This document shows positions 1-64,000 of a DNA stretch of 64,000 bases, in pieces (position 1 is the stretch's first letter; every line of letters starts with the position of its first letter). The notes beneath the pieces were generated by a model. The model did not search any database. It was not told the origin of the DNA and saw only the letters and a program-made list of their open reading frames with translations. The stretch spans positions 1 through 64,000 of the forward strand of contig CALXAH010000009.1 in the NCBI GenBank assembly GCA_944386225.1, in the 5' to 3' direction. The stretch is from an uncultured Gemmiger sp. GTDB taxonomy: Bacteria; Bacillota; Clostridia; Oscillospirales; Ruminococcaceae. The position numbers were made by a program, and so were the translations under genes.

Positions 1-509
1 CCCTGCATATCCAAATCGGAAATGTCGTGCTCATACAGGTCGTCCAAGCCTGTAATGATTTTTTGCAACACCTGGGGTGTGGGAATCAGAAACATGGCGT
101 CACTCATGTACCGGGCGAAAGCAGTATCTCTTTCCGCATCATTCTCGGTGTTATCTACGATTTCGATCATCTCGCCCAGCTCCGTAAAATCGGGCAAATG
201 ACCATGTTTCATATTTTTAATAGCAGGGAACACCCGCTGGGAAATCACATCGTAAATATCGCGCGGATCGTCATTCTTAAACTTGCTCCAGCGCATAGAT
301 TGCCCGATAGGGGACTGCGGGAAGATTTTATCCATCTTCTCGCCGCTCATGTTCTCAAATTCTTCTGTTTCCAGTTCTTTTTCATCAAGAGAGCGGATGA
401 ACATCAGGTAGGTTAGCTGTTCAATTACTGTCAAAGGGTTGGTAATGCCGCCAGCCCAGATATCCGTCCAGATTTTATCTACTTTATTTTTGATTGCGCC
501 TGTAATCAT
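1..509 (-). CDS. hsdM: Type I restriction-modification methylase subunit HsdM, N-terminal part
   Basis: The reverse strand from an ATG at 509-507 stays open for 169 codons to the window edge. The translation begins MITGAIKNKVDKIWTD and continues with GGITNPLTVIEQLTYLMFIR, the N-terminal helical domain of HsdM-type N6-adenine methylases. HsdM would act with HsdS (and HsdR) to methylate adenines at a bipartite target. The catalytic NPPF/Y motif lies outside the window. Its start overlaps the upstream XRE gene in an ATGA arrangement, so the two are translationally coupled. Nothing can be said about intactness of the rest or of hsdS/hsdR. Confidence 0.88.
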   Translation of the reverse strand, partial: MITGAIKNKVDKIWTDIWAGGITNPLTVIEQLTYLMFIRSLDEKELETEEFENMSGEKMDKIFPQSPIGQSMRWSKFKNDDPRDIYDVISQRVFPAIKNMKHGHLPDFTELGEMIEIVDNTENDAERDTAFARYMSDAMFLIPTPQVLQKIITGLDDLYEHDISDLDMQ

Positions 510-733
510 GCGTCTTTTCCTCCGTCTTTATTATCAGGAACAAATTCCATAACATCGCCAATATTGCAGTTTAACACTTTGCAGATTTTCTCCATGCTTT
601 CCATCGAAACAGGCGCACCCTTCCCCAGACGTGCCAGAACATTGGTGCTGATGTTTGCACGGTGCATCATATCGGTTTTACTTAAATCATGATCGATCAA
701 TCGTTTCCAGAGACGATTATAGCTAATTGCCAT
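506..733 (-). CDS. Small XRE/Cro-type HTH regulator preceding hsdM
   Basis: A 75-residue protein starting MAISYNRLWKRL. It contains one helix-turn-helix domain (roughly residues 8-65: LSKTDMMHRANIST, then VSMESMEKICKVLNCNIGDVME) and a short charged tail. I chose the ATG at 733 over one 57 bases upstream because it has an AGGAGGT site seven bases before it and a promoter just upstream. Its stop overlaps the hsdM start (ATGA). Single-domain Cro-like proteins of this type often sit at the head of type I restriction operons and probably tune expression of the methylase and nuclease; that role is inferred. Confidence 0.85.
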   Translation of the reverse strand: MAISYNRLWKRLIDHDLSKTDMMHRANISTNVLARLGKGAPVSMESMEKICKVLNCNIGDVMEFVPDNKDGGKDA

Positions 734-761
734 CCTGCACCTCCTGATGTTTTTCATCTCC

Positions 762-790
762 AGTATACTTGATTTCACACTAAAAGGCAA
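762..790 (-). promoter_or_regulatory. Sigma-70-type promoter for the XRE-hsdM operon
   Basis: On the reverse strand TTGCCT (785-790) and TATACT (762-767) are separated by 17 bp, with the XRE start codon about 30 bp beyond. An imperfect dyad AGTGTGA/AGTATAC spans the spacer and -10 box and could be an autoregulatory operator. Confidence 0.7.
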
Positions 791-825
791 ATAAAATTCA
801 CGAAATAGTGAGCCATAAGACTGCG

Positions 826-857
826 AAAAGGGCCTAGGATAAACTACCCAGACCCTT
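826..857 (-). terminator. Rho-independent terminator of rlmD
   Basis: On the reverse strand AAGGG and CCCTT arms with a partly paired interior (CTGGG/CCTAG) are followed by TTTTCG, nine bases beyond the rlmD stop. Confidence 0.55.
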
Positions 858-866
858 GTGTAATAA

Positions 867-2306
867 TTATGTCATTTGAAAATGCTTCAATGCCTCCATA
901 ATTGCCGCCTCTTTTTCCGGTGGACATTGCGGTACTTTGGCATCTTCCTTCTTTGACAAGTTATAATTTTGCCCCACATTCAGCCCGCACTTGCGCTTTA
1001 TCTGTGAGATGTAGAGGGAAGACACCTTCAATCCAGAATGCTCCAGCACATACGCTTTGATCTGCTCATAGGTTGCGCCCTTCTGGAACCCGGACATATC
1101 CATATCCTCCAGCGAGAACTCCACCCGCACTTTCTTCGAGTCGATTTCTCCCTTGGAAAGCAAGACAACCGTCTCCAGATGCTCCGTGTAGGGGAACATA
1201 TCCACCGGTGTGGCACGCTTCATCCGGTAGCCCTCCCGGGCAAGCAGGGCAATATCCCGTGCCTGGGTGGACGGGTCGCAGGAAATGTACACCACGCGGG
1301 AGGGGGCCAGCCGTCCCAGCGCGGCCAAGAATTCCGGCGTGCTGCCGGATCGGGGCGGATCCATAAACACCACGTCCGGGGCGGCATGCTCCTGGGCAAG
1401 CCGGTTCATGTATTCGCCCGCATCGGCACAGACAAACCGGGCGTTCTGGATGCGGTTGTGCCGGGCGTTTGCCTGGGCGTCCCGCACCGCGGCGGCGTTC
1501 AGTTCTACGCCCAGCACCTGCGACGCCTTGCCCGCTGCGGCCAGCCCGATGGTGCCGGTTCCGCAGTAGGCGTCCAGCACCGTTTCGCGGCCGGTAAGCC
1601 GCGCTTCACGGATGGCCAGTTCGTACAGCCGCTGGGTCTGGCGGGGATTTACCTGATAAAAGGATGCCGGGGAAATGCGGAACCGCAGCCCGCACAGGGT
1701 ATCCTCGATGAAACCCGGGCCAAACAGGGTGCGGCATTTTTCGCCCAGCACCATACTGGTGGGCCGGGGATTGATGTTCTGCACCAGGGTGGTCACATCC
1801 GGGCACAACTCCCGTACCCGGGCGGCAAACCGGCGGCTGCCGGGCAGAATGTCCGGCCCGGTTACCAGGGTGACCATCAGCTGACCGGTATACAGTCCGC
1901 GCCGGATCTGAACGTGCCGCACAAGGCCGGTGCGCCGCATCGGATCGTACACCGCGTAGCGGCATTCCCGCGCGGCCTGTAATACCGCGTGGACGGCCTG
2001 TTCCGCCAGTTCGTCCTGCAGTGGGCAGCCGTCCGCAGGCAGCACCCGGCGGCTGCCCTTGGCGTACAAGCCGCATACCAGCCCGCGGCGCCCATCCTCG
2101 GCAAAGCTGGCGGTCACCTTGCAGCGATAGCGGCAGGGATCTTCCATCCCCAGCACCGGCTCCACCGGCCCCCATTCCGCCAGAAGCTTCCGGGCGTCGG
2201 CCTGCTTGCGGGCAAGCTGCTGCGAATAAGGAACTTCCGCGTACTGGCAGCCGCCGCATCCTTTGCGGCGAAGCGGGCAATCCCGTGGTGTCATGATAGG
2301 TTGCAT
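867..2306 (-). CDS. rlmD: 23S rRNA uracil-5-methyltransferase (RlmD/RumA/TrmA family) with an extended C terminus
   Basis: A 479-residue SAM-dependent RNA m5U methyltransferase. It shows the N-terminal cysteine cluster CPLRRKGCGGCQ, the motif I region LDAYCGTGTIGL, DPPRSG, and the nucleophile cysteine in VVYISCDPSTQARD, followed by the general-base region TEHLETVVLLSK. Family members usually end soon after that last motif. Here about 90 further residues follow, starting near GEIDSKKVRVEFSLED and ending ALKHFQMT. The DNA for this tail (901-1140) is about 49% G+C by my count, against about 67% a few hundred bases further into the gene, suggesting an exchanged 3' end. The start at 2306 has AGGAGGAG just upstream. 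It is the last gene of the ugt-plsY-rlmD minus-strand run. Confidence 0.9.
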   Translation of the reverse strand: MQPIMTPRDCPLRRKGCGGCQYAEVPYSQQLARKQADARKLLAEWGPVEPVLGMEDPCRYRCKVTASFAEDGRRGLVCGLYAKGSRRVLPADGCPLQDELAEQAVHAVLQAARECRYAVYDPMRRTGLVRHVQIRRGLYTGQLMVTLVTGPDILPGSRRFAARVRELCPDVTTLVQNINPRPTSMVLGEKCRTLFGPGFIEDTLCGLRFRISPASFYQVNPRQTQRLYELAIREARLTGRETVLDAYCGTGTIGLAAAGKASQVLGVELNAAAVRDAQANARHNRIQNARFVCADAGEYMNRLAQEHAAPDVVFMDPPRSGSTPEFLAALGRLAPSRVVYISCDPSTQARDIALLAREGYRMKRATPVDMFPYTEHLETVVLLSKGEIDSKKVRVEFSLEDMDMSGFQKGATYEQIKAYVLEHSGLKVSSLYISQIKRKCGLNVGQNYNLSKKEDAKVPQCPPEKEAAIMEALKHFQMT

Positions 2307-2328
2307 AGCTCCTCCTTGTGCCGAACGA

Positions 2329-2940
2329 TCAGCGGCCGTGATGGAACAGCCGCGTGGCGATCCACGGGCGTTCCCCCTGGTAGCGTGCCAGATGGGCCCC
2401 GATCACGATGCCGGCAATCAGCAGACAGCCCACCGGCAGTGCAGGCCCCGGAACGAAATACAACGCCGCGGCGGCAAAACACAGATAGGTGATAATGGAA
2501 CGGAAAAAGTGCGGCTGGATACGGATAACCAGCGAAAACAGCAGATAGAAAAACACCAGCAGCGCCAGCGGATGAAATTCCGGCAGCAGCCCCAGCAGGG
2601 CGCCAAAAGAAACGGCAATGGCCTTGCCGCCGCCGTGGGGGCGCCAGAAAGGGCAGGCATGGCCCAGCACCGGCGCAGCCAGAACAAGCGCAAACGGCAG
2701 CGCATGAACATCCAGAACCCGTGTGGCCCAGTATACCGGAACCGCCCCCTTGGCCAGTTCCAGCAGGATCACCAGAACACCCAGCGGGATCCCGGCACAG
2801 AGAAAAACATTGGCGGCTCCGGGATTGTGGTCCGGGCTGTTTTCGGTCACATCCACATGCCGGATCCAGAGCGGAAGCAGATACCCGTTCAACATACTGC
2901 CGCAGAGATAGCCGAACAGAACAAACAAAAGATACCGCAT
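2329..2940 (-). CDS. plsY: Glycerol-3-phosphate acyltransferase PlsY-like membrane protein
   Basis: A 203-residue, largely hydrophobic protein with about five membrane segments. It carries three PlsY-like motifs: the early GSMLNG loop, NPGAANVF, and GHACPFWRPHGGGKAIA. PlsY transfers an acyl group from acyl-phosphate to glycerol-3-phosphate at the inner face of the membrane, the first step of phospholipid synthesis. The ATG at 2940 was chosen over one nine codons upstream because GGAGGA sits seven bases before it, only two bases after the glucosyltransferase stop. The sequence is divergent (SMLNG rather than the common SxPxG), so it could be a second, specialised copy. Pairing with a glycolipid synthase suggests membrane-lipid supply. 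Confidence 0.8.
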   Translation of the reverse strand: MRYLLFVLFGYLCGSMLNGYLLPLWIRHVDVTENSPDHNPGAANVFLCAGIPLGVLVILLELAKGAVPVYWATRVLDVHALPFALVLAAPVLGHACPFWRPHGGGKAIAVSFGALLGLLPEFHPLALLVFFYLLFSLVIRIQPHFFRSIITYLCFAAAALYFVPGPALPVGCLLIAGIVIGAHLARYQGERPWIATRLFHHGR

Positions 2941-2942
2941 GG

Positions 2943-4070
2943 TTATTCCTCCTTCCGGCGGCAGCACAGTTGTACCAGTGCCTCTGCCAGACGGGCGGCA
3001 GCGCAGGGGGAAATGTGTTCCGCCTGGGCACGGCGCATGGCCTCGGCGGAGAGCTCATCCCGTACCAGCTGCAGCCCGCAGGATACCTGCTCCGGCAGTT
3101 TCCTGGCTGCCATGGACAGGCCGTGCCCGGCAAAAAACGCCAGATTGCGCGTTTCGCATCCGGGAATACAGGAAGTATGTACAATGGGAATACGCCGCAC
3201 TGCCGCCTCGGTGCTGGTCAGACCGCCGGGCTTTGTATAGATCACGGCGCAGCCAGCCATATAGTCGGCCACACGGCGGGTATAGCCCACCGCCGTGACG
3301 GGGCCGCCCGCCGGATGACGGCGCTCGATGGCGGCTTTCAGCTTGTCGTTCCGGCCGCAGAGCACCACCACCTGTTCGCCGGGCAGGCAGGCTTCGGACA
3401 GCCGGTCGGTCAGCTGGCGGATCTGGCCGAATCCCATGCTGCCGCCCATGACCAGATAAACCCGGCTGTCCGGCGGCAGGCCGCAGCGTTCCCGGGCCAC
3501 CGCAGGATCCATCGGCTGGCTGAACCGCGCGCTGACCGGAATGCCGAAAGCAAGCAGCCGGCTGCGGGGGATGCCCCGCCCGGCAAATTCATCGGTCAGT
3601 TCCGGGTGTGGAATCACATACCGGTCGCAGTCAGTTTCCTCCCAGAATGGAATACAGGTATAATCGGTTGCCACCGCAAGGCAGGGCAGATGCAGCCGTC
3701 CGTGACGCTTCAGCCAGGTAAGAGTTTCGGCGCAGAACAGGTGGGTGGTAACCACCCCGTCAAACCGCCCCCGGGCAAGCAGCCGTTCCAGCCGCCCGGC
3801 CACCAGCGCATTGGCATAATACACCGGCGAACGCCGCCGGGCGGAGCTCAGGCGGGAACCCGCGTTGTACAGGGCGGAAAAAAGCCGGGGCGCATGCTGC
3901 ACCGTGCCCACATAGCCGCCGCCTACGGCCCGTGCTACATGCGGCCCGGCCAGCAGCATCATGTCCTGCAGTACCGCTTCGTGGCCCTGGCGCATCAGTT
4001 CTTCCTGCACGGCCCGGGCGGCTGCGTTGTGGCCCTCCCCGGTGCTGCAGGATAAGATCAGGAATTTCAT
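2943..4070 (-). CDS. Diacylglycerol glucosyltransferase/MGDG-synthase-like glycosyltransferase
   Basis: A 375-residue GT28-type glycosyltransferase. The N terminus MKFLILSCSTGEGHNAAARA matches the acceptor-domain start of UgtP/MGDG synthases. Later come VMGGSMGFGQIRQL, VVVLCGRNDKL and the donor-binding VIYTKPGGLTSTEA. Such enzymes move glucose or galactose from the UDP-sugar to diacylglycerol on the cytosolic face of the membrane, making glycolipids and lipoteichoic-acid anchors. The start at 4070 (23 codons inside the longest frame) is supported by the family N terminus and a GAGGA upstream. It is two bases from plsY, so the pair forms a membrane-lipid operon. Donor sugar and processivity cannot be judged here. 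Confidence 0.85.
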   Translation of the reverse strand: MKFLILSCSTGEGHNAAARAVQEELMRQGHEAVLQDMMLLAGPHVARAVGGGYVGTVQHAPRLFSALYNAGSRLSSARRRSPVYYANALVAGRLERLLARGRFDGVVTTHLFCAETLTWLKRHGRLHLPCLAVATDYTCIPFWEETDCDRYVIPHPELTDEFAGRGIPRSRLLAFGIPVSARFSQPMDPAVARERCGLPPDSRVYLVMGGSMGFGQIRQLTDRLSEACLPGEQVVVLCGRNDKLKAAIERRHPAGGPVTAVGYTRRVADYMAGCAVIYTKPGGLTSTEAAVRRIPIVHTSCIPGCETRNLAFFAGHGLSMAARKLPEQVSCGLQLVRDELSAEAMRRAQAEHISPCAAARLAEALVQLCCRRKEE

Positions 4071-4217
4071 GAATCTTCTTTTCCTCTTTTCATCGAAACC
4101 GGCGTCCGGAAAACTTCCCGGACGAAGAAGCTGCTGCACCGGCCCTTTCCCGAAACCGGATACAACACCAGCTTAAGTGTACCAAAAATCAGAGGAAAAT
4201 GATAGCCCTGCCGCCGA

Positions 4218-4934
4218 TTAATTCACAGGTTCCGCCGCCTGTCCGTCGCCCTGTTCGATCTGGCTGTACAGGTAGTGCAGCGCATCGCTCAGGGTGCCAA
4301 GCTGATCGATCAGCCCTTCCTTTACCGCCCTCTCGCCGGTCAGTACCGTGCCCACATCCATGACAAGCTCGCCGGTGCGCATCATCAGCTGATTGAACCG
4401 CCGGGCGGATATCTGGGAATGTCCGGCCACAAAGCCGGTGATCCGCTGCTGCATCTGCTCAAAATACCGCAGGGTCTGGGGGACCCCCAGCACCAGACCG
4501 GAGTGCCGTACCGGGTGCAGGGTCATGGTGGCGGTGGGCACAATGAAACTGCGCCGCGCGCTTACCGCCAGCGGGATACCGATCGAGTGCCCGCCGCCCA
4601 GCACAAGGGTGGCACTGGGCTTTGTAATGCCGCTGATCAGTTCGGCCAGCGCCAGCCCGGCCTCCACGTCGCCGCCGACGGTATTCAAAATAACCAGCAG
4701 CCCTTCCACCTCCGGGTCCTCCTGAATGGCCACCAGTTGGGGGATTACATGTTCGTAGCGGGTGGTTTTCTGCCCCTGCCCGGCGGCTACATGCCCTTCA
4801 ATGGTGCCCACAACGGTCAGACAGTGGATGGCATGCGGGCCGCGCGTGCGCAGCACCGACCCCATATCCCGGATAACCTGCTGCTCCAGCTGATCCAGAT
4901 TTTCCTCAGCGTTTTCAAAATGTTCCTGCCCCAT
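4218..4934 (-). CDS. tepA: ClpP-fold peptidase of the TepA family
   Basis: A 238-residue ClpP/crotonase-fold protein. It has NTVGGDVEAG (about 84-93), the nucleophile region LVLGGGHSIGIPLA with Ser117, and a TLHP histidine (about His140), the pattern of TepA (translocation-enhancing protein) and related SppA/ClpP-like peptidases. Members are cytosolic and are thought to degrade signal peptides or assist export and sporulation; the substrate is not established. The ATG at 4934 has AGGAGG eight bases upstream. It is divergent from rex, about 190 bp away. The N-terminal 30 residues are charged and predicted helical, with no signal peptide. Confidence 0.82.
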   Translation of the reverse strand: MGQEHFENAEENLDQLEQQVIRDMGSVLRTRGPHAIHCLTVVGTIEGHVAAGQGQKTTRYEHVIPQLVAIQEDPEVEGLLVILNTVGGDVEAGLALAELISGITKPSATLVLGGGHSIGIPLAVSARRSFIVPTATMTLHPVRHSGLVLGVPQTLRYFEQMQQRITGFVAGHSQISARRFNQLMMRTGELVMDVGTVLTGERAVKEGLIDQLGTLSDALHYLYSQIEQGDGQAAEPVN

Positions 4935-5035
4935 ACAGCGCCTCCTGAATATGCATTTTTGCGTCCCGCAGCGGGCCGCAGAATATAGTTTGCCGTGCTT
5001 CTTGCCCATTTATGCCGATGCCGGGGAAAGAACAT

Positions 5036-5063
5036 TTGACAAGCCGCATTTCAGACGTATAAT
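5036..5063 (+). promoter_or_regulatory. Promoter of rex-tdk
   Basis: TTGACA (5036-5041), 16-bp spacer, TATAAT (5058-5063): a full consensus promoter about 57 bp ahead of the rex start. The short palindrome TTTGTACAAA (5084-5093) follows but does not resemble the usual Rex operator. Confidence 0.85.
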
Positions 5064-5120
5064 AAAGATATTGGCGTATTATATTTGTACAAAATTTATC
5101 CGGGAAGGGATGGTCAATTG

Positions 5121-5762
5121 ATGTCTGCTCAGGGCAAGGTCTCACTTCCGGTGATCAAGCGGTTGCCCAAGTATTACCGGTACCTGACCAATATGCAGCG
5201 CAGCGGCGTAACCAAGGTTTCCTCCAGCGAGCTGGCTCGCGTAATGGGCACCACGGCGTCGCAGGTGCGTCAGGATTTCAACTGTTTCGGCGGCTTTGGC
5301 CAGCAGGGAATCGGATATAATGTGGAGGTTCTGCTGGCGGAACTCAGCAAACTGCTGTTTGGCGACGGTACGCTGTTGCCCACCATCCTGATCGGTACAG
5401 GCCGTCTGGGTACTGCTGTGTCCAGCTTCCTCACCCGCGACACCAACGGGTATAAGCTGATCGGCGCATTTGATGTCAGTGAGGATACGGTAGGCCGCCT
5501 GCTGCTTGGGGAGATTCCGGTTCGCCATGTGCGGGAACTGGAGGAGTTCTGCCGCGCCGAGCATCCGGCGGTGGCTGTTCTCTGTGTACCCCGTGAAGGT
5601 GCTAAGGAGCTTTCCTCCACACTGGTGGAACTGGGGATCCGCGGCTTCTGGAACTTCAGCCATTACGATCTGTCGGTGCCGTATCCGGATGTGACGGTGG
5701 AAAACGTTCATCTGGGTGACAGTCTGATGAGCCTGGGCTACCGGCTGCGCAACGATACATGA
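5121..5762 (+). CDS. rex: Redox-sensing transcriptional repressor Rex
   Basis: A 213-residue protein. Residues 1-80 form the winged-helix DNA-binding domain (LPKYYRYL; SSELARVMGTTASQVRQDF; FGGFGQQGIGYNV). Residues 85-213 form the Rossmann domain with GTGRLG at 92-97. Rex senses the NADH/NAD+ ratio and represses fermentation and NADH-reoxidation genes; NADH releases it from DNA. The ATG at 5121 begins the conserved N terminus and follows GGGAAGGGAT. A consensus promoter lies upstream, and thymidine kinase follows 18 bp downstream in the same unit. Length and motifs are standard for Firmicutes Rex. Confidence 0.96.
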   Translation: MSAQGKVSLPVIKRLPKYYRYLTNMQRSGVTKVSSSELARVMGTTASQVRQDFNCFGGFGQQGIGYNVEVLLAELSKLLFGDGTLLPTILIGTGRLGTAVSSFLTRDTNGYKLIGAFDVSEDTVGRLLLGEIPVRHVRELEEFCRAEHPAVAVLCVPREGAKELSSTLVELGIRGFWNFSHYDLSVPYPDVTVENVHLGDSLMSLGYRLRNDT

Positions 5763-5780
5763 GAAAGGATCCTTCCCTTC

Positions 5781-6392
5781 ATGGCAAAACTGTACTTTCG
5801 ATATGGCGCGATGAACAGCGGCAAGAGCACGGCTCTCATGCAGGTGGCGCACAACTATGAAGAACGGGGGATGCGCGTTCTGGTGCTCAAGCCCAGCGTG
5901 GATACCAAGGGCGGCGATAAACTGGTAAGCCGCCTGGGGGTTACCCGCAAGGTGGATCTGTCGGTTCCCCGGGAGATGGACGTACTGGAAGCCGTTCGTG
6001 CCGAGTCGGCCCGGGCCCCTCTGGCCTGTGTGCTGGCGGATGAAAGCCAGTTCTTTACGCCGGAACAGGCCGAACAGCTGTTTATGGTCACCGTGGAACT
6101 GAACATTCCGGTAATATGCTATGGCCTGCGCACCGATTTCTCCCTGCAGGGATTTCCGGGTTCTACCCGCCTGCTGGAACTGGCCCACGCTATCGAGGAA
6201 ATGAAAACTATCTGCACCTGCGGTCGTAAGGCGATCTGCAACGCTCGTAAAGTGAACGGCGAATTTGTGTTCGAGGGCGCGCAGGTGGCAATTGACCAGG
6301 AAAACAGTGTGGAATACCAGAGCCTCTGCCCGCAGTGCTATTTTTCGGTGCGCCGGGCGTTTTATGAAAAGAAGAGAGCAAAGCAGACGTGA
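5781..6392 (+). CDS. tdk: Thymidine kinase (type II)
   Basis: A 203-residue protein with the P-loop GAMNSGKST (9-17), the catalytic DESQFF (87-92, Glu88 as likely base), the lasso-region LRTDFSLQGFPGS, and a four-cysteine zinc site (CTCGRKA-C upstream, CPQC downstream). It phosphorylates thymidine (and deoxyuridine) with ATP for the dTTP salvage pathway in the cytosol. It lies 18 bp after rex and is followed by a strong hairpin terminator. A weak AAAGGA site precedes the ATG. Confidence 0.95.
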   Translation: MAKLYFRYGAMNSGKSTALMQVAHNYEERGMRVLVLKPSVDTKGGDKLVSRLGVTRKVDLSVPREMDVLEAVRAESARAPLACVLADESQFFTPEQAEQLFMVTVELNIPVICYGLRTDFSLQGFPGSTRLLELAHAIEEMKTICTCGRKAICNARKVNGEFVFEGAQVAIDQENSVEYQSLCPQCYFSVRRAFYEKKRAKQT

Positions 6393-6407
6393 GCTGTGCG
6401 TTTGCGG

Positions 6408-6435
6408 AAAGGCCGACGTGAAAACGTTGGCCTTT
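6408..6435 (+). terminator. Hairpin terminator after tdk
   Basis: AAAGGCC-G-ACGT pairs with ACGT-T-GGCCTTT (one G-T pair) around a GAAA tetraloop, giving a 12-bp stem. The following cgttgtcttg is only moderately T-rich. Confidence 0.6.
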
Positions 6436-6475
6436 CGTTGTCTTGTACCCGCTTTCGGCGGAGAGAGGAGGCCGC

Positions 6476-8935
6476 ATGCCGCATATCCATATCCGCAATG
6501 CCTGGCAGGGAACACTGAATCACATCTCCGTGGATCTGCCCAAAAACAGCCTGACCGTGGTTACCGGCGTGTCCGGGTCGGGAAAATCCACCCTGCTGGT
6601 GGATGTGCTGTTTCAGGAGTGTCAGCGAAAATATCTGGAGGCCCTGTCCATGCAGGGCATTGCCAAACCGGGCGTGGAGCGCATCCAGGGCGCGTCCCCG
6701 GCAGTCCTGATCCCGCAGACCGCAGTCAACCGCAGCCCGCGTTCCACTGTGGGCACCCTGACCGATATCTATACCGGGCTGCGGATGCTGTTTGAAAAGC
6801 TGGGCCGCCGGCGCTGCCCGCTCTGCGGGGCGGAGATCTGTGCAGCCGACAGCCCGGAAATCACCGAGCGGCAGGGAGATGACTTTTTGGTCTGGATGGA
6901 TTGCCCGGCCTGTGGTGGGCGTTTGCGCAAATTGACCCGCACAGATTTTTCCTTCAACACCAAAGAGGGGGCCTGCCCTGCCTGCCAGGGCCTGGGGCAG
7001 ACGCTGGCGGTTTGCCGTGCTGCCGCTGTGGACGAAAGTCGCAGCCTGGAGGCGGGCGCGGTGAACTTCTGGCCGGCCAAATACCGGGAATACCAGATCG
7101 GCCTGTACGCGGCGGCCTGCCGCTGGTTCGGTCTGTCCGAGGTGTCGGATGTACCGGTAGCGCAGTTTTCTCCCCGGCATAAAATCCTGCTGTATGAGGG
7201 TGCCGCTGTACTGGCGCAGGCTGAGGGCATGGCGCTGCCAGCTTCGTCCTCTCAAGGCCGGTTTGAGGGCATTGAGCCAATGCTGCAACGGCGGCTGGCC
7301 GCCCACGAGGGCGACCTCCACGGGCTGGAATCCTACTTTGAGATGGCCGCCTGCCCGGTCTGCCGGGGAGAGCGGCTGAAAGAAGAATCCTGCCAGGTTA
7401 CAGTGGAGGGTGTCCGTTTACCGGAACTGGCGGCACTCTCACTGGATCGGCTGCTGGCATGGGTGGATCACTTGGAATCCACACTTGCACCGCAGCACCG
7501 TCCGCTGGTCAAGGATTACCTGACTGATCTGCATACCAAGCTGGCGCGGCTGCAGCGGGTAGGGCTGGGATACCTGAGCGCGGCCCGGCGTACCGTGACC
7601 CTGTCCGGCGGAGAAAGCCAGCGGCTGCGCCTGGCAGCGGCGCTGGACGCGGATCTTACCGGCCTGATCTATATTCTGGACGAGCCCACCGCCGGGCTGC
7701 ATCCCCGGGACACCCGCGGCCTGATCGGGATGCTGCGGCACCTGCGGGACGAAGGAAACACCGTACTGGTCATCGAACATGACCCGGAGGTGATGCGGGC
7801 GGCGGACTGGATCGTGGATATGGGCCCTGGTGCCGGGCGGGAGGGCGGCTGCGTGGTGGCGGCGGGAACACCGGCCCAGGTGGCTGCTGATCCTGCCTCG
7901 GTCACCGGCCGGTGGCTGAGTGTCTCCGGCAAAGTGACCTCCCGGCTGCGCAAGCCTGCAGGTGCGCCGATCCGGGTGCAGGGCGCATGCCGGAACAACC
8001 TGCGGGGGCTGTCCCTGGCAGTGCCGGGCGGATGCATCACCACCGTCACCGGCCCCTCCGGCGCAGGCAAATCTACCCTTGTGTTTGACCTGATCGCCGG
8101 GGGCGACTGTCCCGGTTCGGTAAACGGCGTGGAGGGCTGTGCCCGCTTTGCCCGCCGGGTCTGCCTGACCCAGACCCCGCCCGCCCGGGGAAAACGCTCC
8201 AACGTAGCCACCTGCACCGACGCCTGGACCCCGCTGCGGGCGCTGTTTGCCGCCTGCCCCGAAGCCAGGGCAAAGGGACTGACCGGGCGGGAGTTTTCCT
8301 TCAACACACCGGGCGGCCGGTGTGAAACCTGCCAGGGGCTGGGGGCCGTGCCCAGCAATCTGCTGTTCTTTGCCGACGCGGAACAGGTCTGCCCCGCCTG
8401 CGGCGGAAAGCGGTTCCGCCCGGAGGTGCTGGCGGTGCAATACCGGGGCGTGAATGTAAGCGAAGCGCTGGATCTTACGGTGGACGAAGCTGCCCGGCTG
8501 TTTGCAGGCAGCAAAAAACTGGACCGGGTGCTGCAGCTGCTGCAGCGCGTCGGGCTGGGATATCTGACGCTGGGGCAGACGCTGCCAACCCTGTCCGGTG
8601 GGGAGGCCCAGAGGCTGCTGCTTGCCAGGGAACTGCTGGGCGGCGCCGGGGCGGATACGCTGTATCTGATGGACGAACCCACCCGCGGGCTGCACCCGCA
8701 GGACGTGCGGCATTTTCTGGATCTTCTGGATGAACTGGCCCGGGCGGGCGGCACCGTGATATTGGTGGAACACGATCCCCAGGTGATCCTGCACAGCGAC
8801 TGGGTGGTGGATCTGGGGCCGGGCGGCGGTGAGGACGGCGGCGCGCTGGTGTTTGCGGGTACGCCGGCGGAACTGCTGGCAAGCGGTTCCGGCGTTACGG
8901 CCGACTGTCTGCGCGGCCTGTGCGGAATAAACTGA
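6476..8935 (+). CDS. UvrA-like excinuclease ATPase paralogue (short form)
   Basis: An 819-residue double ABC-ATPase. The first half has Walker A GVSGSGKST (31-39), zinc cysteines CPLCGAEIC and [15 protein letters not shown] and DEPTAGLHPRD. The second half has [33 protein letters not shown] and DEPTRGLHPQD. It is about 130 residues shorter than the canonical UvrA at 47948-50803 of this window, so it is a second, class-II-like UvrA. Such paralogues are linked to tolerance of DNA-intercalating drugs or to alternative lesion handling, and many lack the UvrB-binding module; the function here is unproven. The ATG at 6476 has AGAGGAGG six bases upstream. It stands alone, downstream of tdk and upstream of pfk. 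Confidence 0.88.
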   Translation: MPHIHIRNAWQGTLNHISVDLPKNSLTVVTGVSGSGKSTLLVDVLFQECQRKYLEALSMQGIAKPGVERIQGASPAVLIPQTAVNRSPRSTVGTLTDIYTGLRMLFEKLGRRRCPLCGAEICAADSPEITERQGDDFLVWMDCPACGGRLRKLTRTDFSFNTKEGACPACQGLGQTLAVCRAAAVDESRSLEAGAVNFWPAKYREYQIGLYAAACRWFGLSEVSDVPVAQFSPRHKILLYEGAAVLAQAEGMALPASSSQGRFEGIEPMLQRRLAAHEGDLHGLESYFEMAACPVCRGERLKEESCQVTVEGVRLPELAALSLDRLLAWVDHLESTLAPQHRPLVKDYLTDLHTKLARLQRVGLGYLSAARRTVTLSGGESQRLRLAAALDADLTGLIYILDEPTAGLHPRDTRGLIGMLRHLRDEGNTVLVIEHDPEVMRAADWIVDMGPGAGREGGCVVAAGTPAQVAADPASVTGRWLSVSGKVTSRLRKPAGAPIRVQGACRNNLRGLSLAVPGGCITTVTGPSGAGKSTLVFDLIAGGDCPGSVNGVEGCARFARRVCLTQTPPARGKRSNVATCTDAWTPLRALFAACPEARAKGLTGREFSFNTPGGRCETCQGLGAVPSNLLFFADAEQVCPACGGKRFRPEVLAVQYRGVNVSEALDLTVDEAARLFAGSKKLDRVLQLLQRVGLGYLTLGQTLPTLSGGEAQRLLLARELLGGAGADTLYLMDEPTRGLHPQDVRHFLDLLDELARAGGTVILVEHDPQVILHSDWVVDLGPGGGEDGGALVFAGTPAELLASGSGVTADCLRGLCGIN

Positions 8936-8957
8936 AGAAATCGGATGCAGAATTGCA

Positions 8958-8987
8958 TTGACAAGTGCCCGGTCAAAGGGGTACTCT
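8958..8987 (+). promoter_or_regulatory. Promoter of the phosphofructokinase gene
   Basis: TTGACA (8958-8963), 18-bp spacer, TACTCT (8982-8987), about 40 bp before the start codon. Confidence 0.65.
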
Positions 8988-9029
8988 GTAAATACAATCT
9001 CCTGAAAATTTGACAAGGAGGAATCGAGA

Positions 9030-10106
9030 ATGAAAAAACGTGTAGGTATCCTGACATCCGGGGGAGACTGCCCGGGCCTGAACGCAACCATCCGGGGTGT
9101 GGCCAAGGCGCTGTATCAGCGCTTTGGCGAGGATGTGGAGATCATCGGCATTGTCAACGGTTATTCCGGCCTGATCAACGGCGACTGGCGGGTGATGCAG
9201 CCCTATGAGTTTTCCGGCATTCTGACGGTGGGCGGTACGATCCTGGGCACCAAACGCACCCCCTTCAAGCTGATGCGGGTAGTGGGCGACGACAACGTGG
9301 ACAAGGTCGACGCCATGAAGAAAAACTACAAGGACATGAAGCTGGACTGCCTGCTCTGCCTGGGGGGCAATGGCACTCATAAGACCGCCAATCTGCTGGC
9401 GGAAGAGGGCCTGAACGTGATCGGCCTGCCCAAGACCATCGACAACGATATTTACGGTACCGATGTGACCTTTGGTTTCCATACCGCGGTGGACATCGCC
9501 ACCGAAGTGATCGACCGCATCCACACCACCGCCGGCAGCCACAGCCGCTGCATGGTGGTGGAGATCATGGGCAACAAGGCCGGCTGGCTTACCCTGTACT
9601 CCGGCATCGCCGGCGGCGCGGACATCATCCTGATTCCCGAACTGCCCTATACCATCGATAACGTCTGCGCTGCCATTGAAAGCCGTGCCGCCCAGGGCAA
9701 AAACTTCTCCATCGTGGCAGTAGCCGAGGGCGTGTTCGACGCGGAGGAAGCCCGCATGAAGAAGAAAGAGCGGGCTGCCAAGCGGGCCGAGCAGGGCTAC
9801 ACCACCGCCACCAACCGGATCGCCAAGCAGATCGAGAAGATGACCGGCTTCGAGACCCGTGTCTGTGTGCCGGGCCATATGCAGCGCGGCGGCAGCCCCT
9901 CTGCCTACGACCGTGTGCTGGCCACCCAGTTCGGCTCCTACGCAGCCAAGATGGTGGAGGACGAAAACTACGGCATCACCGTGGCCATGAAGAACAACCA
10001 TGTGGGCGAAAACAAGCTCAAGGACATTGCCGGCAAGAGCCGCCTTGTACCGGAAGGTCATGGTATGCTGGAGGTTGCCCGCCGCATGGGGATCAGCATG
10101 GGCTGA
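9030..10106 (+). CDS. pfkA: 6-phosphofructokinase, group III-like
   Basis: A 358-residue phosphofructokinase that phosphorylates fructose-6-phosphate in glycolysis. It shows LTSGGDCPGLN (9-18), GGNGTHKTA (112-120), PKTIDNDI (134-141), MGNKAGWLT and PGHMQRGGSPSAYDR. At the two positions that usually separate ATP from pyrophosphate users (Gly104 and Gly124 of the E. coli enzyme) it has Gly115 and Lys135, and Asn replaces the Mg-binding Asp103 of the E. coli GGDGS motif (Asn114). That mixture is typical of group III enzymes, so the phosphoryl donor cannot be assigned with certainty. Single-gene unit with its own promoter and AAGGAGG site. Confidence 0.92.
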   Translation: MKKRVGILTSGGDCPGLNATIRGVAKALYQRFGEDVEIIGIVNGYSGLINGDWRVMQPYEFSGILTVGGTILGTKRTPFKLMRVVGDDNVDKVDAMKKNYKDMKLDCLLCLGGNGTHKTANLLAEEGLNVIGLPKTIDNDIYGTDVTFGFHTAVDIATEVIDRIHTTAGSHSRCMVVEIMGNKAGWLTLYSGIAGGADIILIPELPYTIDNVCAAIESRAAQGKNFSIVAVAEGVFDAEEARMKKKERAAKRAEQGYTTATNRIAKQIEKMTGFETRVCVPGHMQRGGSPSAYDRVLATQFGSYAAKMVEDENYGITVAMKNNHVGENKLKDIAGKSRLVPEGHGMLEVARRMGISMG

Positions 10107-10114
10107 AAAACGGA

Positions 10115-10143
10115 TTGACAAGCGCTTTTCCGCGTGCTATGAT
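10115..10143 (+). promoter_or_regulatory. Promoter of the SAM riboswitch-metK unit
   Basis: TTGACA (10115-10120), 17-bp spacer, TATGAT (10138-10143), placing the transcript start about 15-20 bases before the aptamer. Confidence 0.85.
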
Positions 10144-10166
10144 AGTTGTCGAAAATTGAATAGCAA

Positions 10167-10259
10167 CTTATCAAGAGCGGCGGAGGGACAGGCCCTGTGA
10201 AGCCCGGCAACCTGCATTGTATGTAAGGTGCCAAATCCTGCGGGAAACCGAAAGATAAG
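10167..10259 (+). promoter_or_regulatory. SAM-I (S-box) riboswitch aptamer
   Basis: P1 is formed by CTTATC (10167-10172) and GATAAG (10254-10259). Between them are the S-box signatures AAGAG, GGAGGGAC/GCCCTGTGAA, CCCGGCAACC and AGGTGCCAAATCC in the expected order. S-adenosylmethionine binding stabilises P1 and so favours the downstream terminator. It controls metK, giving product feedback on SAM synthetase. Confidence 0.96.
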
Positions 10260-10266
10260 CGTGTAT

Positions 10267-10299
10267 GCGCCCGGAGCTTTCGGCCCCGGGCGCTTTTTT
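10267..10299 (+). terminator. Riboswitch-controlled terminator ahead of metK
   Basis: GCGCCCGG (10267-10274) pairs with CCGGGCGC (10286-10293), followed by TTTTTT. It lies eight bases beyond the SAM-I aptamer and is the expected off-state expression platform. Confidence 0.9.
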
Positions 10300-10364
10300 G
10301 CGCACGGTGGCGCTTTTCGGCAAGTTGCTTTTCAAAAAATCTATTGTATGGAGGGCAATTTGTC

Positions 10365-11513
10365 ATGGCAAAACATCTTTTCACATCCGAGTCGGTCACC
10401 GAAGGGCATCCCGACAAAATCTGCGATCAGATCAGCGACGCGGTGCTGGACGCCATCCTGGCGGCGGATCCGGATGCCCGTGTGGCCTGTGAAACCACCT
10501 GTTCCACCGGCCTCGTCCATGTAATGGGCGAGATCACCACCAGCTGCTATGTGGATATCCAGTCGGTGGCACGTCAGGTCATCCGGGACATTGGCTACAC
10601 CCGCGCCAAGTTTGGGTTTGATGCGGATACCTGCGCCGTCATCACCAATATCGACGAACAGAGTCCCGACATCGCGCTGGGCACCAACGACGACGTGGGC
10701 GGCGCCGGCGACCAGGGTATGATGTTCGGCTACGCCTGCGACGAGACCCCGGAACTGATGCCGCTGCCGATCAGCCTGGCCCATAAGCTGGCGCTGCGGC
10801 TGACCGCGGTGCGCAAAAACGGTACGCTGGCCTATCTGCGTCCGGATGGGAAAAGCCAGGTGACCGTGGAGTATGACGACGGTCGTCCCACCCGTGTGGA
10901 TGCGGTGGTCATTTCCAGCCAGCACAGCCCGGATGTAACCATGGAACAGCTGCGCCGGGATGTGATGGAACAGGTGATCCTGCCGGTCATTCCCGCGGAA
11001 TTGCTGGACGAAAACACCAAGTATTACATCAACCCCACCGGCCGTTTTGTGGTAGGCGGGCCGCAGGGTGACTCCGGCCTGACCGGCCGTAAGATCATCG
11101 TGGACACCTACGGCGGCTATGCCCGTCACGGCGGCGGTGCCTTCAGCGGCAAAGATCCCAGCAAGGTGGACCGCAGCGCCGCCTATGCGGCCCGGTGGGT
11201 GGCCAAGAATATTGTGGCGGCGGGCCTGGCCCATCGCTGTGAGGTGCAGCTGGCCTATGCCATCGGTGTGGCCGAACCGGTCAGCGTAATGGTGGACACG
11301 TTTGGCACCGGTGTGGTCGGCGATGACGCGCTGCAGCAGGCGGTGTGCAAGGTGTTTGACCTTCGGCCTGCGGCCATTATCCGGGATCTGGGGCTGCGCC
11401 GCCCCATCTATCGGCAGCTGGCGGCCTATGGCCATATGGGCCGGGAAGATCTGGGCGTTTCCTGGGAAAAGACCGGCAAAACCGAAGAGCTGCGTAAAGA
11501 ACTGGGACTGTAA
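10365..11513 (+). CDS. metK: S-adenosylmethionine synthetase
   Basis: A 382-residue MetK that makes SAM from methionine and ATP. Motifs visible are [20 protein letters not shown] (8-27, ATP-binding His15 and Asp17), [12 protein letters not shown], and [19 protein letters not shown] near the C terminus. The ATG at 10365 follows GGAGGG and starts the conserved [11 protein letters not shown] sequence. Expression is under the SAM-I riboswitch and terminator in its 220-base leader. No obvious terminator follows before the next gene, 102 bp away. Confidence 0.98.
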
Positions 11514-11615
11514 GGCTTCTGGTTATACAAAAACAGAGCAATCCTACCGGCGGGCGGGGCGGGAAAGAGAATCCTGTTCCACCCGCCGATTTCCTGTAAT
11601 TGACGAGAGAGCTTC

Positions 11616-13025
11616 ATGAAATACAAGACACTGCTTGCCCGGCTGGAAAACCTGTCGGATTCCGACCGGATTCCCCTGCACATGCCGGGACATAAACGCA
11701 ACGATTCACTGGCAGGATACCTGCGTACACTGGGGGCCAGACTGGATATTACCGAGATTACCGGTTTCGACGACCTGCATGACGCGCAGGGGATCCTGCG
11801 GGAAGCACAGGATCGCGCGGCGGCGCTGTGGGGTGTGCGGAAAAGCTGGTTCCTGATCAATGGTTCCACCGGCGGGATTCTGGCTGGGATCCGGGCCCTG
11901 GTCCCGGCAGGCAGTCGGGTGCTGGTGGCCCGTGCCTGCCACAAATCGGTGTTCAATGCGCTGGAACTCTGCCGCCTGCGTCCGGCGTTTTTGCAGCCTG
12001 AGCCTGTTCCGGGCTGGAGTTTTGCCGGACCTGTCCGTCCGGAAACCCTGGCGGAAGGCCTGCAACGTTACCCGGATACCAGGCTGGTCATTCTGACAAG
12101 CCCTACCTATGAAGGGGTGCTGAGCGACCTGCCGGCCTTGGTAAAGCTGGCTCACGATGCCGGGATACCGGTACTGGTGGATGAGGCCCATGGCGCCCAT
12201 CTGGGATTGTTTGGAGCATTTCCGGCAGGTGCGGTGGCAGCAGGGGCGGATCTGGTGATCCAGAGCCTGCACAAAACCCTGCCCAGCCTGACCCAGACGG
12301 CAATACTTCATTGCGCAGGTCCGCTGGCCGATCCGGCGGCGGTGGACAGGCAGCTGGCGGTCTTTGAAACCAGCAGCCCGTCCTATCTGCTTATGGCCTC
12401 GCTGGATGGCTGCGTGGAATGGCTGGCCGAACAGGGGCGGCAATCCCTTCCTGCCTGGCGGGAGAGGCTGGAACGCTTTCGCCGGGAAACCGGGCCGCTG
12501 CATAGCCTGCGGTTGTTGGGCGATGAGCCAGGCTTTCCGTTTGTCCGGGATCCAAGTAAAATCGTGATCGGGTCCGGGCCTCTTACCGGCCGGGAGCTGA
12601 AAGACCGCCTTCGGGAAGAATACGCCCTTGAACTGGAGATGGCCGGGGCGGACTGGGCCCTGGCCATGACCGGCCCGGGCGATACCGGGGAAACGCTGGG
12701 GGCGCTGGCCAAGGCGCTGCGGTGCCTGGATTCGGGATTGCCCGCCGTGCCGCCGCCCGAACCGCTGCCGGTGCTGCCGCTGCCCGAAGCGCCGCTGGCA
12801 CCCTGGGAAGCTATGGAGCGCCCTGCCATACATCTGCCGCTGGAACAGGCTGCCGGCCGGATCAGCGCCGGATATCTGTGGGCCTATCCGCCCGGCATTC
12901 CGTTGATTTTGCCCGGCGAGCGGGTGGATGAAGCGTTCCTGCAGGGCTGCCGGGCGCTGACAGCCTGCGGCGTGGTGCTGCACAGCGGCGAGAGGGACGG
13001 CACATTGCGGGTCTTGCCGGAATAA
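11616..13025 (+). CDS. Orn/Lys/Arg decarboxylase-family PLP enzyme (short form)
   Basis: A 469-residue fold-type I PLP enzyme of the Orn/Lys/Arg decarboxylase major-domain family (YaaO/SpeA type). It opens with RIPLHMPGHKRN, then has NGSTGGILAGIRA, LVDEAHGAHLGLF, and the Schiff-base lysine in SLHKTLPSLTQ (about Lys220). It lacks the N-terminal wing domain of the large inducible decarboxylases. The likely product is a polyamine precursor (agmatine, cadaverine or putrescine), but substrate cannot be read from sequence. SAM from the upstream metK could feed aminopropylation, so the adjacency fits polyamine metabolism. The Shine-Dalgarno site is weak (GAGAG). A proline-rich linker near residues 370-400 separates the C-terminal domain. 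Confidence 0.85.
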   Translation: MKYKTLLARLENLSDSDRIPLHMPGHKRNDSLAGYLRTLGARLDITEITGFDDLHDAQGILREAQDRAAALWGVRKSWFLINGSTGGILAGIRALVPAGSRVLVARACHKSVFNALELCRLRPAFLQPEPVPGWSFAGPVRPETLAEGLQRYPDTRLVILTSPTYEGVLSDLPALVKLAHDAGIPVLVDEAHGAHLGLFGAFPAGAVAAGADLVIQSLHKTLPSLTQTAILHCAGPLADPAAVDRQLAVFETSSPSYLLMASLDGCVEWLAEQGRQSLPAWRERLERFRRETGPLHSLRLLGDEPGFPFVRDPSKIVIGSGPLTGRELKDRLREEYALELEMAGADWALAMTGPGDTGETLGALAKALRCLDSGLPAVPPPEPLPVLPLPEAPLAPWEAMERPAIHLPLEQAAGRISAGYLWAYPPGIPLILPGERVDEAFLQGCRALTACGVVLHSGERDGTLRVLPE

Positions 13026-13084
13026 AACGGATCGAGAAAAGCTGTCCCGTTTGGAGAATGGAAATCGAAAGAGAGGGATCATGA

Positions 13085-14854
13085 TTGGATTGCTTGACAA
13101 GAGCATTTGAAAACTTTGCGGTACAAAACCGCCGCCGTTTCCCGGCTGCGGCACTGATCAGCGTATTGTTCTGCGCGTTGATGCTCTACTTTGCCTGCCA
13201 GGTGTGGGGCCCGGTGAAGCTGGGGATATTTTTTGTCCTGTTCCTTCTGTGTACTTTGCAGGGACTGAACGGCCGCCCAAGCCGGCGGGAAGGTGTGCTC
13301 TGTGGCGGATTCTGCCTGGTTTTCTGCTTCTGCCTGCAGATCCAGGGGGTCCTGGTGGCTTCTTTGGGGCTGGCGTTCCTCTTTTTCTGGCTGCTGCTGG
13401 CCGCGCTGATGTTTCCGGCGGTGCTGGGCTTGTGCCGTTTTGCCGTGAAACGCTCGCTGCCTTTGGTGTCTGCACCGGCAGGCCCGGTCTGGCGTACCTG
13501 GCTTGTATATACCGGCGTGATCCTGGCGCTCTGGATGCCGGTATTCCTGTGCTGGGGGCCGGTGCGCCTGGATGTGGACTCGGTTCAGCTGCTGAAACAG
13601 GCCTTTGAGGGCGGCTTGAATGACGCACATCCCATCTCGTATACTTTGCTGCTGCGGTTTATTTTGGGCCCGTTCTACAGGGTTGGCCTGATTGAGGTGG
13701 GCGCTTACCTGTTTGGGTTTATGCAGATGACCGTGATTGCGGGCGTGCTTGCCTACACATTGGTGTGGATCCGCCGCCGCGGCGGCGGTCTGCTCTGGGT
13801 GATCATGGGGCTGGCGTTGTTTTGCGGTACCACCATGTATGCGTTCCAGAGCCTGGTGATGTGGAAAGATCCGTTTTTTAATGCGGCGCTGGCACTCTAT
13901 TGCTTGTTTTTGTACGACACTGCCCGCTGCCGGGGCGAAAATCTGCGCCGCCGGGGGCCGGCGGTACATCTGGCAGTGCTGACTTTGCTGCTTTGCTTTT
14001 TGCGGGGAAATGGCTGGCCTATCGCGGCGGTGGTTACGATAGTGCTGTTCGCTGCGTTCAAAGCCGCCCGCCGCCGTATCCTGACAGTATTGCTGCCAAT
14101 TCTGATTGCCGTCAAACTGATTACCGGCCCGGTGTATACGGCATTGGGGCTGCAGAGCCGCCTTACCGCCGAAGCCTGGGCCATCCCCCTGCAGCAGCTG
14201 GGGGCGGTGGCCGCATCGGAACCGGAAGCCTTTGCAGAGCATAATGCACTAAGCATTGAGAATATCATCCCTGTGTCTTCCTTGGGGCAGGCCTATTCGC
14301 CGGTCACGGTAGACCCGATTAAAGCAAGCCCGGATTTCAATATCGGGTATTTCGGCAGCTGGCAGGCAAAGCTGGATCTGCTGCAAAGCTGGCTGCGGTT
14401 GCTGCCCAGCCAGTGGCGCATCTATCTGCGGGCCTGGGCGGCCGAGGTAATGGGGTATATCAACCCGCGGTTTGACGGGGGAAGCTATTCCTTCCCCTAT
14501 GAGGACAGCAACGGCGCCTATGGTATTACCAGCAAGGACTTGGTGCTCTGGCTTACCGGCTGGAACGGCCTGCGGGACGAGCTGGAGGTGCGGGCGACCT
14601 TCCCACCGCCGGCCCTTGTGATTTTTGGTGTGATCCTGTGCGGGATCATTCTGGCTTTGCGCCGCCAGACACGGCTGCTGTTGGCCTATCTGCCCATGTA
14701 TCTGGTATGGGTGGGCCTGCTGCTGGGGGCGCCCAGTTATATCCAGCTGCGATATGTACTGGTTTTTGCCTTCCTTTTGCCGGCGGCAGTGTTCATGGCG
14801 CTGGCAGGGGAGCGGAAAGAGGGTATTGACGAAGCTGCCGTATCCAGTGTATAA
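13085..14854 (+). CDS. Large multispanning membrane protein (DUF6020/GT-C-like)
   Basis: A 589-residue protein with about twelve hydrophobic segments and a loop bearing DVDSVQLLKQAF and DAHPISYTLLLRF after the early helices. A large extracellular-type region (about 390-500) precedes the last three helices. The acidic first loop and helix layout resemble GT-C-type polyprenyl-sugar glycosyltransferases and the DUF6020 family; no donor or acceptor can be named. I take the TTG at 13085, seven bases after GAGAGGG, as the start. An ATG four bases earlier is in another frame and opens only a nine-codon reading frame. The scfA promoter lies within its last codons. Confidence 0.7.
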   Translation: MDCLTRAFENFAVQNRRRFPAAALISVLFCALMLYFACQVWGPVKLGIFFVLFLLCTLQGLNGRPSRREGVLCGGFCLVFCFCLQIQGVLVASLGLAFLFFWLLLAALMFPAVLGLCRFAVKRSLPLVSAPAGPVWRTWLVYTGVILALWMPVFLCWGPVRLDVDSVQLLKQAFEGGLNDAHPISYTLLLRFILGPFYRVGLIEVGAYLFGFMQMTVIAGVLAYTLVWIRRRGGGLLWVIMGLALFCGTTMYAFQSLVMWKDPFFNAALALYCLFLYDTARCRGENLRRRGPAVHLAVLTLLLCFLRGNGWPIAAVVTIVLFAAFKAARRRILTVLLPILIAVKLITGPVYTALGLQSRLTAEAWAIPLQQLGAVAASEPEAFAEHNALSIENIIPVSSLGQAYSPVTVDPIKASPDFNIGYFGSWQAKLDLLQSWLRLLPSQWRIYLRAWAAEVMGYINPRFDGGSYSFPYEDSNGAYGITSKDLVLWLTGWNGLRDELEVRATFPPPALVIFGVILCGIILALRRQTRLLLAYLPMYLVWVGLLLGAPSYIQLRYVLVFAFLLPAAVFMALAGERKEGIDEAAVSSV

Positions 14855-14855
14855 T
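14826..14855 (+). promoter_or_regulatory. Promoter of scfA
   Basis: TTGACG (14826-14831), 18-bp spacer, TATAAT (14850-14855). The elements are embedded in the last codons of the upstream membrane-protein gene. The scfA start is about 78 bp downstream, with a small CCGGG/CCCGG hairpin (14881-14895) in the leader. Confidence 0.8.
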
Positions 14856-14932
14856 AATCAAAAATTCCCAATGCGCTGTGCCGGGTGTTTGCCCGGATAC
14901 AGACGTATGGTTTTGGAAAGGGGTACGCATCA

Positions 14933-15082
14933 ATGAACCGTATTCAGACTCTCGAGACCCGTGACCTGGCCCAGAGCGTGCAGAACGGCGGCTGTGGCGA
15001 ATGCCAGACTTCCTGCCAGTCTGCCTGCAAGACCTCCTGCGGTGTTGCCAACCAGATGTGCGAGCATAAGAACGAAAAGTAA
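14933..15082 (+). CDS. scfA: SCIFF ranthipeptide precursor (six cysteines in forty-five)
   Basis: A 49-residue precursor. Its leader MNRIQTLETRDLAQSVQ is followed by a C-terminal core with exactly six cysteines: GGCGECQTSCQSACKTSCG, then QMCEHKNEK. This is the SCIFF family, near-universal in Clostridia, whose cysteines are cross-linked to neighbouring residues through thioethers by the adjacent radical SAM enzyme. The mature product's role is unsettled; signalling or metabolic regulation has been proposed for ranthipeptides. The ATG at 14933 follows AAAGGGG. A terminator hairpin separates it from the maturase gene, so it should be the more abundant transcript. No protease or exporter gene is adjacent. 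Confidence 0.97.
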   Translation: MNRIQTLETRDLAQSVQNGGCGECQTSCQSACKTSCGVANQMCEHKNEK

Positions 15083-15098
15083 GTTTCGTCCTGCAGCG

Positions 15099-15138
15099 TA
15101 CCGCCTGCCGCATTGTGCGTGCGCAGGCGGTATTTTTT
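15099..15138 (+). terminator. Terminator/attenuator between scfA and scfB
   Basis: TACCGCCTGC (15099-15108) pairs with GCAGGCGGTA (15123-15132), followed by TTTTTT (15133-15138). It starts 16 bases after the scfA stop and 80 bases before the scfB start. No separate consensus promoter for scfB is evident, so partial read-through is the likely source of scfB mRNA. Confidence 0.85.
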
Positions 15139-15147
15139 GCGTTTTTC

Positions 15148-15172
15148 GCCGCCGCGTTTTTGGCGGCTTCTT
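15148..15172 (+). terminator. Second hairpin in the scfA-scfB intergenic region
   Basis: GCCGCC (15148-15153) and GGCGGC (15162-15167) flank a T-rich loop and are followed by TTCTT. It is weaker than the hairpin 15 bases upstream; the two together form a tandem structure. Confidence 0.4.
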
Positions 15173-15219
15173 ATAGTCATCACTTTACCCTGCCCGTCAG
15201 AGAAAGGAAATGTGGGTTC

Positions 15220-16620
15220 ATGATCCATCAGTATAAATTGAACGGCTACAACATCGTGCTGGACGTATACAGCGGCTCTGTGCATGTTGTGGACGAGGTA
15301 GCTTATGACATTATTGCCCTCTATCCCCAGACCCCGGAGGACGAGATCGTGCGCCGGATGATGGAAAAGTACGGCGACCGTCCGGATGTTACCGAGCAGG
15401 ACCTGCGGGACTGTATCGAGGACGTGCGCGCTTTGCAGAAAGCCGGCAAACTCTACAGTGAAGACGTGTACGCCGATATGGCGTTCGACTTCAAAAAGCG
15501 CAGCAACGATATCAAGGCGCTGTGCCTGCACGTGGCGCATACCTGCAACCTGAACTGCGAATACTGCTTTGCCAGCCAGGGCAAGTATCATGGCGACCGG
15601 GCTCTTATGAGCTTTGAGGTGGGCAAGCAGGCGCTGGATTTCCTGGTTGAGCACTCCGGTACCCGCCGCAACCTGGAAGTGGACTTTTTCGGCGGTGAGC
15701 CGCTGATGAACTGGCAGGTTGTCAAGGATCTGGTGGCCTACGCCCGCAGCATCGAAAAGGAAAAGAACAAGAACTTCCGCTTCACCCTGACCACCAACGG
15801 TGTGCTGGTGGACGATGAGGTGATCGAGTTCGCCAATAAGGAGATGCACAACGTGGTCATGAGCCTGGACGGCCGCAAGGAAGTCCATGACCGGCTGCGC
15901 CGCAACTATGCGGGGGAGGGCAGCTACGACAAGATTGTGCCCAAATTCCAGGAGTTTGCCCGCCGCCGCGGCAACAAGGACTATTATGTGCGGGGTACCT
16001 TCACCCACAATAACCTGGATTTCACCAACGACATCTTCCATATGGCTGACCTGGGCTTTACCGAACTGAGCATGGAGCCGGTGGTCTGCGCCCCTGGTGA
16101 ACCCTACGCCCTGACCGAGGAGGATCTGCCTGTACTGAAAGAACAGTATGAGATCCTGGCCAATGAGATGCTGCGCCGCCGCCGGGAAGGCCGTCCGTTC
16201 ACCTTCTACCACTATATGATCGATCTGACCCACGGCCCCTGCATCTACAAGCGGATCGCGGGCTGCGGCAGCGGTACCGAGTATCTGGCTGTCACCCCCT
16301 GGGGCGACCTGTACCCCTGCCATCAGTTTGTGGGGGATGAGAAGTACCGTATGGGCGATGTGTGGCGGGGTGTGACCAACACCGAGCTGCGGGATGAGTT
16401 CAAACTCTGCAACGTGTATGCCCGCCCCGGCTGTAAAGATTGCTGGGCACGCCTGTACTGCTCCGGCGGCTGCGCGGCCAACGCCTACCATGCCACCGGC
16501 AGCATCCGCGGTGTGTACGAGTACGGCTGCGAGCTGTTCCGCAAGCGGATGGAGTGTGCCATCATGCTGCAGGTCGCCCAGGCGGAGGACAAAAAAGCTG
16601 CCCAGGACGCTGAAAAATGA
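15220..16620 (+). CDS. scfB: SCIFF maturase, radical SAM/SPASM thioether-forming enzyme
   Basis: A 466-residue radical SAM enzyme. The N-terminal ~90 residues match the peptide-recognition region (YNIVLDVYSGSVHVVDEVAY). The [4Fe-4S] motif is CNLNCEYC (Cys109, 113, 116). The C-terminal SPASM region carries CGSGTEYLAVTPWGDLYPC, GCKDCWARLYCSGGC and a final YGCELF cysteine, binding two auxiliary clusters. It forms thioether bonds in the ScfA core (CteB-type chemistry). The ATG at 15220 starts the conserved MIHQYKLNGYNIVLDV; upstream in-frame codons run through the hairpins and are not conserved. A strong terminator follows the stop. Confidence 0.97.
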   Translation: MIHQYKLNGYNIVLDVYSGSVHVVDEVAYDIIALYPQTPEDEIVRRMMEKYGDRPDVTEQDLRDCIEDVRALQKAGKLYSEDVYADMAFDFKKRSNDIKALCLHVAHTCNLNCEYCFASQGKYHGDRALMSFEVGKQALDFLVEHSGTRRNLEVDFFGGEPLMNWQVVKDLVAYARSIEKEKNKNFRFTLTTNGVLVDDEVIEFANKEMHNVVMSLDGRKEVHDRLRRNYAGEGSYDKIVPKFQEFARRRGNKDYYVRGTFTHNNLDFTNDIFHMADLGFTELSMEPVVCAPGEPYALTEEDLPVLKEQYEILANEMLRRRREGRPFTFYHYMIDLTHGPCIYKRIAGCGSGTEYLAVTPWGDLYPCHQFVGDEKYRMGDVWRGVTNTELRDEFKLCNVYARPGCKDCWARLYCSGGCAANAYHATGSIRGVYEYGCELFRKRMECAIMLQVAQAEDKKAAQDAEK

Positions 16621-16626
16621 ATTGTT

Positions 16627-16654
16627 GCCGGGCCCTTTGCGGGGCCCGGCTTTT
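16627..16654 (+). terminator. Terminator after scfB
   Basis: GCCGGGCCC (16627-16635) pairs with GGGCCCGGC (16642-16650), then TTTTGTTT. It begins six bases after the scfB stop. Confidence 0.9.
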
Positions 16655-16655
16655 G

Positions 16656-16684
16656 TTTACAAACGGTGTTGGGAGCGATATAAT
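16656..16684 (+). promoter_or_regulatory. Promoter of recD2-comF
   Basis: TTTACA (16656-16661), 17-bp spacer, TATAAT (16679-16684), right after the scfB terminator and about 62 bp before the recD2 start. Confidence 0.85.
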
Positions 16685-16746
16685 AAAAACGATACCGTGC
16701 GGCAGACATCCGCCGCACAAACCGTGAAGCGAGGGGGTGGCCGGAG

Positions 16747-18948
16747 ATGGAAGAAACGCTGCAGGCGCTGCAGGGAACGGTGGCGCGGGTTATATATGAA
16801 AACAGCGAAACCGGCTACACCGTCTTTGAACTGGCTGCGGATGGGGAGCTGCATGCAGTAGCGGGCACCATCGGTGAGGTGCACGAGGGCGAATCCGTCA
16901 CCGTGTACGGCACGTTCGGCGAGCATAAGACCTATGGCTTCCAGTTCCAGGCACAAAGCTGTGAAACCGCCGTGCCGCAGGATCTGGCCGCTCTGCAGGT
17001 GTATCTGTCCAGCGGGGCGCTGCCCTATATCGGCGCGGCCACTGCCCGCAAGATCATCGACCGTTTCGGTATGCAGGCGCTGGATGTGATCGCTTCCGAT
17101 CCGGAACAGCTGACCTTCATCCGGGGCATCACCTCCGACAAGGCCCGGGCTATCCAGCATGAGTTTCAGCGTATGTTCGGGGTGCGGGAAGCTATCACCT
17201 GGCTGGGGCGCTTTGGCATTTCACCTTCCCGGGCGGTAGAGGTGTTCCGGCATCTGGGGCCTGCCACAGTGGATGCCCTTACACAGAATCCGTATCTGCT
17301 CTGCGGCGAACCGCTGCAGATGCGCTTTACCCAGGTGGACAAGATCGCCGCCGAACTGCAGCTGGAGCAGGACAGTGAGCTGCGGGTCAGCGCGGCGCTG
17401 CTGTATACCCTGCGCCTCAATGCAGGCAACGGCCATACCTGTCTGCCCCGTACCCAGCTGGTCACCTCGGTGGCCCGGTTCCTGGGGGTGGAGCCGGAAC
17501 GGGTAGACCGTCAGCTTTCCCGCGCGCTGGAAGAGGATGAGGTGCGCAGTCTGCCCATGGGGGAGCGGGAGTTTGTTTTCCTGCCGGATCTGCTCTGCGC
17601 GGAACAGGATATTGCTGCCCGGCTGCGGGATCTGGCCGCTCACCCGGCCCAGCCGCCCCGGGATGTGGAAATCAGCCTGCAGGCGCTGGAGCGGGGCCAG
17701 GGGTTTTCCTATGCGCCTGCCCAGCGGGAAGCCATCCGGATGGCGGTTTCCAGCCGGGTGATGGTGCTTACCGGCGGGCCGGGTACCGGAAAAACCACCA
17801 CCGTCAATGCCATCATTGCGTTGCTGGAGCACCAGGGGGAACGGGTATCTCTCTGCGCACCTACCGGCCGGGCCGCCAAGCGGCTGGAGGAACTTACCGG
17901 CCATCGGGCCTCTACCATCCACCGTTTGCTGGAGGTGGATTACACCGGAGGGGTGGTGCGGTTCATCCACAACGAAAAGAATCTGCTTCGCTGTGACGCG
18001 GTGATTCTGGACGAGATGAGCATGGTGGACGTCAAACTGTTCCAGAGTCTGCTGGCGGCGATGCGGGTAGGCTGCCGCATCATCATGGTGGGGGATGCCA
18101 ACCAGCTGCCCAGCGTAGGTCCGGGCAATATTCTGGGAGAGGTGCTCCGGGCGGGCAGCCTGCCCACTGTATGCCTGAACGAGATTTTCCGCCAGGCTGC
18201 CAAAAGTCTGATCGTCTCCAATGCGCACCGCATTGTGGAGGGCGAACCGCTGGTCAACGGCGGCAAGGACGATGATTTCTTCATGATCGAAGCGGACGGC
18301 ACTGCCTGTCAGCAGCTGGTGTGCGACCTGGTCTGCACCCGGCTGCCCCGCCGCTACGGCTTTGACCCGATCCGGGATATCCAGGTGCTGTGTCCAACCA
18401 AAATTGGTCCGGTGGGTACGGTGGAACTCAACAAACAGCTGCAGCAGCGTCTCAATCCGCCCCGCCCCGGCCTGGCCCAGATTGAAACAGCCGGGCGTGT
18501 GTTCCGGGTAGGGGACAAGGTTATGCAGGTGCGCAACAACTACGATATCCCCTTTGAGCGGGACGGAGGGGAAACCGGTGTAGGTGCCTATAACGGTGAC
18601 GTGGGGATCGTAACGGCCATTGACCCGGCCCAGGGTACGATGCGGGTACAGATGGATGACCGGTGTGTTACCTACGGCCAGGAGAATCTGGCGGAACTGG
18701 AAATTGCCTATGCGGTTACCGTGCATAAAAGCCAGGGCAACGAATTTCCGGCCGTGGTGCTTCCCACGGCGGATGTGCCGGAAAAGCTGCGTTACCGCAA
18801 TTTGTTCTATACCGGCGTTACCCGGGCACGCAGCTTGTGCGTGATTCCCGGGCGCCGTGCCATGGTGTCGGCCATGGTGGCCAATGTGCGCCAGAATATG
18901 CGCTACAGCGCGCTAGGATGGCTGCTCAGTCAGGAGACGACAGCATGA
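16747..18948 (+). CDS. recD2: RecD2-type ATP-dependent DNA helicase
   Basis: A 733-residue SF1B helicase. The N-terminal OB-like region (1-75) and helix-hairpin-helix repeats (LPYIGAATARKIIDRFG, FIRGITSDKA) mark the RecD2 family rather than RecBCD RecD. Helicase motifs are GGPGTGKTTT (about 343-352), VILDEMSMVD, MVGDANQLPSVGPG, and at the C terminus VTVHKSQGNEF and TGVTRAR. It unwinds DNA 5' to 3' and contributes to recombination and lesion tolerance. The start follows GAGGGGGTGG. Its stop overlaps the comF start (ATGA). Confidence 0.96.
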   Translation: MEETLQALQGTVARVIYENSETGYTVFELAADGELHAVAGTIGEVHEGESVTVYGTFGEHKTYGFQFQAQSCETAVPQDLAALQVYLSSGALPYIGAATARKIIDRFGMQALDVIASDPEQLTFIRGITSDKARAIQHEFQRMFGVREAITWLGRFGISPSRAVEVFRHLGPATVDALTQNPYLLCGEPLQMRFTQVDKIAAELQLEQDSELRVSAALLYTLRLNAGNGHTCLPRTQLVTSVARFLGVEPERVDRQLSRALEEDEVRSLPMGEREFVFLPDLLCAEQDIAARLRDLAAHPAQPPRDVEISLQALERGQGFSYAPAQREAIRMAVSSRVMVLTGGPGTGKTTTVNAIIALLEHQGERVSLCAPTGRAAKRLEELTGHRASTIHRLLEVDYTGGVVRFIHNEKNLLRCDAVILDEMSMVDVKLFQSLLAAMRVGCRIIMVGDANQLPSVGPGNILGEVLRAGSLPTVCLNEIFRQAAKSLIVSNAHRIVEGEPLVNGGKDDDFFMIEADGTACQQLVCDLVCTRLPRRYGFDPIRDIQVLCPTKIGPVGTVELNKQLQQRLNPPRPGLAQIETAGRVFRVGDKVMQVRNNYDIPFERDGGETGVGAYNGDVGIVTAIDPAQGTMRVQMDDRCVTYGQENLAELEIAYAVTVHKSQGNEFPAVVLPTADVPEKLRYRNLFYTGVTRARSLCVIPGRRAMVSAMVANVRQNMRYSALGWLLSQETTA

Positions 18949-19652
18949 AGCCGGAATTCCAGCGGGCGCTGGATCTGGTGTATCCGCCGCGCTGCCCGTT
19001 TTGCGGGCAGGTGCTTGGCCCGTTGGTGGAGTGTCCGGACTGTACCGCGGAACTGCGCAGACTTACGCTGCATCCGCCCCGATTGCCGGAAACGGAATTT
19101 CACATTGACAATCTGGGCAGTGCGGCGGCGTTGTACCGATATGAGGGCCTGGCGCGCAGCGGTGTACTTCGGTTCAAGAAAGGCGGTCATCCTGATGCGG
19201 CCCGCTGGTTTGGCGCACAGATGGCGACCTTGTTCGGTTGCGATTTCGCTTCGGCCTATGGTACAATGCAGGCAGGAACGCTGCCTCTTATGCCGGCAGA
19301 TCTGATTGTGCCTGCCCCTTCCTCTCACCGCAGGACTTGGCAGCCTGCCCGGTTGCTGGCAGCCCGTCTGAGCCGGGCAACAGGTGTTCTCTGGCAAGAC
19401 GTTTTGCGGAAGGTGCCGGGCAGGGAACCGCAGGAGGGGCTGAGCGGCAAGGATCGTCTGCGCAATGCCCGCGGCGCGATCAAAACAGCCCGGCAGCAGC
19501 CGGTGTCAGGGCGGCGTGTACTCCTGGTGGACGATGTGATCACTACCGGCGGCACGGCAGATGAATCCGCCCGGGTGCTGCTTCGGGCCGGGGCAGTGTC
19601 AGTGGAACTGGTCTGCATTGCAGCGGCATTTCCCGGACGGAACGCCGAATAA
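18945..19652 (+). CDS. comF: ComF-family phosphoribosyltransferase-like competence protein
   Basis: A 235-residue ComF. A four-cysteine zinc site (CPFC at 17-20, CPDC at 30-33) precedes the PRTase fold, whose PRPP loop is VLLVDDVITTGGTADE. ComF proteins act in uptake or processing of single-stranded DNA during transformation; no nucleotide substrate is known. The start ATG overlaps the recD2 stop by four bases and is preceded by CAGGAG, so translation is coupled to a helicase in a recombination/competence context. Length is standard. Confidence 0.9.
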   Translation: MKPEFQRALDLVYPPRCPFCGQVLGPLVECPDCTAELRRLTLHPPRLPETEFHIDNLGSAAALYRYEGLARSGVLRFKKGGHPDAARWFGAQMATLFGCDFASAYGTMQAGTLPLMPADLIVPAPSSHRRTWQPARLLAARLSRATGVLWQDVLRKVPGREPQEGLSGKDRLRNARGAIKTARQQPVSGRRVLLVDDVITTGGTADESARVLLRAGAVSVELVCIAAAFPGRNAE

Positions 19653-19716
19653 ATGACCTTCACAAACGGGCAGCGACCCGGTTGTTTTTCAGAATACAAC
19701 AAAGGAGAGGTGCAGA

Positions 19717-20739
19717 ATGGCGCAGAACGATATTGGAATTGATCTTGGCACCACTACTGTGATCGTGGCGGTAGAGGGGAAAGGTGTGGTGCTTAACCAG
19801 CCCAGCATTGTGGCGGTGGATCGCCGGAAAAACCAGGTACTGGCGGTGGGTGACCAGGCGCTGGCCATGGTAGGCCGTACACCCAGCTATATAGAGGCGA
19901 TCCGCCCCTTGAAGGACGGTGTGATTTCCGACCATAAGATTACCCAGGAAATGATCGGCCGGTTTGTGAATCTGGTATATGATTCCCGGTTTATCAAACC
20001 CCGCGTGGCAGTATGTGTACCGGCGGCCATTACCGGCATCGAGAGCGATGCGGTGGTGGAAGCGGTAGTGTCGGCGGGTGCCCGGCAGGTATACCTGATT
20101 GACGAGCCGCTGGCAGCGGCGCTGGGCAGCGGTGTGGATATCATGCAGCCCCGGGGATGCATGATCATCGACATCGGCGGCGGTACCACCGATATTGCGG
20201 TAATCAGCCTGGGCGGCAAGGTTCAGTCGGCAGGTGTGGATATTGCCGGCAATACCTTTGATGACGAGATTTTGAAGTTTGTGCGCCAGAAATACAGCAT
20301 CGCCATCGGGCAGCGCATGGCTGAGGAACTGAAAAAACAGGTGGCCTGCTGTCCCTGTCTGGACTTCTCGGCTACGATGGATGTCAAAGGCCGCAGTCTG
20401 ATCACCGGCCTGCCCCAGAGGGTAGCGATCCGTACCGAGGATCTGTACGAGCCGGTCATGATGCTGGCGGAGCAGATTGCCACGGCGGCACATCAGGTTC
20501 TGGAACACACGCCGCCGGAACTGTCCGGAGATATTTTTGCGGATGGTGTTATGCTGACCGGCGGCGGTGCCATGCTGCGCGGGCTGGCGGAATACCTGTC
20601 GCAGGAACTGAAGGTGCATGTGCACCTTTCGCCGGATACGATCAACTGTGTGGCTCTGGGTACAGCCAAGTCTCTGGATATGGTGGATCAGCTGGAGATC
20701 GGCTTCAAAAACGCTACTCCGCGTATCGGACATCACTGA
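19717..20739 (+). CDS. mreB: MreB/Mbl-family actin-like cell-shape protein
   Basis: A 340-residue actin-fold protein. It has phosphate-1 IGIDLGTTTVIV (6-17), PAAITGIESDAVVEA, EPLAAALGSG, phosphate-2 IIDIGGGTTDIAVISLGG, and the adenosine motif VMLTGGGAMLRGLAEYL. Such proteins form membrane-associated filaments that organise lateral wall synthesis. No mreC/mreD follows, so it may be an Mbl/MreBH-type solo copy. The start has AAGGAGAGG upstream, and a strong terminator follows. It sits just before two polysaccharide-initiation genes, which may or may not be related functionally. Confidence 0.92.
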   Translation: MAQNDIGIDLGTTTVIVAVEGKGVVLNQPSIVAVDRRKNQVLAVGDQALAMVGRTPSYIEAIRPLKDGVISDHKITQEMIGRFVNLVYDSRFIKPRVAVCVPAAITGIESDAVVEAVVSAGARQVYLIDEPLAAALGSGVDIMQPRGCMIIDIGGGTTDIAVISLGGKVQSAGVDIAGNTFDDEILKFVRQKYSIAIGQRMAEELKKQVACCPCLDFSATMDVKGRSLITGLPQRVAIRTEDLYEPVMMLAEQIATAAHQVLEHTPPELSGDIFADGVMLTGGGAMLRGLAEYLSQELKVHVHLSPDTINCVALGTAKSLDMVDQLEIGFKNATPRIGHH

Positions 20740-20749
20740 CGATTTATTG

Positions 20750-20782
20750 AACGGCTTCGGCGGCTGCCGCAAGCCGTTTTTT
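20750..20782 (+). terminator. Terminator after mreB
   Basis: AACGGCTT (20750-20757) pairs with AAGCCGTT (20771-20778), running into TTTTTT, ten bases after the mreB stop. Confidence 0.88.
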
Positions 20783-20825
20783 GTGCTGTTTCATAGTGCC
20801 GGCTATCCAATAAAGCGGTTATCCG

Positions 20826-20854
20826 TTGATTCCTGACGTAAAATAGTGTACAAT
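20826..20854 (+). promoter_or_regulatory. Promoter of the polysaccharide initiation genes
   Basis: TTGATT (20826-20831), 17-bp spacer, TACAAT (20849-20854), about 120 bp before the likely TTG start of the dehydratase gene. Confidence 0.75.
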
Positions 20855-20884
20855 AATACAGGATAAAAACGGTGGATTCTTTGT

Positions 20885-20919
20885 GCCCTGCGTCTGCAGC
20901 ACGACGGGGCTTGTTTTTT
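20885..20919 (+). terminator. Candidate leader terminator (attenuator) before the dehydratase gene
   Basis: GCCCTG (20885-20890) can pair with CGGGGC (20905-20910, including one G-T pair), followed by TTGTTTTTTG. It lies between the promoter and the start codon, so read-through would be needed for expression. The stem is short and the assignment tentative. Confidence 0.45.
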
Positions 20920-20975
20920 GTGCGGCGGATCAAATGGCGGCCGGTGGGATGCGGCCTGCCCATGGAGGAACCGAT

Positions 20976-22850
20976 TTGATTACTATGCTACTTGGCCTTT
21001 TACGGCGTTTTCGCAAGCAGGTGCTGATCCTGTTCGATGTGATTATTATTACGGTCGCCTATGTGGTGCCCTGGGTGCTCATCAATGGGCGGGTGCAGTA
21101 TCAGGACTATGCCAGCCTGCTGGTGGCCAGCTGCTTTTTCTTTGTCTGCTGCTATGAGATCGTGTATGGCCTGTTCGGCATGTACGACAGCCTGTGGCGG
21201 TATGCGGAAATCGTGGAGTTTTTCCGGCTGTGCGTGGCGTCGGCAGTGGCAATGACCCTGTTTGTGGTGGGGACGCTGTTCATATTCAGTGAGCGGCGGG
21301 TACCGGTGTCGGTTTATTGCTTGAGCGCCTTGTTTGCAACCACACTGACCCTTTATTCCCGGCTTACCTACCGTATGTACCGGAATGTACGGCTGGGCCA
21401 GTCCCACACCAAGGCACGGCGAACCCTTTTGATCGGCGCAGGTGATGCGGCTTCCACCCTGCTTCATGAACAGTATAAAAAGCCCAGTGCGGATATGAAC
21501 ATTATCTGCTGTGTGGATGACGCGCCGGAAAAACAGGGGCGGTATATCATGGGGGTGCAGATCATGGGCACCACCGAGGATATTCCGGAACTTGTGGAAC
21601 GGTGCGAGATCGAAACTATTCTGCTGGCAATTCCCACCCTGGATGAAGAAGGCAAGCGACGGATTCTGTCCATCTGTAACCGGACAAAATGCAACGTGCG
21701 GATCCTGCCCGATATCGTCAAGATGATTACCGACGGCAAAGATCTGGCATCCCGTATCCGCGACGTGCGGGTGGAAGATCTGCTGGGCCGGGAGGAAATC
21801 CACCTGTCCAGCACTATTGCCCAGCTGGTGGGCGGCAAGCGGATTATGGTTACCGGCGGCGGCGGGTCTATTGGTTCGGAGCTGTGCCGCCAGATTGCGT
21901 CCTATAATCCGGCACAGCTGCTGATCGTGGATATTTACGAAAACAGCGCATATGATATTCAGCAGGAGCTCAAGCGCCGGTATGGCACATCCCTGAATCT
22001 GGAAGTACAGATCGCATCGGTGCGGGACTCCAAAAAAATGGATGCCCTATTTGCCCGGTACCGGCCGCAGGTAGTGTTCCATGCGGCAGCGCACAAACAT
22101 GTACCGCTGATGGAAGGCAGCCCGGAAGAAGCCGTAAAAAACAATGTTTTCGGCACCTACAACACGGCAATTTCGGCCGAAAAATATGGCGCGGAACAGT
22201 TTGTTCTGATCTCTACGGACAAGGCGGTCAACCCTACCAATGTGATGGGCGCCACCAAACGTGTGTGCGAGATGATTGTACAGGCCATGGCCCAGCAGGG
22301 TGGTTCCACCCGGTTTGTGGCGGTCCGGTTCGGCAACGTGCTGGGATCCAACGGGTCGGTTATCCCGCTGTTCAAGGATCAGATTGCCTGCGGTGGCCCG
22401 GTTACCGTTACCCATCCGGATATTGTGCGGTATTTTATGACCATCTCCGAAGCGGTCAGTCTGGTTCTGGAAGCCGGCGCTATGGCCAAAGGCGGCGAGA
22501 TCTTTGTGCTGGATATGGGCAAGCCCATGCGTATTCTGGAATTGGCTGAAAACCTGATCAAGCTTTCCGGCTTTATTCCCTATAAGGATATCGAGATCAA
22601 GTTTACCGGCCTGCGCCCCGGCGAGAAGCTGTACGAGGAACTTCTCATGGACGAGGAAGGCCTGCAAAAGACCGACAGTGAGAAGATCTACATCGGCGCC
22701 CCGCTGAAGATGAACAAGAATACCTTCTTTGATCATCTGTCAGCGCTCAAACAGATTGCCTACAGCAACAACAGTGAGAATCTGGTGCAGGCCCTGATCG
22801 ACATGGTGCCCACCTTCCACCATAATGCCGGCGGAGAAGAGAGGATGTGA
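20976..22850 (+). CDS. Membrane-bound nucleotide-sugar 4,6-dehydratase/epimerase (PglF/CapD/FlaA1-like)
   Basis: A 624-residue protein with about four N-terminal transmembrane helices (1-120), a first Rossmann domain (RRTLLIGAGDAASTLL), then an extended SDR domain with TGGGGSIGSELCRQ (about 293-306). The SDR active site reads STDKAVNPTNVMGATKR, where Met replaces the usual Tyr of YxxxK, as in PglF/WbpM-type UDP-GlcNAc 4,6-dehydratases. It would make UDP-4-keto-6-deoxy-GlcNAc for diamino-sugar synthesis at the membrane. I prefer the TTG at 20976, seven bases after GGAGG, over the ATG three codons later. The next gene starts eight bases after its stop. Confidence 0.9.
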   Translation: MITMLLGLLRRFRKQVLILFDVIIITVAYVVPWVLINGRVQYQDYASLLVASCFFFVCCYEIVYGLFGMYDSLWRYAEIVEFFRLCVASAVAMTLFVVGTLFIFSERRVPVSVYCLSALFATTLTLYSRLTYRMYRNVRLGQSHTKARRTLLIGAGDAASTLLHEQYKKPSADMNIICCVDDAPEKQGRYIMGVQIMGTTEDIPELVERCEIETILLAIPTLDEEGKRRILSICNRTKCNVRILPDIVKMITDGKDLASRIRDVRVEDLLGREEIHLSSTIAQLVGGKRIMVTGGGGSIGSELCRQIASYNPAQLLIVDIYENSAYDIQQELKRRYGTSLNLEVQIASVRDSKKMDALFARYRPQVVFHAAAHKHVPLMEGSPEEAVKNNVFGTYNTAISAEKYGAEQFVLISTDKAVNPTNVMGATKRVCEMIVQAMAQQGGSTRFVAVRFGNVLGSNGSVIPLFKDQIACGGPVTVTHPDIVRYFMTISEAVSLVLEAGAMAKGGEIFVLDMGKPMRILELAENLIKLSGFIPYKDIEIKFTGLRPGEKLYEELLMDEEGLQKTDSEKIYIGAPLKMNKNTFFDHLSALKQIAYSNNSENLVQALIDMVPTFHHNAGGEERM

Positions 22851-22857
22851 CAGCCCC

Positions 22858-23463
22858 GTGTACCAAGCCTGTTTCAAGCGATTTATGGACTTTGTGCTCA
22901 GCCTGTTGGCGGTGATCGTCCTGTCTCCTTTGCTGATTGTGCTGGCCCTTTGCGTAAAGTTATCCAGCCCTGGCCCGGTTCTTTTCAAGCAGAAACGGGT
23001 GGGAAAGGGAAAAACGTTTTTTTCTATCTACAAATTCCGCAGTATGCGTACCGATACCCCTCACGATATGCCTACCCATCTGCTGGAAAATCCGGATGCG
23101 TTTATTACGCCGGTAGGGCATTTCCTGCGTAAAACCAGTCTGGATGAACTGCCGCAGCTGTTCAACATCCTGAAAGGGGAAATGAGCATCGTGGGGCCGC
23201 GGCCAGCCCTTTGGAACCAGGATGATCTGGTGGCTGAACGGGACAAATACGGTGCCAACGACTGTGTGCCCGGCCTGACCGGATGGGCGCAGATCAATGG
23301 CCGGGACGAATTGCCGATTCCGGTTAAAGCGGAATTGGATGGCTATTATGTGGCGCATATAAGCTTCTGGCTGGATATTCGTATTATTTTCCGAACGGCA
23401 CTGAATGTGGTTTCCCATAAAGGAATTGTGGAAGGCAAGCATGAGGAGCCTTCCGATAAATAA
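22858..23463 (+). CDS. Monotopic phosphoglycosyl transferase (PglC/WcaJ-type sugar transferase)
   Basis: A 201-residue bacterial sugar transferase. One re-entrant N-terminal hydrophobic helix (about 13-33) precedes the catalytic domain with [25 protein letters not shown], the Asp-Glu catalytic dyad region [20 protein letters not shown], and GPRPAL. It transfers a phospho-sugar from a UDP-sugar to undecaprenyl phosphate, the first membrane step of glycan synthesis. With the upstream dehydratase it could load a diamino-type sugar. The GTG at 22858 follows a GAGAGGA site; an ATG at 22825 inside the upstream gene lacks one. No further glycosyltransferases follow, only a terminator. Confidence 0.88.
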
Positions 23464-23510
23464 CAAACAAGAGAGCCTTTGGCGGAATGCCAAAGGCTCT
23501 CTTGTTTGTT
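23462..23510. terminator. Convergent bidirectional terminator with a 22-bp stem
   Basis: A perfect 22-bp inverted repeat (23462-23483 and 23489-23510) with a five-base loop. The left arm includes the last two bases of the sugar-transferase stop codon. AACAAACAA/TTGTTTGTT ends give U-rich tails in both directions, so it serves the sugar transferase and the desulfidase gene. Confidence 0.95.
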
Positions 23511-23517
23511 TGCGGCC

Positions 23518-24810
23518 TTATACGCTGCGATCCTTTTCGATCATGATATCCAGGATGGTGCGGTCGGTTTCCACCATGCCCGGGTTGCTGATGCGGCCCA
23601 TGTTGCGGATTGCCTGCTCCGGCGTCACGGCGCAGATGCCGTCGGTCGCGCTTACCACAACGCCGCTTACGGCCAGATAAGCGCTCATCAGGGCGGCACT
23701 GGATGCGGTAGCCAGCTTCAGGGCACAGCCGATTTTACCTCCGTCACAGATCATGCCGGTCAGGTTGGCCGACATGTTGATGATTGCAGCGCCGATTTGC
23801 GCATCGGTACCGCCCATCAGCCAGACCATCGCGGCACTGGCGGCAGCGGCAGCGCTTACACCGCATCCGCAGGTGGCGCTCAGCTTGCCGGTGAACAGCT
23901 TGATGTACACATTCAGCATATGGGAGAATGCCAGTGCTTTGACGGTGGCTTCCCGGCCGGCATTCTGGTGTCGGGCCATCTCCATCACGGGGATAATGGC
24001 TGTGATACCGTGATTGCCACTGCCAGCGCTGCTCATAACCGCGTAAGGGCAGCCACTCATACGTCCTTCGGCGCTGCTGGCGACCCGCAGCATGGTATTG
24101 CTGAACAGGTTGTCTCCCAGCACATCCGTGTCAAGCTGTTTCTTCAATGCGCTGGCAATTCCGATGCCCAGGGAATTCTCCAGCCCGTAGTCGGCCAGAT
24201 CGCCGTTCATCTTGGCGCCGTCCATCATGAAGTCCAGCTCTTCAGCGGTGGCGCTGTCTACCAGTTCCCGGATTTCCGCCACCGTCATGGTGCGTAGTTT
24301 CTCGTGCAGTTCATCTTCGCCATCCAGTGAATATTCTTTCTGCACCAGCACCTGATTGTTTGCACTGGTAAAGACAATATTGGAGTGGGTGTTTCGAATG
24401 GTGCTGATGCCCAAACCGCGGGTCGTGATGATCTCCGCGTGGGCATACAGCTGGGTTTCTTCTTCGGCAATGGTTACCGATACCTGCTTTTCCTCTACCA
24501 GGCGGGTTGCTTCCTTGCTTACAATGCTGTTGATTTCTTCCAGAAGCTGCAGTCCCTTTTCGGGATTGCCCAAACAGGCGCCCAAAGCGGCAGCATATTT
24601 GAGACCGACACGGTCAAATCCGGGGATACCTACCGACATCCCGTTTTTGTACACACCCGGATTTACCTGCACTTTTACCGACACAATCTGCCCGCCGATA
24701 GCATGGTAGGCATCAGCGGCGGCCAGCGCTACACACACGGGCTCCGTGCACCCCAATGCGGGAACGACCTCTTGCCGCAGCAGGGCCAGCATTTCCTGTT
24801 TGTTCAGCAT
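23518..24810 (-). CDS. cyuA: L-cysteine desulfidase family protein (CyuA/UPF0597)
   Basis: A 430-residue protein of the UPF0597/L-serine dehydratase-alpha-related family. It has [20 protein letters not shown] near the start, [16 protein letters not shown] in the middle, and C-terminal cysteines in [13 protein letters not shown] and [13 protein letters not shown] that can ligate a [4Fe-4S] cluster. Characterised members degrade L-cysteine to sulfide, ammonia and pyruvate (through 2-aminoacrylate). The ATG at 24810 follows AAAGGAGA. A near-perfect sigma-54 promoter lies about 80 bp upstream, and the sigma-54 activator gene is divergent. D-amino-acid or serine substrates cannot be excluded from sequence. 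Confidence 0.87.
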
Positions 24811-24880
24811 ATGGTTCCATCTCCTTTTTATCTTTGGCCGGTTTCCCTGTGTACCGGCAATACGGTTCACTGTAGTACAA

Positions 24881-24896
24881 GCAAGAATTGTGCCAA
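24881..24896 (-). promoter_or_regulatory. Sigma-54 (-24/-12) promoter of the desulfidase gene
   Basis: Read on the reverse strand, TTGGCAC (24896-24890), five bases, TTGC (24884-24881) matches the RpoN consensus TTGGCACN5TTGC exactly. The gene start is about 70 bp downstream. Confidence 0.9.
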
Positions 24897-24979
24897 AGTT
24901 TGCAGGCAAGGTTTTTCTGTACAGGGGCGGAAACTATTCGGGCGATTAAGTGGGCTATACGGTCAAAAACAATAAAAAT

Positions 24980-25008
24980 ATTGACAGAATGCATTGTTTT
25001 CTGTCAAT
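24980..25008. repeat. 10-bp perfect inverted repeat in the divergent region
   Basis: ATTGACAGAA (24980-24989) and TTCTGTCAAT (24999-25008) are separated by nine bases. It lies 84-112 bp upstream of the desulfidase -24 element and ahead of the activator gene. It may be an operator for autoregulation or for a second regulator; TTGACA within it could also serve as a -35 element for the activator gene. Confidence 0.75.
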
Positions 25009-25025
25009 ATAAAAGTATAAATGGT

Positions 25026-25043
25026 AATTGGTTATAAATTGGT
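25026..25043. promoter_or_regulatory. AATTGGT direct repeats, candidate activator binding site (desulfidase side)
   Basis: AATTGGT occurs at 25026-25032 and 25037-25043, 11 bases apart (one helical turn), about 130-150 bp upstream of the desulfidase -24 element. The same heptamer is repeated upstream of the other sigma-54 promoter (27121-27148). Confidence 0.5.
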
Positions 25044-25057
25044 CGGGCGGTGATAAG

Positions 25058-27130
25058 GTGAAAAAGAAGGTGGCAATTGTAGCGCTGGATCCGCAGGCGG
25101 GACAGTTTTACGCCAAGCAGGTGCGGGAAATTTTTGGTACACGGATCCGGATTTCCGCCTACAGTGTCCGGGATGGTTCGGTGGAAAATCTGGAACGAGC
25201 GGATTTGTATATGGTTTCTACCGATGCATTTGAGTCGGTGGGGGATCTGCGCCAGTATATCCCCATTGACGGGGAAGTCATAGAGATCCAGGTCACCTTT
25301 TTATGGGAAGTGGTTCGCCAGCTGCAAAGCCTTCCGGCGGGAACGCGGGTGCTGTTTGTAAATTTAAGCGACAAGATGGCGCGGGAGGCAGTAAGCCGTC
25401 TGAACCAGCTGGGGGTTAATCAGCTGGTATTCGAGATGTATTACCCTGGTTCACCTCTCCAGGTTCGTCCGGAAGACTATGACCTGGTTGTGACCCCGCA
25501 TGAACAGCGATATGCGCCCCCCTGTATCAAAAAGGTGCTGGACATTGGTCAGCGGGTGCTGACAGCTTCCACGATGACCGAGGCTGCGCTGCGGCTGGGC
25601 CTGGATGAGTTGCTGGAAACTCCGCGTTTTCAGGCGTACCAGAATGCGGTGGCAGCCAATACATACAGCTTTGATCAGATGTTCAATCGCAGCCGCCGTC
25701 TGGAAAGCCAGTTTGAACTGCTGCTGGAAATTCTGGAAGAGGGCATGATCGGGGTGAACGAAAAAGGTGAGGTGTTCGCCTGCAATCGCAAAGCGGAGGA
25801 AATCACCGGGATCAACAGTAAACTTGCGCTCCATCAGGAGGCCGCTGCCGTGTATCCCTATCTTCCTTTCCGGGAATGCCTGAAAAGCCGCCGGCCATTG
25901 CCACCGCGTGTCATGAAGATACACGGCACCAATGTAAATGTGACCATGGCGCCGGTGCTGCGTGGCGGCGACTGTATCGGCGCCTTTGCCGGCCTGCAGC
26001 GATTCAGCGATGCGGAAAATCGTCAGAACGAACTGCGCAGCCAGCTGCTGCATAAAGGGCATCACGCCAAGTATACCTTTGATGATGTGCTGGGAAATTC
26101 GGCGGCTATTCGCCGCAGCGTCAGCATTGCCCGGCGCATGGCGGCCAATGACCTTCCGGTTCTGCTGATCGGTGAAACCGGTACGGGCAAGGAACTGTTT
26201 GCCCATGCGGTGCACAATGCGTCGCCCCGGTCAAACGGCCCGTTTGTAGCGCTGAATTGCGCTGCCATGCCGGAAAACCTGTTGGAAAGTGAACTGTTCG
26301 GTTATGAGGATGGGGCGTTTACCGGGGCACGGCGGGGCGGTAAGCCCGGTATGTTTGAGTTTGCCCACGGCGGAACCCTCTTTCTCGATGAGGTAGAGGG
26401 TATGAGCCCGGCGCTGCAGATCAAGCTGCTGCGGGTATTACAGGAACGGGAAATCATGCGGGTGGGCGGTAACCAGATTATCAGTGTAAATGTGCGGATT
26501 GTGGCGGCTACCAACGAAGATCTGGAGCAACGGGTAGAGGAGGGCAGCTTCCGCCGGGATCTGTATTACCGGCTGAATACGCTGCCTGTGCTGATTCCGC
26601 CGCTGCGGGAACGGGACGAGGATCTGTTCCTGCTGATCGAAAATTTCCAGACCAGATTGGGGGCACGATTCCGTCTGTCGGAGGAGGTGCGGGCCCTGCT
26701 GGCCAGTCATCAGTGGCGGGGAAATATACGGGAATTGCGCAATGTGGTGGAATATTTCAGTTGTACAGGAAACGCGGTGATAGGCCCGGAGGATCTGCCG
26801 CCCACCTTCCGGTATTGTCCCTTGCGGGAAGAACGCCCAGCGCCTGTCCGTCCGGCATCGGCGCCGGAGCCGGCAGCTGTACAGGCGGGTTCGGAAGAGG
26901 CCAGGCGATTTGTACTGCACCGCCTGCTGCTGGCTGCAGAGAGCGGGGCCGGACGGGACAGTCTGCTGCGTGCCGCCCATGAGGAAGGGATCTCTCTTTC
27001 TCAACTGGAGGTGCGTCACGCGCTGGCGTCTTTAAGTCGGGAAGGACTTGTGCAGGTCAGCCGTGGACGCGGCGGTACACGGATTACCGAGCAGGGGATC
27101 CTCTTTTGCCGGAAAAATAAAATTGGTTAA
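25058..27130 (+). CDS. Sigma-54-dependent transcriptional activator (bEBP) with PAS domain
   Basis: A 690-residue enhancer-binding protein. Residues 1-190 form an uncharacterised receptor-like domain ([18 protein letters not shown]...). Next comes a PAS-like domain around 225-320 ([21 protein letters not shown]), then an AAA+ domain with GETGTGKE (about 371), the sigma-54-contacting [13 protein letters not shown] (GAFTGA about 419) and DLYYRLN. The C terminus (about 615-690) looks like a winged helix ([33 protein letters not shown]) rather than the usual Fis-type HTH. I take the GTG at 25058, six bases after GGGCGGTGAT; a TTG at 25028 is alternative. Both neighbours carry sigma-54 promoters, so it most likely activates them. 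The ligand is unknown; cysteine or a derivative is the obvious guess. Confidence 0.9.
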
Positions 27131-27148
27131 TTGGTTGGAATACCAATT
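27121..27148. promoter_or_regulatory. AATTGGT repeat cluster, candidate activator binding site (lyase side)
   Basis: AATTGGT at 27121-27127 and 27129-27135, and its inverse ACCAATT at 27142-27148. Together they include the dyad ATTGGT-6 bp-ACCAAT. The cluster is 147-174 bp upstream of the -24 element at 27295 and overlaps the last codons of the activator gene. Confidence 0.5.
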
Positions 27149-27294
27149 TGTGCTTGTGAGAATGCCGGCAAGGGAATACTTTTTGGTAATAGGAGGATCA
27201 AAACGTCTGTATCAGGCTAAACTGCACAAAAGGGAAAAGAAATAGTAAGATAAAACGCTGAAACTTTCTTGCAATTGCCGGGGGTGTCCGTTGA

Positions 27295-27310
27295 TTGGCA
27301 CGGGAGTTGC
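27295..27310 (+). promoter_or_regulatory. Sigma-54 (-24/-12) promoter of the C-S lyase-symporter genes
   Basis: TTGGCACGGGAGTTGC matches the RpoN consensus, with GG at -24 and GC at -12 correctly spaced. The lyase start codon is about 70 bp downstream, the same geometry as at the desulfidase promoter. Confidence 0.92.
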
Positions 27311-27380
27311 TATGGAATAAGCGAAATCTTGTGAGCGCCGACAAGGACTCGCAGTAATACGGGAAGGACGGATCAGACCT

Positions 27381-28550
27381 ATGCAATACAATTTTGATCA
27401 GGTAGTGGATCGCAGCCGCAACAATGCGGCCAAATACGATGAACGGGTGAAAAAATTCGGAACCGATCAGGTGATTCCTCTGTGGGTGGCGGATATGGAC
27501 TTCAAAACCGCGCAGCCGATCATCGATGCGCTGACCGCGCGGGCACAGGAGGGGATCTGGGGCTATACCAGCCGCCCCGACAGCTACTTTGATGCGATCT
27601 GTGGCTGGCAGCAGCGGCGCAACGGCTGGACCATTGACAAAAGTCTGGTCAGCTGGAGCCTTGGTGTGGTTCCGGCGCTGAGCGCGCTGGTGCGCCTCTT
27701 TACACCGGAGGGCGGCAAGGTGCTTATCCAGACCCCGGTCTACTCCGAGTTCTATGATGTAACCGAAGCCTGGAACCGCACCGTCGTGGAGAATCAGCTG
27801 GTGGAAAAGGACGGCCGCTGGACTATCGACTGGGAGGATTTTGAGGCGAAACTGCCGCAGGTAAGCATGTTCCTGCTGTGCAGCCCTCATAACCCGCTGG
27901 GTATTGTCTGGACACGGGAAGAGTTGATCCGCATGACGGATCTGTGCCGCAAGTACAACGTACTGCTGGTAAGCGACGAGATCCATTCTGATCTGATCTT
28001 CCATGGTAAGAAGCACATTCCCACCGCCAGCCTGTCGCCGGAGGTGGCTTCCCAGGTGGTGACCTGCATTTCCGGTACCAAAACCTTCAATCTGGCGGGC
28101 CTGCAGGCTTCCACCACCGTGTTCCCGAACAAGCGCATGAAGGAAGTGTACGACAAGTTCTGGGGTGCGATGGACATTCACCGGAACAATGCGTTCAGCC
28201 TGACCGCCATGCAGGCCGCCTTCAATGAGGGCGAAGAGTGGCTGGAGCAGCTGTTGGAATATCTGGACGGCAACTTCCGCTTTGTGGCGGATTACTGCGC
28301 GCAGTATATCCCGCGTATCAAGCCCACCGTGCCGGATGCCACCTATCTGATGTGGCTGGACTGCCGGGAGCTGCATATGAGCAACGAGGAACTGCGCCGG
28401 TTCATGATCGAAAAAGCCGGTCTGGGGTTGAACGAGGGCTGGAGTTTTGGACGCAGCCTGACCGGATTCATGCGGCTCAACGCTGCCTGCCCGCGCAGTG
28501 TGCTGGAGCAGGCTATGAAACAGCTGCAGGCAGCGGTGGAAGCGCTGTAA
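27381..28550 (+). CDS. patB: PLP-dependent C-S beta-lyase/aminotransferase (PatB/MalY family)
   Basis: A 389-residue class I/II aminotransferase-fold protein of the MalY/PatB group. Motifs include PLWVADMDF, GIWGYTSRPDSYF, CSPHNPLGIVW, VSDEIHSDLIF, the Schiff-base lysine in SGTKTFNLAGLQ (Lys234), and the C-terminal arginine region TGFMRLNAACPRSVLEQA. These enzymes cleave cystathionine, cystine or cysteine S-conjugates by beta-elimination to thiol, pyruvate and ammonia. The sigma-54 promoter at 27295 drives it, and a DAACS symporter follows 90 bp downstream. The 2-aminoacrylate intermediate it releases is the substrate of RidA, encoded at 30022. Confidence 0.92.
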   Translation: MQYNFDQVVDRSRNNAAKYDERVKKFGTDQVIPLWVADMDFKTAQPIIDALTARAQEGIWGYTSRPDSYFDAICGWQQRRNGWTIDKSLVSWSLGVVPALSALVRLFTPEGGKVLIQTPVYSEFYDVTEAWNRTVVENQLVEKDGRWTIDWEDFEAKLPQVSMFLLCSPHNPLGIVWTREELIRMTDLCRKYNVLLVSDEIHSDLIFHGKKHIPTASLSPEVASQVVTCISGTKTFNLAGLQASTTVFPNKRMKEVYDKFWGAMDIHRNNAFSLTAMQAAFNEGEEWLEQLLEYLDGNFRFVADYCAQYIPRIKPTVPDATYLMWLDCRELHMSNEELRRFMIEKAGLGLNEGWSFGRSLTGFMRLNAACPRSVLEQAMKQLQAAVEAL

Positions 28551-28640
28551 TTCAGACAAATGGTTTTGTGCAGCCTGGTGTACAGGCTGCAGATGCAGAC
28601 GGAACGACAACCCAAACGAGAAGAAAAAAGGAGCAATACA

Positions 28641-29912
28641 ATGGCTAACCAGACCGTGCGCAAAAAGTCTTTCTGGGAGCAGTACAAACTCCCGATCCTG
28701 CTGTTGGGCGGCATTGCCGTCGGTTCCATCATTGGCGTAGTGTCTCCCGCTCTGGGGCAGACCCTGAAGCCTCTGGGCGAGATTTTCCTGAACCTGCTGT
28801 TCACCATTGTGGTGCCGCTGGTGTTTGTGTCCATTGCCTCGGCGGTGGGCAGTATGATGAATATGAAGCGCCTGGGCAAAATTCTGGGCAGCACCATCCT
28901 GGTGTTCCTGGTTACCAGTGCCATTGCGGGCGTCTGTGTGCTGTGCTGGGTCAACCTGTTCAGCCCCTCGGCCGGCACCAATATCCAGATGGGCCAGGCC
29001 GAAATGGGCGAGATGCAGAGCGCATCCGAAATGCTGGTCAGCAGCCTGACCGTCAGCGACTTCCCCGAACTGCTCAGCCGTCAGAACATGCTGCCGTTGA
29101 TTATCTTTGCCATTCTGTTCGGTTTCTGCGTGTCCGCCTGCGGCGGTGACGAGAGCCCGGTGGGCAAACTTCTGGCCAACCTGAACCAGGTTATCATGAA
29201 GTTTGTGGATCTGATCATGAAGATTGCTCCCATCGGCCTGGGCGCGTATTTCGCCAACCTGATCGGCGAATTTGGCCCCGAACTGCTGGGCGATTACGGC
29301 CGCTCCATGGTGGTGTACTATCCGCTGTGCCTGCTGTATGTGCTGATCTTCTTCCCGCTGTACGCCCTGTTTGCCGGCGGTAAAACCGGCGTGCGGAAGA
29401 TGCTCAAAAATATCTTTGCCCCGGCCGTTACCGCGTTTGCCACCCAGAGTTCGGTAGCCACCCTGCCGATCAACAAGGAGGCCTGCGACAACATCGGCGT
29501 ACCTAAGGACGTAAGCGACCTGGTTCTGCCGCTGGGCGCCACGGCGCACATGGACGGTTCGGTGCTGAGCTCCATTGTAAAGATTGCGTTCCTGTTCGGC
29601 GTGTTCGGGATGCCGTTTACCGGCGCGGACACCTATGCGATGGCCATTGTGGTGGCTGTAATGTCCGCTTTTGTGCTCAGCGGCGCGCCCGGCGGCGGCC
29701 TGGTAGGCGAAATGCTGATCGTCAGCCTGTTCGGATTCCCGGCGGAGGCTTTCCCGCTGATTGCCACCCTGGGCTTCCTGTTTGACCCTGCCGCCACCTG
29801 CCTGAACGCGTCCGGCGATACTCTGGCCTCCATGATGGTGGCCCGTCTGGTGGAAGGCAAAGACTGGCTGAAGAACGCCGCTGCCCGCAAGGCTGAGGGG
29901 GAGCAAGCTTGA
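28641..29912 (+). CDS. Dicarboxylate/amino acid:cation symporter (DAACS family), possible cystine importer
   Basis: A 423-residue Glt-type sodium or proton symporter. It has about eight membrane helices and the family signatures TIVVPLVFVSIASA, the serine-rich hairpin TAFATQSSVATLPIN, the helix-7 region PLGATAHMDGS, and the HP2 region LSGAPGGGLVGEM. Family substrates include glutamate, aspartate, serine/threonine, C4-dicarboxylates and L-cystine (TcyP). Cystine is suggested only by position, 90 bp after the C-S lyase and under the same sigma-54 promoter. The ATG at 28641 follows AAAAGGAG; a longer upstream reading frame has no such site. A sigma-70 promoter for ridA overlaps its last codon. 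Confidence 0.9.
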   Translation: MANQTVRKKSFWEQYKLPILLLGGIAVGSIIGVVSPALGQTLKPLGEIFLNLLFTIVVPLVFVSIASAVGSMMNMKRLGKILGSTILVFLVTSAIAGVCVLCWVNLFSPSAGTNIQMGQAEMGEMQSASEMLVSSLTVSDFPELLSRQNMLPLIIFAILFGFCVSACGGDESPVGKLLANLNQVIMKFVDLIMKIAPIGLGAYFANLIGEFGPELLGDYGRSMVVYYPLCLLYVLIFFPLYALFAGGKTGVRKMLKNIFAPAVTAFATQSSVATLPINKEACDNIGVPKDVSDLVLPLGATAHMDGSVLSSIVKIAFLFGVFGMPFTGADTYAMAIVVAVMSAFVLSGAPGGGLVGEMLIVSLFGFPAEAFPLIATLGFLFDPAATCLNASGDTLASMMVARLVEGKDWLKNAAARKAEGEQA

Positions 29913-29936
29913 TTTTGCAGCCCCTTGTGCTATAAT
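29909..29936 (+). promoter_or_regulatory. Promoter of ridA
   Basis: TTGATT (29909-29914), 16-bp spacer, TATAAT (29931-29936), starting at the symporter stop codon. It would give ridA expression independent of sigma-54. Confidence 0.7.
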
Positions 29937-29955
29937 CAAACCAGAAAATGCTGCT

Positions 29956-29983
29956 GTCCCTCCGCCTGTTGCGGCGGAGGGAC
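29956..29983 (+). other. Intergenic hairpin in the ridA leader
   Basis: GTCCCTCCGCC (29956-29966) pairs perfectly with GGCGGAGGGAC (29973-29983), but no T-run follows. It may stabilise or mark processing of mRNA between symporter and ridA rather than terminate. Confidence 0.6.
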
Positions 29984-30021
29984 GCTGCGCAGATAATCAG
30001 ACAACAGGAGGATGTATCCAA

Positions 30022-30390
30022 ATGAAAATCATTGCTACCAACAATGCGCCCGGCGCGATCGGACCGTACTCCCAGGGCTATGAGACCGGCAGTTTTGTAT
30101 TCACTTCCGGCCAGCTGCCGGTAGATCCTGCCACCGGCAATATGCCCGAGGGCATTGCCGCCCAGGCGGAGTGGAGCTGCAAGAACGTGGGCGCCATTCT
30201 GGAGGCTGCCGGCTCCGGCTTTGACAAGGTTATCAAGACCACCTGCTTCCTGGCCGACATGGGCGATTTTGCCGCCTTCAACGAAGTGTACGCCAAGTTC
30301 TTTACCTCCAAGCCCGCCCGCAGCTGCGTGGCCGTGAAGGATCTGCCCAAGGGCGCTCTGTGCGAGATCGAAGCGATCGCCGAGAAGTAA
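30022..30390 (+). CDS. ridA: RidA/YjgF reactive-intermediate deaminase
   Basis: A 122-residue RidA-family protein. It contains NAPGAIGPYSQG (8-19), FTSGQLPVDPATG, a conserved-looking VIKTTCFLADMGDF, and the C-terminal signature PARSCVAVKDLPKGALCEIEAIA with the arginine that binds the substrate carboxylate. RidA hydrolyses 2-aminoacrylate and related enamines/imines to keto acids, preventing damage to PLP enzymes. It sits 110 bp downstream of the C-S lyase-symporter pair, and both the lyase and the divergent desulfidase should generate 2-aminoacrylate. AGGAGGAT precedes the start. It can be read from its own promoter and perhaps by read-through. Confidence 0.95.
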   Translation: MKIIATNNAPGAIGPYSQGYETGSFVFTSGQLPVDPATGNMPEGIAAQAEWSCKNVGAILEAAGSGFDKVIKTTCFLADMGDFAAFNEVYAKFFTSKPARSCVAVKDLPKGALCEIEAIAEK

Positions 30391-30469
30391 CAGCACAACT
30401 GTCAAGGGCAATCGTGTACGAAAACCTGTGTCGATCTTTGTGAAAAAGCGAAAAACCTGCGGATGCCTG

Positions 30470-30497
30470 TTGACATTTTCTCCGATCGCGGTATAAT
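30470..30497 (+). promoter_or_regulatory. Promoter of the T-box leader
   Basis: TTGACA (30470-30475), 16-bp spacer, TATAAT (30492-30497): full consensus. Confidence 0.85.
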
Positions 30498-30504
30498 GGC
30501 CTCA

Positions 30505-30781
30505 TTACCGATTTATCAAGATAAAGCGTTGATGAGGCCAAGTAAGGCGAATGACCGCTTTCAGAGAGCTGCCGGGTGGTGCAAGGCAGCAGCGTGCTTT
30601 GCCCGAAACATCCCCTCGGAGCTGCAGGCTGAACCGCCCCACTTGCCGGGCCAAGTAAGCTACGCCGGCTGACAGCCGTTATCCTGTCGCCCATTCGGCT
30701 GCCTGGCTGCAGCCTGATGCGGACAGAGAGGTCCGGTTTTCCGGGCAATAAGAGTGGTACCGCAGAGAGCTTGTTTTACAA
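30505..30781 (+). promoter_or_regulatory. T-box (tRNA-sensing) leader RNA
   Basis: The region holds the T-box landmarks in order: GATGAGG with AAGTA (30531-30545), the AGAGAGC stem I element (30563-30569), the GGTGGTGCAAGG apical region, a specifier region ending CTGAACCG (30629-30636), the CCGTTATC element (30676-30683), and the T-box sequence AGAGTGGTACCGC (30751-30763). Uncharged cognate tRNA would stabilise an antiterminator. Reading the codon directly after GAA gives CCG (proline); a one-base shift gives CGC (arginine), so the cognate tRNA is unresolved. It precedes a BASS-family transporter gene, not a synthetase. Confidence 0.9.
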
Positions 30782-30818
30782 GCCTTTGTCTCTTGCATGC
30801 GCAGGGGGCAAAGGCCTT
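30782..30818 (+). terminator. T-box terminator
   Basis: A 15-bp stem (30782-30796 with 30800-30814, several G-U pairs; outer GCCTTTG/CAAAGGC) followed by a TTTTT run. It is mutually exclusive with the T-box antiterminator. Confidence 0.88.
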
Positions 30819-30910
30819 TTTGTTTGCCTGCGCGGGATCAGGCTGACACCGGGCCGCGGACCCGGTTCAGGATATAGCCGTCAAGCGGCAAACTGAGAGG
30901 AGAAATGAAC

Positions 30911-31903
30911 ATGGAAGCGTTGAGGAAAGTAAGCAAATTTGCGGGCAAGTACATGGCCATTATTGTTCTGGTCGTGGCTGTTATTGCTTTCTTCGTACCC
31001 GAGAGTTTTTTGTGGGTGGGCAAGGATTATAATGTGGTCACCCGCATCGTTACGGTGAACAACCTGCTGATGGTGGTTATGTTCGGCATGGGCCTGACCC
31101 TGAAGCTGGACGACTTTAAGGTTGTGTTCTCCCGTCCCAAGGACGTGCTGGTGGGCTGCGCCGCGCAGTTCGTCATTATGCCGCTGCTGGCGTTCCTGCT
31201 GACCAAGGTCTTTGCCCTGAGCCCGGAGCTGGCCGTGGGCGTCATTCTGGTGGGTACCTGCCCGGGCGGTACTTCCTCCAACGTGATGACCTTCCTGGCT
31301 AAAGGTGATGTGGCCCTGAGCGTAGGCATGACCGCCTGCTCCACCATTCTGGCTCCGTTCCTGACCCCGGCCCTGACCTACCTGTATGCCCATGAGACCG
31401 TTACCGTCAACATGATGGATATGTTCATGAGCATCGTAAAGATTGTGATCATCCCCATTGCCCTGGGCTTTGTCATCAACAAACTGTTTGGCAAGTTTAC
31501 CCAGGCCGTCGTGGAGATTCTGCCGCTGATCTCGGTGGTGGCGATCGTGACCATCGTGGGCGCTGTGGTGGCCCCCAATGCCGAAAAGCTGTTTGCCAAC
31601 GGCATCCTGATCCTGACCGTCGTGATCCTGCACAACCTGCTGGGCTATGCCCTGGGCTATGGCGTGGGCAAGCTGCTGAAGATGAGCGACCCCAAGTGCA
31701 ACGCCGTATCCATCGAAGTGGGCATGCAGAACAGCGGTCTGGCTACCAGCCTGGCCGGCACCGTCTTCCCGGACCTGGCTCTGGCCACTGTGCCCGGCGC
31801 CCTGTTCAGCGTATGGCATAACATCTCCGGCTCCATCGTGGCCAACATCATGGCCGCTGCCGCGGAGAAAAAGGCCGCCAAAGCCGCTGCCGAAAGCAAA
31901 TAA
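30911..31903 (+). CDS. Bile acid:sodium symporter (BASS) family transporter
   Basis: A 330-residue membrane protein with about nine to ten helices. BASS-family features are MFGMGLTLKLDDF, the crossover motif VGTCPGGTSSNVMTFLAKGDVALS, and the second crossover region SIEVGMQNSGLATSLAG. Bacterial BASS proteins carry varied organic anions (bile acids, pantothenate, ketopantoate, 2-keto acids); bile acid transport should not be assumed from the name. The second ATG (30911) is eight bases from AGGAG, whereas the first (30905) is only two bases away. Control by a T-box suggests the cargo relates to an amino acid or its precursor. An alanine/lysine-rich tail ends the protein. Confidence 0.9.
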   Translation: MEALRKVSKFAGKYMAIIVLVVAVIAFFVPESFLWVGKDYNVVTRIVTVNNLLMVVMFGMGLTLKLDDFKVVFSRPKDVLVGCAAQFVIMPLLAFLLTKVFALSPELAVGVILVGTCPGGTSSNVMTFLAKGDVALSVGMTACSTILAPFLTPALTYLYAHETVTVNMMDMFMSIVKIVIIPIALGFVINKLFGKFTQAVVEILPLISVVAIVTIVGAVVAPNAEKLFANGILILTVVILHNLLGYALGYGVGKLLKMSDPKCNAVSIEVGMQNSGLATSLAGTVFPDLALATVPGALFSVWHNISGSIVANIMAAAAEKKAAKAAAESK

Positions 31904-31913
31904 ACTTGGCACA

Positions 31914-31948
31914 AAGAAGCCCCGCGCCGTTCCGGTGCGGGGCTTCTT
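31914..31948. terminator. Bidirectional terminator between the BASS and BlaR1-like genes
   Basis: AAGAAGCCCCGC (31914-31925) pairs with GCGGGGCTTCTT (31937-31948). The arms give T-rich tails both ways between convergent genes. Confidence 0.85.
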
Positions 31949-31953
31949 CCGGT

Positions 31954-33786
31954 TTACAGTGTTCCGACAGGGCCAATCTGCAGGCTGCCGGCAATCAGAT
32001 TCAGAATATCCTCGTCGGGTACCTGATCCGGTTCAAAGCGGAGCGCGATGTAGACCTCCAGTTCCCGGTTGAAGCAGAGCAGACCTTTGGTTTCGAGTTC
32101 CGGTACGGCTGCCATGTTTTCCTCCGGATGGGCTTCTATATAGGCACTGTCCTTATAAATAACGTCCGCGATGCCGCTTTCGCCCTGGTCATACCGGCTT
32201 ACCGCCGTGTACGGGTTCCAGATATCAACGCTGGAAAGCCGCAGTTCCGTGTAAACAGTTTTATACTCATCCTCCGGCGGCACGGGTTCCTCGGTATAGG
32301 GAGTGTATCGGCCGTATTTTAAGGTGCCTGCCAGCACATCCCCGTTATAAATCTCCATGGGGGAGAGCAGGCTGGCGAAGGAAACGGCGGGCCTATTGGG
32401 CAGATTGTATATTCCTTCCTCCAGTGGGGAGCGGATCTCCCATCCGTCGGGCAGTACCAGCCGCAGATCGAAAGCCGAATCCTCCGTTTCGCTGCCGAAG
32501 GTTACATAGTAGGTTCCGAAAGCCGCCGCCGGTTCAATTCCGGCCTTGGCCAGCAGATCCACCGTCAGGCTTGGATCATCGTCACCGGGCAGATACGCGT
32601 CCATCTGCAGGCTGCGATAGGTTGCCTCGCCCAGGTCAATGATATAGGTCTGGCCGGCCTGCCAGCTGCGATCTGCGTTTTCCTGTTCCAGAAAATGTAT
32701 GCTCATGCTGTCTGCGCCCATAGAGGCTTCGCCATATACCAGAATGTTCCAGTCGCTGGCGGGCGTGTAGCTTTCCGGCAGGGTAAAGGTAATGGCGGTT
32801 CCGTCAAAGGCAATGCTGTTTTCCAGCTCATCCAGGGCCTGCTGCGGATCGGTTTTTCTGCCGGTAAAGGTGCATCCGATCAGCACTACCGCGCAGACCG
32901 CCAGGGCCGCCGCTGCCCAGACCCGTGTGCGGCTGCCGGAAACAATCAGGGCGATGCGCCGCTGCAGGCTGTTCCGGCCGGCGCTCATGCTGGTGGCGGT
33001 ACAGCCCGGGCAGACCGGCCCGCGCATTCGCCGTACTACCGATACCAGTGTGTGCCCGTAGGCGATCCGTTCCGGTTTGCCCAGTACCCGGACAGCCCGC
33101 TCGTCACAGGCGCGTTCGCAGTCCTCCCGGGAAACCGCAGCAGCGGTCCACACCAGCGGGTCAAACCAGTACAAACACAGGCATACCGCCCGCACCAGTG
33201 CCCAGATATGGTCTTTCTGTTTCCAGTGGCATTCTTCGTGTACCAGAATGTGCCGCAGCATGGCGGGATCATCGGTAACCTCTGGCGGGACATATACCGC
33301 CGGATGCAGCAGCCCGAACAAACAGGGGGAGCCGAGCCCGCTGACGCGGTATACCGGCAATGGACAAGCGGCAGCCATCGGGCGGCGCATTGCGCGCAGC
33401 TGGCGGGCAAACCGAAGATTCACAAAAAGAAACCATGCCGCCGCGGCCAGAACGCCAATCAGCCAGAACACCATCAGAGCGGGAAACTCCATGGAGGCGG
33501 CTGTGTCGGTACCGGCTGTCACAGCTCCGGGAGTTGCTGTGCCGCCGGCCTGCACCCGGACGGTCTGCCCGGTGATGACGGCTTCCACGCGGCGGGTGCC
33601 GGGCAGATTCATCACGCTGCTGCCCGCAGGCAGGGAGAAAGGGAGCAGCAACCGAAATACAACCAATCCCCACAGGCTGTATTGAAGGCGGCGGCTGATC
33701 CGGCCGCGCAGCAGCAGCCGAAGCACCAGCAGAGCCAGAATCAACACTGAGGAGGTGACAAGAAGTTCCGGAACCGAAGCAATCAT
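31954..33786 (-). CDS. BlaR1/MecR1-like M56 membrane metallopeptidase
   Basis: A 610-residue protein. It has two N-terminal membrane helices, another near 103-123, then the zinc-protease motif HEECH (183-187) in LRHILVHEECHWKQKDH with downstream SREDCERACDERAV. A further membrane helix near 290 ends in a lipobox-like LIGC, followed by a roughly 310-residue extracellular domain. M56 proteases sense an external signal and cleave or inactivate the partner BlaI repressor. The outer domain shows no penicillin-binding SxxK/SxN/KTG set that I could find, so the signal is probably not beta-lactam binding. It overlaps the BlaI-like gene by four bases (ATGA). Confidence 0.87.
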   Translation of the reverse strand: MIASVPELLVTSSVLILALLVLRLLLRGRISRRLQYSLWGLVVFRLLLPFSLPAGSSVMNLPGTRRVEAVITGQTVRVQAGGTATPGAVTAGTDTAASMEFPALMVFWLIGVLAAAAWFLFVNLRFARQLRAMRRPMAAACPLPVYRVSGLGSPCLFGLLHPAVYVPPEVTDDPAMLRHILVHEECHWKQKDHIWALVRAVCLCLYWFDPLVWTAAAVSREDCERACDERAVRVLGKPERIAYGHTLVSVVRRMRGPVCPGCTATSMSAGRNSLQRRIALIVSGSRTRVWAAAALAVCAVVLIGCTFTGRKTDPQQALDELENSIAFDGTAITFTLPESYTPASDWNILVYGEASMGADSMSIHFLEQENADRSWQAGQTYIIDLGEATYRSLQMDAYLPGDDDPSLTVDLLAKAGIEPAAAFGTYYVTFGSETEDSAFDLRLVLPDGWEIRSPLEEGIYNLPNRPAVSFASLLSPMEIYNGDVLAGTLKYGRYTPYTEEPVPPEDEYKTVYTELRLSSVDIWNPYTAVSRYDQGESGIADVIYKDSAYIEAHPEENMAAVPELETKGLLCFNRELEVYIALRFEPDQVPDEDILNLIAGSLQIGPVGTL

Positions 33787-34163
33787 GGCTGTTTCTCCTC
33801 CGCTTTTTTCAACAGGGCGTCCAGCGCGGCCAGATCCTCATCAGACAGGCGGGTGTCGCCCACCAGTGTATTTACCATCAGTTTCAGGCTGCCGCCGTAC
33901 AGGCGGGAAAGAAAACTGCGGGTTTCCTGCCGCTGGGTATCGGCCCGGTCCAGAATGGGGTAGAACTGTTTGGCGCGTTCGCCTTCTTCATGCCGGACGG
34001 CCCCCTTGGCCTCCAGCCGGGACAACATGGTGATTACCGTGTGTTTGCTCCAGCCGGTATCCTCCCGCAGCCGTTCCACCAGTTGGGTAATGGTGCTGGG
34101 AGAGTGATCCCAAAGCGCGTTCATCAACAGCCATTCGCTGTCGGACAATCGGATTACGTCCAT
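33783..34163 (-). CDS. BlaI/MecI/CopY-family repressor
   Basis: A 126-residue winged-helix repressor: LSDSEWLLMNALWDHSPSTI, then WSKHTVITMLSRLEAKGAV, then a C-terminal dimerisation helix region. Such repressors bind promoter dyads and are inactivated by proteolysis by the co-encoded M56 protease. AGGAGG precedes the start. Two near-identical 12-bp direct repeats flank its promoter, pointing to autoregulation of the two-gene operon. No beta-lactamase gene is nearby, so target genes lie elsewhere or the pair regulates only itself and distant loci. Confidence 0.92.
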   Translation of the reverse strand: MDVIRLSDSEWLLMNALWDHSPSTITQLVERLREDTGWSKHTVITMLSRLEAKGAVRHEEGERAKQFYPILDRADTQRQETRSFLSRLYGGSLKLMVNTLVGDTRLSDEDLAALDALLKKAEEKQP

Positions 34164-34177
34164 ATCCTGCCTCCTTT

Positions 34178-34233
34178 GGTAGACAAACGATTACCTTGGT
34201 TGCATTGTAACAGTTGAGGTAAACAAACGTCAA
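34178..34233 (-). promoter_or_regulatory. Promoter and twin operators of the BlaI-BlaR1-like operon
   Basis: On the reverse strand TTGACG (34233-34228), 18-bp spacer, TACAAT (34209-34204). The 12-mers CGTTTGTTTACC (34229-34218) and CGTTTGTCTACC (34189-34178) differ at one base and start 40 bp apart. The first overlaps the -35 end and spacer; the second lies after the transcription start. They are good candidates for repressor sites. Confidence 0.7.
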
Positions 34234-34286
34234 CCTTGCGGGCGCACGAAAGGCACACGAACCCGGGCGTTCACTTAATAGCCCGC

Positions 34287-34325
34287 AAAACACAAACCGG
34301 ATGCAGCGGGCTGCATCCGGTTTGT
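34287..34325 (-). terminator. Terminator after nadE
   Basis: ACAAACCGGATGCAG (34292-34306) pairs perfectly with CTGCATCCGGTTTGT (34311-34325). On the minus strand it is followed by GTTTTGCG. Confidence 0.82.
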
Positions 34326-34364
34326 ACAGATATTTGGTGGGCGCTCTGGGATACAGAGGGCTTC

Positions 34365-36290
34365 TCAGGTGCTGCTCCGCAGTTGCTCCAGTTCCGCCAG
34401 CCAAAGGGTGCTGCAGGCATCGCTGGGCATGCGCCAGTCTCCCCGGGGCGACAGCGCTGCCGATCCCACTTTGGGGCCGTCCGGCAAGCAGCTGCGCTTG
34501 AACTGCTGCACAAAGAAGCGGCGATAAAAGTTTTCCAGCCAGTGCAGAAGCACTGCATCGCTGTACCGTCCGGCAAAAGCAGCCCGGGCCAGATGCAGGA
34601 TCTTGGCGGGGCCAAAGCCGAACCGCAGTACGTGATAGAGGTAAAAATCGTGCAGCTCATACGGACCTACCAGCTGTTCGGTCTGCTGGGCAATCTGTCC
34701 GTTCTCATCAGCAGGCAAAAGTTCCGGGCTTACCGGGGTGTCCAGAATATCCAGAAGTACGCGACGGAGTTCTTCGCTTTCCGCCCGGGTGGCCTCATAG
34801 GCCACCAGATGCCGCACCAGCGTTTTGGGGATCCCGGCATTTACGCCGTACATGCTCATGTGGTCGCCGTTATAGGTGGCCCAGCCAAGTGCCAGCTCGC
34901 TCAGATCGCCGGTGCCGATCACCAGCCCGCCCTGCTGGTTGGCCAGATCCATCAGCTCCAGGGTACGTACCCGGGCCTGCGCATTCTCAAAGGTAACGTC
35001 CAGCGTCGAAGGATCGTGTCCGATGTCGGCAAAGTGGCTCTGCACAGTGGCGGCAATGTTCACTTCCCGGAAACTGACGCCCAGTTCCCGGCAGAGAATC
35101 TCGGCGTTGGAACGGGTGCGATGGGTGGTGCCGAAACAGGGCATAGTCACAGCCTGCACTCCGGCAAGGTCGCGGCCCAGCAGGCGGAATGCCCGCACGG
35201 CAACCAACAGGGCCAGGCAGCTGTCCAGCCCGCCGGAAATACCGATCACGGCACAGCCCGCATGGGCATGCTCCAGCCGTTTTGCCAGCCCCTGGCTCTG
35301 AATGTTCAGAATCAGCTCGCACCGCCTGGCACGGCCCGCCTCATCAGAGGGTACAAACGGCATCGGGTTCACCGGCCGGGTGAGAGGAACTTCCCGCATC
35401 GCCAGATCAAACGGGATTTCCAGATACCGATCATGTCCCGCAGGGGCAAAGGATGTGTTCCGCTGCCGTTCCGCTGCCAGCCGCTGCACATCCAGCTCTG
35501 TAACGGCATATCCGTCGCCGAAAGGCTCGCATTCTGCCAGCAGGGAACCATTTTCCGCAATCAGGTTGTGGGCGGCAAAAACCATATCGGTGGTGGACTC
35601 ACCGTAGCCTGCGTCGGCGTACAGATACCCGCAAAGCAGCCGGGCCGACTGCCCGGCCACCAGCTGGCGGCGATATTCGGCTTTGCCCACGGTCTCGTTG
35701 CTGGCCGACAGGTTGGCGATCACCGTGGCGCCCGCCAGCGCATGGCCGATGCTGGGGGGGATTGGTGCCCATAAATCTTCGCACAGTTCCACCGCCAGGC
35801 TGAACTGGGGTAACTGGCGGCAGCGGAACAGCAGCCTTGTGCCGAACGGTACCGGCTGGCCGTCAAACTCCACGGTTGTGATTTCCACCGGGGCGGGGGT
35901 AAAATGCCGCAGTTCGTAAAACTCAGCGTAATTGGGCAGATGGGTTTTAGGCACAAAACCCAGCAGCGCGCCGTCATGTACCACCGCCGCGCAGTTATAC
36001 AATTTCTGCTCCGCCAGCAGAGGCAGACCTACCAGCAGCACCGGATCCAGCCCGGCACTGGCTTGTATGATCCGGCACAGCGCCTGTTTTGCCCCCTGCA
36101 GCAGCGGATCCTGCAAAAACAGATCGCCGCAGGTATAGCCGGTGATTCCCAGTTCCGGGGTACAGAGAAGCTGAACGCCCTGTTCATGCGCGCCCTGCAA
36201 AGCCCGGATCAGTTCCTGTGCGTTGAATGCGCAGTCCGCCACCCGCAGTGCGGGGGAAACGGCGGCCGCCTTGATAAAACCGTATCGCAT
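34365..36290 (-). CDS. nadE: Glutamine-dependent NAD+ synthase
   Basis: A 641-residue two-domain enzyme. The N-terminal nitrilase-type glutaminase (about 1-290) shows the catalytic Glu region CTPELGITGYTCGDLF, the Lys region VPKTHLPNYAEFYELRHF and the Cys region VELCEDLWAPIPPS. The C-terminal ATP-pyrophosphatase synthase has IGISGGLDSCLALLVA and GTGDLSELALGW. It amidates nicotinic acid adenine dinucleotide using glutamine-derived ammonia, the last step of NAD+ synthesis. The ATG at 36290 starts the conserved MRYGFIKAAAVSP, with AGGTGG upstream; a longer reading frame upstream is not supported. Monocistronic. Confidence 0.95.
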   Translation of the reverse strand: MRYGFIKAAAVSPALRVADCAFNAQELIRALQGAHEQGVQLLCTPELGITGYTCGDLFLQDPLLQGAKQALCRIIQASAGLDPVLLVGLPLLAEQKLYNCAAVVHDGALLGFVPKTHLPNYAEFYELRHFTPAPVEITTVEFDGQPVPFGTRLLFRCRQLPQFSLAVELCEDLWAPIPPSIGHALAGATVIANLSASNETVGKAEYRRQLVAGQSARLLCGYLYADAGYGESTTDMVFAAHNLIAENGSLLAECEPFGDGYAVTELDVQRLAAERQRNTSFAPAGHDRYLEIPFDLAMREVPLTRPVNPMPFVPSDEAGRARRCELILNIQSQGLAKRLEHAHAGCAVIGISGGLDSCLALLVAVRAFRLLGRDLAGVQAVTMPCFGTTHRTRSNAEILCRELGVSFREVNIAATVQSHFADIGHDPSTLDVTFENAQARVRTLELMDLANQQGGLVIGTGDLSELALGWATYNGDHMSMYGVNAGIPKTLVRHLVAYEATRAESEELRRVLLDILDTPVSPELLPADENGQIAQQTEQLVGPYELHDFYLYHVLRFGFGPAKILHLARAAFAGRYSDAVLLHWLENFYRRFFVQQFKRSCLPDGPKVGSAALSPRGDWRMPSDACSTLWLAELEQLRSST

Positions 36291-36369
36291 TCTGTTTCCA
36301 CCTGTCTGTGTTGTCCCGTGCAGCACGGGAAGGATTTTGCTGTTGATGTCAGTATAGCATACCTGGCAG

Positions 36370-36413
36370 GAAAGAGCAAAGGCCCGCCAACGCATAACGC
36401 GCAGGCGAGCCTT
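36370..36413 (-). terminator. Terminator after the esterase gene
   Basis: AAGGCCCGCC (36379-36388) and GGCGAGCCTT (36404-36413) form a stem with one mismatch. On the minus strand it is followed by TTTGCTCTTT. Confidence 0.7.
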
Positions 36414-36437
36414 CTTTGCGGATGAATTGCGGAACCA

Positions 36438-37187
36438 TCAGTTGCCGGTATCCAGCAGATTGCGCAGGAAGTAGGGCAGTTGCTTGCACCACCAGGGCCA
36501 GTCGTGTACCACATCGGTACCCCAGATGTCCTTCCAGACGTTCACGCCCAGATTCCGCAGGATATGGGTGAGTTCCTGCGTACTGGCCAGCGCGTCGTCC
36601 TCAAAAGCGCCCTGCCCGGCGCACAGGATCAGCTTGCCCTGATCCCGCAGAAGGGGAACGTAAGGATGATCGGCGGGCAGATTGGCCATATAGTCCATGG
36701 GGCTGTTGCGGTACACCAGATCATCCATGTAGCCGTCAAAGAAATATGCGGCACTGTAGATGCCGGACATGCCGATGGCGCCCCGCACCAGATCGGGCCG
36801 GCGCAGATAAAGATTTACCGCATGCAGTGCGCCCAGGCTGCAGCCCGCAGCCAGTACCCGGCCGTTCCAGGCGGAAAGTTCCAGTGCCCGGGGAATGATT
36901 TCTTCGCAGATGTAATTGTGCCAACGCTCCTGCATTTCGATGCGGGGGCGGGCGGGGCCATTGCCGTTCCAGCTTTCCCGGTCGATGCTGTCCACCGTGA
37001 TCAGAAGCAAACGCCCTTCCTCCAGAAGTGGAGCCACGGCCTGGATCATTCCGTTGTTCTCAAAATCATAAAACCGCCCGCATTCGCAGGGGAATGCGAT
37101 GCAGGGCTGGCCGCCCTGTCCATATACTTTGAACTCCATATCCCGGTTCAGAAACCGGCTGGGCTCCTTGAAATAACGCACTTCCAT
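36438..37187 (-). CDS. Alpha/beta-hydrolase of the esterase D/antigen 85-like family
   Basis: A 249-residue putative esterase. The nucleophile elbow GCSLG sits in VLAAGCSLGALHAVNLYLRR, and a late histidine lies in VHDWPWWCKQLPYF. The family includes S-formylglutathione hydrolases, siderophore esterases and carbohydrate acyl-esterases, so the substrate is open. No signal peptide is visible; the N terminus is MEVRYFKEPS. The ATG at 37187 is preceded by GGAGGAGGT. A consensus-like promoter (37276-37305) lies about 90 bp upstream, and the gene is divergent from the mntP unit. Confidence 0.85.
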   Translation of the reverse strand: MEVRYFKEPSRFLNRDMEFKVYGQGGQPCIAFPCECGRFYDFENNGMIQAVAPLLEEGRLLLITVDSIDRESWNGNGPARPRIEMQERWHNYICEEIIPRALELSAWNGRVLAAGCSLGALHAVNLYLRRPDLVRGAIGMSGIYSAAYFFDGYMDDLVYRNSPMDYMANLPADHPYVPLLRDQGKLILCAGQGAFEDDALASTQELTHILRNLGVNVWKDIWGTDVVHDWPWWCKQLPYFLRNLLDTGN

Positions 37188-37275
37188 GGCAGGCACCTCC
37201 TCCGGATTTTCAGGAGCCGTCCGCCCCGGCCGCAGCGTACGGATCGGCGCGGACGCAAACGCTTTCGTTAACTTT

Positions 37276-37305
37276 ACAATAGCAAAGCGGACAAGCCTTT
37301 GTCAA
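37276..37305 (-). promoter_or_regulatory. Promoter of the esterase gene
   Basis: On the reverse strand TTGACA (37305-37300), 18-bp spacer, TATTGT (37281-37276). Confidence 0.65.
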
Positions 37306-37345
37306 TACTTCGGCAGGGGATTCGACCGCCTTTTTTGTTTGCCGC

Positions 37346-37375
37346 TTGACAAGCCTTGGCATGCTGTGATAGTAT
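37346..37375 (+). promoter_or_regulatory. Promoter of the Mn2+ riboswitch-mntP unit
   Basis: TTGACA (37346-37351), 18-bp spacer, TAGTAT (37370-37375). Transcription should begin just before the riboswitch. Confidence 0.7.
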
Positions 37376-37381
37376 GTTCGG

Positions 37382-37466
37382 GTATTAAGGGAGTAGTCGG
37401 CGCTTTGGCGTAACAAGGTCAACATACTGGGGCTGTGCCTCTGGCTTTGTTTTTCATGACGAGACT
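37382..37466 (+). promoter_or_regulatory. yybP-ykoY (Mn2+-sensing) riboswitch
   Basis: The yybP-ykoY hallmarks are present: AAGGGAGTAG (37387-37396) near the 5' end, AAGGTCAACATACTGGGGCTG in the middle (37415-37435), and the closing CATGACGAGACT (37455-37466). Mn2+ binding stabilises the aptamer, sequestering the left arm of the terminator stem and turning expression on. Its position ahead of a manganese exporter is classical. Confidence 0.93.
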
Positions 37467-37499
37467 TATTTGCACACTGCAAATAGGTCTCGTTTTTTT
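37459..37499 (+). terminator. Riboswitch terminator ahead of mntP
   Basis: ACGAGACTTATTTGC (37459-37473) pairs with GCAAATAGGTCTCGT (37479-37493), followed by seven Ts. Its left arm overlaps the aptamer's closing strand, giving the alternative-folding switch. Confidence 0.93.
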
Positions 37500-37534
37500 G
37501 TTGCCCAAAACGCCCAATGGAAGGGAGCACACAA

Positions 37535-38095
37535 ATGGGTTTTGCAGAATTGTTTCTTGTTGCCGTTGGCCTGTCCATGGATGCGTTTGCTGTGTCGGTA
37601 TGTAAGGGGCTGTCTGCCGGTCAGGTTACCCTGCGGCATTCGCTGACCGCCGGTGCCTGGTTCGGCGGGTTTCAGGCGCTGATGCCGTTTCTGGGCTGGT
37701 TGCTGGGGGTTAGGTTTCAAAGCTTCATCACGCATCTGGATCACTGGATCGCCTTTGTGCTGCTGGGGCTGATCGGCGCAAACATGATCCGGGAGGCGCT
37801 GAGCGGCGAGGAAGAAAAGGTAGAGGCTTCCTTTGGCTGGCGGGCCATGCTGCCGATGGCAGTAGCCACCAGTATTGATGCACTTACGGTGGGGATTACC
37901 TTTGCGTTCCTGGGCGTACCCATCCTTCCGGCGGTCAGCCTGATCGGTGTGACTACCTTTATCCTGTCCGCCATTGGCGTGCGTGCCGGCGGCGTGGTGG
38001 GAATGCGCGGTAAAAAGCGGGCTGAGCTGCTGGGCGGCGCGGTGCTGGTTCTGATGGGCCTGCGTATTCTGGTTGAGCACCTGGGGATTTTCTAA
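37535..38095 (+). CDS. mntP: Manganese efflux pump MntP
   Basis: A 186-residue six-helix membrane protein. It has the paired acidic motifs of the family: VGLSMDAFAVSVCKGL in the first helix and ATSIDALTVGITFAFLG in the fourth. MntP exports excess Mn2+ across the cytoplasmic membrane. The ATG at 37535 follows GGAAGGGAG. Expression is gated by the upstream Mn2+ riboswitch and terminator, which gives a self-contained homeostatic unit. A hairpin terminator follows the stop. Confidence 0.96.
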   Translation: MGFAELFLVAVGLSMDAFAVSVCKGLSAGQVTLRHSLTAGAWFGGFQALMPFLGWLLGVRFQSFITHLDHWIAFVLLGLIGANMIREALSGEEEKVEASFGWRAMLPMAVATSIDALTVGITFAFLGVPILPAVSLIGVTTFILSAIGVRAGGVVGMRGKKRAELLGGAVLVLMGLRILVEHLGIF

Positions 38096-38103
38096 GGAAA
38101 AAT

Positions 38104-38138
38104 GCGGCGGGAGGATGTATCCTTCCGCCGTGCTTTTT
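38104..38138 (+). terminator. Terminator after mntP
   Basis: CGGCGGGAGGAT (38105-38116) pairs with ATCCTTCCGCCG (38119-38130), with one G-T pair, then a TTTTT run at 38134-38138. Confidence 0.85.
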
Positions 38139-38213
38139 GTGGAAATTCCGGTCTTAGTATGGTATAGTGAACCTGGCCGTTATTCTGCCTGTTAGAAAAT
38201 GATCGAGGAACCT

Positions 38214-38897
38214 ATGGATATTTTGGTTGTTGATGACGAAAAAGCGATTGCGGATCTGGTGGAACTGTACCTGAGAAACGAAGGCTTCACGGTATATAAA
38301 TGTGCGGATGCCGCACAGGCACTGGACTGTATACAGAGCCATCCGTTGGATCTGGCGATCCTGGATGTGATGCTGCCGGATATGGACGGTTTTGAATTGT
38401 GCCGCCGCATCCGGGAACAACACCTTTTCCCGATTCTGATGCTCACAGCCCGGGTGGAGGATATGGACAAGATCAACGGCCTTACCCTGGGTGCGGATGA
38501 CTATATTACCAAGCCTTTCAACCCGCTGGAGCTGGTTGCCCGGGTGAAAACCCAGCTGCGGCGGTATACCCGGTATAACCCGGGTGCCAGCGGCCCGGCA
38601 CAGGAATACGATATTCGAGGATTGCAGATTTCCCGTTCTTCGCACAAATGCGCCTTGTTCGGCGAGGAACTTGCCCTTACCCCTCTGGAATTCTCCATAT
38701 TATGGTATCTGTGCAGCCGCCAGGGGCAGGTGGTTTCCAGTGAGGAATTGTTTGAGGCGGTGTGGGGCGAAAAGTATATGGACAGCAACAATACCGTTAT
38801 GAGCCATATTGCCCGCCTGCGGGAGAAAATGCACGAGCCAAGCCGAAAACCCAAATTTATCAAGACCGTCTGGGGAGTGGGATATACCATTGAGTGA
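38214..38897 (+). CDS. OmpR/PhoB-family response regulator (VanR-like)
   Basis: A 227-residue regulator. The receiver domain (1-118) has the acidic pair VVDDEKA, the phosphoacceptor region LAILDVMLPDMDGFE, and Lys in DDYITKPFNPLELVAR. The C-terminal winged helix (130-227) ends FIKTVWGVGYTIE. It is closest in style to VanR-type regulators. The ATG at 38214 is five bases after GAGGA; an ATG at 38199 is possible. Its stop overlaps the kinase start region, so the two are translationally coupled. With no van resistance genes beside it, the target is unknown; cell-envelope functions are the usual guess. Confidence 0.93.
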   Translation: MDILVVDDEKAIADLVELYLRNEGFTVYKCADAAQALDCIQSHPLDLAILDVMLPDMDGFELCRRIREQHLFPILMLTARVEDMDKINGLTLGADDYITKPFNPLELVARVKTQLRRYTRYNPGASGPAQEYDIRGLQISRSSHKCALFGEELALTPLEFSILWYLCSRQGQVVSSEELFEAVWGEKYMDSNNTVMSHIARLREKMHEPSRKPKFIKTVWGVGYTIE

Positions 38898-39990
38898 GCA
38901 AAGTTTTTCCGAAAGGCTGAAAGGCTGCCGCAGCCGGGCACTGAAGACCTGGCTGCATTACCTGGGATATCTGTGCGCCTGGGCGGCTGTCCTGCTGTTG
39001 GTTATGAGCGCCGCCACCCTTCTGGAGAACGCATTTATTCTGCAGCCGGGTGTTTTATTTGAACTTCTCCATTTTATGCGAAGCAATGTGGAGGTGGTTT
39101 TCGGCGTGCTGCTGCTGGCGGGCTGGGCTGTGATCAGCTATTTTTATATCGCCCGGCCGGTACGGGATATGGAGATGCTTATGGAAAGCACCGAGGCTTT
39201 GGCGTATCCCGGCGATACGCCTATACGCCTGCCCGAAACTATGCAGAATGCCGAGAACCGGCTGAATCTGGTACGGGAACAGGCACTGCACAATATCCGG
39301 GCAGCCCGGGATGCGGAGCAGCGCAAAAACGATCTGGTTGTCTATCTGGCCCATGATTTGAAAACGCCGCTCACCAGCGTGATTGGATACCTGACCTTGC
39401 TGCAGGACGAGCCGCAGCTTTCCCCTGCGATGCGGGCACGCTATACCGGCGTAGCGCTGGAAAAGGCCCTGCGTCTGGAGGATCTGATAAATGAATTCTT
39501 TGATATTACCCGGTTCAGCCTGACCCATCTGGAGTTTGAGCTCCAGAGCGTGGATCTGAAACGCATGCTGGAGCAGATCGCCAGCGAATTTGAACCAACC
39601 CTGCGGCAGAAAGAAATACGCTGTGAGCTGGATTTGTCCCAGGCGCTGACAATTGTCTGTGATCCGGACAAGATGGCCCGCGTTTTTGACAACCTGCTGA
39701 ACAACGCCGCCCATTATGCGTATCCGGCCTCGGTGGTGCATATCCGTGGTGGGCAGAAAAACGGAAAGGTGGTGCTGACCTTTCAAAATTCCGGCCGTAC
39801 CATCCCGCCGGAAAAGCTTAACCGGATGTTTGACCAGTTTTTCCGGCTGGATTCCTCCCGGGGCACCGATGCGGGAAATGCCGGCCTCGGCCTGGCCATT
39901 GCCAGGGAGATCGTGGAGGCGCACGGCGGCTCCATTGAGGCGCAGAGTGAGCAGGGAACCATTTGCTTTACCGTTACGCTGCCGGCCTGA
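38890..39990 (+). CDS. Sensor histidine kinase (VanS-like)
   Basis: A 366-residue membrane kinase. It has two transmembrane helices (about 25-48 and 68-88) with only a short loop between, a HAMP-like segment, the H-box VVYLAHDLKTPLTSVIGYL, N-box FDNLLNNAAHYA, F-box MFDQFFRLD and G-box GNAGLGLAIAREIVEAHGG. The tiny external loop suggests sensing within or near the membrane. I take the TTG at 38890, which overlaps the regulator stop (38895-38897) and follows GGGAGTGG. It phosphorylates the adjacent VanR-like regulator. A convergent terminator follows. Confidence 0.92.
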   Translation: MSEQSFSERLKGCRSRALKTWLHYLGYLCAWAAVLLLVMSAATLLENAFILQPGVLFELLHFMRSNVEVVFGVLLLAGWAVISYFYIARPVRDMEMLMESTEALAYPGDTPIRLPETMQNAENRLNLVREQALHNIRAARDAEQRKNDLVVYLAHDLKTPLTSVIGYLTLLQDEPQLSPAMRARYTGVALEKALRLEDLINEFFDITRFSLTHLEFELQSVDLKRMLEQIASEFEPTLRQKEIRCELDLSQALTIVCDPDKMARVFDNLLNNAAHYAYPASVVHIRGGQKNGKVVLTFQNSGRTIPPEKLNRMFDQFFRLDSSRGTDAGNAGLGLAIAREIVEAHGGSIEAQSEQGTICFTVTLPA

Positions 39991-40027
39991 GCGCGGCACA
40001 GCGCATCGGAAGGCCGCGATAAAACAA

Positions 40028-40072
40028 AAAAGGCGGACAGCCGGGAAACAAACCCGCGGCTGTCCGCCTTTT
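40028..40072. terminator. Bidirectional terminator between the kinase and the DUF308 gene
   Basis: AAAAGGCGGACAGCCG (40028-40043) pairs perfectly with CGGCTGTCCGCCTTTT (40057-40072), with T-rich flanks in both directions. Confidence 0.92.
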
Positions 40073-40098
40073 GCGTTTGCGAAAAATCCACAGCAGCA

Positions 40099-40632
40099 CT
40101 ACCGGCTGTGCCGCGCCGTCAGGCAGGCGGCCAGGTCGCTGGCGCCATCCAGAAGCAGCGCAATGCCGAAGATCCGGATCACAAGCTGCGCTGTCTGGAA
40201 AGGCCGCACCAAAATGATCAGCCCCAGGGCCAGCGGCAGAAAACTGGAAATGGCTAAAGGAACCTGTGCATCAAGCCGATTCCGCAGCGCGTCGATGGCA
40301 AGCGGCAGTTTGCCAAGCCCGTCGAGCAGAAGCAGCGCGCCCAGTACCAGCGGCAGAACCGACAAAATCACATGGGGCCATAACAGAGCAAACAGGGTGA
40401 ACGCCAGAGAAAGAGCCGTCAAAAACAGATCTCCCGGCAGTGACTGGCCGGACTTGCGTGCCTTCATATACCGGAACAGATGCCCCAGCCCGTACAGCGC
40501 GGAGCCGGCAGCAAGCAGCCAGACGAACACCGTGCCGCTGACGCCGGGAAAGAGCAGCAGCAAGATGCCGAATCCCATATACAGCGCAGCCAGCCATACC
40601 GATGCGGACCGAACCCAGAAAAACTGGAACAA
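40099..40632 (-). CDS. HdeD/DUF308-family membrane protein
   Basis: A 177-residue protein made of about six hydrophobic helices, several with the repeated LLLLFPGVSG and LPLVLGALLLLDGL pattern of DUF308/HdeD proteins. HdeD is linked to acid resistance in enterobacteria; no biochemical role is established for Firmicutes members. I take the TTG at 40632, eight bases after AAGGAGG; a GTG at 40641 overlaps the Shine-Dalgarno site. It begins 31 bp after the bile-salt-hydrolase-like stop on the same strand, so the two probably share a transcript. Confidence 0.8.
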   Translation of the reverse strand: MFQFFWVRSASVWLAALYMGFGILLLLFPGVSGTVFVWLLAAGSALYGLGHLFRYMKARKSGQSLPGDLFLTALSLAFTLFALLWPHVILSVLPLVLGALLLLDGLGKLPLAIDALRNRLDAQVPLAISSFLPLALGLIILVRPFQTAQLVIRIFGIALLLDGASDLAACLTARHSR

Positions 40633-40663
40633 GGTGCACACCTCCTTTTTTATACGGAGTGGG

Positions 40664-41650
40664 TCAGCTGTCTGCGTTGATGTGGCAGATCTGCTGACCG
40701 GCGTTCAGCGGAAACACGGACAATTGCTCTCCTTCCAGATCCGCTCCGTTCAGATGGACAGCGCTGATCTGATTGTTTCCATAGGTCTTGTAATAGTATA
40801 TGCCGGTGGAAGCGTCAATACAGCAGGAATAGGTGGTAATATCCGGTTTGCCTTCCGGCGTAATCACGCTGCCCCGCACCATGGATACACCATCCAGAAT
40901 GTGGAAGAACTGGCCCACTGCGTCTTCACGGGTGTCGCCCCACAAAGAGTTTTCCTTTAAAAAGCAGGCGCGGACAAAGCGGGACTGGGGCGACCAGTCT
41001 CCCGGCAGACCGATGGCACCCATGCCCTGGCCCACTGTGCGCAGATCCAGGCCGGGTGCAAAGCGGTTCTCCGGCGGCCGGGCAGACAGATGCATATAAT
41101 TGTTCAGATTGGCCAGCTGGAGAGGATACGGTGGATTGTTGGTCAGTACGCCTGCCGGATCGTCGTACAGATGAATGCCATCCTGCGTGGCCTCCATTAC
41201 CAGACAGCCGGAACCGTCGGCAATATGCCAGTGCAACGGTGCCAGAGGGTAGTTGGGCGCAAAGGGAAGGGCGGCAAGCCGAAGCTGTTCCAGCGTCTGC
41301 CGTGCCTGCGCCAGATCGGCGCAGCGGCCCAGCACCAGCGGAATCAGCTCATAGGGGGTTACAGCTAGTGTGTCCCCGTGCTCGGCAGGGGGATAGTACG
41401 CGTTTCCGGGGAAATTCAGCCCGGCCATGTACAGGCCTTTTTCGTTCATTGCTTCGGCATAAAGGGGATAATTGCCGGCTACCGTAGCCATGCCGATCAG
41501 GGCGTAATGCCGGGGAAGCGGTTCCCGAAGCCGGAAGGCAAAGGAATAGTTGCGCGGCGTAATTACTACCTGCTCGCCAAACGAGTACTCAAGATCCAGA
41601 TTGCGGCCGAATAACGGCCCGGCTGTGCGGACTGCCAGACTTGTGCACAT
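40664..41650 (-). CDS. Choloylglycine hydrolase-family enzyme, probable bile salt hydrolase
   Basis: A 328-residue Ntn hydrolase whose N terminus MCTSLAVRT would expose Cys2 as nucleophile after Met removal. GRNLDLEYSFGEQVVITPRN gives Arg16 and Asp19 at the bile-salt-hydrolase positions; GLNFPGNAYY, LTNNPPYP and SRFVRA supply the later Asn, Asn and Arg. Penicillin V acylases share the fold, but the early Arg-Asn-Leu-Asp pattern favours a bile salt hydrolase. No signal peptide, so it is cytosolic and would deconjugate imported bile salts. The ATG at 41650 follows AAGGAGG. It is divergent from a c-di-GMP phosphodiesterase across a 10-bp inverted repeat. Confidence 0.88.
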   Translation of the reverse strand: MCTSLAVRTAGPLFGRNLDLEYSFGEQVVITPRNYSFAFRLREPLPRHYALIGMATVAGNYPLYAEAMNEKGLYMAGLNFPGNAYYPPAEHGDTLAVTPYELIPLVLGRCADLAQARQTLEQLRLAALPFAPNYPLAPLHWHIADGSGCLVMEATQDGIHLYDDPAGVLTNNPPYPLQLANLNNYMHLSARPPENRFAPGLDLRTVGQGMGAIGLPGDWSPQSRFVRACFLKENSLWGDTREDAVGQFFHILDGVSMVRGSVITPEGKPDITTYSCCIDASTGIYYYKTYGNNQISAVHLNGADLEGEQLSVFPLNAGQQICHINADS

Positions 41651-41685
41651 AGATGCTGCCTCCTTGCGTGAAACAATATAATTTA

Positions 41686-41711
41686 GTATATCCCAAAACC
41701 CTGGGATACAC
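41686..41711. promoter_or_regulatory. Operator-like inverted repeat between divergent bsh-like and EAL genes
   Basis: GTATATCCCA (41686-41695) and TGGGATACAC (41702-41711) are inverted repeats matching at 9 of 10 positions, with a six-base spacer. A TTGACC (41731-41736) and TATAGC (41752-41757) pair could drive the EAL gene, though its 15-bp spacer is short. Confidence 0.6.
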
Positions 41712-41802
41712 CAAGAGGACGTTTGCGGATTTGACCTCAATATGCTATCATTATAGCGAAAATACTTTACCTGATGCCCGGTGAACAGGGAGGGATCAAC
41801 CG

Positions 41803-44076
41803 ATGGAAGAAACCCGGATACAAGCCCGCCTGCGCCGCGCGGCCAGGATCATACTGACCGCCGGGCTGCTTCTCCTTGCTGTGGGCATAGGGGTGGCGGC
41901 CTTTCTGGTAAATTCCATGATTCAGGTTACCAACAGCCAGATGCGGGCTGAAACGGACGAATATAAGAACCGCCTGACCAGGCAGATCAGTTCGGACTTC
42001 CAGATTCTTACCACTATGTCCAGTTTTCTGGAGTTTACCGAGGTGGAACAGGCGGACAATTTTGCACAGATTCTGGATCAATCCAACCTGCGCAGTGACT
42101 TTGTAACAATGGCCTACTTTCCGACGGATGGTACGGGGGTAGTGGCGATTCCGGATGAGCCGGTTCGCACGGATGTTCGGCTTGAGGACATGCAGCCGGA
42201 AGTCCAGAATGTAGTGTCCCGGACCCGGAACGGCGAGGCGGCTCTGTCCAAGCTGTTTGAAAGCGAACTGACCCGGGAAAAGATTTTTGTGTATGGTATT
42301 CCGGTGGAGGAGAACGGCCGGGTGGTAGGCTCCCTGATTGCCAGTGATCAGCTGGAGATTTTCAGCGATATACTCGGCGGCGATACGGTGCTGGGGGGAA
42401 ATGGGCATATCCATATGATCAGTACGTCGGGGGAATTCCTGATCCGATCGCAGGACGCCGTAGTGCAGGAGAATATGGAAACCATTTTTGATGGCCCGTA
42501 CTTTTCCGAAAAAGAGACGGAGCGAATTCAGGCGGCGCTTGCCGGTCAGGAAACCATATATACATCCTTCCGGTACCAAGGACGCAGTTATCAGGCGCTT
42601 TTGCAGCCGGTGGAAATCAACGGCTGGTACATGCTTTGCGTGAACAGCATGCGGGAAAGCAGCGAGATCTACAGGATCGTTATGGTGATTGCGATTACCT
42701 TTGCCGGTGCGCTGCTGCTGATGGTGCTTCTGCTGGCCTATGGTTACCGGCTGACCCGGCGCAGCAATCGGGAGCTGCATGATTTGGCGTTCCATGATCC
42801 GCTTACCGGTGGAGACAATCTGCGCAGTTTTATGCTGCGGCTGACCGAAGTTCTGCCGCAGCAGAATGACTGCAATGTAGCAGCGCTGAATGTGCACCAA
42901 TTCAAATTCATCAACGAAATCTTCGGCAGGGAACGGGCAGACCGGCTTCTGCGCCATATTCACCAGGAGTTTTCCAAGCGCCTGCAGCCGGATGAATTTT
43001 GCTGCCGTGACAGTGCCGACCGGTTTTTTGCTGTGCTGCGGGGAACGGATGCCGGGCAGGTGGCTGCGCGGCTGAACGGAATTATGGATGAAATCTGCCG
43101 CACGGCACTGGAGGATACCAACAGCGACTATCGGGTGCTGCTCTACTGCGGGATGCTTTCCGCGGCGGAATGCGCCGCCGCGCCGCAGGATATCAACGGC
43201 GCGCTGACCCGGGCACTGTTCGCGCTGGAACGGGCCAAAGGAAATGACCGGAACACCGTCTGGATTTACGACGCGGAGCTTCACAAACAGGAAGAAGTGG
43301 CCAACTACGTGGAAAGCCATATGCACCAGGCTCTCCGCGACCGGGAATTCCGGATGTATCTGCAGCCCAAAATTGATCTGCAGACCGGCCGTTTGGGCGG
43401 CGCCGAAGCGCTGGTGCGGTGGATTCCGGGCAACGGCCGTATGCTGTATCCCGACCAGTTTATCCCTCTGTTTGAAGCCAACGGCTTCAGCGTATCGCTG
43501 GATCTGTATATGGTGGAGTGCGCCTGCCGGCAGCTGCGAACCTGGATGGACCAGGGTATTAAGCCGGTTCCGCTCTCGGTAAACCAGTCCAAACTGCTTT
43601 TCTTTGAGGCGGATTATATTCAGAACCTTCAGCAGATCATCAGCCGGCACAATGTATCCGCCCGGTGGATTACGCTGGAAATTCTGGAGGGTCTGGCTCT
43701 GGAAAATGCCGAAAAACTGAATGCGCGTATCGAGCAGCTGCAGAAGATCGGATTCCGAATTTCGATGGATGATTTCGGAAGCGGTTATTCGTCCTTGAAT
43801 ACGTTGAGCCATCTGCATATTGACGAGCTGAAACTGGACCGGGGCTTCCTTATGGAAGTAGCCGATCAGGGGAATACTCGTTCCCGTATCATTATGGAGC
43901 AGATTGTCCAGATGGCAAAGCGCCTGGGGATCTCCGTGGTGGTGGAAGGGGTCGAAACCCGGGAAAACGAGGAACTGATCCGCACCCTGGGCTGCGACTA
44001 CGGGCAGGGATACTACTACAGCAAACCCATCGATGCCGATGCCTTCACGGCCCGCTTCTGGGGCTGCGAATTATGA
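41803..44076 (+). CDS. Membrane c-di-GMP phosphodiesterase with degenerate GGDEF and intact EAL domain
   Basis: A 757-residue protein. It has one N-terminal helix (about 15-38), a roughly 250-residue extracellular sensor of Cache/PAS type, a second helix (about 290-312), a GGDEF-like domain (about 325-485), and an EAL domain (about 500-750). The GGDEF signature is replaced by CRDSADRFF, so it cannot be a cyclase. The EAL side is complete: GGAEALVRW (Glu about 534), TLEILEG, MDDFGSGYSSL, DELKLDRGF, VEGVET, GQGYYYSKP. It should hydrolyse c-di-GMP in response to an external cue. The start follows AGGGAGGG. Its last six bases overlap the convergent pseudouridine synthase gene. Confidence 0.93.
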   Translation: MEETRIQARLRRAARIILTAGLLLLAVGIGVAAFLVNSMIQVTNSQMRAETDEYKNRLTRQISSDFQILTTMSSFLEFTEVEQADNFAQILDQSNLRSDFVTMAYFPTDGTGVVAIPDEPVRTDVRLEDMQPEVQNVVSRTRNGEAALSKLFESELTREKIFVYGIPVEENGRVVGSLIASDQLEIFSDILGGDTVLGGNGHIHMISTSGEFLIRSQDAVVQENMETIFDGPYFSEKETERIQAALAGQETIYTSFRYQGRSYQALLQPVEINGWYMLCVNSMRESSEIYRIVMVIAITFAGALLLMVLLLAYGYRLTRRSNRELHDLAFHDPLTGGDNLRSFMLRLTEVLPQQNDCNVAALNVHQFKFINEIFGRERADRLLRHIHQEFSKRLQPDEFCCRDSADRFFAVLRGTDAGQVAARLNGIMDEICRTALEDTNSDYRVLLYCGMLSAAECAAAPQDINGALTRALFALERAKGNDRNTVWIYDAELHKQEEVANYVESHMHQALRDREFRMYLQPKIDLQTGRLGGAEALVRWIPGNGRMLYPDQFIPLFEANGFSVSLDLYMVECACRQLRTWMDQGIKPVPLSVNQSKLLFFEADYIQNLQQIISRHNVSARWITLEILEGLALENAEKLNARIEQLQKIGFRISMDDFGSGYSSLNTLSHLHIDELKLDRGFLMEVADQGNTRSRIIMEQIVQMAKRLGISVVVEGVETRENEELIRTLGCDYGQGYYYSKPIDADAFTARFWGCEL

Positions 44077-45045
44077 ACGGGGCGAGGGCTTGTCTGCCCG
44101 GGCGAGCGCATGAAACTGCCGGATGATTTCCGGGTCAGGCAGTTCCACGGTTTTGCCGGTCAGATACTGCAGGGTGTTCTCTGGCGGGATCTCGCCAAAG
44201 GTCAGGCGGACGGCACACAATGCCTGGGTCTTGAAGCCGGTGCGCTCATTCATCTTCCGGTTTCCGTACTTGATGTCCCCCAGCACCGGCGCGCCCAGAA
44301 AAGCCAGATGCGCCCGGATCTGGTGGGTGCGGCCCGTCACAAGTCCGATGCGGCAAAGGGCAAACGGCCCATTCTGCTCCAGCACCTCCACCTCGGTGAT
44401 GATCTTTTTGTATCCCTCGGCAGGCTGCGGGCGCACCGTGACCTTGTTGTTCTTCTCACTGTGGTACAGCCAGGCCTCGTGGCGGCCCTTGGGCGGGGCG
44501 CCCACCGTGATGGTCAGGTATTCCTTGCGTACCCGGTCCTCCCGGATGATGGCGTTCATATCCCGCAGGGCCGGATAGGTCTTGGCGGCAATCACAAGCC
44601 CCTCGGTTCCCCGGTCCAGCCGGTTGCAGATGGAGGGGGTAAAGCTGTTTTCGCTGCCGGGCTCAAACTCGCCCTTTTCGCCCAGATAAGCAAGAAAGGC
44701 GCTCACCAGATCCGGGTCGCCCGTCCGGTCGGAGTGGCAGAGCAGATGGGCAGGCTTGTACAGCACCGCCAGATCCCCGTTTTCCAGCAGAACGCGCACC
44801 CGCGGCTGTTTAGGGGTGCGGCGCGGCGCGGGCGCGGCGGGGAAGAACTCATCATTCAGATACAGCTCAATCACGTCGCCCTGCTGCAGACGGTAGTCCG
44901 GGGCGGCTTTTTTGCCGTTTACCTTGATCCGTTTGTTGCGGAAACTTTTATACAGCAGCCCGGTGGGAAGCCCGGACGTTACCCGCTCCACAAAGCGGGA
45001 AAGGCGAACCTGGTCGTCGTTGGCTCCGGCGGTAAAACTTTTCAT
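44071..45045 (-). CDS. RluA-family 23S rRNA/tRNA pseudouridine synthase
   Basis: A 324-residue pseudouridine synthase. An S4-like RNA-binding segment spans about 12-65 (FRNKRIKVNGKKAAPDYRLQ). The catalytic domain has NRLDRGTEGLVIAAKT, whose Asp is the catalytic residue of the HRLDxxTSG motif (Asn replaces His, Glu replaces Ser), followed by GRTHQIRAHLAFLG. It isomerises specific uridines in RNA. Target (RluC or RluD type) cannot be fixed from sequence. The ATG at 45045 has only a weak upstream AGCGAG. It is convergent with the EAL gene (6-bp overlap) and divergent from radC. Confidence 0.92.
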   Translation of the reverse strand: MKSFTAGANDDQVRLSRFVERVTSGLPTGLLYKSFRNKRIKVNGKKAAPDYRLQQGDVIELYLNDEFFPAAPAPRRTPKQPRVRVLLENGDLAVLYKPAHLLCHSDRTGDPDLVSAFLAYLGEKGEFEPGSENSFTPSICNRLDRGTEGLVIAAKTYPALRDMNAIIREDRVRKEYLTITVGAPPKGRHEAWLYHSEKNNKVTVRPQPAEGYKKIITEVEVLEQNGPFALCRIGLVTGRTHQIRAHLAFLGAPVLGDIKYGNRKMNERTGFKTQALCAVRLTFGEIPPENTLQYLTGKTVELPDPEIIRQFHALARADKPSPRS

Positions 45046-45132
45046 TTTGCAGCTCGCTTTCTCTTTTCAAGAGTTTTTATTTAGTATATAATTATACGAT
45101 GCCAATGTAAAGCACGGAGAGGGGATGGGCCG

Positions 45133-45885
45133 ATGACGCAGCGGGATAAAGCCAGTGCAGAGCACAATATCCACGAAAACCATCGGGCCCGGATGCAGCA
45201 GCGGGTACAGACCTATGGGCTGGAAAGCCTGGCTGATCACGAGCTGCTGGAATACCTGCTCTTTTTTGTGATTCCTCGCCGGGATACCAACCCCTTGGCC
45301 CACCGGCTGATCGACCATTTCGGCGGTTTACATCAGGTGCTGGACGCCAGCTATGACCAGCTGCTGGAGGTGGAGGGCATCGGCCCGGCCAGCGCCCGGC
45401 TTCTGTCCACCTATCTGCCGGTCAACCGCTGCTATCTGCGCAGCCGCGCCCAGCGGGTCGGTCTGGAAACGCTGGAAAAACAGGCGGAGTATCTGCTGCC
45501 GCTGTTCCACGGCCAGAATATGGAGATCGTATACGAGTTGTTGCTGGACGACCGGTTCCGCCTGCTGCGGGCGGTTCGCCTGGCGGAAGGCGTCAGCAAC
45601 TCGGTCCAGCTGGACACCAAGAAAGCGGTGGCCGAGGCCCTGCGCAGCGGTGCCACCACCGTGGTGCTGGCCCATAACCATCCCGGCGGGTACGAGGTCC
45701 CCTCCGCGGATGACGCGGTAATCACCGGCAAGCTGATGCAGCAGCTGGATGTGGTGGGCATTGCCCTGCTGGATCATATCATTGTGGCGCAGGACCGGTA
45801 TTTATCCATGCGGGCCACCGGCCGGCTGCCCCGGCTGCGGAACGGCTCGGTGGAGATGGAATTTCTTGTGAGCAGCGGCGGATGA
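45133..45885 (+). CDS. radC: RadC-family JAB-domain protein
   Basis: A 250-residue protein. A helix-hairpin-helix segment (LLEVEGIGPASARLLS) precedes the JAB/MPN metal-binding domain with LAHNHPGG and PSADDAVI, the JAMM histidines and aspartate. RadC was named for DNA repair, but its biochemical role remains unclear. The start follows GGAGAGGGG. It heads the radC-uvrB-uvrA-miaB-mutSL-miaA block, 47 bp before uvrB, possibly from the TATAAT promoter at 45087. Confidence 0.93.
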   Translation: MTQRDKASAEHNIHENHRARMQQRVQTYGLESLADHELLEYLLFFVIPRRDTNPLAHRLIDHFGGLHQVLDASYDQLLEVEGIGPASARLLSTYLPVNRCYLRSRAQRVGLETLEKQAEYLLPLFHGQNMEIVYELLLDDRFRLLRAVRLAEGVSNSVQLDTKKAVAEALRSGATTVVLAHNHPGGYEVPSADDAVITGKLMQQLDVVGIALLDHIIVAQDRYLSMRATGRLPRLRNGSVEMEFLVSSGG

Positions 45886-45932
45886 GAAAATTGCCTGCCG
45901 CACGGGCATACTGAATCCGGAGGATTCTGGCA

Positions 45933-47939
45933 ATGGATCAATTCAAACTTCATGCGCCCTATCAGCCCACCGGCGATCAGCCCCAGGCGATCGACGCGCT
46001 GGTAAAAGGCATTCTGGAAGGGGACAAGGCCCAGACGCTGCTGGGCGTGACCGGCAGCGGCAAGACCTTTACCATGGCCAACGTGATCGAGCGGGTCAAC
46101 CGCCCGACCCTGGTGCTGGCACACAACAAAACCCTGGCCGCCCAGCTCTGCACCGAGTTCCGGGAGTTCTTCCCCGAGAACGCGGTGGAATATTTTGTGT
46201 CCTATTACGACTACTACCAGCCGGAGGCCTACATCCCGTCCACCGATACCTATATCGAAAAGGACAGCGCCATCAACGATGAGATCGACCGGCTGCGCCA
46301 TTCGGCCACCGCGGCCCTGTCCGAGCGGCGGGACGTGATCATCGTGGCCAGCGTTTCCTGCATCTACAGCCTGGGCGACCCCATTGACTACCGCAGCATG
46401 GTGATCAGCCTGCGCCCCGGCATGCAGATGGAGCGGGACGAGCTCTGCCGCCGCCTGGTGGACCTGCAGTATGAGCGCAACGACATCAACTTCGTACGCA
46501 ACAAATTCCGCGTCCGGGGTGACGTGGTGGAGATCAACCTGGCCTATATGAACGACGTGGCCATCCGCGTGGAGTTCTTCGGCGACGAGATCGACCGCAT
46601 CAGTGAGATGAACCCCCTTACCGGTGAGCGTAAAAACGTGGTCAAGCACGTGGCCATCTTCCCGGCCAGCCATTACATCGTCTCCAAGGAGAAGATGCAG
46701 GCAGGTCTGGCCCGCATCCGGGAGGAGATGGACGCCCAGGTGCGCGCCTTTACCGAACAGGGCAAACTGATCGAAGCCCAGCGCATCGCCCAGCGCACCA
46801 ACTACGATATGGAGATGCTGCAGGAGGTGGGCACCTGCAAGGGCATCGAGAACTACTCGGCGGTGCTGTCCGGCCGGGCGCCCGGTTCCACCCCTACCAC
46901 CCTGCTGGACTACTTCCCGGAGGATTTCCTCCTGTTTGTGGACGAAAGCCACGTGATGCTGCCCCAGCTGCGGGCCATGTACGGCGGCGACTACGCCCGC
47001 AAGCGGACGCTGGTGGACTTCGGTTTTCGCCTGCCCTCCGCCTTTGACAACCGCCCCCTCAAATTTGAGGAGGTGGAACAGAAACTCAACCAGATGGTCT
47101 TTGTCAGCGCCACCCCCGGCCCTTATGAAAAGGAGCACAGCACCCGGGTGGCCCAGCAGGTCATCCGCCCCACCGGCCTGGTGGATCCGGTGATCGTGGT
47201 CAAGCCGGTGGAGGGCCAGATCGAGGATCTGCTGGGCGAGATCCGCCAGCGCACCGACAAAAACGAGCGGGTGCTGGTGACCACCCTGACCAAGAAGATG
47301 GCCGAGGACCTGACCGATTACCTGACCGACCAGGGGGTCAAGGTCAAGTATATGCACCACGAGGTGGATACCTTTGAGCGTATGGAACTGATCAAAGACC
47401 TGCGCAGCGGCGCCATCGACGTGATCGTGGGCATCAACCTGCTGCGGGAGGGCCTGGACCTGCCGGAAGTATCCCTGGTGGCAATCCTGGACGCGGACAA
47501 GGAAGGCTTTTTGCGCAGCGAGACCAGCCTGATCCAGACCATCGGCCGGGCGGCCCGCAACGCGGAGGGCACGGTCATTATGTACGCCGACCAGGTCACC
47601 CCCAGCATGGAGCAGGCCATCACCGAGACTGAACGCCGCCGCGCCATCCAGATGGCCTATAACCAGGAGCACGGCATCGTGCCCAAAACCATCGTCAAGA
47701 GCATCCGGGACACCATCGAAATCAGCGACAAGGCGGAGAATGCCAAAAACGGCACCCGCCGCCTGAGCAAGGCAGAACGGGAGCAGCTGATTACCCGCCT
47801 GACCCGCGAGATGAAGGAGGCGGCCCGCCTGCTGGAATTCGAGCATGCGGCCTTCCTGCGTGACCGCATCGACAAGCTGCGCCGGGGCGAAAATCCAAAG
47901 GACGACACAGCGGCACCCAAACGAAAGAAAAGAGGGTAA
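45933..47939 (+). CDS. uvrB: Excinuclease ABC subunit B
   Basis: A 668-residue UvrB. It shows Walker [12 protein letters not shown], the beta-hairpin [23 protein letters not shown], helicase motifs V-VI ([32 protein letters not shown]), and the C-terminal UvrC-binding motif around [17 protein letters not shown]. UvrB verifies lesions delivered by UvrA and positions UvrC for nucleotide excision repair. CGGAGG precedes the ATG. uvrA starts eight bases after its stop. Confidence 0.98.
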
Positions 47940-47947
47940 ACACAACC

Positions 47948-50803
47948 TTGAGCAACGATAAAATCATCATCCGGGGCGCCCGGGAACACAACCTGAAAAA
48001 CATCGACCTGACCATCCCCCGGGACAAGCTGGTGGTAATGACCGGCCTGTCCGGCAGCGGCAAGTCCAGCCTGGCCTTCGATACGATCTACGCCGACGGC
48101 CAGCGCCGCTATATGGAAAGCCTGTCCAGCTATGCCCGGCAGTTCCTGGGCCAGATGGAAAAGCCGGATGTGGATGAGATCCAGGGCCTTTCCCCGGCGG
48201 TATCCATCGACCAGAAAACCACCAGCCGCAACCCCCGTTCCACGGTGGGCACGGTGACCGAGATCTACGACTATCTGCGCCTTTTGTATGCCCGTATCGG
48301 CATTCCTCACTGCCCGGTCTGCGGCCGGGAGATCAGCCAGCAGACGGTGGACCAGATGGTGGATACGGTGCTGGCCCTGCCCCAGGGCACCAAGTTTCAG
48401 GTGCTGGCCCCGGTGGTGCGGGGCCGCAAGGGCACCCAGCAGAAAGAGCTGGAGGCAGCCCGCCGCAGCGGCTTTGCCCGGGTGCGGATCGACGGCAACC
48501 TCTACGACCTTGAGGAAGAGATCAGCCTGGAAAAGAACAAAAAGCACACGGTGGAGATCGTAGTGGACCGTCTGTCCCTGAACGATTCGGTGCGCAGCCG
48601 TCTGGCAGATTCTCTGGAAACGGCTCTGAACCTGACCGGCGGCCTGGCCACGGTGGACGTGATCGGCGGAGAAGAGATGCAGTTCAGCCAGAACTACGCC
48701 TGCCCGGAACACGGCATTTCGGTGGACGAGCTGACCCCCCGTATGTTCAGCTTCAACAACCCCTTCGGCGCCTGCCCCACCTGTACCGGCCTGGGCACCT
48801 TTATGAAGGTGGATCCGGAACTCATCATCCCCAACAAAAAGCTCTCCATCCGGGAGGGGGCCATCAAGGCCAGCGGCTGGTACTATGCCGACGGCTCGGT
48901 AAGTTCCATGTACTATGAGGGCCTGGGCAAACGGTACGGTTTCACCCTGGATACCCCCATCTGCGAGATGAGCAAGGAGGCGGTGGACGCCATCCTGTAC
49001 GGCACCAAGGGCGAGCGCATCGAGATGCACCGGGAGAACGAGTTCGGCTCCGGCCGGTACTTCAACGATTTTGAAGGTATCGTCAATAACCTGGAACGCC
49101 GCTTCCGGGAGACCGGCAGCGAGTGGATGAAAGAGGAGATCGCCACCGTTATGAACGGGGTGGAGTGCCCCGACTGTCACGGCCACCGTCTCAAACCCAC
49201 CAGCCTGGCGGTCACGGTGGGCGGCATCGCCATCAGCCAGTTCTGCGACATGAGCGTGCGGGAGGAACTGGAATTCCTGAACAACATCCAGCTTACCGAG
49301 ATGCAGCACCGTATCGGCGACGGCATCCTGAAAGAGATCCGGGAGCGTCTGGGCTTTCTGCAGAACGTGGGCCTGGAATACCTGACCCTGTCCCGGGGTG
49401 CGGCCAGCCTGTCCGGCGGTGAGAGCCAGCGTATCCGTCTGGCCACCCAGATCGGCAGTGCCCTGACCGGCGTACTGTACGTGCTGGACGAGCCCAGCAT
49501 CGGCCTGCACCAGCGGGACAACGACAAGCTGATCGCCACCCTGAAACGCCTGCGGGATCTGGGCAATACCCTGGTGGTGGTGGAGCACGACGAGGATACC
49601 ATGCGCCAGGCGGATTTCATCGTGGATATCGGCCCCGGCGCGGGCGTCCACGGCGGCGAAGTGGTGGCGGCCGGCACGGTGGAGGACATCTGTGCCGAGC
49701 CCCGCAGCATCACCGGCGCGTACCTGTCCGGCCGAAAGCGGATCACCGTGCCCGCCACCCGGCGCAAGGGCAACGGCAACAAGATCCGGATCGTGGGCGC
49801 GCGGGAAAACAACCTGCAGAACGTCACGGTGGACATCCCGCTGGGTACCATGACCTGTGTGACCGGTATCTCCGGCAGCGGCAAGTCCAGCCTGATCAAC
49901 GAAATTCTGTATAAAAAGCTGGCCAGCGAGCTGAACGGCGCCCGTACCCGTCCCGGCCGTCATAAGGAGATCCAGGGCCTGGAATTTGTGGACAAGGTCA
50001 TCGGCATTGACCAGTCTCCCATCGGGCGCACGCCCCGGTCCAACCCGGCCACCTATACCGGCGTGTTCACCGATATCCGCAACGTGTTTGCCCAGACGCA
50101 GGACGCCAAGATGCGTGGGTACGGTCCCAGCCGGTTCAGCTTCAATGTAAAGGGCGGCCGGTGCGAAGCCTGTGAGGGCGACGGCATCCTGCAGATCGAG
50201 ATGCACTTTTTGCCGGACATCTTTGTACCCTGTGAGGTCTGCAAAGGCGCCCGCTACAACCGGGAAACCCTGGAGGTCAAGTACAAGGACAAGACCATCG
50301 CCGATGTGCTGAACATGACGGTGGAGGAAGCCTGCAATTTCTTTGCCAACATCCCCCGCATTCACCGCAAGCTGAAAACCCTGCTGGACGTGGGCCTGGG
50401 CTATATCCAGCTGGGGCAGAGTGCCACCACCCTCTCCGGCGGCGAGGCCCAGCGGGTCAAGCTGGCGCTGGAGCTGAGCAAGCGGGAGACCGGCCGCACG
50501 GTATATATCCTGGACGAGCCCACCACCGGCCTGCATGTGGCCGATGTGCACAAGCTGGTCAAGGTGCTGGACAAGCTCACCGACGCGGGCAACACCGTGG
50601 TGGTGATCGAGCATAACCTGGACATCATCAAGCGGGCGGATTATATCATTGATCTGGGCCCGGAGGGCGGCAGCGCGGGCGGCCGCGTGGTGGCCTGCGG
50701 CACCCCGGAACAGGTGGCCCAGACCCCGGGCTCCTATACCGGCCAGTACCTGAAACCCTTGCTGGAGCGGGACCGGGAGCCTGCCGACCCGCAGCAGAAA
50801 TAA
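47948..50803 (+). CDS. uvrA: Excinuclease ABC subunit A
   Basis: A 951-residue canonical UvrA. It has [21 protein letters not shown], the UvrB-binding domain, zinc fingers CPVCGREI and [16 protein letters not shown], two signature motifs LSGGESQR and LSGGEAQR, and Walker [13 protein letters not shown] and [12 protein letters not shown]. It scans DNA for bulky lesions and loads UvrB. The TTG at 47948 begins [17 protein letters not shown], the usual family N terminus, with GAGGG upstream. It forms an operon with uvrB. A second, shorter UvrA-like gene lies at 6476. Confidence 0.98.
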
Positions 50804-50819
50804 GCCTGCCGGGCGGGTC

Positions 50820-50848
50820 TTGTGCTTTATCTGAATTTGTTGTATACT
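50820..50848 (+). promoter_or_regulatory. Promoter of miaB
   Basis: TTGTGC (50820-50825), 17-bp spacer, TATACT (50843-50848), about 75 bp ahead of miaB. Confidence 0.6.
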
Positions 50849-50924
50849 AAAACGGTGTATTTGACGGACGCCGCATTGCCGGCGCACGGCCGCCTGCCCA
50901 GGCAGCCGGTAGAGAGGTGATTCC

Positions 50925-52304
50925 TTGGAGCGTATCAATTTTACCCATGATGAACGGGCAGCCGCGCAGATCGCTGCCTGTTACGACACCCCGCCCATGG
51001 CCTATGTGCGGTCGTTCGGCTGCCAGCAGAACGTGAACGACGGGGAAAAGATCAAAGGCGTGCTGCTGGACGCGGGCTTCGGCCTGTGCGACAATGTGGA
51101 ACAGGCGGATCTGATCCTGTTCAATACCTGCGCGGTGCGCGAGCACGCGGAGGACCGGGTGTTCGGCAATGTGGGGGCCCTGAAAAGCCTGAAAGAGGCC
51201 AACCCCCGGCTGATCATCGGGGTGTGCGGCTGCATGGCGCAGCAGCCCACCGTGGTGGAAAAGCTGAAAAAGAGCTATCCCTTTGTGGATCTGGTGTTCG
51301 GTGTCAACGGCATCGACACCCTGCCCGCGCTGCTGGCGGAAAAGCTGCAGCGGGGCCGCCGTCTGCTGCAGACCCCGGTGGAGCGGTTCGACGTGGTGGA
51401 GCAGATTCCCATCCGGCGGGATTCCTCCTTCCGGGCCTGGCTGCCCATCATGTACGGCTGCGACAACTTCTGCACCTACTGCATTGTGCCCTATGTGCGG
51501 GGCCGGGAGCGCAGCCGCCGCAGCGAGGACGTGCTGGCGGAATTCCGTCAGCTGGTGGAGCAGGGATATAAGGAGATCACCCTGCTGGGCCAGAATGTAA
51601 ACTCCTACGGCAAGGGCCTGGAGGAACAGATCGATTTCTCCGACCTGCTGGAAAAACTCTGCCAGGTGCCGGGTGAGTACCAGATCCGTTTCATGACCAG
51701 CCATCCCAAGGATGCCAGCCATAAGCTGATCGACACCATTGCGGCCCATCCGCAGATCTGCCGCCACATCCACCTGCCGGTGCAGTCCGGCAGCGACCGG
51801 ATCCTGCAGCAGATGAACCGGCATTATACCGCCGGCCAGTACCGGGACCTGATCCGCTACGCCAAGGAGAAGATCCCCGGCCTGACCCTCTCCAGCGATA
51901 TAATCGTAGGCTTTCCCGGCGAAACCGAGGAGGACTTCCAGGCCACGCTGGATCTGGTCAGGGAGATCGGCTATATGCAGCTGTTCACCTTTATCTATTC
52001 CAAGCGGGAGGGCACCAAGGCGGCCACCATGCCGGACCCGATCACCCGCAAGGAAAAGACCGACCGGATGGCCCGCCTGCTGGCGCTGCATGACGAGATT
52101 TCCCACAATCTGGTCAGCGAACTGGTGGGCAGCACCGTCACCGTGCTGGTGGAATCCCACGCACGTACCGAAGGCTGTCTGAACGGCCGTCTGGACAACA
52201 ACCTGGTGGTGGAATTTGCCGCCGACCCGGCGCTGCTGGGGCAGTATGCCCGCGTGACCCTGACCGGCGCCCGGGGCGCCATGCTGCAGGGGCAGCTGGC
52301 CTGA
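50925..52304 (+). CDS. miaB: tRNA-2-methylthio-N6-dimethylallyladenosine synthase
   Basis: A 459-residue methylthiotransferase. The N-terminal UPF0004 domain carries three cluster cysteines (SFGCQQN, FNTCAVREHAEDR, GVCGCMAQ). The radical SAM motif is CDNFCTYC in MYGCDNFCTYCIVPYVRGRE. A TRAM domain closes the protein. It adds the methylthio group to i6A37 of tRNAs, the step after MiaA, whose gene is 5 kb downstream. The TTG at 50925 follows AGAGAGGTGA. The MiaB rather than MtaB/RimO assignment rests on the GRERSRR and SHPKDAS context. Confidence 0.95.
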   Translation: MERINFTHDERAAAQIAACYDTPPMAYVRSFGCQQNVNDGEKIKGVLLDAGFGLCDNVEQADLILFNTCAVREHAEDRVFGNVGALKSLKEANPRLIIGVCGCMAQQPTVVEKLKKSYPFVDLVFGVNGIDTLPALLAEKLQRGRRLLQTPVERFDVVEQIPIRRDSSFRAWLPIMYGCDNFCTYCIVPYVRGRERSRRSEDVLAEFRQLVEQGYKEITLLGQNVNSYGKGLEEQIDFSDLLEKLCQVPGEYQIRFMTSHPKDASHKLIDTIAAHPQICRHIHLPVQSGSDRILQQMNRHYTAGQYRDLIRYAKEKIPGLTLSSDIIVGFPGETEEDFQATLDLVREIGYMQLFTFIYSKREGTKAATMPDPITRKEKTDRMARLLALHDEISHNLVSELVGSTVTVLVESHARTEGCLNGRLDNNLVVEFAADPALLGQYARVTLTGARGAMLQGQLA

Positions 52305-52366
52305 ACGGACTATACATTCCCGGCGCACACAGCGCCGTAACTATGAAAAATAAGGAGATTCAAACC

Positions 52367-52774
52367 ATGGACGCAATTGAGATGTTTAAGAGAGCCGCTG
52401 TAGCCCTGCAGACCGACGAGCGCTATCTGGCGTTGGACGCTGCCCGACGTGCTAACGACGAGAACCAGGAACTGCAGGACATGATCGGCGAGTTCAATCT
52501 GGCCCGCATGGATCTGAACAACGAGATCAGCAAGGACGAGCGGGACGAAGCCCGCGTGGCCGAGCTGAACACCAAGGTGAACACCCTGTACAGCCAGATC
52601 ATGGCCAGCGAGGGCATGGTGGCCTACAACGAGGCCAAGACCCGCGCCGAGGCGATGATCAGCCACATTGACGCGATCATCAACACCGCCATGAACGGCG
52701 GCGACCCGATGCTGGTGGAAGAACCCCAGGGCGGCTGCTCCGGCAGCTGCTCCACCTGCGGCGGCTGCGGCTGA
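52367..52774 (+). CDS. YlbF/YmcA-family protein with a cysteine-rich tail
   Basis: A 135-residue, mostly helical acidic protein (about 1-112) ending in a Gly/Cys-rich tail GGCSGSCSTCGGCG with four cysteines. B. subtilis YlbF and YmcA act with YaaT in a complex that affects mRNA maturation and sporulation/competence, and that complex has been reported to bind Fe-S clusters; a similar metal-binding role for this tail is inference. The ATG at 52367 follows AAGGAG; an ATG at 52343 is less well placed. It lies between miaB and mutS. Confidence 0.85.
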   Translation: MDAIEMFKRAAVALQTDERYLALDAARRANDENQELQDMIGEFNLARMDLNNEISKDERDEARVAELNTKVNTLYSQIMASEGMVAYNEAKTRAEAMISHIDAIINTAMNGGDPMLVEEPQGGCSGSCSTCGGCG

Positions 52775-52794
52775 TAGATAACATCTGAACAGAC

Positions 52795-52828
52795 GGCGCG
52801 GCGGCACGAACAGAGGGCCGGCCGCGCC
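52795..52828 (+). terminator. Possible terminator between the ylbF-like gene and mutS
   Basis: GGCGCGGC (52795-52802) pairs with GCCGCGCC (52821-52828) with further partial pairing inside. Only GCTTT follows, so termination may be weak. Confidence 0.4.
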
Positions 52829-52855
52829 GCTTTACTCCAACGATCAGGACGGTGA

Positions 52856-55462
52856 ATGAGCATGGCGGCGCTTTCCCCCATGATGGCGCAGTATTTTGAA
52901 CTGAAAAAACAGCACAAGGACGAGATTCTGTTCTTCCGGCTGGGTGACTTCTACGAAATGTTCTACGACGACGCGATCCTCGCGTCCAAGGAACTGGAGC
53001 TGACCCTGACCGGCCGGGACTGCGGGCAGGAAGAGCGCGCTCCCATGTGCGGCGTGCCGTTCCACAGCTACGAAAGCTATGTGGCGCGCCTGATCGCCAA
53101 AGGGTACAAGGTGGCCATCTGCGAGCAGATGGAGGACCCCGCCCTGGCCAAGGGCCTGGTCAAGCGGGACGTGATCCGTGTGATCACCCCCGGCACCGTC
53201 ATTGAGAACAGCATGCTCAAGGACGACCGCAACAACTATCTGTGCAGCATCTACCGCACCAAGGAGCGGGTGGGGCTGTGCTTTGCGGACGTGTCCACCG
53301 GCTGTGCCCATACCACCGAGATCCGGGATACCGCGCCCGGCGAGACCATCATTGCGGAGCTGTGCCGCTTTTCTCCCACCGAAATTTTGTTCAACGGGGC
53401 CGTGCTGGATCTGAAAGAGGTCACCCAGTATATCAAGCAGCGGATGACCTGTTCGGTGGAACTCATGGAAGATGAGTATTACCAGCCGGATCGGGTGGAC
53501 GAGCTGCTCAAAACCCAGTTCGGTGAGGACTGGGCTGCACAGGAACACATTGATCCCAGCGGTAATGTGCCCGGTGCGCTGGCCGCGGTGCTGCAGTATA
53601 TGCAGCGCACCCAGAAGCGGGGCGTGGAGCGGCTCAAAACCATCTACAGCTATGCCGAGACCCAGTATATGCAGTTGTCTCCCATCACCCGCATGAACCT
53701 GGAACTGACCGAAACCATGCGCGGCCGGGAGAAGAAGGGCACCCTGCTCTGGGTGCTGGACAAGACCGAAACCGCCATGGGCAAGCGCCTTTTGCGGGAC
53801 TGGCTGGAGCGCCCTCTGGTGGACGCCGCCATGATCAACCGCCGCCTGGACGCGGTGCAGGCGCTGGTGAACGCCGGCGTGGAGCGGGACGAACTGCGCG
53901 CCGCGCTGGATCGGGTGTTCGACATGGAGCGCCTGCTCACCCGCAGTGTGTACGGCACCGCCTCGCCCCGGGATGTATACGCCCTGGCCCAGACCTGTTG
54001 CCAGCTTCCGGCTGTCCGGGAGATGGCCGACCGGTGCAATAGTCCGGTGCTCAGCGAAATGGCGGCCCGGATCGACCCGCTGGAGGACATCCGGGACGAT
54101 GTGTTCTCCGCGCTGGATGAAGAGGTACCCTCCACCCTGAAAGACGGCGGCGTGATCCGCGCGGGCTACTCCGCCGAGGTGGACGAACTGCGGCAGATCG
54201 TCCACGGCGGGCGGGATTACCTGTCCCAGATGGAGGCCAAACTCAAGGAAGAAACCGGCATCCGCACCCTGAAAGTAGGGTACAACCGGGTGTTCGGCTA
54301 TTATATCGAGATCAGCAAGAGTTTCTCCGACCAGGTGCCGGCCGGCTTTGTGCGCAAGCAGACCCTGGCCAACGCCGAGCGGTACATAACCCCGGAACTG
54401 AAAGACTGGGAAAACAAGATCCTGGGTGCCAACGAGCGGCTTCTGGTGCTGGAGCGGCAGCTGTTTGAGGAACTGCTCCAGCAGATCGCGGGGCAGCAGG
54501 CCCGCATCCAAGCCACAGCGGATGCGGTGGCCCAGCTGGACGTGCTGGCTTCCCTGGCGCAGACCGCGGTGGAAAACCGGTACACCCGCCCAGAGGTGGA
54601 CGAGGGCACCGAGATCCGCATCACCGAGGGCCGCCATCCGGTGATTGAGCAGATGCTCAAGGGGGTGCTGTTTGTGCCCAACGATACCCTGCTGGATCAG
54701 GGGGACAACCGGATGCTCATTATCACCGGCCCCAACATGGCGGGCAAATCTACCTATATGCGGCAGAACGCCCTGATTACCCTGATGGCCCAGATCGGCT
54801 CCTTTGTGCCGGCCGCGTCCTGCCATGTGGGTGTGGTGGACGCGATCTTCACCCGTGTGGGCGCATCGGACGACCTGGCCGCCGGGCAGTCCACCTTTAT
54901 GGTGGAGATGACCGAAGTGGCCGAGATCCTGCAGAACGCCACCCCGCGCAGTCTGGTCATTCTGGACGAGATCGGCCGCGGCACCTCCACCTTTGACGGC
55001 ATGAGCATCGCCCGCGCGGTGGTGGAACACATCGCCGACCCGTCCAAGGGTCTGGGCTGCAAGACCCTGTTCGCCACCCATTACCACGAGCTTACCGATC
55101 TGGAGAATACCCTGGACGGGGTCAAGAACTACAACATCGCCGTAAAGAAGCGCGGCGAGGATATCACTTTCCTGCGCCGGATCGTGCGCGGCCCTGCCGA
55201 CGACAGCTACGGTATTGAGGTCGCCCGCCTGGCCGGTCTGCCCGCCCAGGTCACCCGCCGTGCCAAAGAGGTGCTGCGGCGGCTGGAGGCCACCGCGCCG
55301 GACGCGCATAAGGCGGAACAGCTGGACTTCGACAAGCTGGAAGAATACAACAGCCCGTCGGTGCCCAGCGAGGTAATCGAGAAACTGAAAGGCCTGGATG
55401 TGGAAACCCTGACCCCCATCGAGGCGCTGAATTTCCTGTACGAACTGAAACAGCATTTTTGA
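52856..55462 (+). CDS. mutS: DNA mismatch repair protein MutS
   Basis: An 868-residue MutS1. The mismatch-binding motif FFRLGDFYEMFYDDA contains the intercalating Phe and Glu of the FxE (here FYE) motif. Connector, lever and clamp domains follow. The ATPase has GPNMAGKSTYMRQ (about 625), LVILDEIGRGTSTFDG and FATHYHELTDLE. It recognises mispairs and recruits MutL. The protein may begin at either of two close Met codons (52856 or 52862). mutL begins 17 bp after its stop. Confidence 0.98.
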   Translation: MSMAALSPMMAQYFELKKQHKDEILFFRLGDFYEMFYDDAILASKELELTLTGRDCGQEERAPMCGVPFHSYESYVARLIAKGYKVAICEQMEDPALAKGLVKRDVIRVITPGTVIENSMLKDDRNNYLCSIYRTKERVGLCFADVSTGCAHTTEIRDTAPGETIIAELCRFSPTEILFNGAVLDLKEVTQYIKQRMTCSVELMEDEYYQPDRVDELLKTQFGEDWAAQEHIDPSGNVPGALAAVLQYMQRTQKRGVERLKTIYSYAETQYMQLSPITRMNLELTETMRGREKKGTLLWVLDKTETAMGKRLLRDWLERPLVDAAMINRRLDAVQALVNAGVERDELRAALDRVFDMERLLTRSVYGTASPRDVYALAQTCCQLPAVREMADRCNSPVLSEMAARIDPLEDIRDDVFSALDEEVPSTLKDGGVIRAGYSAEVDELRQIVHGGRDYLSQMEAKLKEETGIRTLKVGYNRVFGYYIEISKSFSDQVPAGFVRKQTLANAERYITPELKDWENKILGANERLLVLERQLFEELLQQIAGQQARIQATADAVAQLDVLASLAQTAVENRYTRPEVDEGTEIRITEGRHPVIEQMLKGVLFVPNDTLLDQGDNRMLIITGPNMAGKSTYMRQNALITLMAQIGSFVPAASCHVGVVDAIFTRVGASDDLAAGQSTFMVEMTEVAEILQNATPRSLVILDEIGRGTSTFDGMSIARAVVEHIADPSKGLGCKTLFATHYHELTDLENTLDGVKNYNIAVKKRGEDITFLRRIVRGPADDSYGIEVARLAGLPAQVTRRAKEVLRRLEATAPDAHKAEQLDFDKLEEYNSPSVPSEVIEKLKGLDVETLTPIEALNFLYELKQHF

Positions 55463-55478
55463 AACGAGGTGAAGGGGC

Positions 55479-57506
55479 ATGGCCGTGATCCATGTGCTGG
55501 ACCAGCATACAGCGGAACTGATCGCCGCCGGTGAGGTGGTGGAACGTCCCGCTTCGGTGGTCAAGGAACTGCTGGAAAACTCCATCGACGCCGGCGCCAC
55601 CCAGGTAACGGTGGAACTGGAGCGGGGCGGTATCTCCCTGATCCGTATATCCGACAACGGCAGCGGCATTGACACCGAATATGTGCCCACTGCCTTTATC
55701 CGGCATGCCACCAGCAAGATCCGCACCGAAGAGGATCTGGACAGTATCCATACGCTGGGCTTCCGGGGCGAGGCGCTGGCTTCCATCGCCAGCGTGGCCC
55801 GGGTGCAGCTGCTCACCCGCACCGAGGACGAGGAGTTTGCCGCCCTGTACCGGATCGAGGGCGGGCAGGAGCTGGGGCTGGAAACCGCCGCCCGCCCGCA
55901 GGGAACCACCATTGAGGTGCGGGATCTGTTCTACAACACCCCGGCCCGGATGAAGTTTTTGAAAAAGGACGCCACCGAGGGAACCTATGTGTCGGAGGTG
56001 GTCAGCCGCATCGCCCTGTCTCATCCGGAGGTAGCCATCCGCCTTGTGCGGGACGGCAAGCAGCAGTTTGCCACCGCCGGGGACGGCAGCCTGCGCAGCG
56101 CCGCCTATGCGGTATTAGGCCGGGAATTTGCCCGGGACCTGCTGGAACTGGAGCCGGCAGGGGAGGGCCCCTACCGGCTTTCCGGCCTGCTCACTGCTCC
56201 CCGGGGATGCCGGGCCAGCCGCAGTATGCAGTTCTTTTTCATCAACGGCCGGTTTGTCAAAAACCGCACCATGATGGCCGCGCTGGAAAACGCCTATAAA
56301 GGCACCCTGATGCAGGGCAAATTCCCCGGCTGTGTGCTGAATCTGGAGATGCCGCCCCAGCTGGTGGACGTAAATGTTCATCCCGCCAAAACCGAAGTGC
56401 GCTTTGCCCGTGAAGGGGATGTGTTCGACGCGGTCTACCGGGCGGTCAAAACGGTGGTCACCCGCCCGGCAGCCGGGGAACGGGTGTTCTCCTTTGCGCA
56501 GTCCGGCGCAAAACCGGGCACGGCGGTACAGGCACCGCAAAAGCCTGCGGCTGCACCGGTGCCTACTCCGGCAAAACCGGCAGCTCCCGCGGTTCAGCCT
56601 GCTCCCCGTCCGGCGGCAGTAGTTTCCGCCGCCGCGCCCTCTGCCCGTGCCATCGAGACAATGCGGCAGATCAACGAGATGTTTGCCGGCACAAGCCAGC
56701 TTCGCAGCCGCCCGATGGGGGCGGATTTGGAAACGCCCGCGTATACCGTGCGTTCCGAGCATGAACTGAGCCTTCCGGTCGAGGAAATGCCGCCCGCGGG
56801 CCCGGCGGAACCGGAACGGGCAGAACCGCCCGCTCCGCAGCCGGAAATTCCCCGGGAAGAACCGCAGGCCGAGCCGCCGAAGCCGGTTTCCGTCCCGGCC
56901 GCCGAGCAGATTACAATGGAGCCTGAGCCGGAGATCGAGCCTCTGCGGTATGTGGGTGAGGTGTTCCGCACCTACATCATCACCCAGCGGGGCGACGAAA
57001 TGTGCCTGATCGACAAGCACGCCGCCCATGAACGGCTGCTGTATGAAAAGCTGGCCGCCGAGTACGGCTGCGTCAGCAGCCAGATGCTGCTGGCTCCGGT
57101 AACGGTGCGGCTTTCCGCCGAGGAAAAGCAGGCGGTTCTGGAGCATCAGCAGCTGCTGCAGGACGCAGGCCTGGAGGCGGAGGACTTCGGCGACCGCACC
57201 GTGCTGGTGCGCGCCGTTCCGGCGGATGTTCCCCCGAACGATGTGGAAGAACTGCTGGTGGAACTGGCCGACCGCCTGGCAGCGGGCAGCCGGGACGCCG
57301 TAAGCGAAAAAACCGAGTGGGTGCTGCACTCCATCGCCTGCCGCGCCGCCATCAAGGCAGGGGACAAGAGCGATGCAACGCAGCTGCTCCACCTGGCCCA
57401 GGAGATCCTGGCGGGCAAGGTGCCGCCGTTCTGCCCGCACGGGCGGCCGGTGGTGCTGAAACTGACCAAAAAGGAGTTGGAAAAGCAGTTTGGCAGGCTT
57501 GGATAA
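55479..57506 (+). CDS. mutL: DNA mismatch repair protein MutL (endonuclease type)
   Basis: A 675-residue MutL. The GHKL ATPase spans about 1-330 (ELIAAGEVVERPASVVKELL; SDNGSGI; HATSKI; GFRGEALASI). A long Pro/Ala/Glu-rich linker covers about 340-485. The C-terminal endonuclease/dimerisation domain has IDKHAAHERLLYE, matching DQHAxxERxxYE with Lys for Gln, plus ACRAAIKAGD and CPHGRPV. It nicks the strand to be repaired, as expected in bacteria without MutH. GAGGTGAAGG precedes the ATG. miaA overlaps its last 17 bases. Confidence 0.97.
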   Translation: MAVIHVLDQHTAELIAAGEVVERPASVVKELLENSIDAGATQVTVELERGGISLIRISDNGSGIDTEYVPTAFIRHATSKIRTEEDLDSIHTLGFRGEALASIASVARVQLLTRTEDEEFAALYRIEGGQELGLETAARPQGTTIEVRDLFYNTPARMKFLKKDATEGTYVSEVVSRIALSHPEVAIRLVRDGKQQFATAGDGSLRSAAYAVLGREFARDLLELEPAGEGPYRLSGLLTAPRGCRASRSMQFFFINGRFVKNRTMMAALENAYKGTLMQGKFPGCVLNLEMPPQLVDVNVHPAKTEVRFAREGDVFDAVYRAVKTVVTRPAAGERVFSFAQSGAKPGTAVQAPQKPAAAPVPTPAKPAAPAVQPAPRPAAVVSAAAPSARAIETMRQINEMFAGTSQLRSRPMGADLETPAYTVRSEHELSLPVEEMPPAGPAEPERAEPPAPQPEIPREEPQAEPPKPVSVPAAEQITMEPEPEIEPLRYVGEVFRTYIITQRGDEMCLIDKHAAHERLLYEKLAAEYGCVSSQMLLAPVTVRLSAEEKQAVLEHQQLLQDAGLEAEDFGDRTVLVRAVPADVPPNDVEELLVELADRLAAGSRDAVSEKTEWVLHSIACRAAIKAGDKSDATQLLHLAQEILAGKVPPFCPHGRPVVLKLTKKELEKQFGRLG

Positions 57507-58452
57507 ACCCCGCGTGATCCTGTTGGGCGGCCCCACCGCCTGCGGAAAAACCGCCCTGTCGGTGCAGATGGCCCGGCAGCTGGATGCGGAGATCATCAGT
57601 GCCGACTCCATGCAGGTGTACAAGGGCCTTACCGTGGGCACGGCCCAGGTAACACCCGAGGAGATGGGCGGCGTTGTGCACCATCTGGTCAATTTCCTGG
57701 ATCCGGAAACCCCGTACAGCGCGGCGGATTTTGTGGAGCAGGCGGACGTGTGCATACGGGATATCCATGCCCGGGGCAAGCTGGCGCTGGTGGTGGGCGG
57801 AACCGGTCTCTACCTGTCCAGCCTGCTGGATGGCCGCCGCTACTCCCTCACGCCGGAGGATGACGGCCTGCGCCAGTCGCTGTGCGACCGTCTGGAAGCG
57901 GAGGGCGAACAGGCCCTTTACGAAGAACTCCGTCAGCGGGATCCCCAGGCGGCCGAAGCGGTTCACCCCCACAACCACAAGCGGCTGATCCGGGCGCTGG
58001 AACTGTCCATCTCTACAGGTCAGACGCTGGCGCAGCGCAACGCGGCCTCCCTGCCGCAGGAAAAGCCCTATACCTCGCTGCTGTTCTGTCTGTCCGACCC
58101 GGACCGGGCAAGACTGTATGACCGCATCGACCGCCGGGTGGACGTTATGCTCAGCCGCGGCCTGCTGGAAGAGGCCCGCCGGGTCTGGGAAAACCGGGAT
58201 CGCTATCCCACGGCGGCCCAGGCAATCGGCTACAAGGAATATTTCCCGTTTTTTGACGGACAGGCAACCATGGAAGATTGCACTGCCCAGCTGAAACAGG
58301 CCTCCCGCCGGTACGCCAAACGACAGTTGACCTGGTTCCGCCATATGGACGGCGTCGTCTGGCTGGACGCCTGTGACCCGGCGGTGTGCCGCCTTGCGGT
58401 GGAACGGGTCCGGCAGGAGTTGTGCGGAGAAAACAATACCCAGCCGGTATAA
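57490..58452 (+). CDS. miaA: tRNA dimethylallyltransferase
   Basis: A 320-residue MiaA with P-loop LLGGPTACGKTALS, ISADSMQVYKGLTVGTAQ, VVGGTGLYLSSLLDG, the tRNA-binding HNHKRLIRALE and RRYAKRQLTWFRHM. It transfers a dimethylallyl group to A37 of tRNAs reading UNN codons, producing the substrate of MiaB. The start is the TTG at 57490 inside the end of mutL, preceded at distance by AAGGAG; a TTG at 57499 is also possible. Overlap indicates tight coupling to mutL, a common arrangement (mutL-miaA). Confidence 0.96.
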   Translation: MAGLDKPRVILLGGPTACGKTALSVQMARQLDAEIISADSMQVYKGLTVGTAQVTPEEMGGVVHHLVNFLDPETPYSAADFVEQADVCIRDIHARGKLALVVGGTGLYLSSLLDGRRYSLTPEDDGLRQSLCDRLEAEGEQALYEELRQRDPQAAEAVHPHNHKRLIRALELSISTGQTLAQRNAASLPQEKPYTSLLFCLSDPDRARLYDRIDRRVDVMLSRGLLEEARRVWENRDRYPTAAQAIGYKEYFPFFDGQATMEDCTAQLKQASRRYAKRQLTWFRHMDGVVWLDACDPAVCRLAVERVRQELCGENNTQPV

Positions 58453-58473
58453 CAACAGGAAAGGCAGACAAAG

Positions 58474-59685
58474 ATGACCAATTGGAGACAAACCCTGCTG
58501 CGCACTGTCCTTGTGGTGGCGGTGGCAGCGCCCGCGCTGTATCTGGCGGTGATGCTGTTCCACTTTGCCAATCGGCCTTATATCACCGAGACGGCTGTAA
58601 CCGCCACCATGACCGACAGCCTGTATTGTGAAGGCGCCGTGGTGTTCAGCGAGCAGACGCTGCCCGCCGGAAGCGGTGAGATCGGCTATCTGGTAGCGGA
58701 CGGCATCCGCGTGTCCGCCGGTACACAGGTGGCGGAGCAGTACACCGATGCCGCCCAGGCGCAGTGCCGCAAGCAGCTGCAGCAGGTGGAAGAAGAGATC
58801 GGGGTGCTGCAAAGCAGTCAGGTCAGCGGAAACGTGGACACTCTGAACGCCTCCATCCGAACTGCTACGCTGGATATTCTGGATGCGCTGGCTGCCCATG
58901 ACTTTGAGCAGGCATCTTCCGGCGCACAGGAATATCTGCTGGCCTCCAACCGGCTCAAGGTAACCACCGGTCAGAGCGCCGGCTTTGCCGATACGCTGGC
59001 CGAACTGAACACCCAAAAAGAGGCGCTTACCCAGCAGCTGGGAAGCCCCGCGGCGGTTACGGCGCCTGCGGGCGGATATTTCATCTCCTCCGACAAGGCG
59101 TCGTTCCTTTCGGTGGATGGGGAAACGCTGGCCGGTATGACGGCTTCGGAACTGTCTGCCGCTCTGGAGGCCGGCCTCCTGCAGTCCTCGGACGCTTATT
59201 CCGGCAAGATTGTTACCAGCTATACCTGGCATTTCTACGGGGTCTGCACCCTGGAAGAAAGCGAGAAGTTTACGGTGGGCAGCAAGGTCAGCATCAGCTT
59301 CCCCAACCGAAGCGATACCATCCTGCCCGCCAAGGTTCTGGCCCTGGAAGAAGAGGAGGGAACCGGCCTGGTCAAGGTTACGCTGGAGTGTGAGTATATG
59401 GGCGCGGATATCCTGGCGCTTGGCCAGGAAACGGCCCGGATTGACTTTGCCAGCTACGAGGGGATCCGGGTTCCGGCCCAGGCGCTGCATATTGTGGACG
59501 GGCAGAAGTGCGTGTATGTAAAACATGGAAATCTGGCCCGCAAGCGCAACATCGTTGTGCTGTATGAGGACGAGAACTATCTGCTGGTTCCCGCGGACGG
59601 CAAGGTGGGCGGCGACAGCGAGGTTCGATTGTACGACGAGGTCATCGTATCCGGCATGGATCTGTATGACGGAAAAAAGCTGTGA
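58474..59685 (+). CDS. HlyD-like membrane adaptor protein
   Basis: A 403-residue protein with one N-terminal membrane helix (about 10-32) and an extracellular region: a biotinyl-lipoyl-like half-motif (AGSGEIGYLVADGIRVSAGTQVAE), a predicted coiled coil (about 85-185), the second half (VTAPAGGYFISSD) and a beta-barrel-like C terminus. This matches HlyD/membrane-fusion adaptors, but no ABC transporter or outer-membrane partner is adjacent. Its place just ahead of sepF-ylmH-divIVA suggests a role in envelope or division processes, a guess. ACAGGAAAGG precedes the ATG. Confidence 0.78.
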   Translation: MTNWRQTLLRTVLVVAVAAPALYLAVMLFHFANRPYITETAVTATMTDSLYCEGAVVFSEQTLPAGSGEIGYLVADGIRVSAGTQVAEQYTDAAQAQCRKQLQQVEEEIGVLQSSQVSGNVDTLNASIRTATLDILDALAAHDFEQASSGAQEYLLASNRLKVTTGQSAGFADTLAELNTQKEALTQQLGSPAAVTAPAGGYFISSDKASFLSVDGETLAGMTASELSAALEAGLLQSSDAYSGKIVTSYTWHFYGVCTLEESEKFTVGSKVSISFPNRSDTILPAKVLALEEEEGTGLVKVTLECEYMGADILALGQETARIDFASYEGIRVPAQALHIVDGQKCVYVKHGNLARKRNIVVLYEDENYLLVPADGKVGGDSEVRLYDEVIVSGMDLYDGKKL

Positions 59686-59702
59686 CAGCCTCCGGTGTGT
59701 GG

Positions 59703-59731
59703 TTGACATCCGGAACAAAAAAAGCGATAAT
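59703..59731 (+). promoter_or_regulatory. Promoter of sepF and the division genes
   Basis: TTGACA (59703-59708), 17-bp spacer, GATAAT (59726-59731), 65 bp before the sepF start. Confidence 0.75.
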
Positions 59732-59795
59732 AATAACATATTGTATTGTGGCCGGGGCTGCCTGATTGGCCCGGCTGCGCAAAGGAGATGGGACC

Positions 59796-60239
59796 ATGCT
59801 GGATAAGTTGAAAGATTTTCTTGGCATCGGCGAAGAAGACGCGGATGATTACTATGGGGAAGACGAAGTGGATTTTGTGAGCCCCCGGGCTGCGGCTGTG
59901 GAAGAAGAACCCAAGGTTGATTCCGGTTCCAAGCGCAACAAGGTGGTCAATATCAATGCGACCACCCAGCTCAAGGTGGTGCTTGTCAAGCCGGAACGTT
60001 TTGAGGATGCCAGCACAGTGGCGGATCACCTGAACGCCAAGCGTACGGTGGTGCTGAACCTGGAGTCCACGAACAAAGAAGTGTCCCGCCGCCTGGTGGA
60101 CTTCCTGTCCGGTGTGGCGTATGCCAACAACGGTCAGATCAAGCGGGTTGCCAACAGCACCTTCATCATCACCCCGTACAACGTGGACATCATGGGCGAT
60201 CTGCTGGACGAACTGGAGAGCAATGGCGTATTCTTCTGA
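59796..60239 (+). CDS. sepF: Cell division protein SepF
   Basis: A 147-residue SepF. The N-terminal amphipathic membrane anchor is MLDKLKDFLGIG, followed by an acidic linker. The C-terminal FtsZ-binding domain carries VVLVKPERFEDASTVADHLN, VVLNLESTNKEVSRRLVDFL and a FIITPYNVDI end. It tethers and bundles FtsZ at the division site. AAAGGAG precedes the ATG at 59796. The downstream ylmH start lies inside its last codons. Confidence 0.96.
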   Translation: MLDKLKDFLGIGEEDADDYYGEDEVDFVSPRAAAVEEEPKVDSGSKRNKVVNINATTQLKVVLVKPERFEDASTVADHLNAKRTVVLNLESTNKEVSRRLVDFLSGVAYANNGQIKRVANSTFIITPYNVDIMGDLLDELESNGVFF

Positions 60240-61023
60240 GCCTGCATCCCGCGGCTTTATCCCGCCGCGGGATGATCATGAGCGGCTTGTGATGCGCCGC
60301 GCGGAAGAATTGGCCCGTGCCGCTGAAAACAGCGGCCGGGTTCGCTGGACATCTTTCCTGAGCGACCGGGAACAGGATCTGTGTGTCGCTGCCATGAACC
60401 GTGCCGGCTGTGCCTGCTACGGTTTTGAGGGAGGATTTGAACAAGCGGAACGGAAGTTGCTGTGCATAAGGCCGGCGGGCGCCTATGGCGAACCGCCGCT
60501 TTGTTGCGTCCGGGTGGAATTTGGCCAGCCCGGCCCCGGCCACCGGGATCTGCTGGGCTCCATGCTGGGCCTGGGCATCAAGCGGGAGAGCATAGGGGAT
60601 ATCCTGCTCGGTGCGGCCCCGGCGCAGCAGGCTTTCGTCTGTGCACTGGAACCGGCTGCCCGGCTGATTTGCCAGGAGCTTTCTTCGGCGGGCCGGGTAT
60701 CCGCCCGGGCGGAGATGGCACGGTTTGAGGATATCCCGCAGGAACTGTGCATGCCCCAGCGGGAAAGCCATACCGTCACGGTGGCATCCCTGCGGGCGGA
60801 CAGTGTGCTGGCTGCCATGCTGCATGTTTCCCGTGGACAGGCCTGCGATCTGATCCGGGCCGGGCGGGTAGAGATCAACCATATCCCGGTCTCGGCCGCT
60901 CATACGGATGTGTATGAGGGGGACGTGTTCACGGTACGGGGCACAGGGCGTTTCCGTGTACAGCAGCTGGGCGGGAAAAGCCGCAAAGAACGTTTGTTTC
61001 TTACATTTTTTCAGTATGGCTGA
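60223..61023 (+). CDS. ylmH: YlmH S4-domain RNA-binding protein
   Basis: A 266-residue YlmH-family protein. The N-terminal ~175 residues include WTSFLSDREQDLC and the region FGQPGPGHRDLLGSMLGLGIKRESIGDIL, diagnostic of the family. An S4 RNA-binding domain follows (SVLAAMLHVSRGQACDLIRAGRVEINH). In B. subtilis YlmH is encoded with the division genes and has been linked to ribosome-associated quality control. The ATG at 60223 overlaps sepF by 17 bases and follows GGAGAG. Confidence 0.93.
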   Translation: MAYSSEPASRGFIPPRDDHERLVMRRAEELARAAENSGRVRWTSFLSDREQDLCVAAMNRAGCACYGFEGGFEQAERKLLCIRPAGAYGEPPLCCVRVEFGQPGPGHRDLLGSMLGLGIKRESIGDILLGAAPAQQAFVCALEPAARLICQELSSAGRVSARAEMARFEDIPQELCMPQRESHTVTVASLRADSVLAAMLHVSRGQACDLIRAGRVEINHIPVSAAHTDVYEGDVFTVRGTGRFRVQQLGGKSRKERLFLTFFQYG

Positions 61024-61062
61024 GCCATGCGCAATATTCTTACACGACCGGAGGGGTAGATC

Positions 61063-61797
61063 ATGATTTCATCTCAGGAGATCCGCACCGTCACCTTTGA
61101 AAAGGCCATGCGCGGGTATCGGGCAGAGGATGTGGATTCGTTTCTTCAGCAGGTGGCCGACACGATCGACGAGCTGACCAAGGAAAAGGAAGAATCCCGC
61201 AAAAAGCTGTATATCCTGGCGCAGAAGATAGAGGAGTATCGCAAGGACGAAGACAATCTGAAAACGGCGCTTCTCAACGCCCAGCGCATGGGTGAAAACG
61301 TGATCCACGAGGCCAAGCAGAAAGCGGAGGAAATTATCCGCAAGGCCCGTATCGGCGCGGAGGATATTACCCGCCAGGCGCATGAGCAGGTACAGGATGA
61401 GACGCTGGAATATCAGCGGATCAGTGCCGAGGTTGCGGCTTTCAAAACCAATGTGCTGAATCTGTACCGGCAGCATATTGAGTCCCTCAGCACCCTGCCG
61501 GGCCATGAGGAAGAAGCCCCGGCCGAAAAGGAAGAAGAAGCGGTTCAGAGCCCGGAAGAACTGGCCGCGCAGGAGCCGGCTGCCGCGGAGACGGACGAGC
61601 CTGCCCAGCCGGCGCAGCAGGAGGCGGCCCCCTGGGTGGTGGCTGCCGCCGCTCCGGAAGCCCCGGAAGAAGAGGATTTCGGCGCCGAGATCGATTTTAC
61701 CAATTTGATGGACGCCCCCGACGCCCCGGAAGAGGAGCCTGCCGAAGAAGAACCGTCGGTATTTGACGGATTCCAGGGCATTAAATTCAGCGACTGA
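61063..61797 (+). CDS. divIVA: DivIVA-family cell division/polarity protein
   Basis: A 244-residue DivIVA. The N-terminal lipid-binding domain is EIRTVTFEKAMRGYRAEDVDSFL with the GY-x-x-xDVD core. Coiled coil runs from about 30 to 145. A long acidic Pro/Glu/Ala tail follows (about 148-244), longer than in B. subtilis DivIVA. It binds negatively curved membrane at septa and poles and recruits partners. GGAGGGG precedes the start. It lies 39 bp after ylmH and 37 bp before ileS. Confidence 0.94.
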   Translation: MISSQEIRTVTFEKAMRGYRAEDVDSFLQQVADTIDELTKEKEESRKKLYILAQKIEEYRKDEDNLKTALLNAQRMGENVIHEAKQKAEEIIRKARIGAEDITRQAHEQVQDETLEYQRISAEVAAFKTNVLNLYRQHIESLSTLPGHEEEAPAEKEEEAVQSPEELAAQEPAAAETDEPAQPAQQEAAPWVVAAAAPEAPEEEDFGAEIDFTNLMDAPDAPEEEPAEEEPSVFDGFQGIKFSD

Positions 61798-61834
61798 CCG
61801 CACACAAAAAACGCAGCGAGGAGAGTATAGACCA

Positions 61835-64000
61835 GTGGCACAGGATTACAACAAAACCATCAATCTTCCCAGCACCAAATTTGATATGCGTGCTGGCCTG
61901 CCCAAGAAGGAGCCGGAAATGCTCCGCGACTGGCAGGAGAATCATCTGTACGAAGAACTCATGAAGCACAACGAGGGCAAGCCCAAGTATGTACTGCATG
62001 ACGGCCCTCCGTATGCCAACGGCAACATCCACATGGGCACAGCGCTGAACAAGATCATCAAGGACATCATTGTCCGCTATAAGAACATGACCGGTTTCCA
62101 GGCTCCCTATGTGCCCGGCTACGACACCCATGGCCTGCCGATTGAGCTGAAGGCCATGAAGCAGCTGGTGGGCAAGGGCGAGATCTCCAAACTGGAGCTG
62201 CGCAAGGTCTGCCATGAGTTTGCCACCGAGCATATCGACATCATGGGCGAACAGTTCCAGCGCCTGGGCGTGATCGGCGATTTCAAGGATCCCTACCTGA
62301 CCCTGAAGCCGGAATTTGAGGCCCGCCAGATCGAGATCTTCGGCGAGATGGCCAAGAAGGGCTATATCTACAAGGGCCTGAAGGCTGTGTACTGGTGCCC
62401 GGAGGACCGTACCGCCCTGGCCGAGGCGGAGATCGAGTACGGCGAGGACGAGTGCGATTCCATCTACGTCCGTTTCAATGTCACCGACGACCCGAACGGC
62501 ATTCTGGCCAAGCGCGGCATCCCCATGGACAAGGCCTGGTTCGTGATCTGGACCACTACCACCTGGACTCTGCCCGCCAACGTGGCCATCTGCCTGAACC
62601 CCGACTACGACTATGTATTCGTCAAGGTAGGGGAGAACTATCTGGTCATGGCCGAGGCTTTGGTGGAGAGCACCATGCAGGCCTGCAAGATCGAGAGCTA
62701 CGAGATCGTGGGCGAGCCCGTGCGCGGCAGCGAGCTGGAACTGATGCAGGTTCAGCATCCTTTCCTGGACCGCAAGAGCCTGGTGATCAACGGCGACCAT
62801 GTCACGCTGGAAAGCGGTACCGGCTGCGTTCACACGGCGCCCGGTCATGGTGTGGAAGACTTTGAGGTCTGCACCCGCCACTATCCGCAGGTCCCCGTGG
62901 TGGTGCCGGTGGACGACGGCGGTTACCTGACTGCCGAGGCCGGCCCCTTCAGCGGCCTGAAGGTCTGGGATGCCAACAAGGTGATCCTGAAGCATATCCA
63001 GGAGAGCGGCCATCTGCTGGGCGTTCAGCACATGAGCCACCAGTATCCCCATTGCTGGCGATGCCACAGCCCCATCATCTTCCGTGCCACCAAGCAGTGG
63101 TTCTGCTCTATCGACGCCTTTAAGGAGGATGTCTATAAGGCCATCGACCAGGTGCAGTGGTTCCCCGGCTGGGGCCATGACCGCATGACCGGCATGGTGC
63201 GTGACCGCAGCGACTGGTGCATTAGCCGTCAGCGTACCTGGGGTGTGCCGATCCCGGCGTTCTACTGCAAAAAGTGCGGCAAGTACCACATCACCGACGA
63301 GACCATCAAGGCGGTCAGCGACCTGTTCCGCAAGGAGGGCAGCGACGCCTGGTACAAATACGAGGCTTCCGAGATCCTGCCGGCCGGCTACACCTGCGAA
63401 TGCGGCGGTACCGAGTTCGAGAAGGACAAGGATATCATGGATGTCTGGTTCGACTCCGGTTCCACCCACGTGGCGGTTCTGGAGGAGCGTCCGGAACTGC
63501 ACTGGCCTGCTGACCTGTATATGGAGGGCGGCGACCAGTTCCGCGGCTGGTTCCAGTCCAGCCTGCTCACCAGTGTCGCCACCCGCGGCGTTGCCCCTTA
63601 TAAGAACGTTCTGTGCCACGGCTGGGTAGTGGACGGCGAAGGCAAGCAGATGCACAAGTCTGCCGGCAACGGCGTGGAACCCAGCGAGATCATCAAGGAC
63701 TATGGCGCCGATATCGTGCGTCTGTGGGTTGCCTCCAGCGACTACACCGTGGACGTGCGCATCAGCAAGGAGATTGTCAAGCAGCTCAGCGAGGCGTACC
63801 GCAAGATCCGCAACACCGCCCGCTTCATCCTGGGCAACCTGAACGGTTTTAATGCCTGCACCGATCTGGTGGCGGACGATCAGCTTACCGAGCTGGACCG
63901 CTGGGCGCTGGATCGCCTGGATCAGCTGAACGCCGTGGCCCGTGATGGCTATGACAGCTTTGATTTCCATAAGGTGTACCATGCGGTGTACAACTTCTGC
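61835..64000 (+). CDS. ileS: Isoleucyl-tRNA synthetase, N-terminal 722 codons (cut by the window end)
   Basis: A GTG at 61835, after GAGGAGAG, opens a frame that stays open to base 64000. It reads ...TINLPSTKFDMRAGLPKKEP, then DGPPYANGNIHMGTALNKI (the HIGH-type motif, here HMGT), the editing domain with TTTTWTLPANVAI and GTGCVHTAPGHG, WCISRQRTWGVPIPAFYC, DVWFDSGSTH, and KQMHKSAGN as the KMSKS-type motif. This is a class I IleRS charging tRNA-Ile. About 200 C-terminal residues are missing. Its position behind divIVA is the common Firmicutes order. No T-box is visible in the 37-base gap. Confidence 0.97.
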   Translation, partial: MAQDYNKTINLPSTKFDMRAGLPKKEPEMLRDWQENHLYEELMKHNEGKPKYVLHDGPPYANGNIHMGTALNKIIKDIIVRYKNMTGFQAPYVPGYDTHGLPIELKAMKQLVGKGEISKLELRKVCHEFATEHIDIMGEQFQRLGVIGDFKDPYLTLKPEFEARQIEIFGEMAKKGYIYKGLKAVYWCPEDRTALAEAEIEYGEDECDSIYVRFNVTDDPNGILAKRGIPMDKAWFVIWTTTTWTLPANVAICLNPDYDYVFVKVGENYLVMAEALVESTMQACKIESYEIVGEPVRGSELELMQVQHPFLDRKSLVINGDHVTLESGTGCVHTAPGHGVEDFEVCTRHYPQVPVVVPVDDGGYLTAEAGPFSGLKVWDANKVILKHIQESGHLLGVQHMSHQYPHCWRCHSPIIFRATKQWFCSIDAFKEDVYKAIDQVQWFPGWGHDRMTGMVRDRSDWCISRQRTWGVPIPAFYCKKCGKYHITDETIKAVSDLFRKEGSDAWYKYEASEILPAGYTCECGGTEFEKDKDIMDVWFDSGSTHVAVLEERPELHWPADLYMEGGDQFRGWFQSSLLTSVATRGVAPYKNVLCHGWVVDGEGKQMHKSAGNGVEPSEIIKDYGADIVRLWVASSDYTVDVRISKEIVKQLSEAYRKIRNTARFILGNLNGFNACTDLVADDQLTELDRWALDRLDQLNAVARDGYDSFDFHKVYHAVYNFC

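Follow-up and report, generated by a model that had tools for sequence, protein, structure and literature searches.

The sulfide that gut bacteria release from cysteine has received little study (PMC9016944). Sigma-54-controlled cysteine catabolism is a known theme from other clostridia, and the locus presented here is a variant of it. In C. difficile, cysteine, SigL and CdsR are described as inducing cdsB (PMC5767170), and the XcyR regulon, listed as malY-pepT-hyp, occurs in Clostridiales including Flavonifractor (PMC6615313, Table 1). In E. coli, CyuP and CyuA ferment cysteine (PMC9040844). Here, we analyzed DNA of an uncultured Gemmiger sp. (GCA_944386225.1, contig CALXAH010000009.1, positions 1-64,000 of the forward strand; this 64 kb stretch is called the window, and counts over its own genome refer to 3.38 Mb), in which a desulfidase gene diverges from an activator gene that is followed by genes for a PatB C-S lyase, a DAACS carrier and RidA. 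We interpret this cluster as a sigma-54-controlled cysteine-fermentation module, with a probability of about 0.72. The original prediction knew of no description of this exact combination; this stands for the literature searched, in which no description of these genes with this type of activator was found, but not for the theme, which is known from CdsR-sigma-54-cdsB (PMC5767170) and from the XcyR regulon with malY (PMC6615313).

The leftward gene (23518-24810, minus strand; PF03313, 180.9 bits) encodes a predicted L-cysteine desulfidase of the CdsB/CyuA type with the SDH_alpha fold. Its closest solved chain is the L-cysteine desulfidase 9fsl (E 9.7e-32, nearly full length), its structure matches were solved desulfidases only, and it is 36% identical to E. 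coli CyuA, again over nearly the full length (E 6e-76). The residues C21, C314, C355 and C362, kept in all 27 aligned rows, are of the types that act as the base cysteine and the three iron-sulfur cysteines of L-cysteine desulfidase, with the roles given in PMC5767170. The structure match, the CyuA identity and the conserved cysteines fit the earlier assignment of the enzymes to cysteine catabolism. Viral contigs scanned with the desulfidase yielded four pattern matches and no relative. On the rightward side, the PatB family PLP-dependent C-S lyase (27381-28550, plus strand) matches TIGR04350 with 479.5 bits against a cut-off of 340 and has an SGTK motif with lysine 234; it is followed by the DAACS (SDF) carrier (28641-29912, plus strand; PF00375, 343.3 bits) and by the enamine/imine deaminase RidA (30022-30390, plus strand; TIGR00004, 160.8 bits against a cut-off of 106.25), the only PF01042 match in the genome. 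The sigma-70 promoter foreseen for ridA was found as a sigma-70-like site (29909-29936, plus strand; TTGATT-16-TATAAT, 10 of 12 matches, TG before the -10), which is weak taken alone because the scan counts 5 sites of this kind there versus 3.9 in shuffles of the region. With its own promoter and as the single PF01042 match, ridA is probably also a shared housekeeping gene. A BASS gene lies in the window after patB, the carrier gene and ridA, and a T-box is located downstream.

Textbook RpoN promoters approximately 70 bp before both flanking units had been predicted, and the pattern TTGGCACN5TTGC indeed occurs exactly twice in the window, before the desulfidase gene (TTGGCACAATTCTTGC, 24881-24896, minus strand) and before patB (TTGGCACGGGAGTTGC, 27295-27310, plus strand), with 70 bp between the end of each site and its start codon. 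The mean chance expectation for the window is 0.08, and none of 100 dinucleotide shuffles reached two occurrences; with two mismatches permitted, the pattern is not above chance (23 found versus 27.9 expected). A site with one mismatch at 50334-50349, inside a reading frame that we take to be uvrA-like, was set aside. Genome-wide, TTGGCAYN5TTGC gave nine matches versus two for the reversed control, three of which are correctly oriented before a gene, namely both cluster sites and one site 58 bp before a diaminopropionate ammonia-lyase (dpaL) frame; the remaining six each lie within an open frame of at least 130 codons on either strand and were taken as background. Finally, rpoN, whose presence the original prediction had left to be checked, was found in the genome (PF04552, 159.1 bits, G000:C34).

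Domain matches confirmed that a bEBP gene with the GAFTGA motif (25058-27130, plus strand) lies between the divergent desulfidase gene and the genes for the C-S lyase and DAACS carrier. The encoded activator of 690 aa consists of a ~200-aa N-domain without a Pfam family, a PAS domain, an AAA+ sigma-54 interaction domain (PF00158, 239.7 bits) and a winged-helix-like C-terminal domain. GAFTGA is present in all six aligned activator rows, with the Walker A motif GETGTGKE in five and GESGTGKE in one. None of four C-terminal parts matched the Fis HTH (HTH_8) at E 1, and their sub-threshold matches were mostly to winged-helix families. An assignment of the N-domain to PrpR_N was rejected, with PF06506 unmatched at E 1 in four N-domains and without a match anywhere in the own genome. 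The N-domain of the window alone matched methyltransferases, twice and below threshold (E 0.09 and 0.12), and the other three N-domains did not; a six-row profile searched against the PDB found no chain at E 1. The invariant N-domain columns include no cysteine, and a cysteine signal is not indicated by any known ligand site, which counts against the module reading. The genome has six PF00158 matches, only two of them at full strength (~240 bits) and the other four at 25-33 bits; its second activator goes with a sigma-54 site before dpaL.

The cluster is conserved together with its sites among Gemmiger, Fournierella, Flavonifractor and their relatives. In the activator tree, 21 rows with 65-94% identity form clade A (support 100/100), which is also carried by F. 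plautii (L053); the join between Clostridium and clade A is unsure since long branches meet there, as the tree tool warned. Activator and patB occur together in 30 of 30 loci from two clades and Clostridium (28 surveyed loci, G020 and the window; presence in the survey was defined by a BLAST match with an E value of at most 1e-15, and the duplicate regions L032/L037, L034/L038 and L035/L042 were counted once). Both gene order and -24/-12 sites had been proposed for comparison among relatives. Across clade A the cluster is kept, with patB adjoining the activator gene in all 21 rows and a divergent desulfidase gene in 19, the other two being contig ends; in 4 of the 21 rows (one a contig end) patB is followed by no carrier gene or by one from a different subfamily, and ridA was not found in 5 (two of them contig ends), both of which count against the module reading. 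The desulfidase site is conserved with at most one mismatch in all 21 rows (none in 19, one in 2; 0.2% of letter-shuffled controls reached one mismatch and none reached zero) and the patB site with at most two (0, 1 and 2 mismatches in 10, 6 and 5 rows; 5% of shuffles reached two). The 11 patB sites with one or two mismatches all belong to the Flavonifractor part of the clade, which again counts against the module reading. In many Flavonifractor rows the patB promoter escaped the strict pattern; with a mismatch-tolerant best-site scan, 20 of the 21 rows had a site before patB at a distance of 41-82 bp, the best site of L044 lying elsewhere.

A feature new here is that arrays of AATTGGT-type half-sites, putative binding sites of the activator, flank its gene on both sides; like the extra N-domain, the conservation and the T-box, they were absent from the original prediction. 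The probable sigma-70 promoter of this gene (24981-25009, plus strand) has TTGACA, as does the best match in 17 of 21 rows, and a poor -10 in the window (GTCAAT at spacing 16), so that the sigma-70 reading rests on the relatives. Between this promoter and the start codon, and upstream of the desulfidase promoter, lies the first array of direct repeats (25021-25045, plus strand); the second (27122-27149, minus strand) is located upstream of the patB promoter, overlaps with its first part the end of the activator gene and includes the half-site AAATTGGTAT at 27140-27149 on the minus strand. Each array holds an ATTGGT pair (25027-25043 and 27122-27135, plus strand), and these are two of only three such pairs in 3.38 Mb (the third is on contig 1; reversed control, 1). 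When a half-site motif was derived from the regions upstream of the activator gene in 19 of the 21 clade A rows (L046 and L058 were left out as near copies; counts of mismatches, strands and the promoter scan use all 21), it had 50 downstream hits in 17 of 19 regions, whereas shuffles gave 6.9 +/- 2.7 and a control region 3. These hits are not independent events, because related loci served for both learning and testing and because adjacent registers of a single half-site may be counted twice, in shuffles too. Downstream, 47 of 56 half-sites are on the minus strand, and thus the two arrays have the same orientation relative to their promoters; the plus-strand excess upstream (67 of 70) is partly built in, the motif having been derived from that strand. 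The half-site motif test, the conserved promoter sites, the rarity of the ATTGGT pairs and the presence of just two full-strength PF00158 proteins support the earlier suggestion that one local activator together with sigma-54 serves both flanking units.

From the gene identities, sigma-54 sites, putative binding arrays, conservation, rpoN and active-site residues, all read from sequence, we infer the inducer, carrier substrate, reaction flux, sulfide output and autorepression as follows. The activator gene would be transcribed from its sigma-70-like promoter, and its product would bind the tandem AATTGGT-type half-sites on either side. Its N-domain and PAS would sense a signal inside the cell, most likely cysteine or a metabolite derived from it; control may respond to nitrogen or sulfur, as originally suggested. 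On sensing the signal, the activator would drive transcription by sigma-54 RNA polymerase from both outward promoters, one leading to the iron-sulfur L-cysteine desulfidase and the other to PatB and the DAACS carrier; read-through into ridA is likely. The carrier may import cysteine or another neutral S-amino acid, from which the two lyases would form sulfide (or thiol), ammonia and 2-aminoacrylate, and RidA would help to convert the latter to pyruvate. Binding should also damp the synthesis of the activator, since the upstream array lies over the start of its own transcript.

Which substrate enters the pathway depends on the carrier, which is probably one for neutral amino acids such as cysteine. 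CyuP, the importer of E. coli, is not known as a DAACS member. In TM8 (DPAATCLNASGD) the aspartate is retained and the arginine is replaced by alanine, the latter in 18 of 18 carriers beside patB, whereas E. coli TcyP has arginine (DMGRTALN versus DPAATCLN in this carrier). The import and catabolism of cystine, as originally proposed, is therefore rather unlikely: TcyP cystine carriers belong to the DAACS family (TcyP as annotated) and MalY/PatB enzymes can split cystine, but the carrier is equally far (22-25%) from TcyP (24.6%), GltP (24.4%), DctA (25.2%) and SstT (22.3%), and in the anoxic gut cysteine is mostly reduced. This corrects a likely misreading, as cystine should not be assumed to be the carrier substrate. 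The carrier could serve serine or alanine instead, and the fold family of the desulfidase is that of the serine dehydratase alpha chain, so that the cluster might catabolize serine or alanine, with the SDH_alpha protein as a serine dehydratase and serine as the imported compound. We consider this more improbable still, given that the protein reaches 24.1 bits with the equivalog model for serine dehydratase (cut-off 243.2), that CyuA and the solved desulfidase match nearly full length, that a separate SDH_alpha gene exists elsewhere in the genome and that the adjoining PatB is of the C-S lyase family.

It is possible, at a clearly lower likelihood than that given for the module, that PatB forms the core of a salvage pathway for cysteine S-conjugates or S-alkyl-cysteines, in which imported S-substituted cysteines would yield thiol, ammonia and pyruvate, with the desulfidase handling a cysteine side stream. 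All 30 loci have PatB together with the activator, and in two of them, from Clostridium, the 20.7 kb examined contains no desulfidase gene. High-ranking PDB matches of PatB include cysteine-S-conjugate lyases, and the arginine for acidic side chains is missing from the carrier. In the paralogous activator clade B, patB occurs with M20 and M24 peptidases, an AbgT carrier, a disulfide reductase and a second desulfidase, and the peptidases and AbgT are as expected for peptidyl or N-acyl conjugates. However, each of the 7 clade B rows carries, 4.6-4.9 kb behind patB, a desulfidase gene from a different subfamily, the divergent desulfidase of clade A has its own sigma-54 site in the 19 rows that are not contig ends, and both desulfidases would by homology act on free cysteine. 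That the genes and sites stand together merely by chance or housekeeping, without shared control, would suit ridA, with its own promoter and its absence from some rows, but is very unlikely in view of the half-site motif test and the conserved promoter sites, with order, promoters and arrays kept across the whole of clade A.

Beyond the cysteine-fermentation module, 341 genomes were sampled throughout the class, and 30 of them have the N-domain family of the activator. In this wider family a patB relative occurs in only 3 of 14 fetched regions, which counts against the module reading and suggests that the sulfur amino acid link is a trait of the subfamily and not of the sensor family. In C. 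difficile, dpaL2 encodes an aminoacrylate-forming lyase and tdcF is a Rid family gene. We tentatively offer the doubtful proposal that the activator represents a broad, unnamed clostridial family with an undescribed sensor domain and, in this clade, a winged-helix domain reading tandem AATTGGT half-sites, and that sigma-54 in this lineage was narrowed to a single job, with all three well-placed near-consensus sites preceding 2-aminoacrylate-forming lyases (desulfidase, PatB and diaminopropionate ammonia-lyase); the signal might then be a cysteine-derived compound or aminoacrylate stress itself. The locus presents a compact, testable candidate switch for cysteine-derived sulfide in the gut commensals Gemmiger, Flavonifractor and Fournierella, with promoters and putative binding sites named, and draws attention to a family of sensor domains for which Pfam has no model.

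The organization resembles the CdsR-SigL-cdsB arrangement, in which a desulfidase gene with a -24/-12 promoter adjoins a sigma-54 activator gene and repeated binding sites lie in the needed region 153-223 bp upstream of the cdsB start (PMC5767170). Judged by its domains, however, the present activator is not of the CdsR type, as CdsR is described as a PAS-AAA-Fis protein of 591 aa (PMC5767170), without the extra N-domain, and cdsB is the only gene listed in its regulon (PMC6615313, Table 1), whereas the activator studied here seems to serve patB and the carrier gene too. XcyR, compared by its published description only, is likewise a sigma-54 activator adjoining a malY/patB-type target with a sigma-54 site; its regulon is filed under peptide degradation, as listed has no desulfidase, DAACS carrier or RidA, and its operon includes the peptidase gene pepT (PMC6615313), in contrast to patB in the window, which is followed by the carrier, ridA and BASS genes and no peptidase gene. 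In C. difficile 630, genes for a PLP enzyme and a transporter (CD2733-CD2734.1) lie behind a -24/-12 site beside the activator CD2732, but this transporter is an Na+/H+ antiporter and no desulfidase is listed there (PMC7438776). The E. coli CyuR-cyuPA system shares a dedicated importer, a desulfidase, anaerobic cysteine fermentation and a cysteine-activated regulator; its described control is by CyuR and Crp instead of sigma-54, and the operon is given without PatB (PMC9040844). Similarly, sigma-54 sites precede both dpaL2 and tdcF in the DioR2 system of C. difficile (PMC7438776, Table 4), which concerns diaminopropionate and not cysteine, and the present genome has a DioR2-like counterpart in its second activator with the sigma-54 site before dpaL.

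The genome that contains the window measures 3.38 Mb, and the window lies on its contig 9. The minus strand of the cluster carries a gene for an SDH_alpha protein; its plus strand encodes a sigma-54 activator, a PatB family C-S lyase, an SDF (DAACS) carrier and a Rid family protein. Gene identities and layout agree with the original prediction. The sequence TTGGCACN5TTGC occurs exactly twice in the 64 kb, both times at the -24/-12 positions claimed for the two flanking units, compared with a mean of 0.08 matches and never two in 100 shuffles of the 64 kb. The gene rpoN, on which the claimed regulation depends, was found in the genome. Among the loci found, the closest named relative was Gemmiger sp. 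An120, with an activator 94% identical.

Scanning genome contigs with the N-domain of the activator yielded 28 loci, 19 of which form, together with the window and another genome (G020), a clade of 21 rows with a support of 100/100, here called clade A. Its activators are 61-96% identical to that of the window over the N-domain and 65-94% over the length. The predicted gene order was kept for patB (21/21) and the divergent desulfidase gene (19/21, with the misses in L044 and L051 due to contig ends) and was less constant for the other two genes: a carrier of the same subfamily (72% or more) lies immediately 3′ of patB in 17 rows (in L047 the carrier there belongs to another DAACS subfamily, in L049 and L058 no carrier is in place, and L052 meets a contig end), and ridA is present in 16 (missing in L045, L049 and L058, with contig ends in L050 and L052). 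In Flavonifractor An306 (L049, 13910-18163), the genes after patB are those of a further sigma-54 activator, which carries a Fis domain, and of a DAACS carrier belonging to a second subfamily (43%); it looks as though this carrier had acquired its own activator. The -24/-12 elements are likewise kept across the 21 rows: compared with TTGGCAYN5TTGC, the best site of the desulfidase unit has 0 mismatches in 19 rows and 1 in two, and that of patB has 0, 1 and 2 mismatches in 10, 6 and 5 rows, respectively, while letter shuffles of the same promoter stretches never gave 0 mismatches and gave 1 in 0.2% and 2 in 5% of cases. The cluster is uncommon within the family: of 197 genomes sampled, the one studied here included, 14 had a match to the activator at E 1e-60, and full-length clade A activators were present in 5.

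Arrays of AATTGGT-type half-sites lie upstream (25021-25045) and downstream (27122-27149) of the activator gene. A 10-base motif (approximately AATTGGTYAA) was derived solely from the 92-base stretches preceding the activator's start codon in 19 rows; its matches were then counted in the 150 bases that follow the stop codon. At threshold 8, 50 matches were obtained downstream, in 17 of the 19 rows, versus 3 in a control region and 6.9 ± 2.7 (largest 14) in 100 dinucleotide-shuffled sets; thresholds 7 and 9 gave 73 versus 12.2 and 30 versus 2.8 matches. Of the downstream half-sites, 47 of 56 are on the minus strand, so that the two arrays are oriented alike toward their sigma-54 promoters. Upstream, the plus strand accounts for 67 of 70, a proportion that partly reflects the strand used to learn the motif. 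In the window, plus-strand half-sites are also present downstream. The distance from half-site to -24 element is about 60-220 bp in most cases. ATTGGT-N2-9-ATTGGT pairs occur three times in the whole genome, twice within the cluster, and once in the reversed control. In 10 of the 21 clade A rows, the starts of upstream half-sites follow the -10 element of the sigma-70-like activator promoter at approximately 8, 16 and 30 bases, and most of the remaining rows keep part of this pattern; because of this position, the predicted binding of the activator suggests autorepression. Gene identities, promoter sites, predicted arrays and conservation are read directly from the sequence, and on sites, arrays and conservation the interpretation of a local activator serving both flanking units together with sigma-54 holds.

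The activator has approximately 690 residues and consists of a 200-residue N-domain, a PAS domain, an AAA+ domain with the GAFTGA motif and a C-terminal part. For the N-domain, no Pfam match above cut-off was obtained in four members, nor any sequence match in the PDB. The C-terminal part gave no Fis helix-turn-helix, and below threshold it matches mostly winged-helix families. Members of the wider N-domain family were found in 30 of 341 sampled genomes of the class, a single genome having as many as five copies. A patB relative was present in 3 of 14 regions fetched around such copies, and the other neighbours, judged from protein starts, presumably include amidases, amino acid permeases, M20 peptidases and indolepyruvate-oxidoreductase-like genes. 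Given these varied neighbours, the family looks like a set of catabolic switches, each adjoining its own target. Six places in the genome studied here match PF00158, just two of them at full strength. Next to the second full-strength activator, which has a Fis-like end by eye, lies a gene for diaminopropionate ammonia-lyase that has a sigma-54 site; this arrangement (G000:C34:15393-15408 and 15618-16532; loci L070 and L021) shares its contig with rpoN.

In a paralogous clade B of seven loci (L057, L059-L064), the activators are 43-46% identical to that of the window, patB is present in each, and a second desulfidase was found in all seven (30-31% identical to the window's in L057, L061 and L064). 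Behind patB, the clusters L057 6207-12061, L061 8641-19590 and L064 8625-19776 encode, in this order, an AbgT carrier, an M24 peptidase, an enzyme resembling CoA-disulfide reductase (its L061 version ends in a rhodanese domain) and this desulfidase, and in L061 and L064 a divergent M20 peptidase gene lies on the other side; domain assignments were checked for the L061 proteins and the L064 peptidases, the L061 enzyme matching the reductase model below cut-off. These clusters resemble a variant fed by peptides or conjugates, with persulfide reduction. In two Clostridium loci (L055, L056), the activator and patB are present and the remaining reference genes absent. PatB is thus the constant partner of the activator in these 30 loci, and desulfidases seem to have joined the pair twice.

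The desulfidase is 36% identical to E. coli CyuA, and L-cysteine desulfidases are all that it matches in the PDB at E 0.1. The base cysteine and three iron-sulfur cysteines, with roles as given in PMC5767170, are kept in 27/27 aligned rows, CyuA and clade B included. The serine dehydratase equivalog model gives 24.1 bits for the SDH_alpha protein, below its cut-off of 243.2 bits. According to PMC12668577, an aspartate in TM8 holds the amino group of the substrate and an arginine its acidic side chain. All 18 carriers adjoining patB keep the aspartate and have alanine in place of the arginine, from which we infer transport of neutral amino acids, with cysteine as the natural candidate. E. coli TcyP keeps the arginine, and the proposed cystine carrier is not supported.

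The sole PF01042 match in the genome, ridA, has a sigma-70-like promoter of its own, as predicted. The same promoter scan gave no terminator-like site between the carrier gene and ridA, which may therefore be transcribed both from its promoter and from upstream. Between this promoter and ridA lies a strong hairpin that lacks a T run (29956-29983, plus strand); relatives have, by eye, hairpins of differing sequence at the same position, which may represent a conserved leader structure. Behind ridA, a T-box leader (30520-30796, plus strand; RF00230, 104.5 bits) precedes a BASS/PanS-like transporter gene (30905-31903); by eye its specifier resembles AUC, for isoleucine, and this would hint that the substrate is a branched-chain keto acid or a related compound. 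Elsewhere in the window, a SAM riboswitch (10165-10261, plus strand; RF00162, 83.7 bits) stands before a reading frame that we take to resemble methionine adenosyltransferase.

Desulfidases and PatB-type lyases act via 2-aminoacrylate to yield sulfide or a thiol, ammonia and pyruvate, and RidA hydrolyses 2-aminoacrylate. In the proposed scheme, cysteine or a cysteine product would act as inducer, the carrier would supply the lyases with substrate and the activator would repress its own gene. Cysteine catabolism is the likeliest metabolic role, but the cystine import that was part of the original prediction fails.

In E. coli, CyuP and CyuA enable cysteine fermentation (PMC9040844), and C. difficile cdsB needs SigL and CdsR when cysteine is present (PMC5767170). 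Table 1 of PMC6615313 pairs CdsR with cdsB alone and XcyR with malY-pepT-hyp, Flavonifractor included; F. plautii is among the clade A members, and clade A may be what XcyR denotes there. Table 4 of PMC7438776 places CD2732 beside an operon for a PLP enzyme and a transporter, and lists sigma-54 sites before dpaL2 and tdcF. In the titles, abstracts and passages covered, all from openly licensed PMC papers, no description appeared of a single sigma-54 activator surrounded by a desulfidase, PatB, a DAACS carrier and RidA; the cluster is a variation on the known theme of sigma-54-controlled cysteine catabolism.
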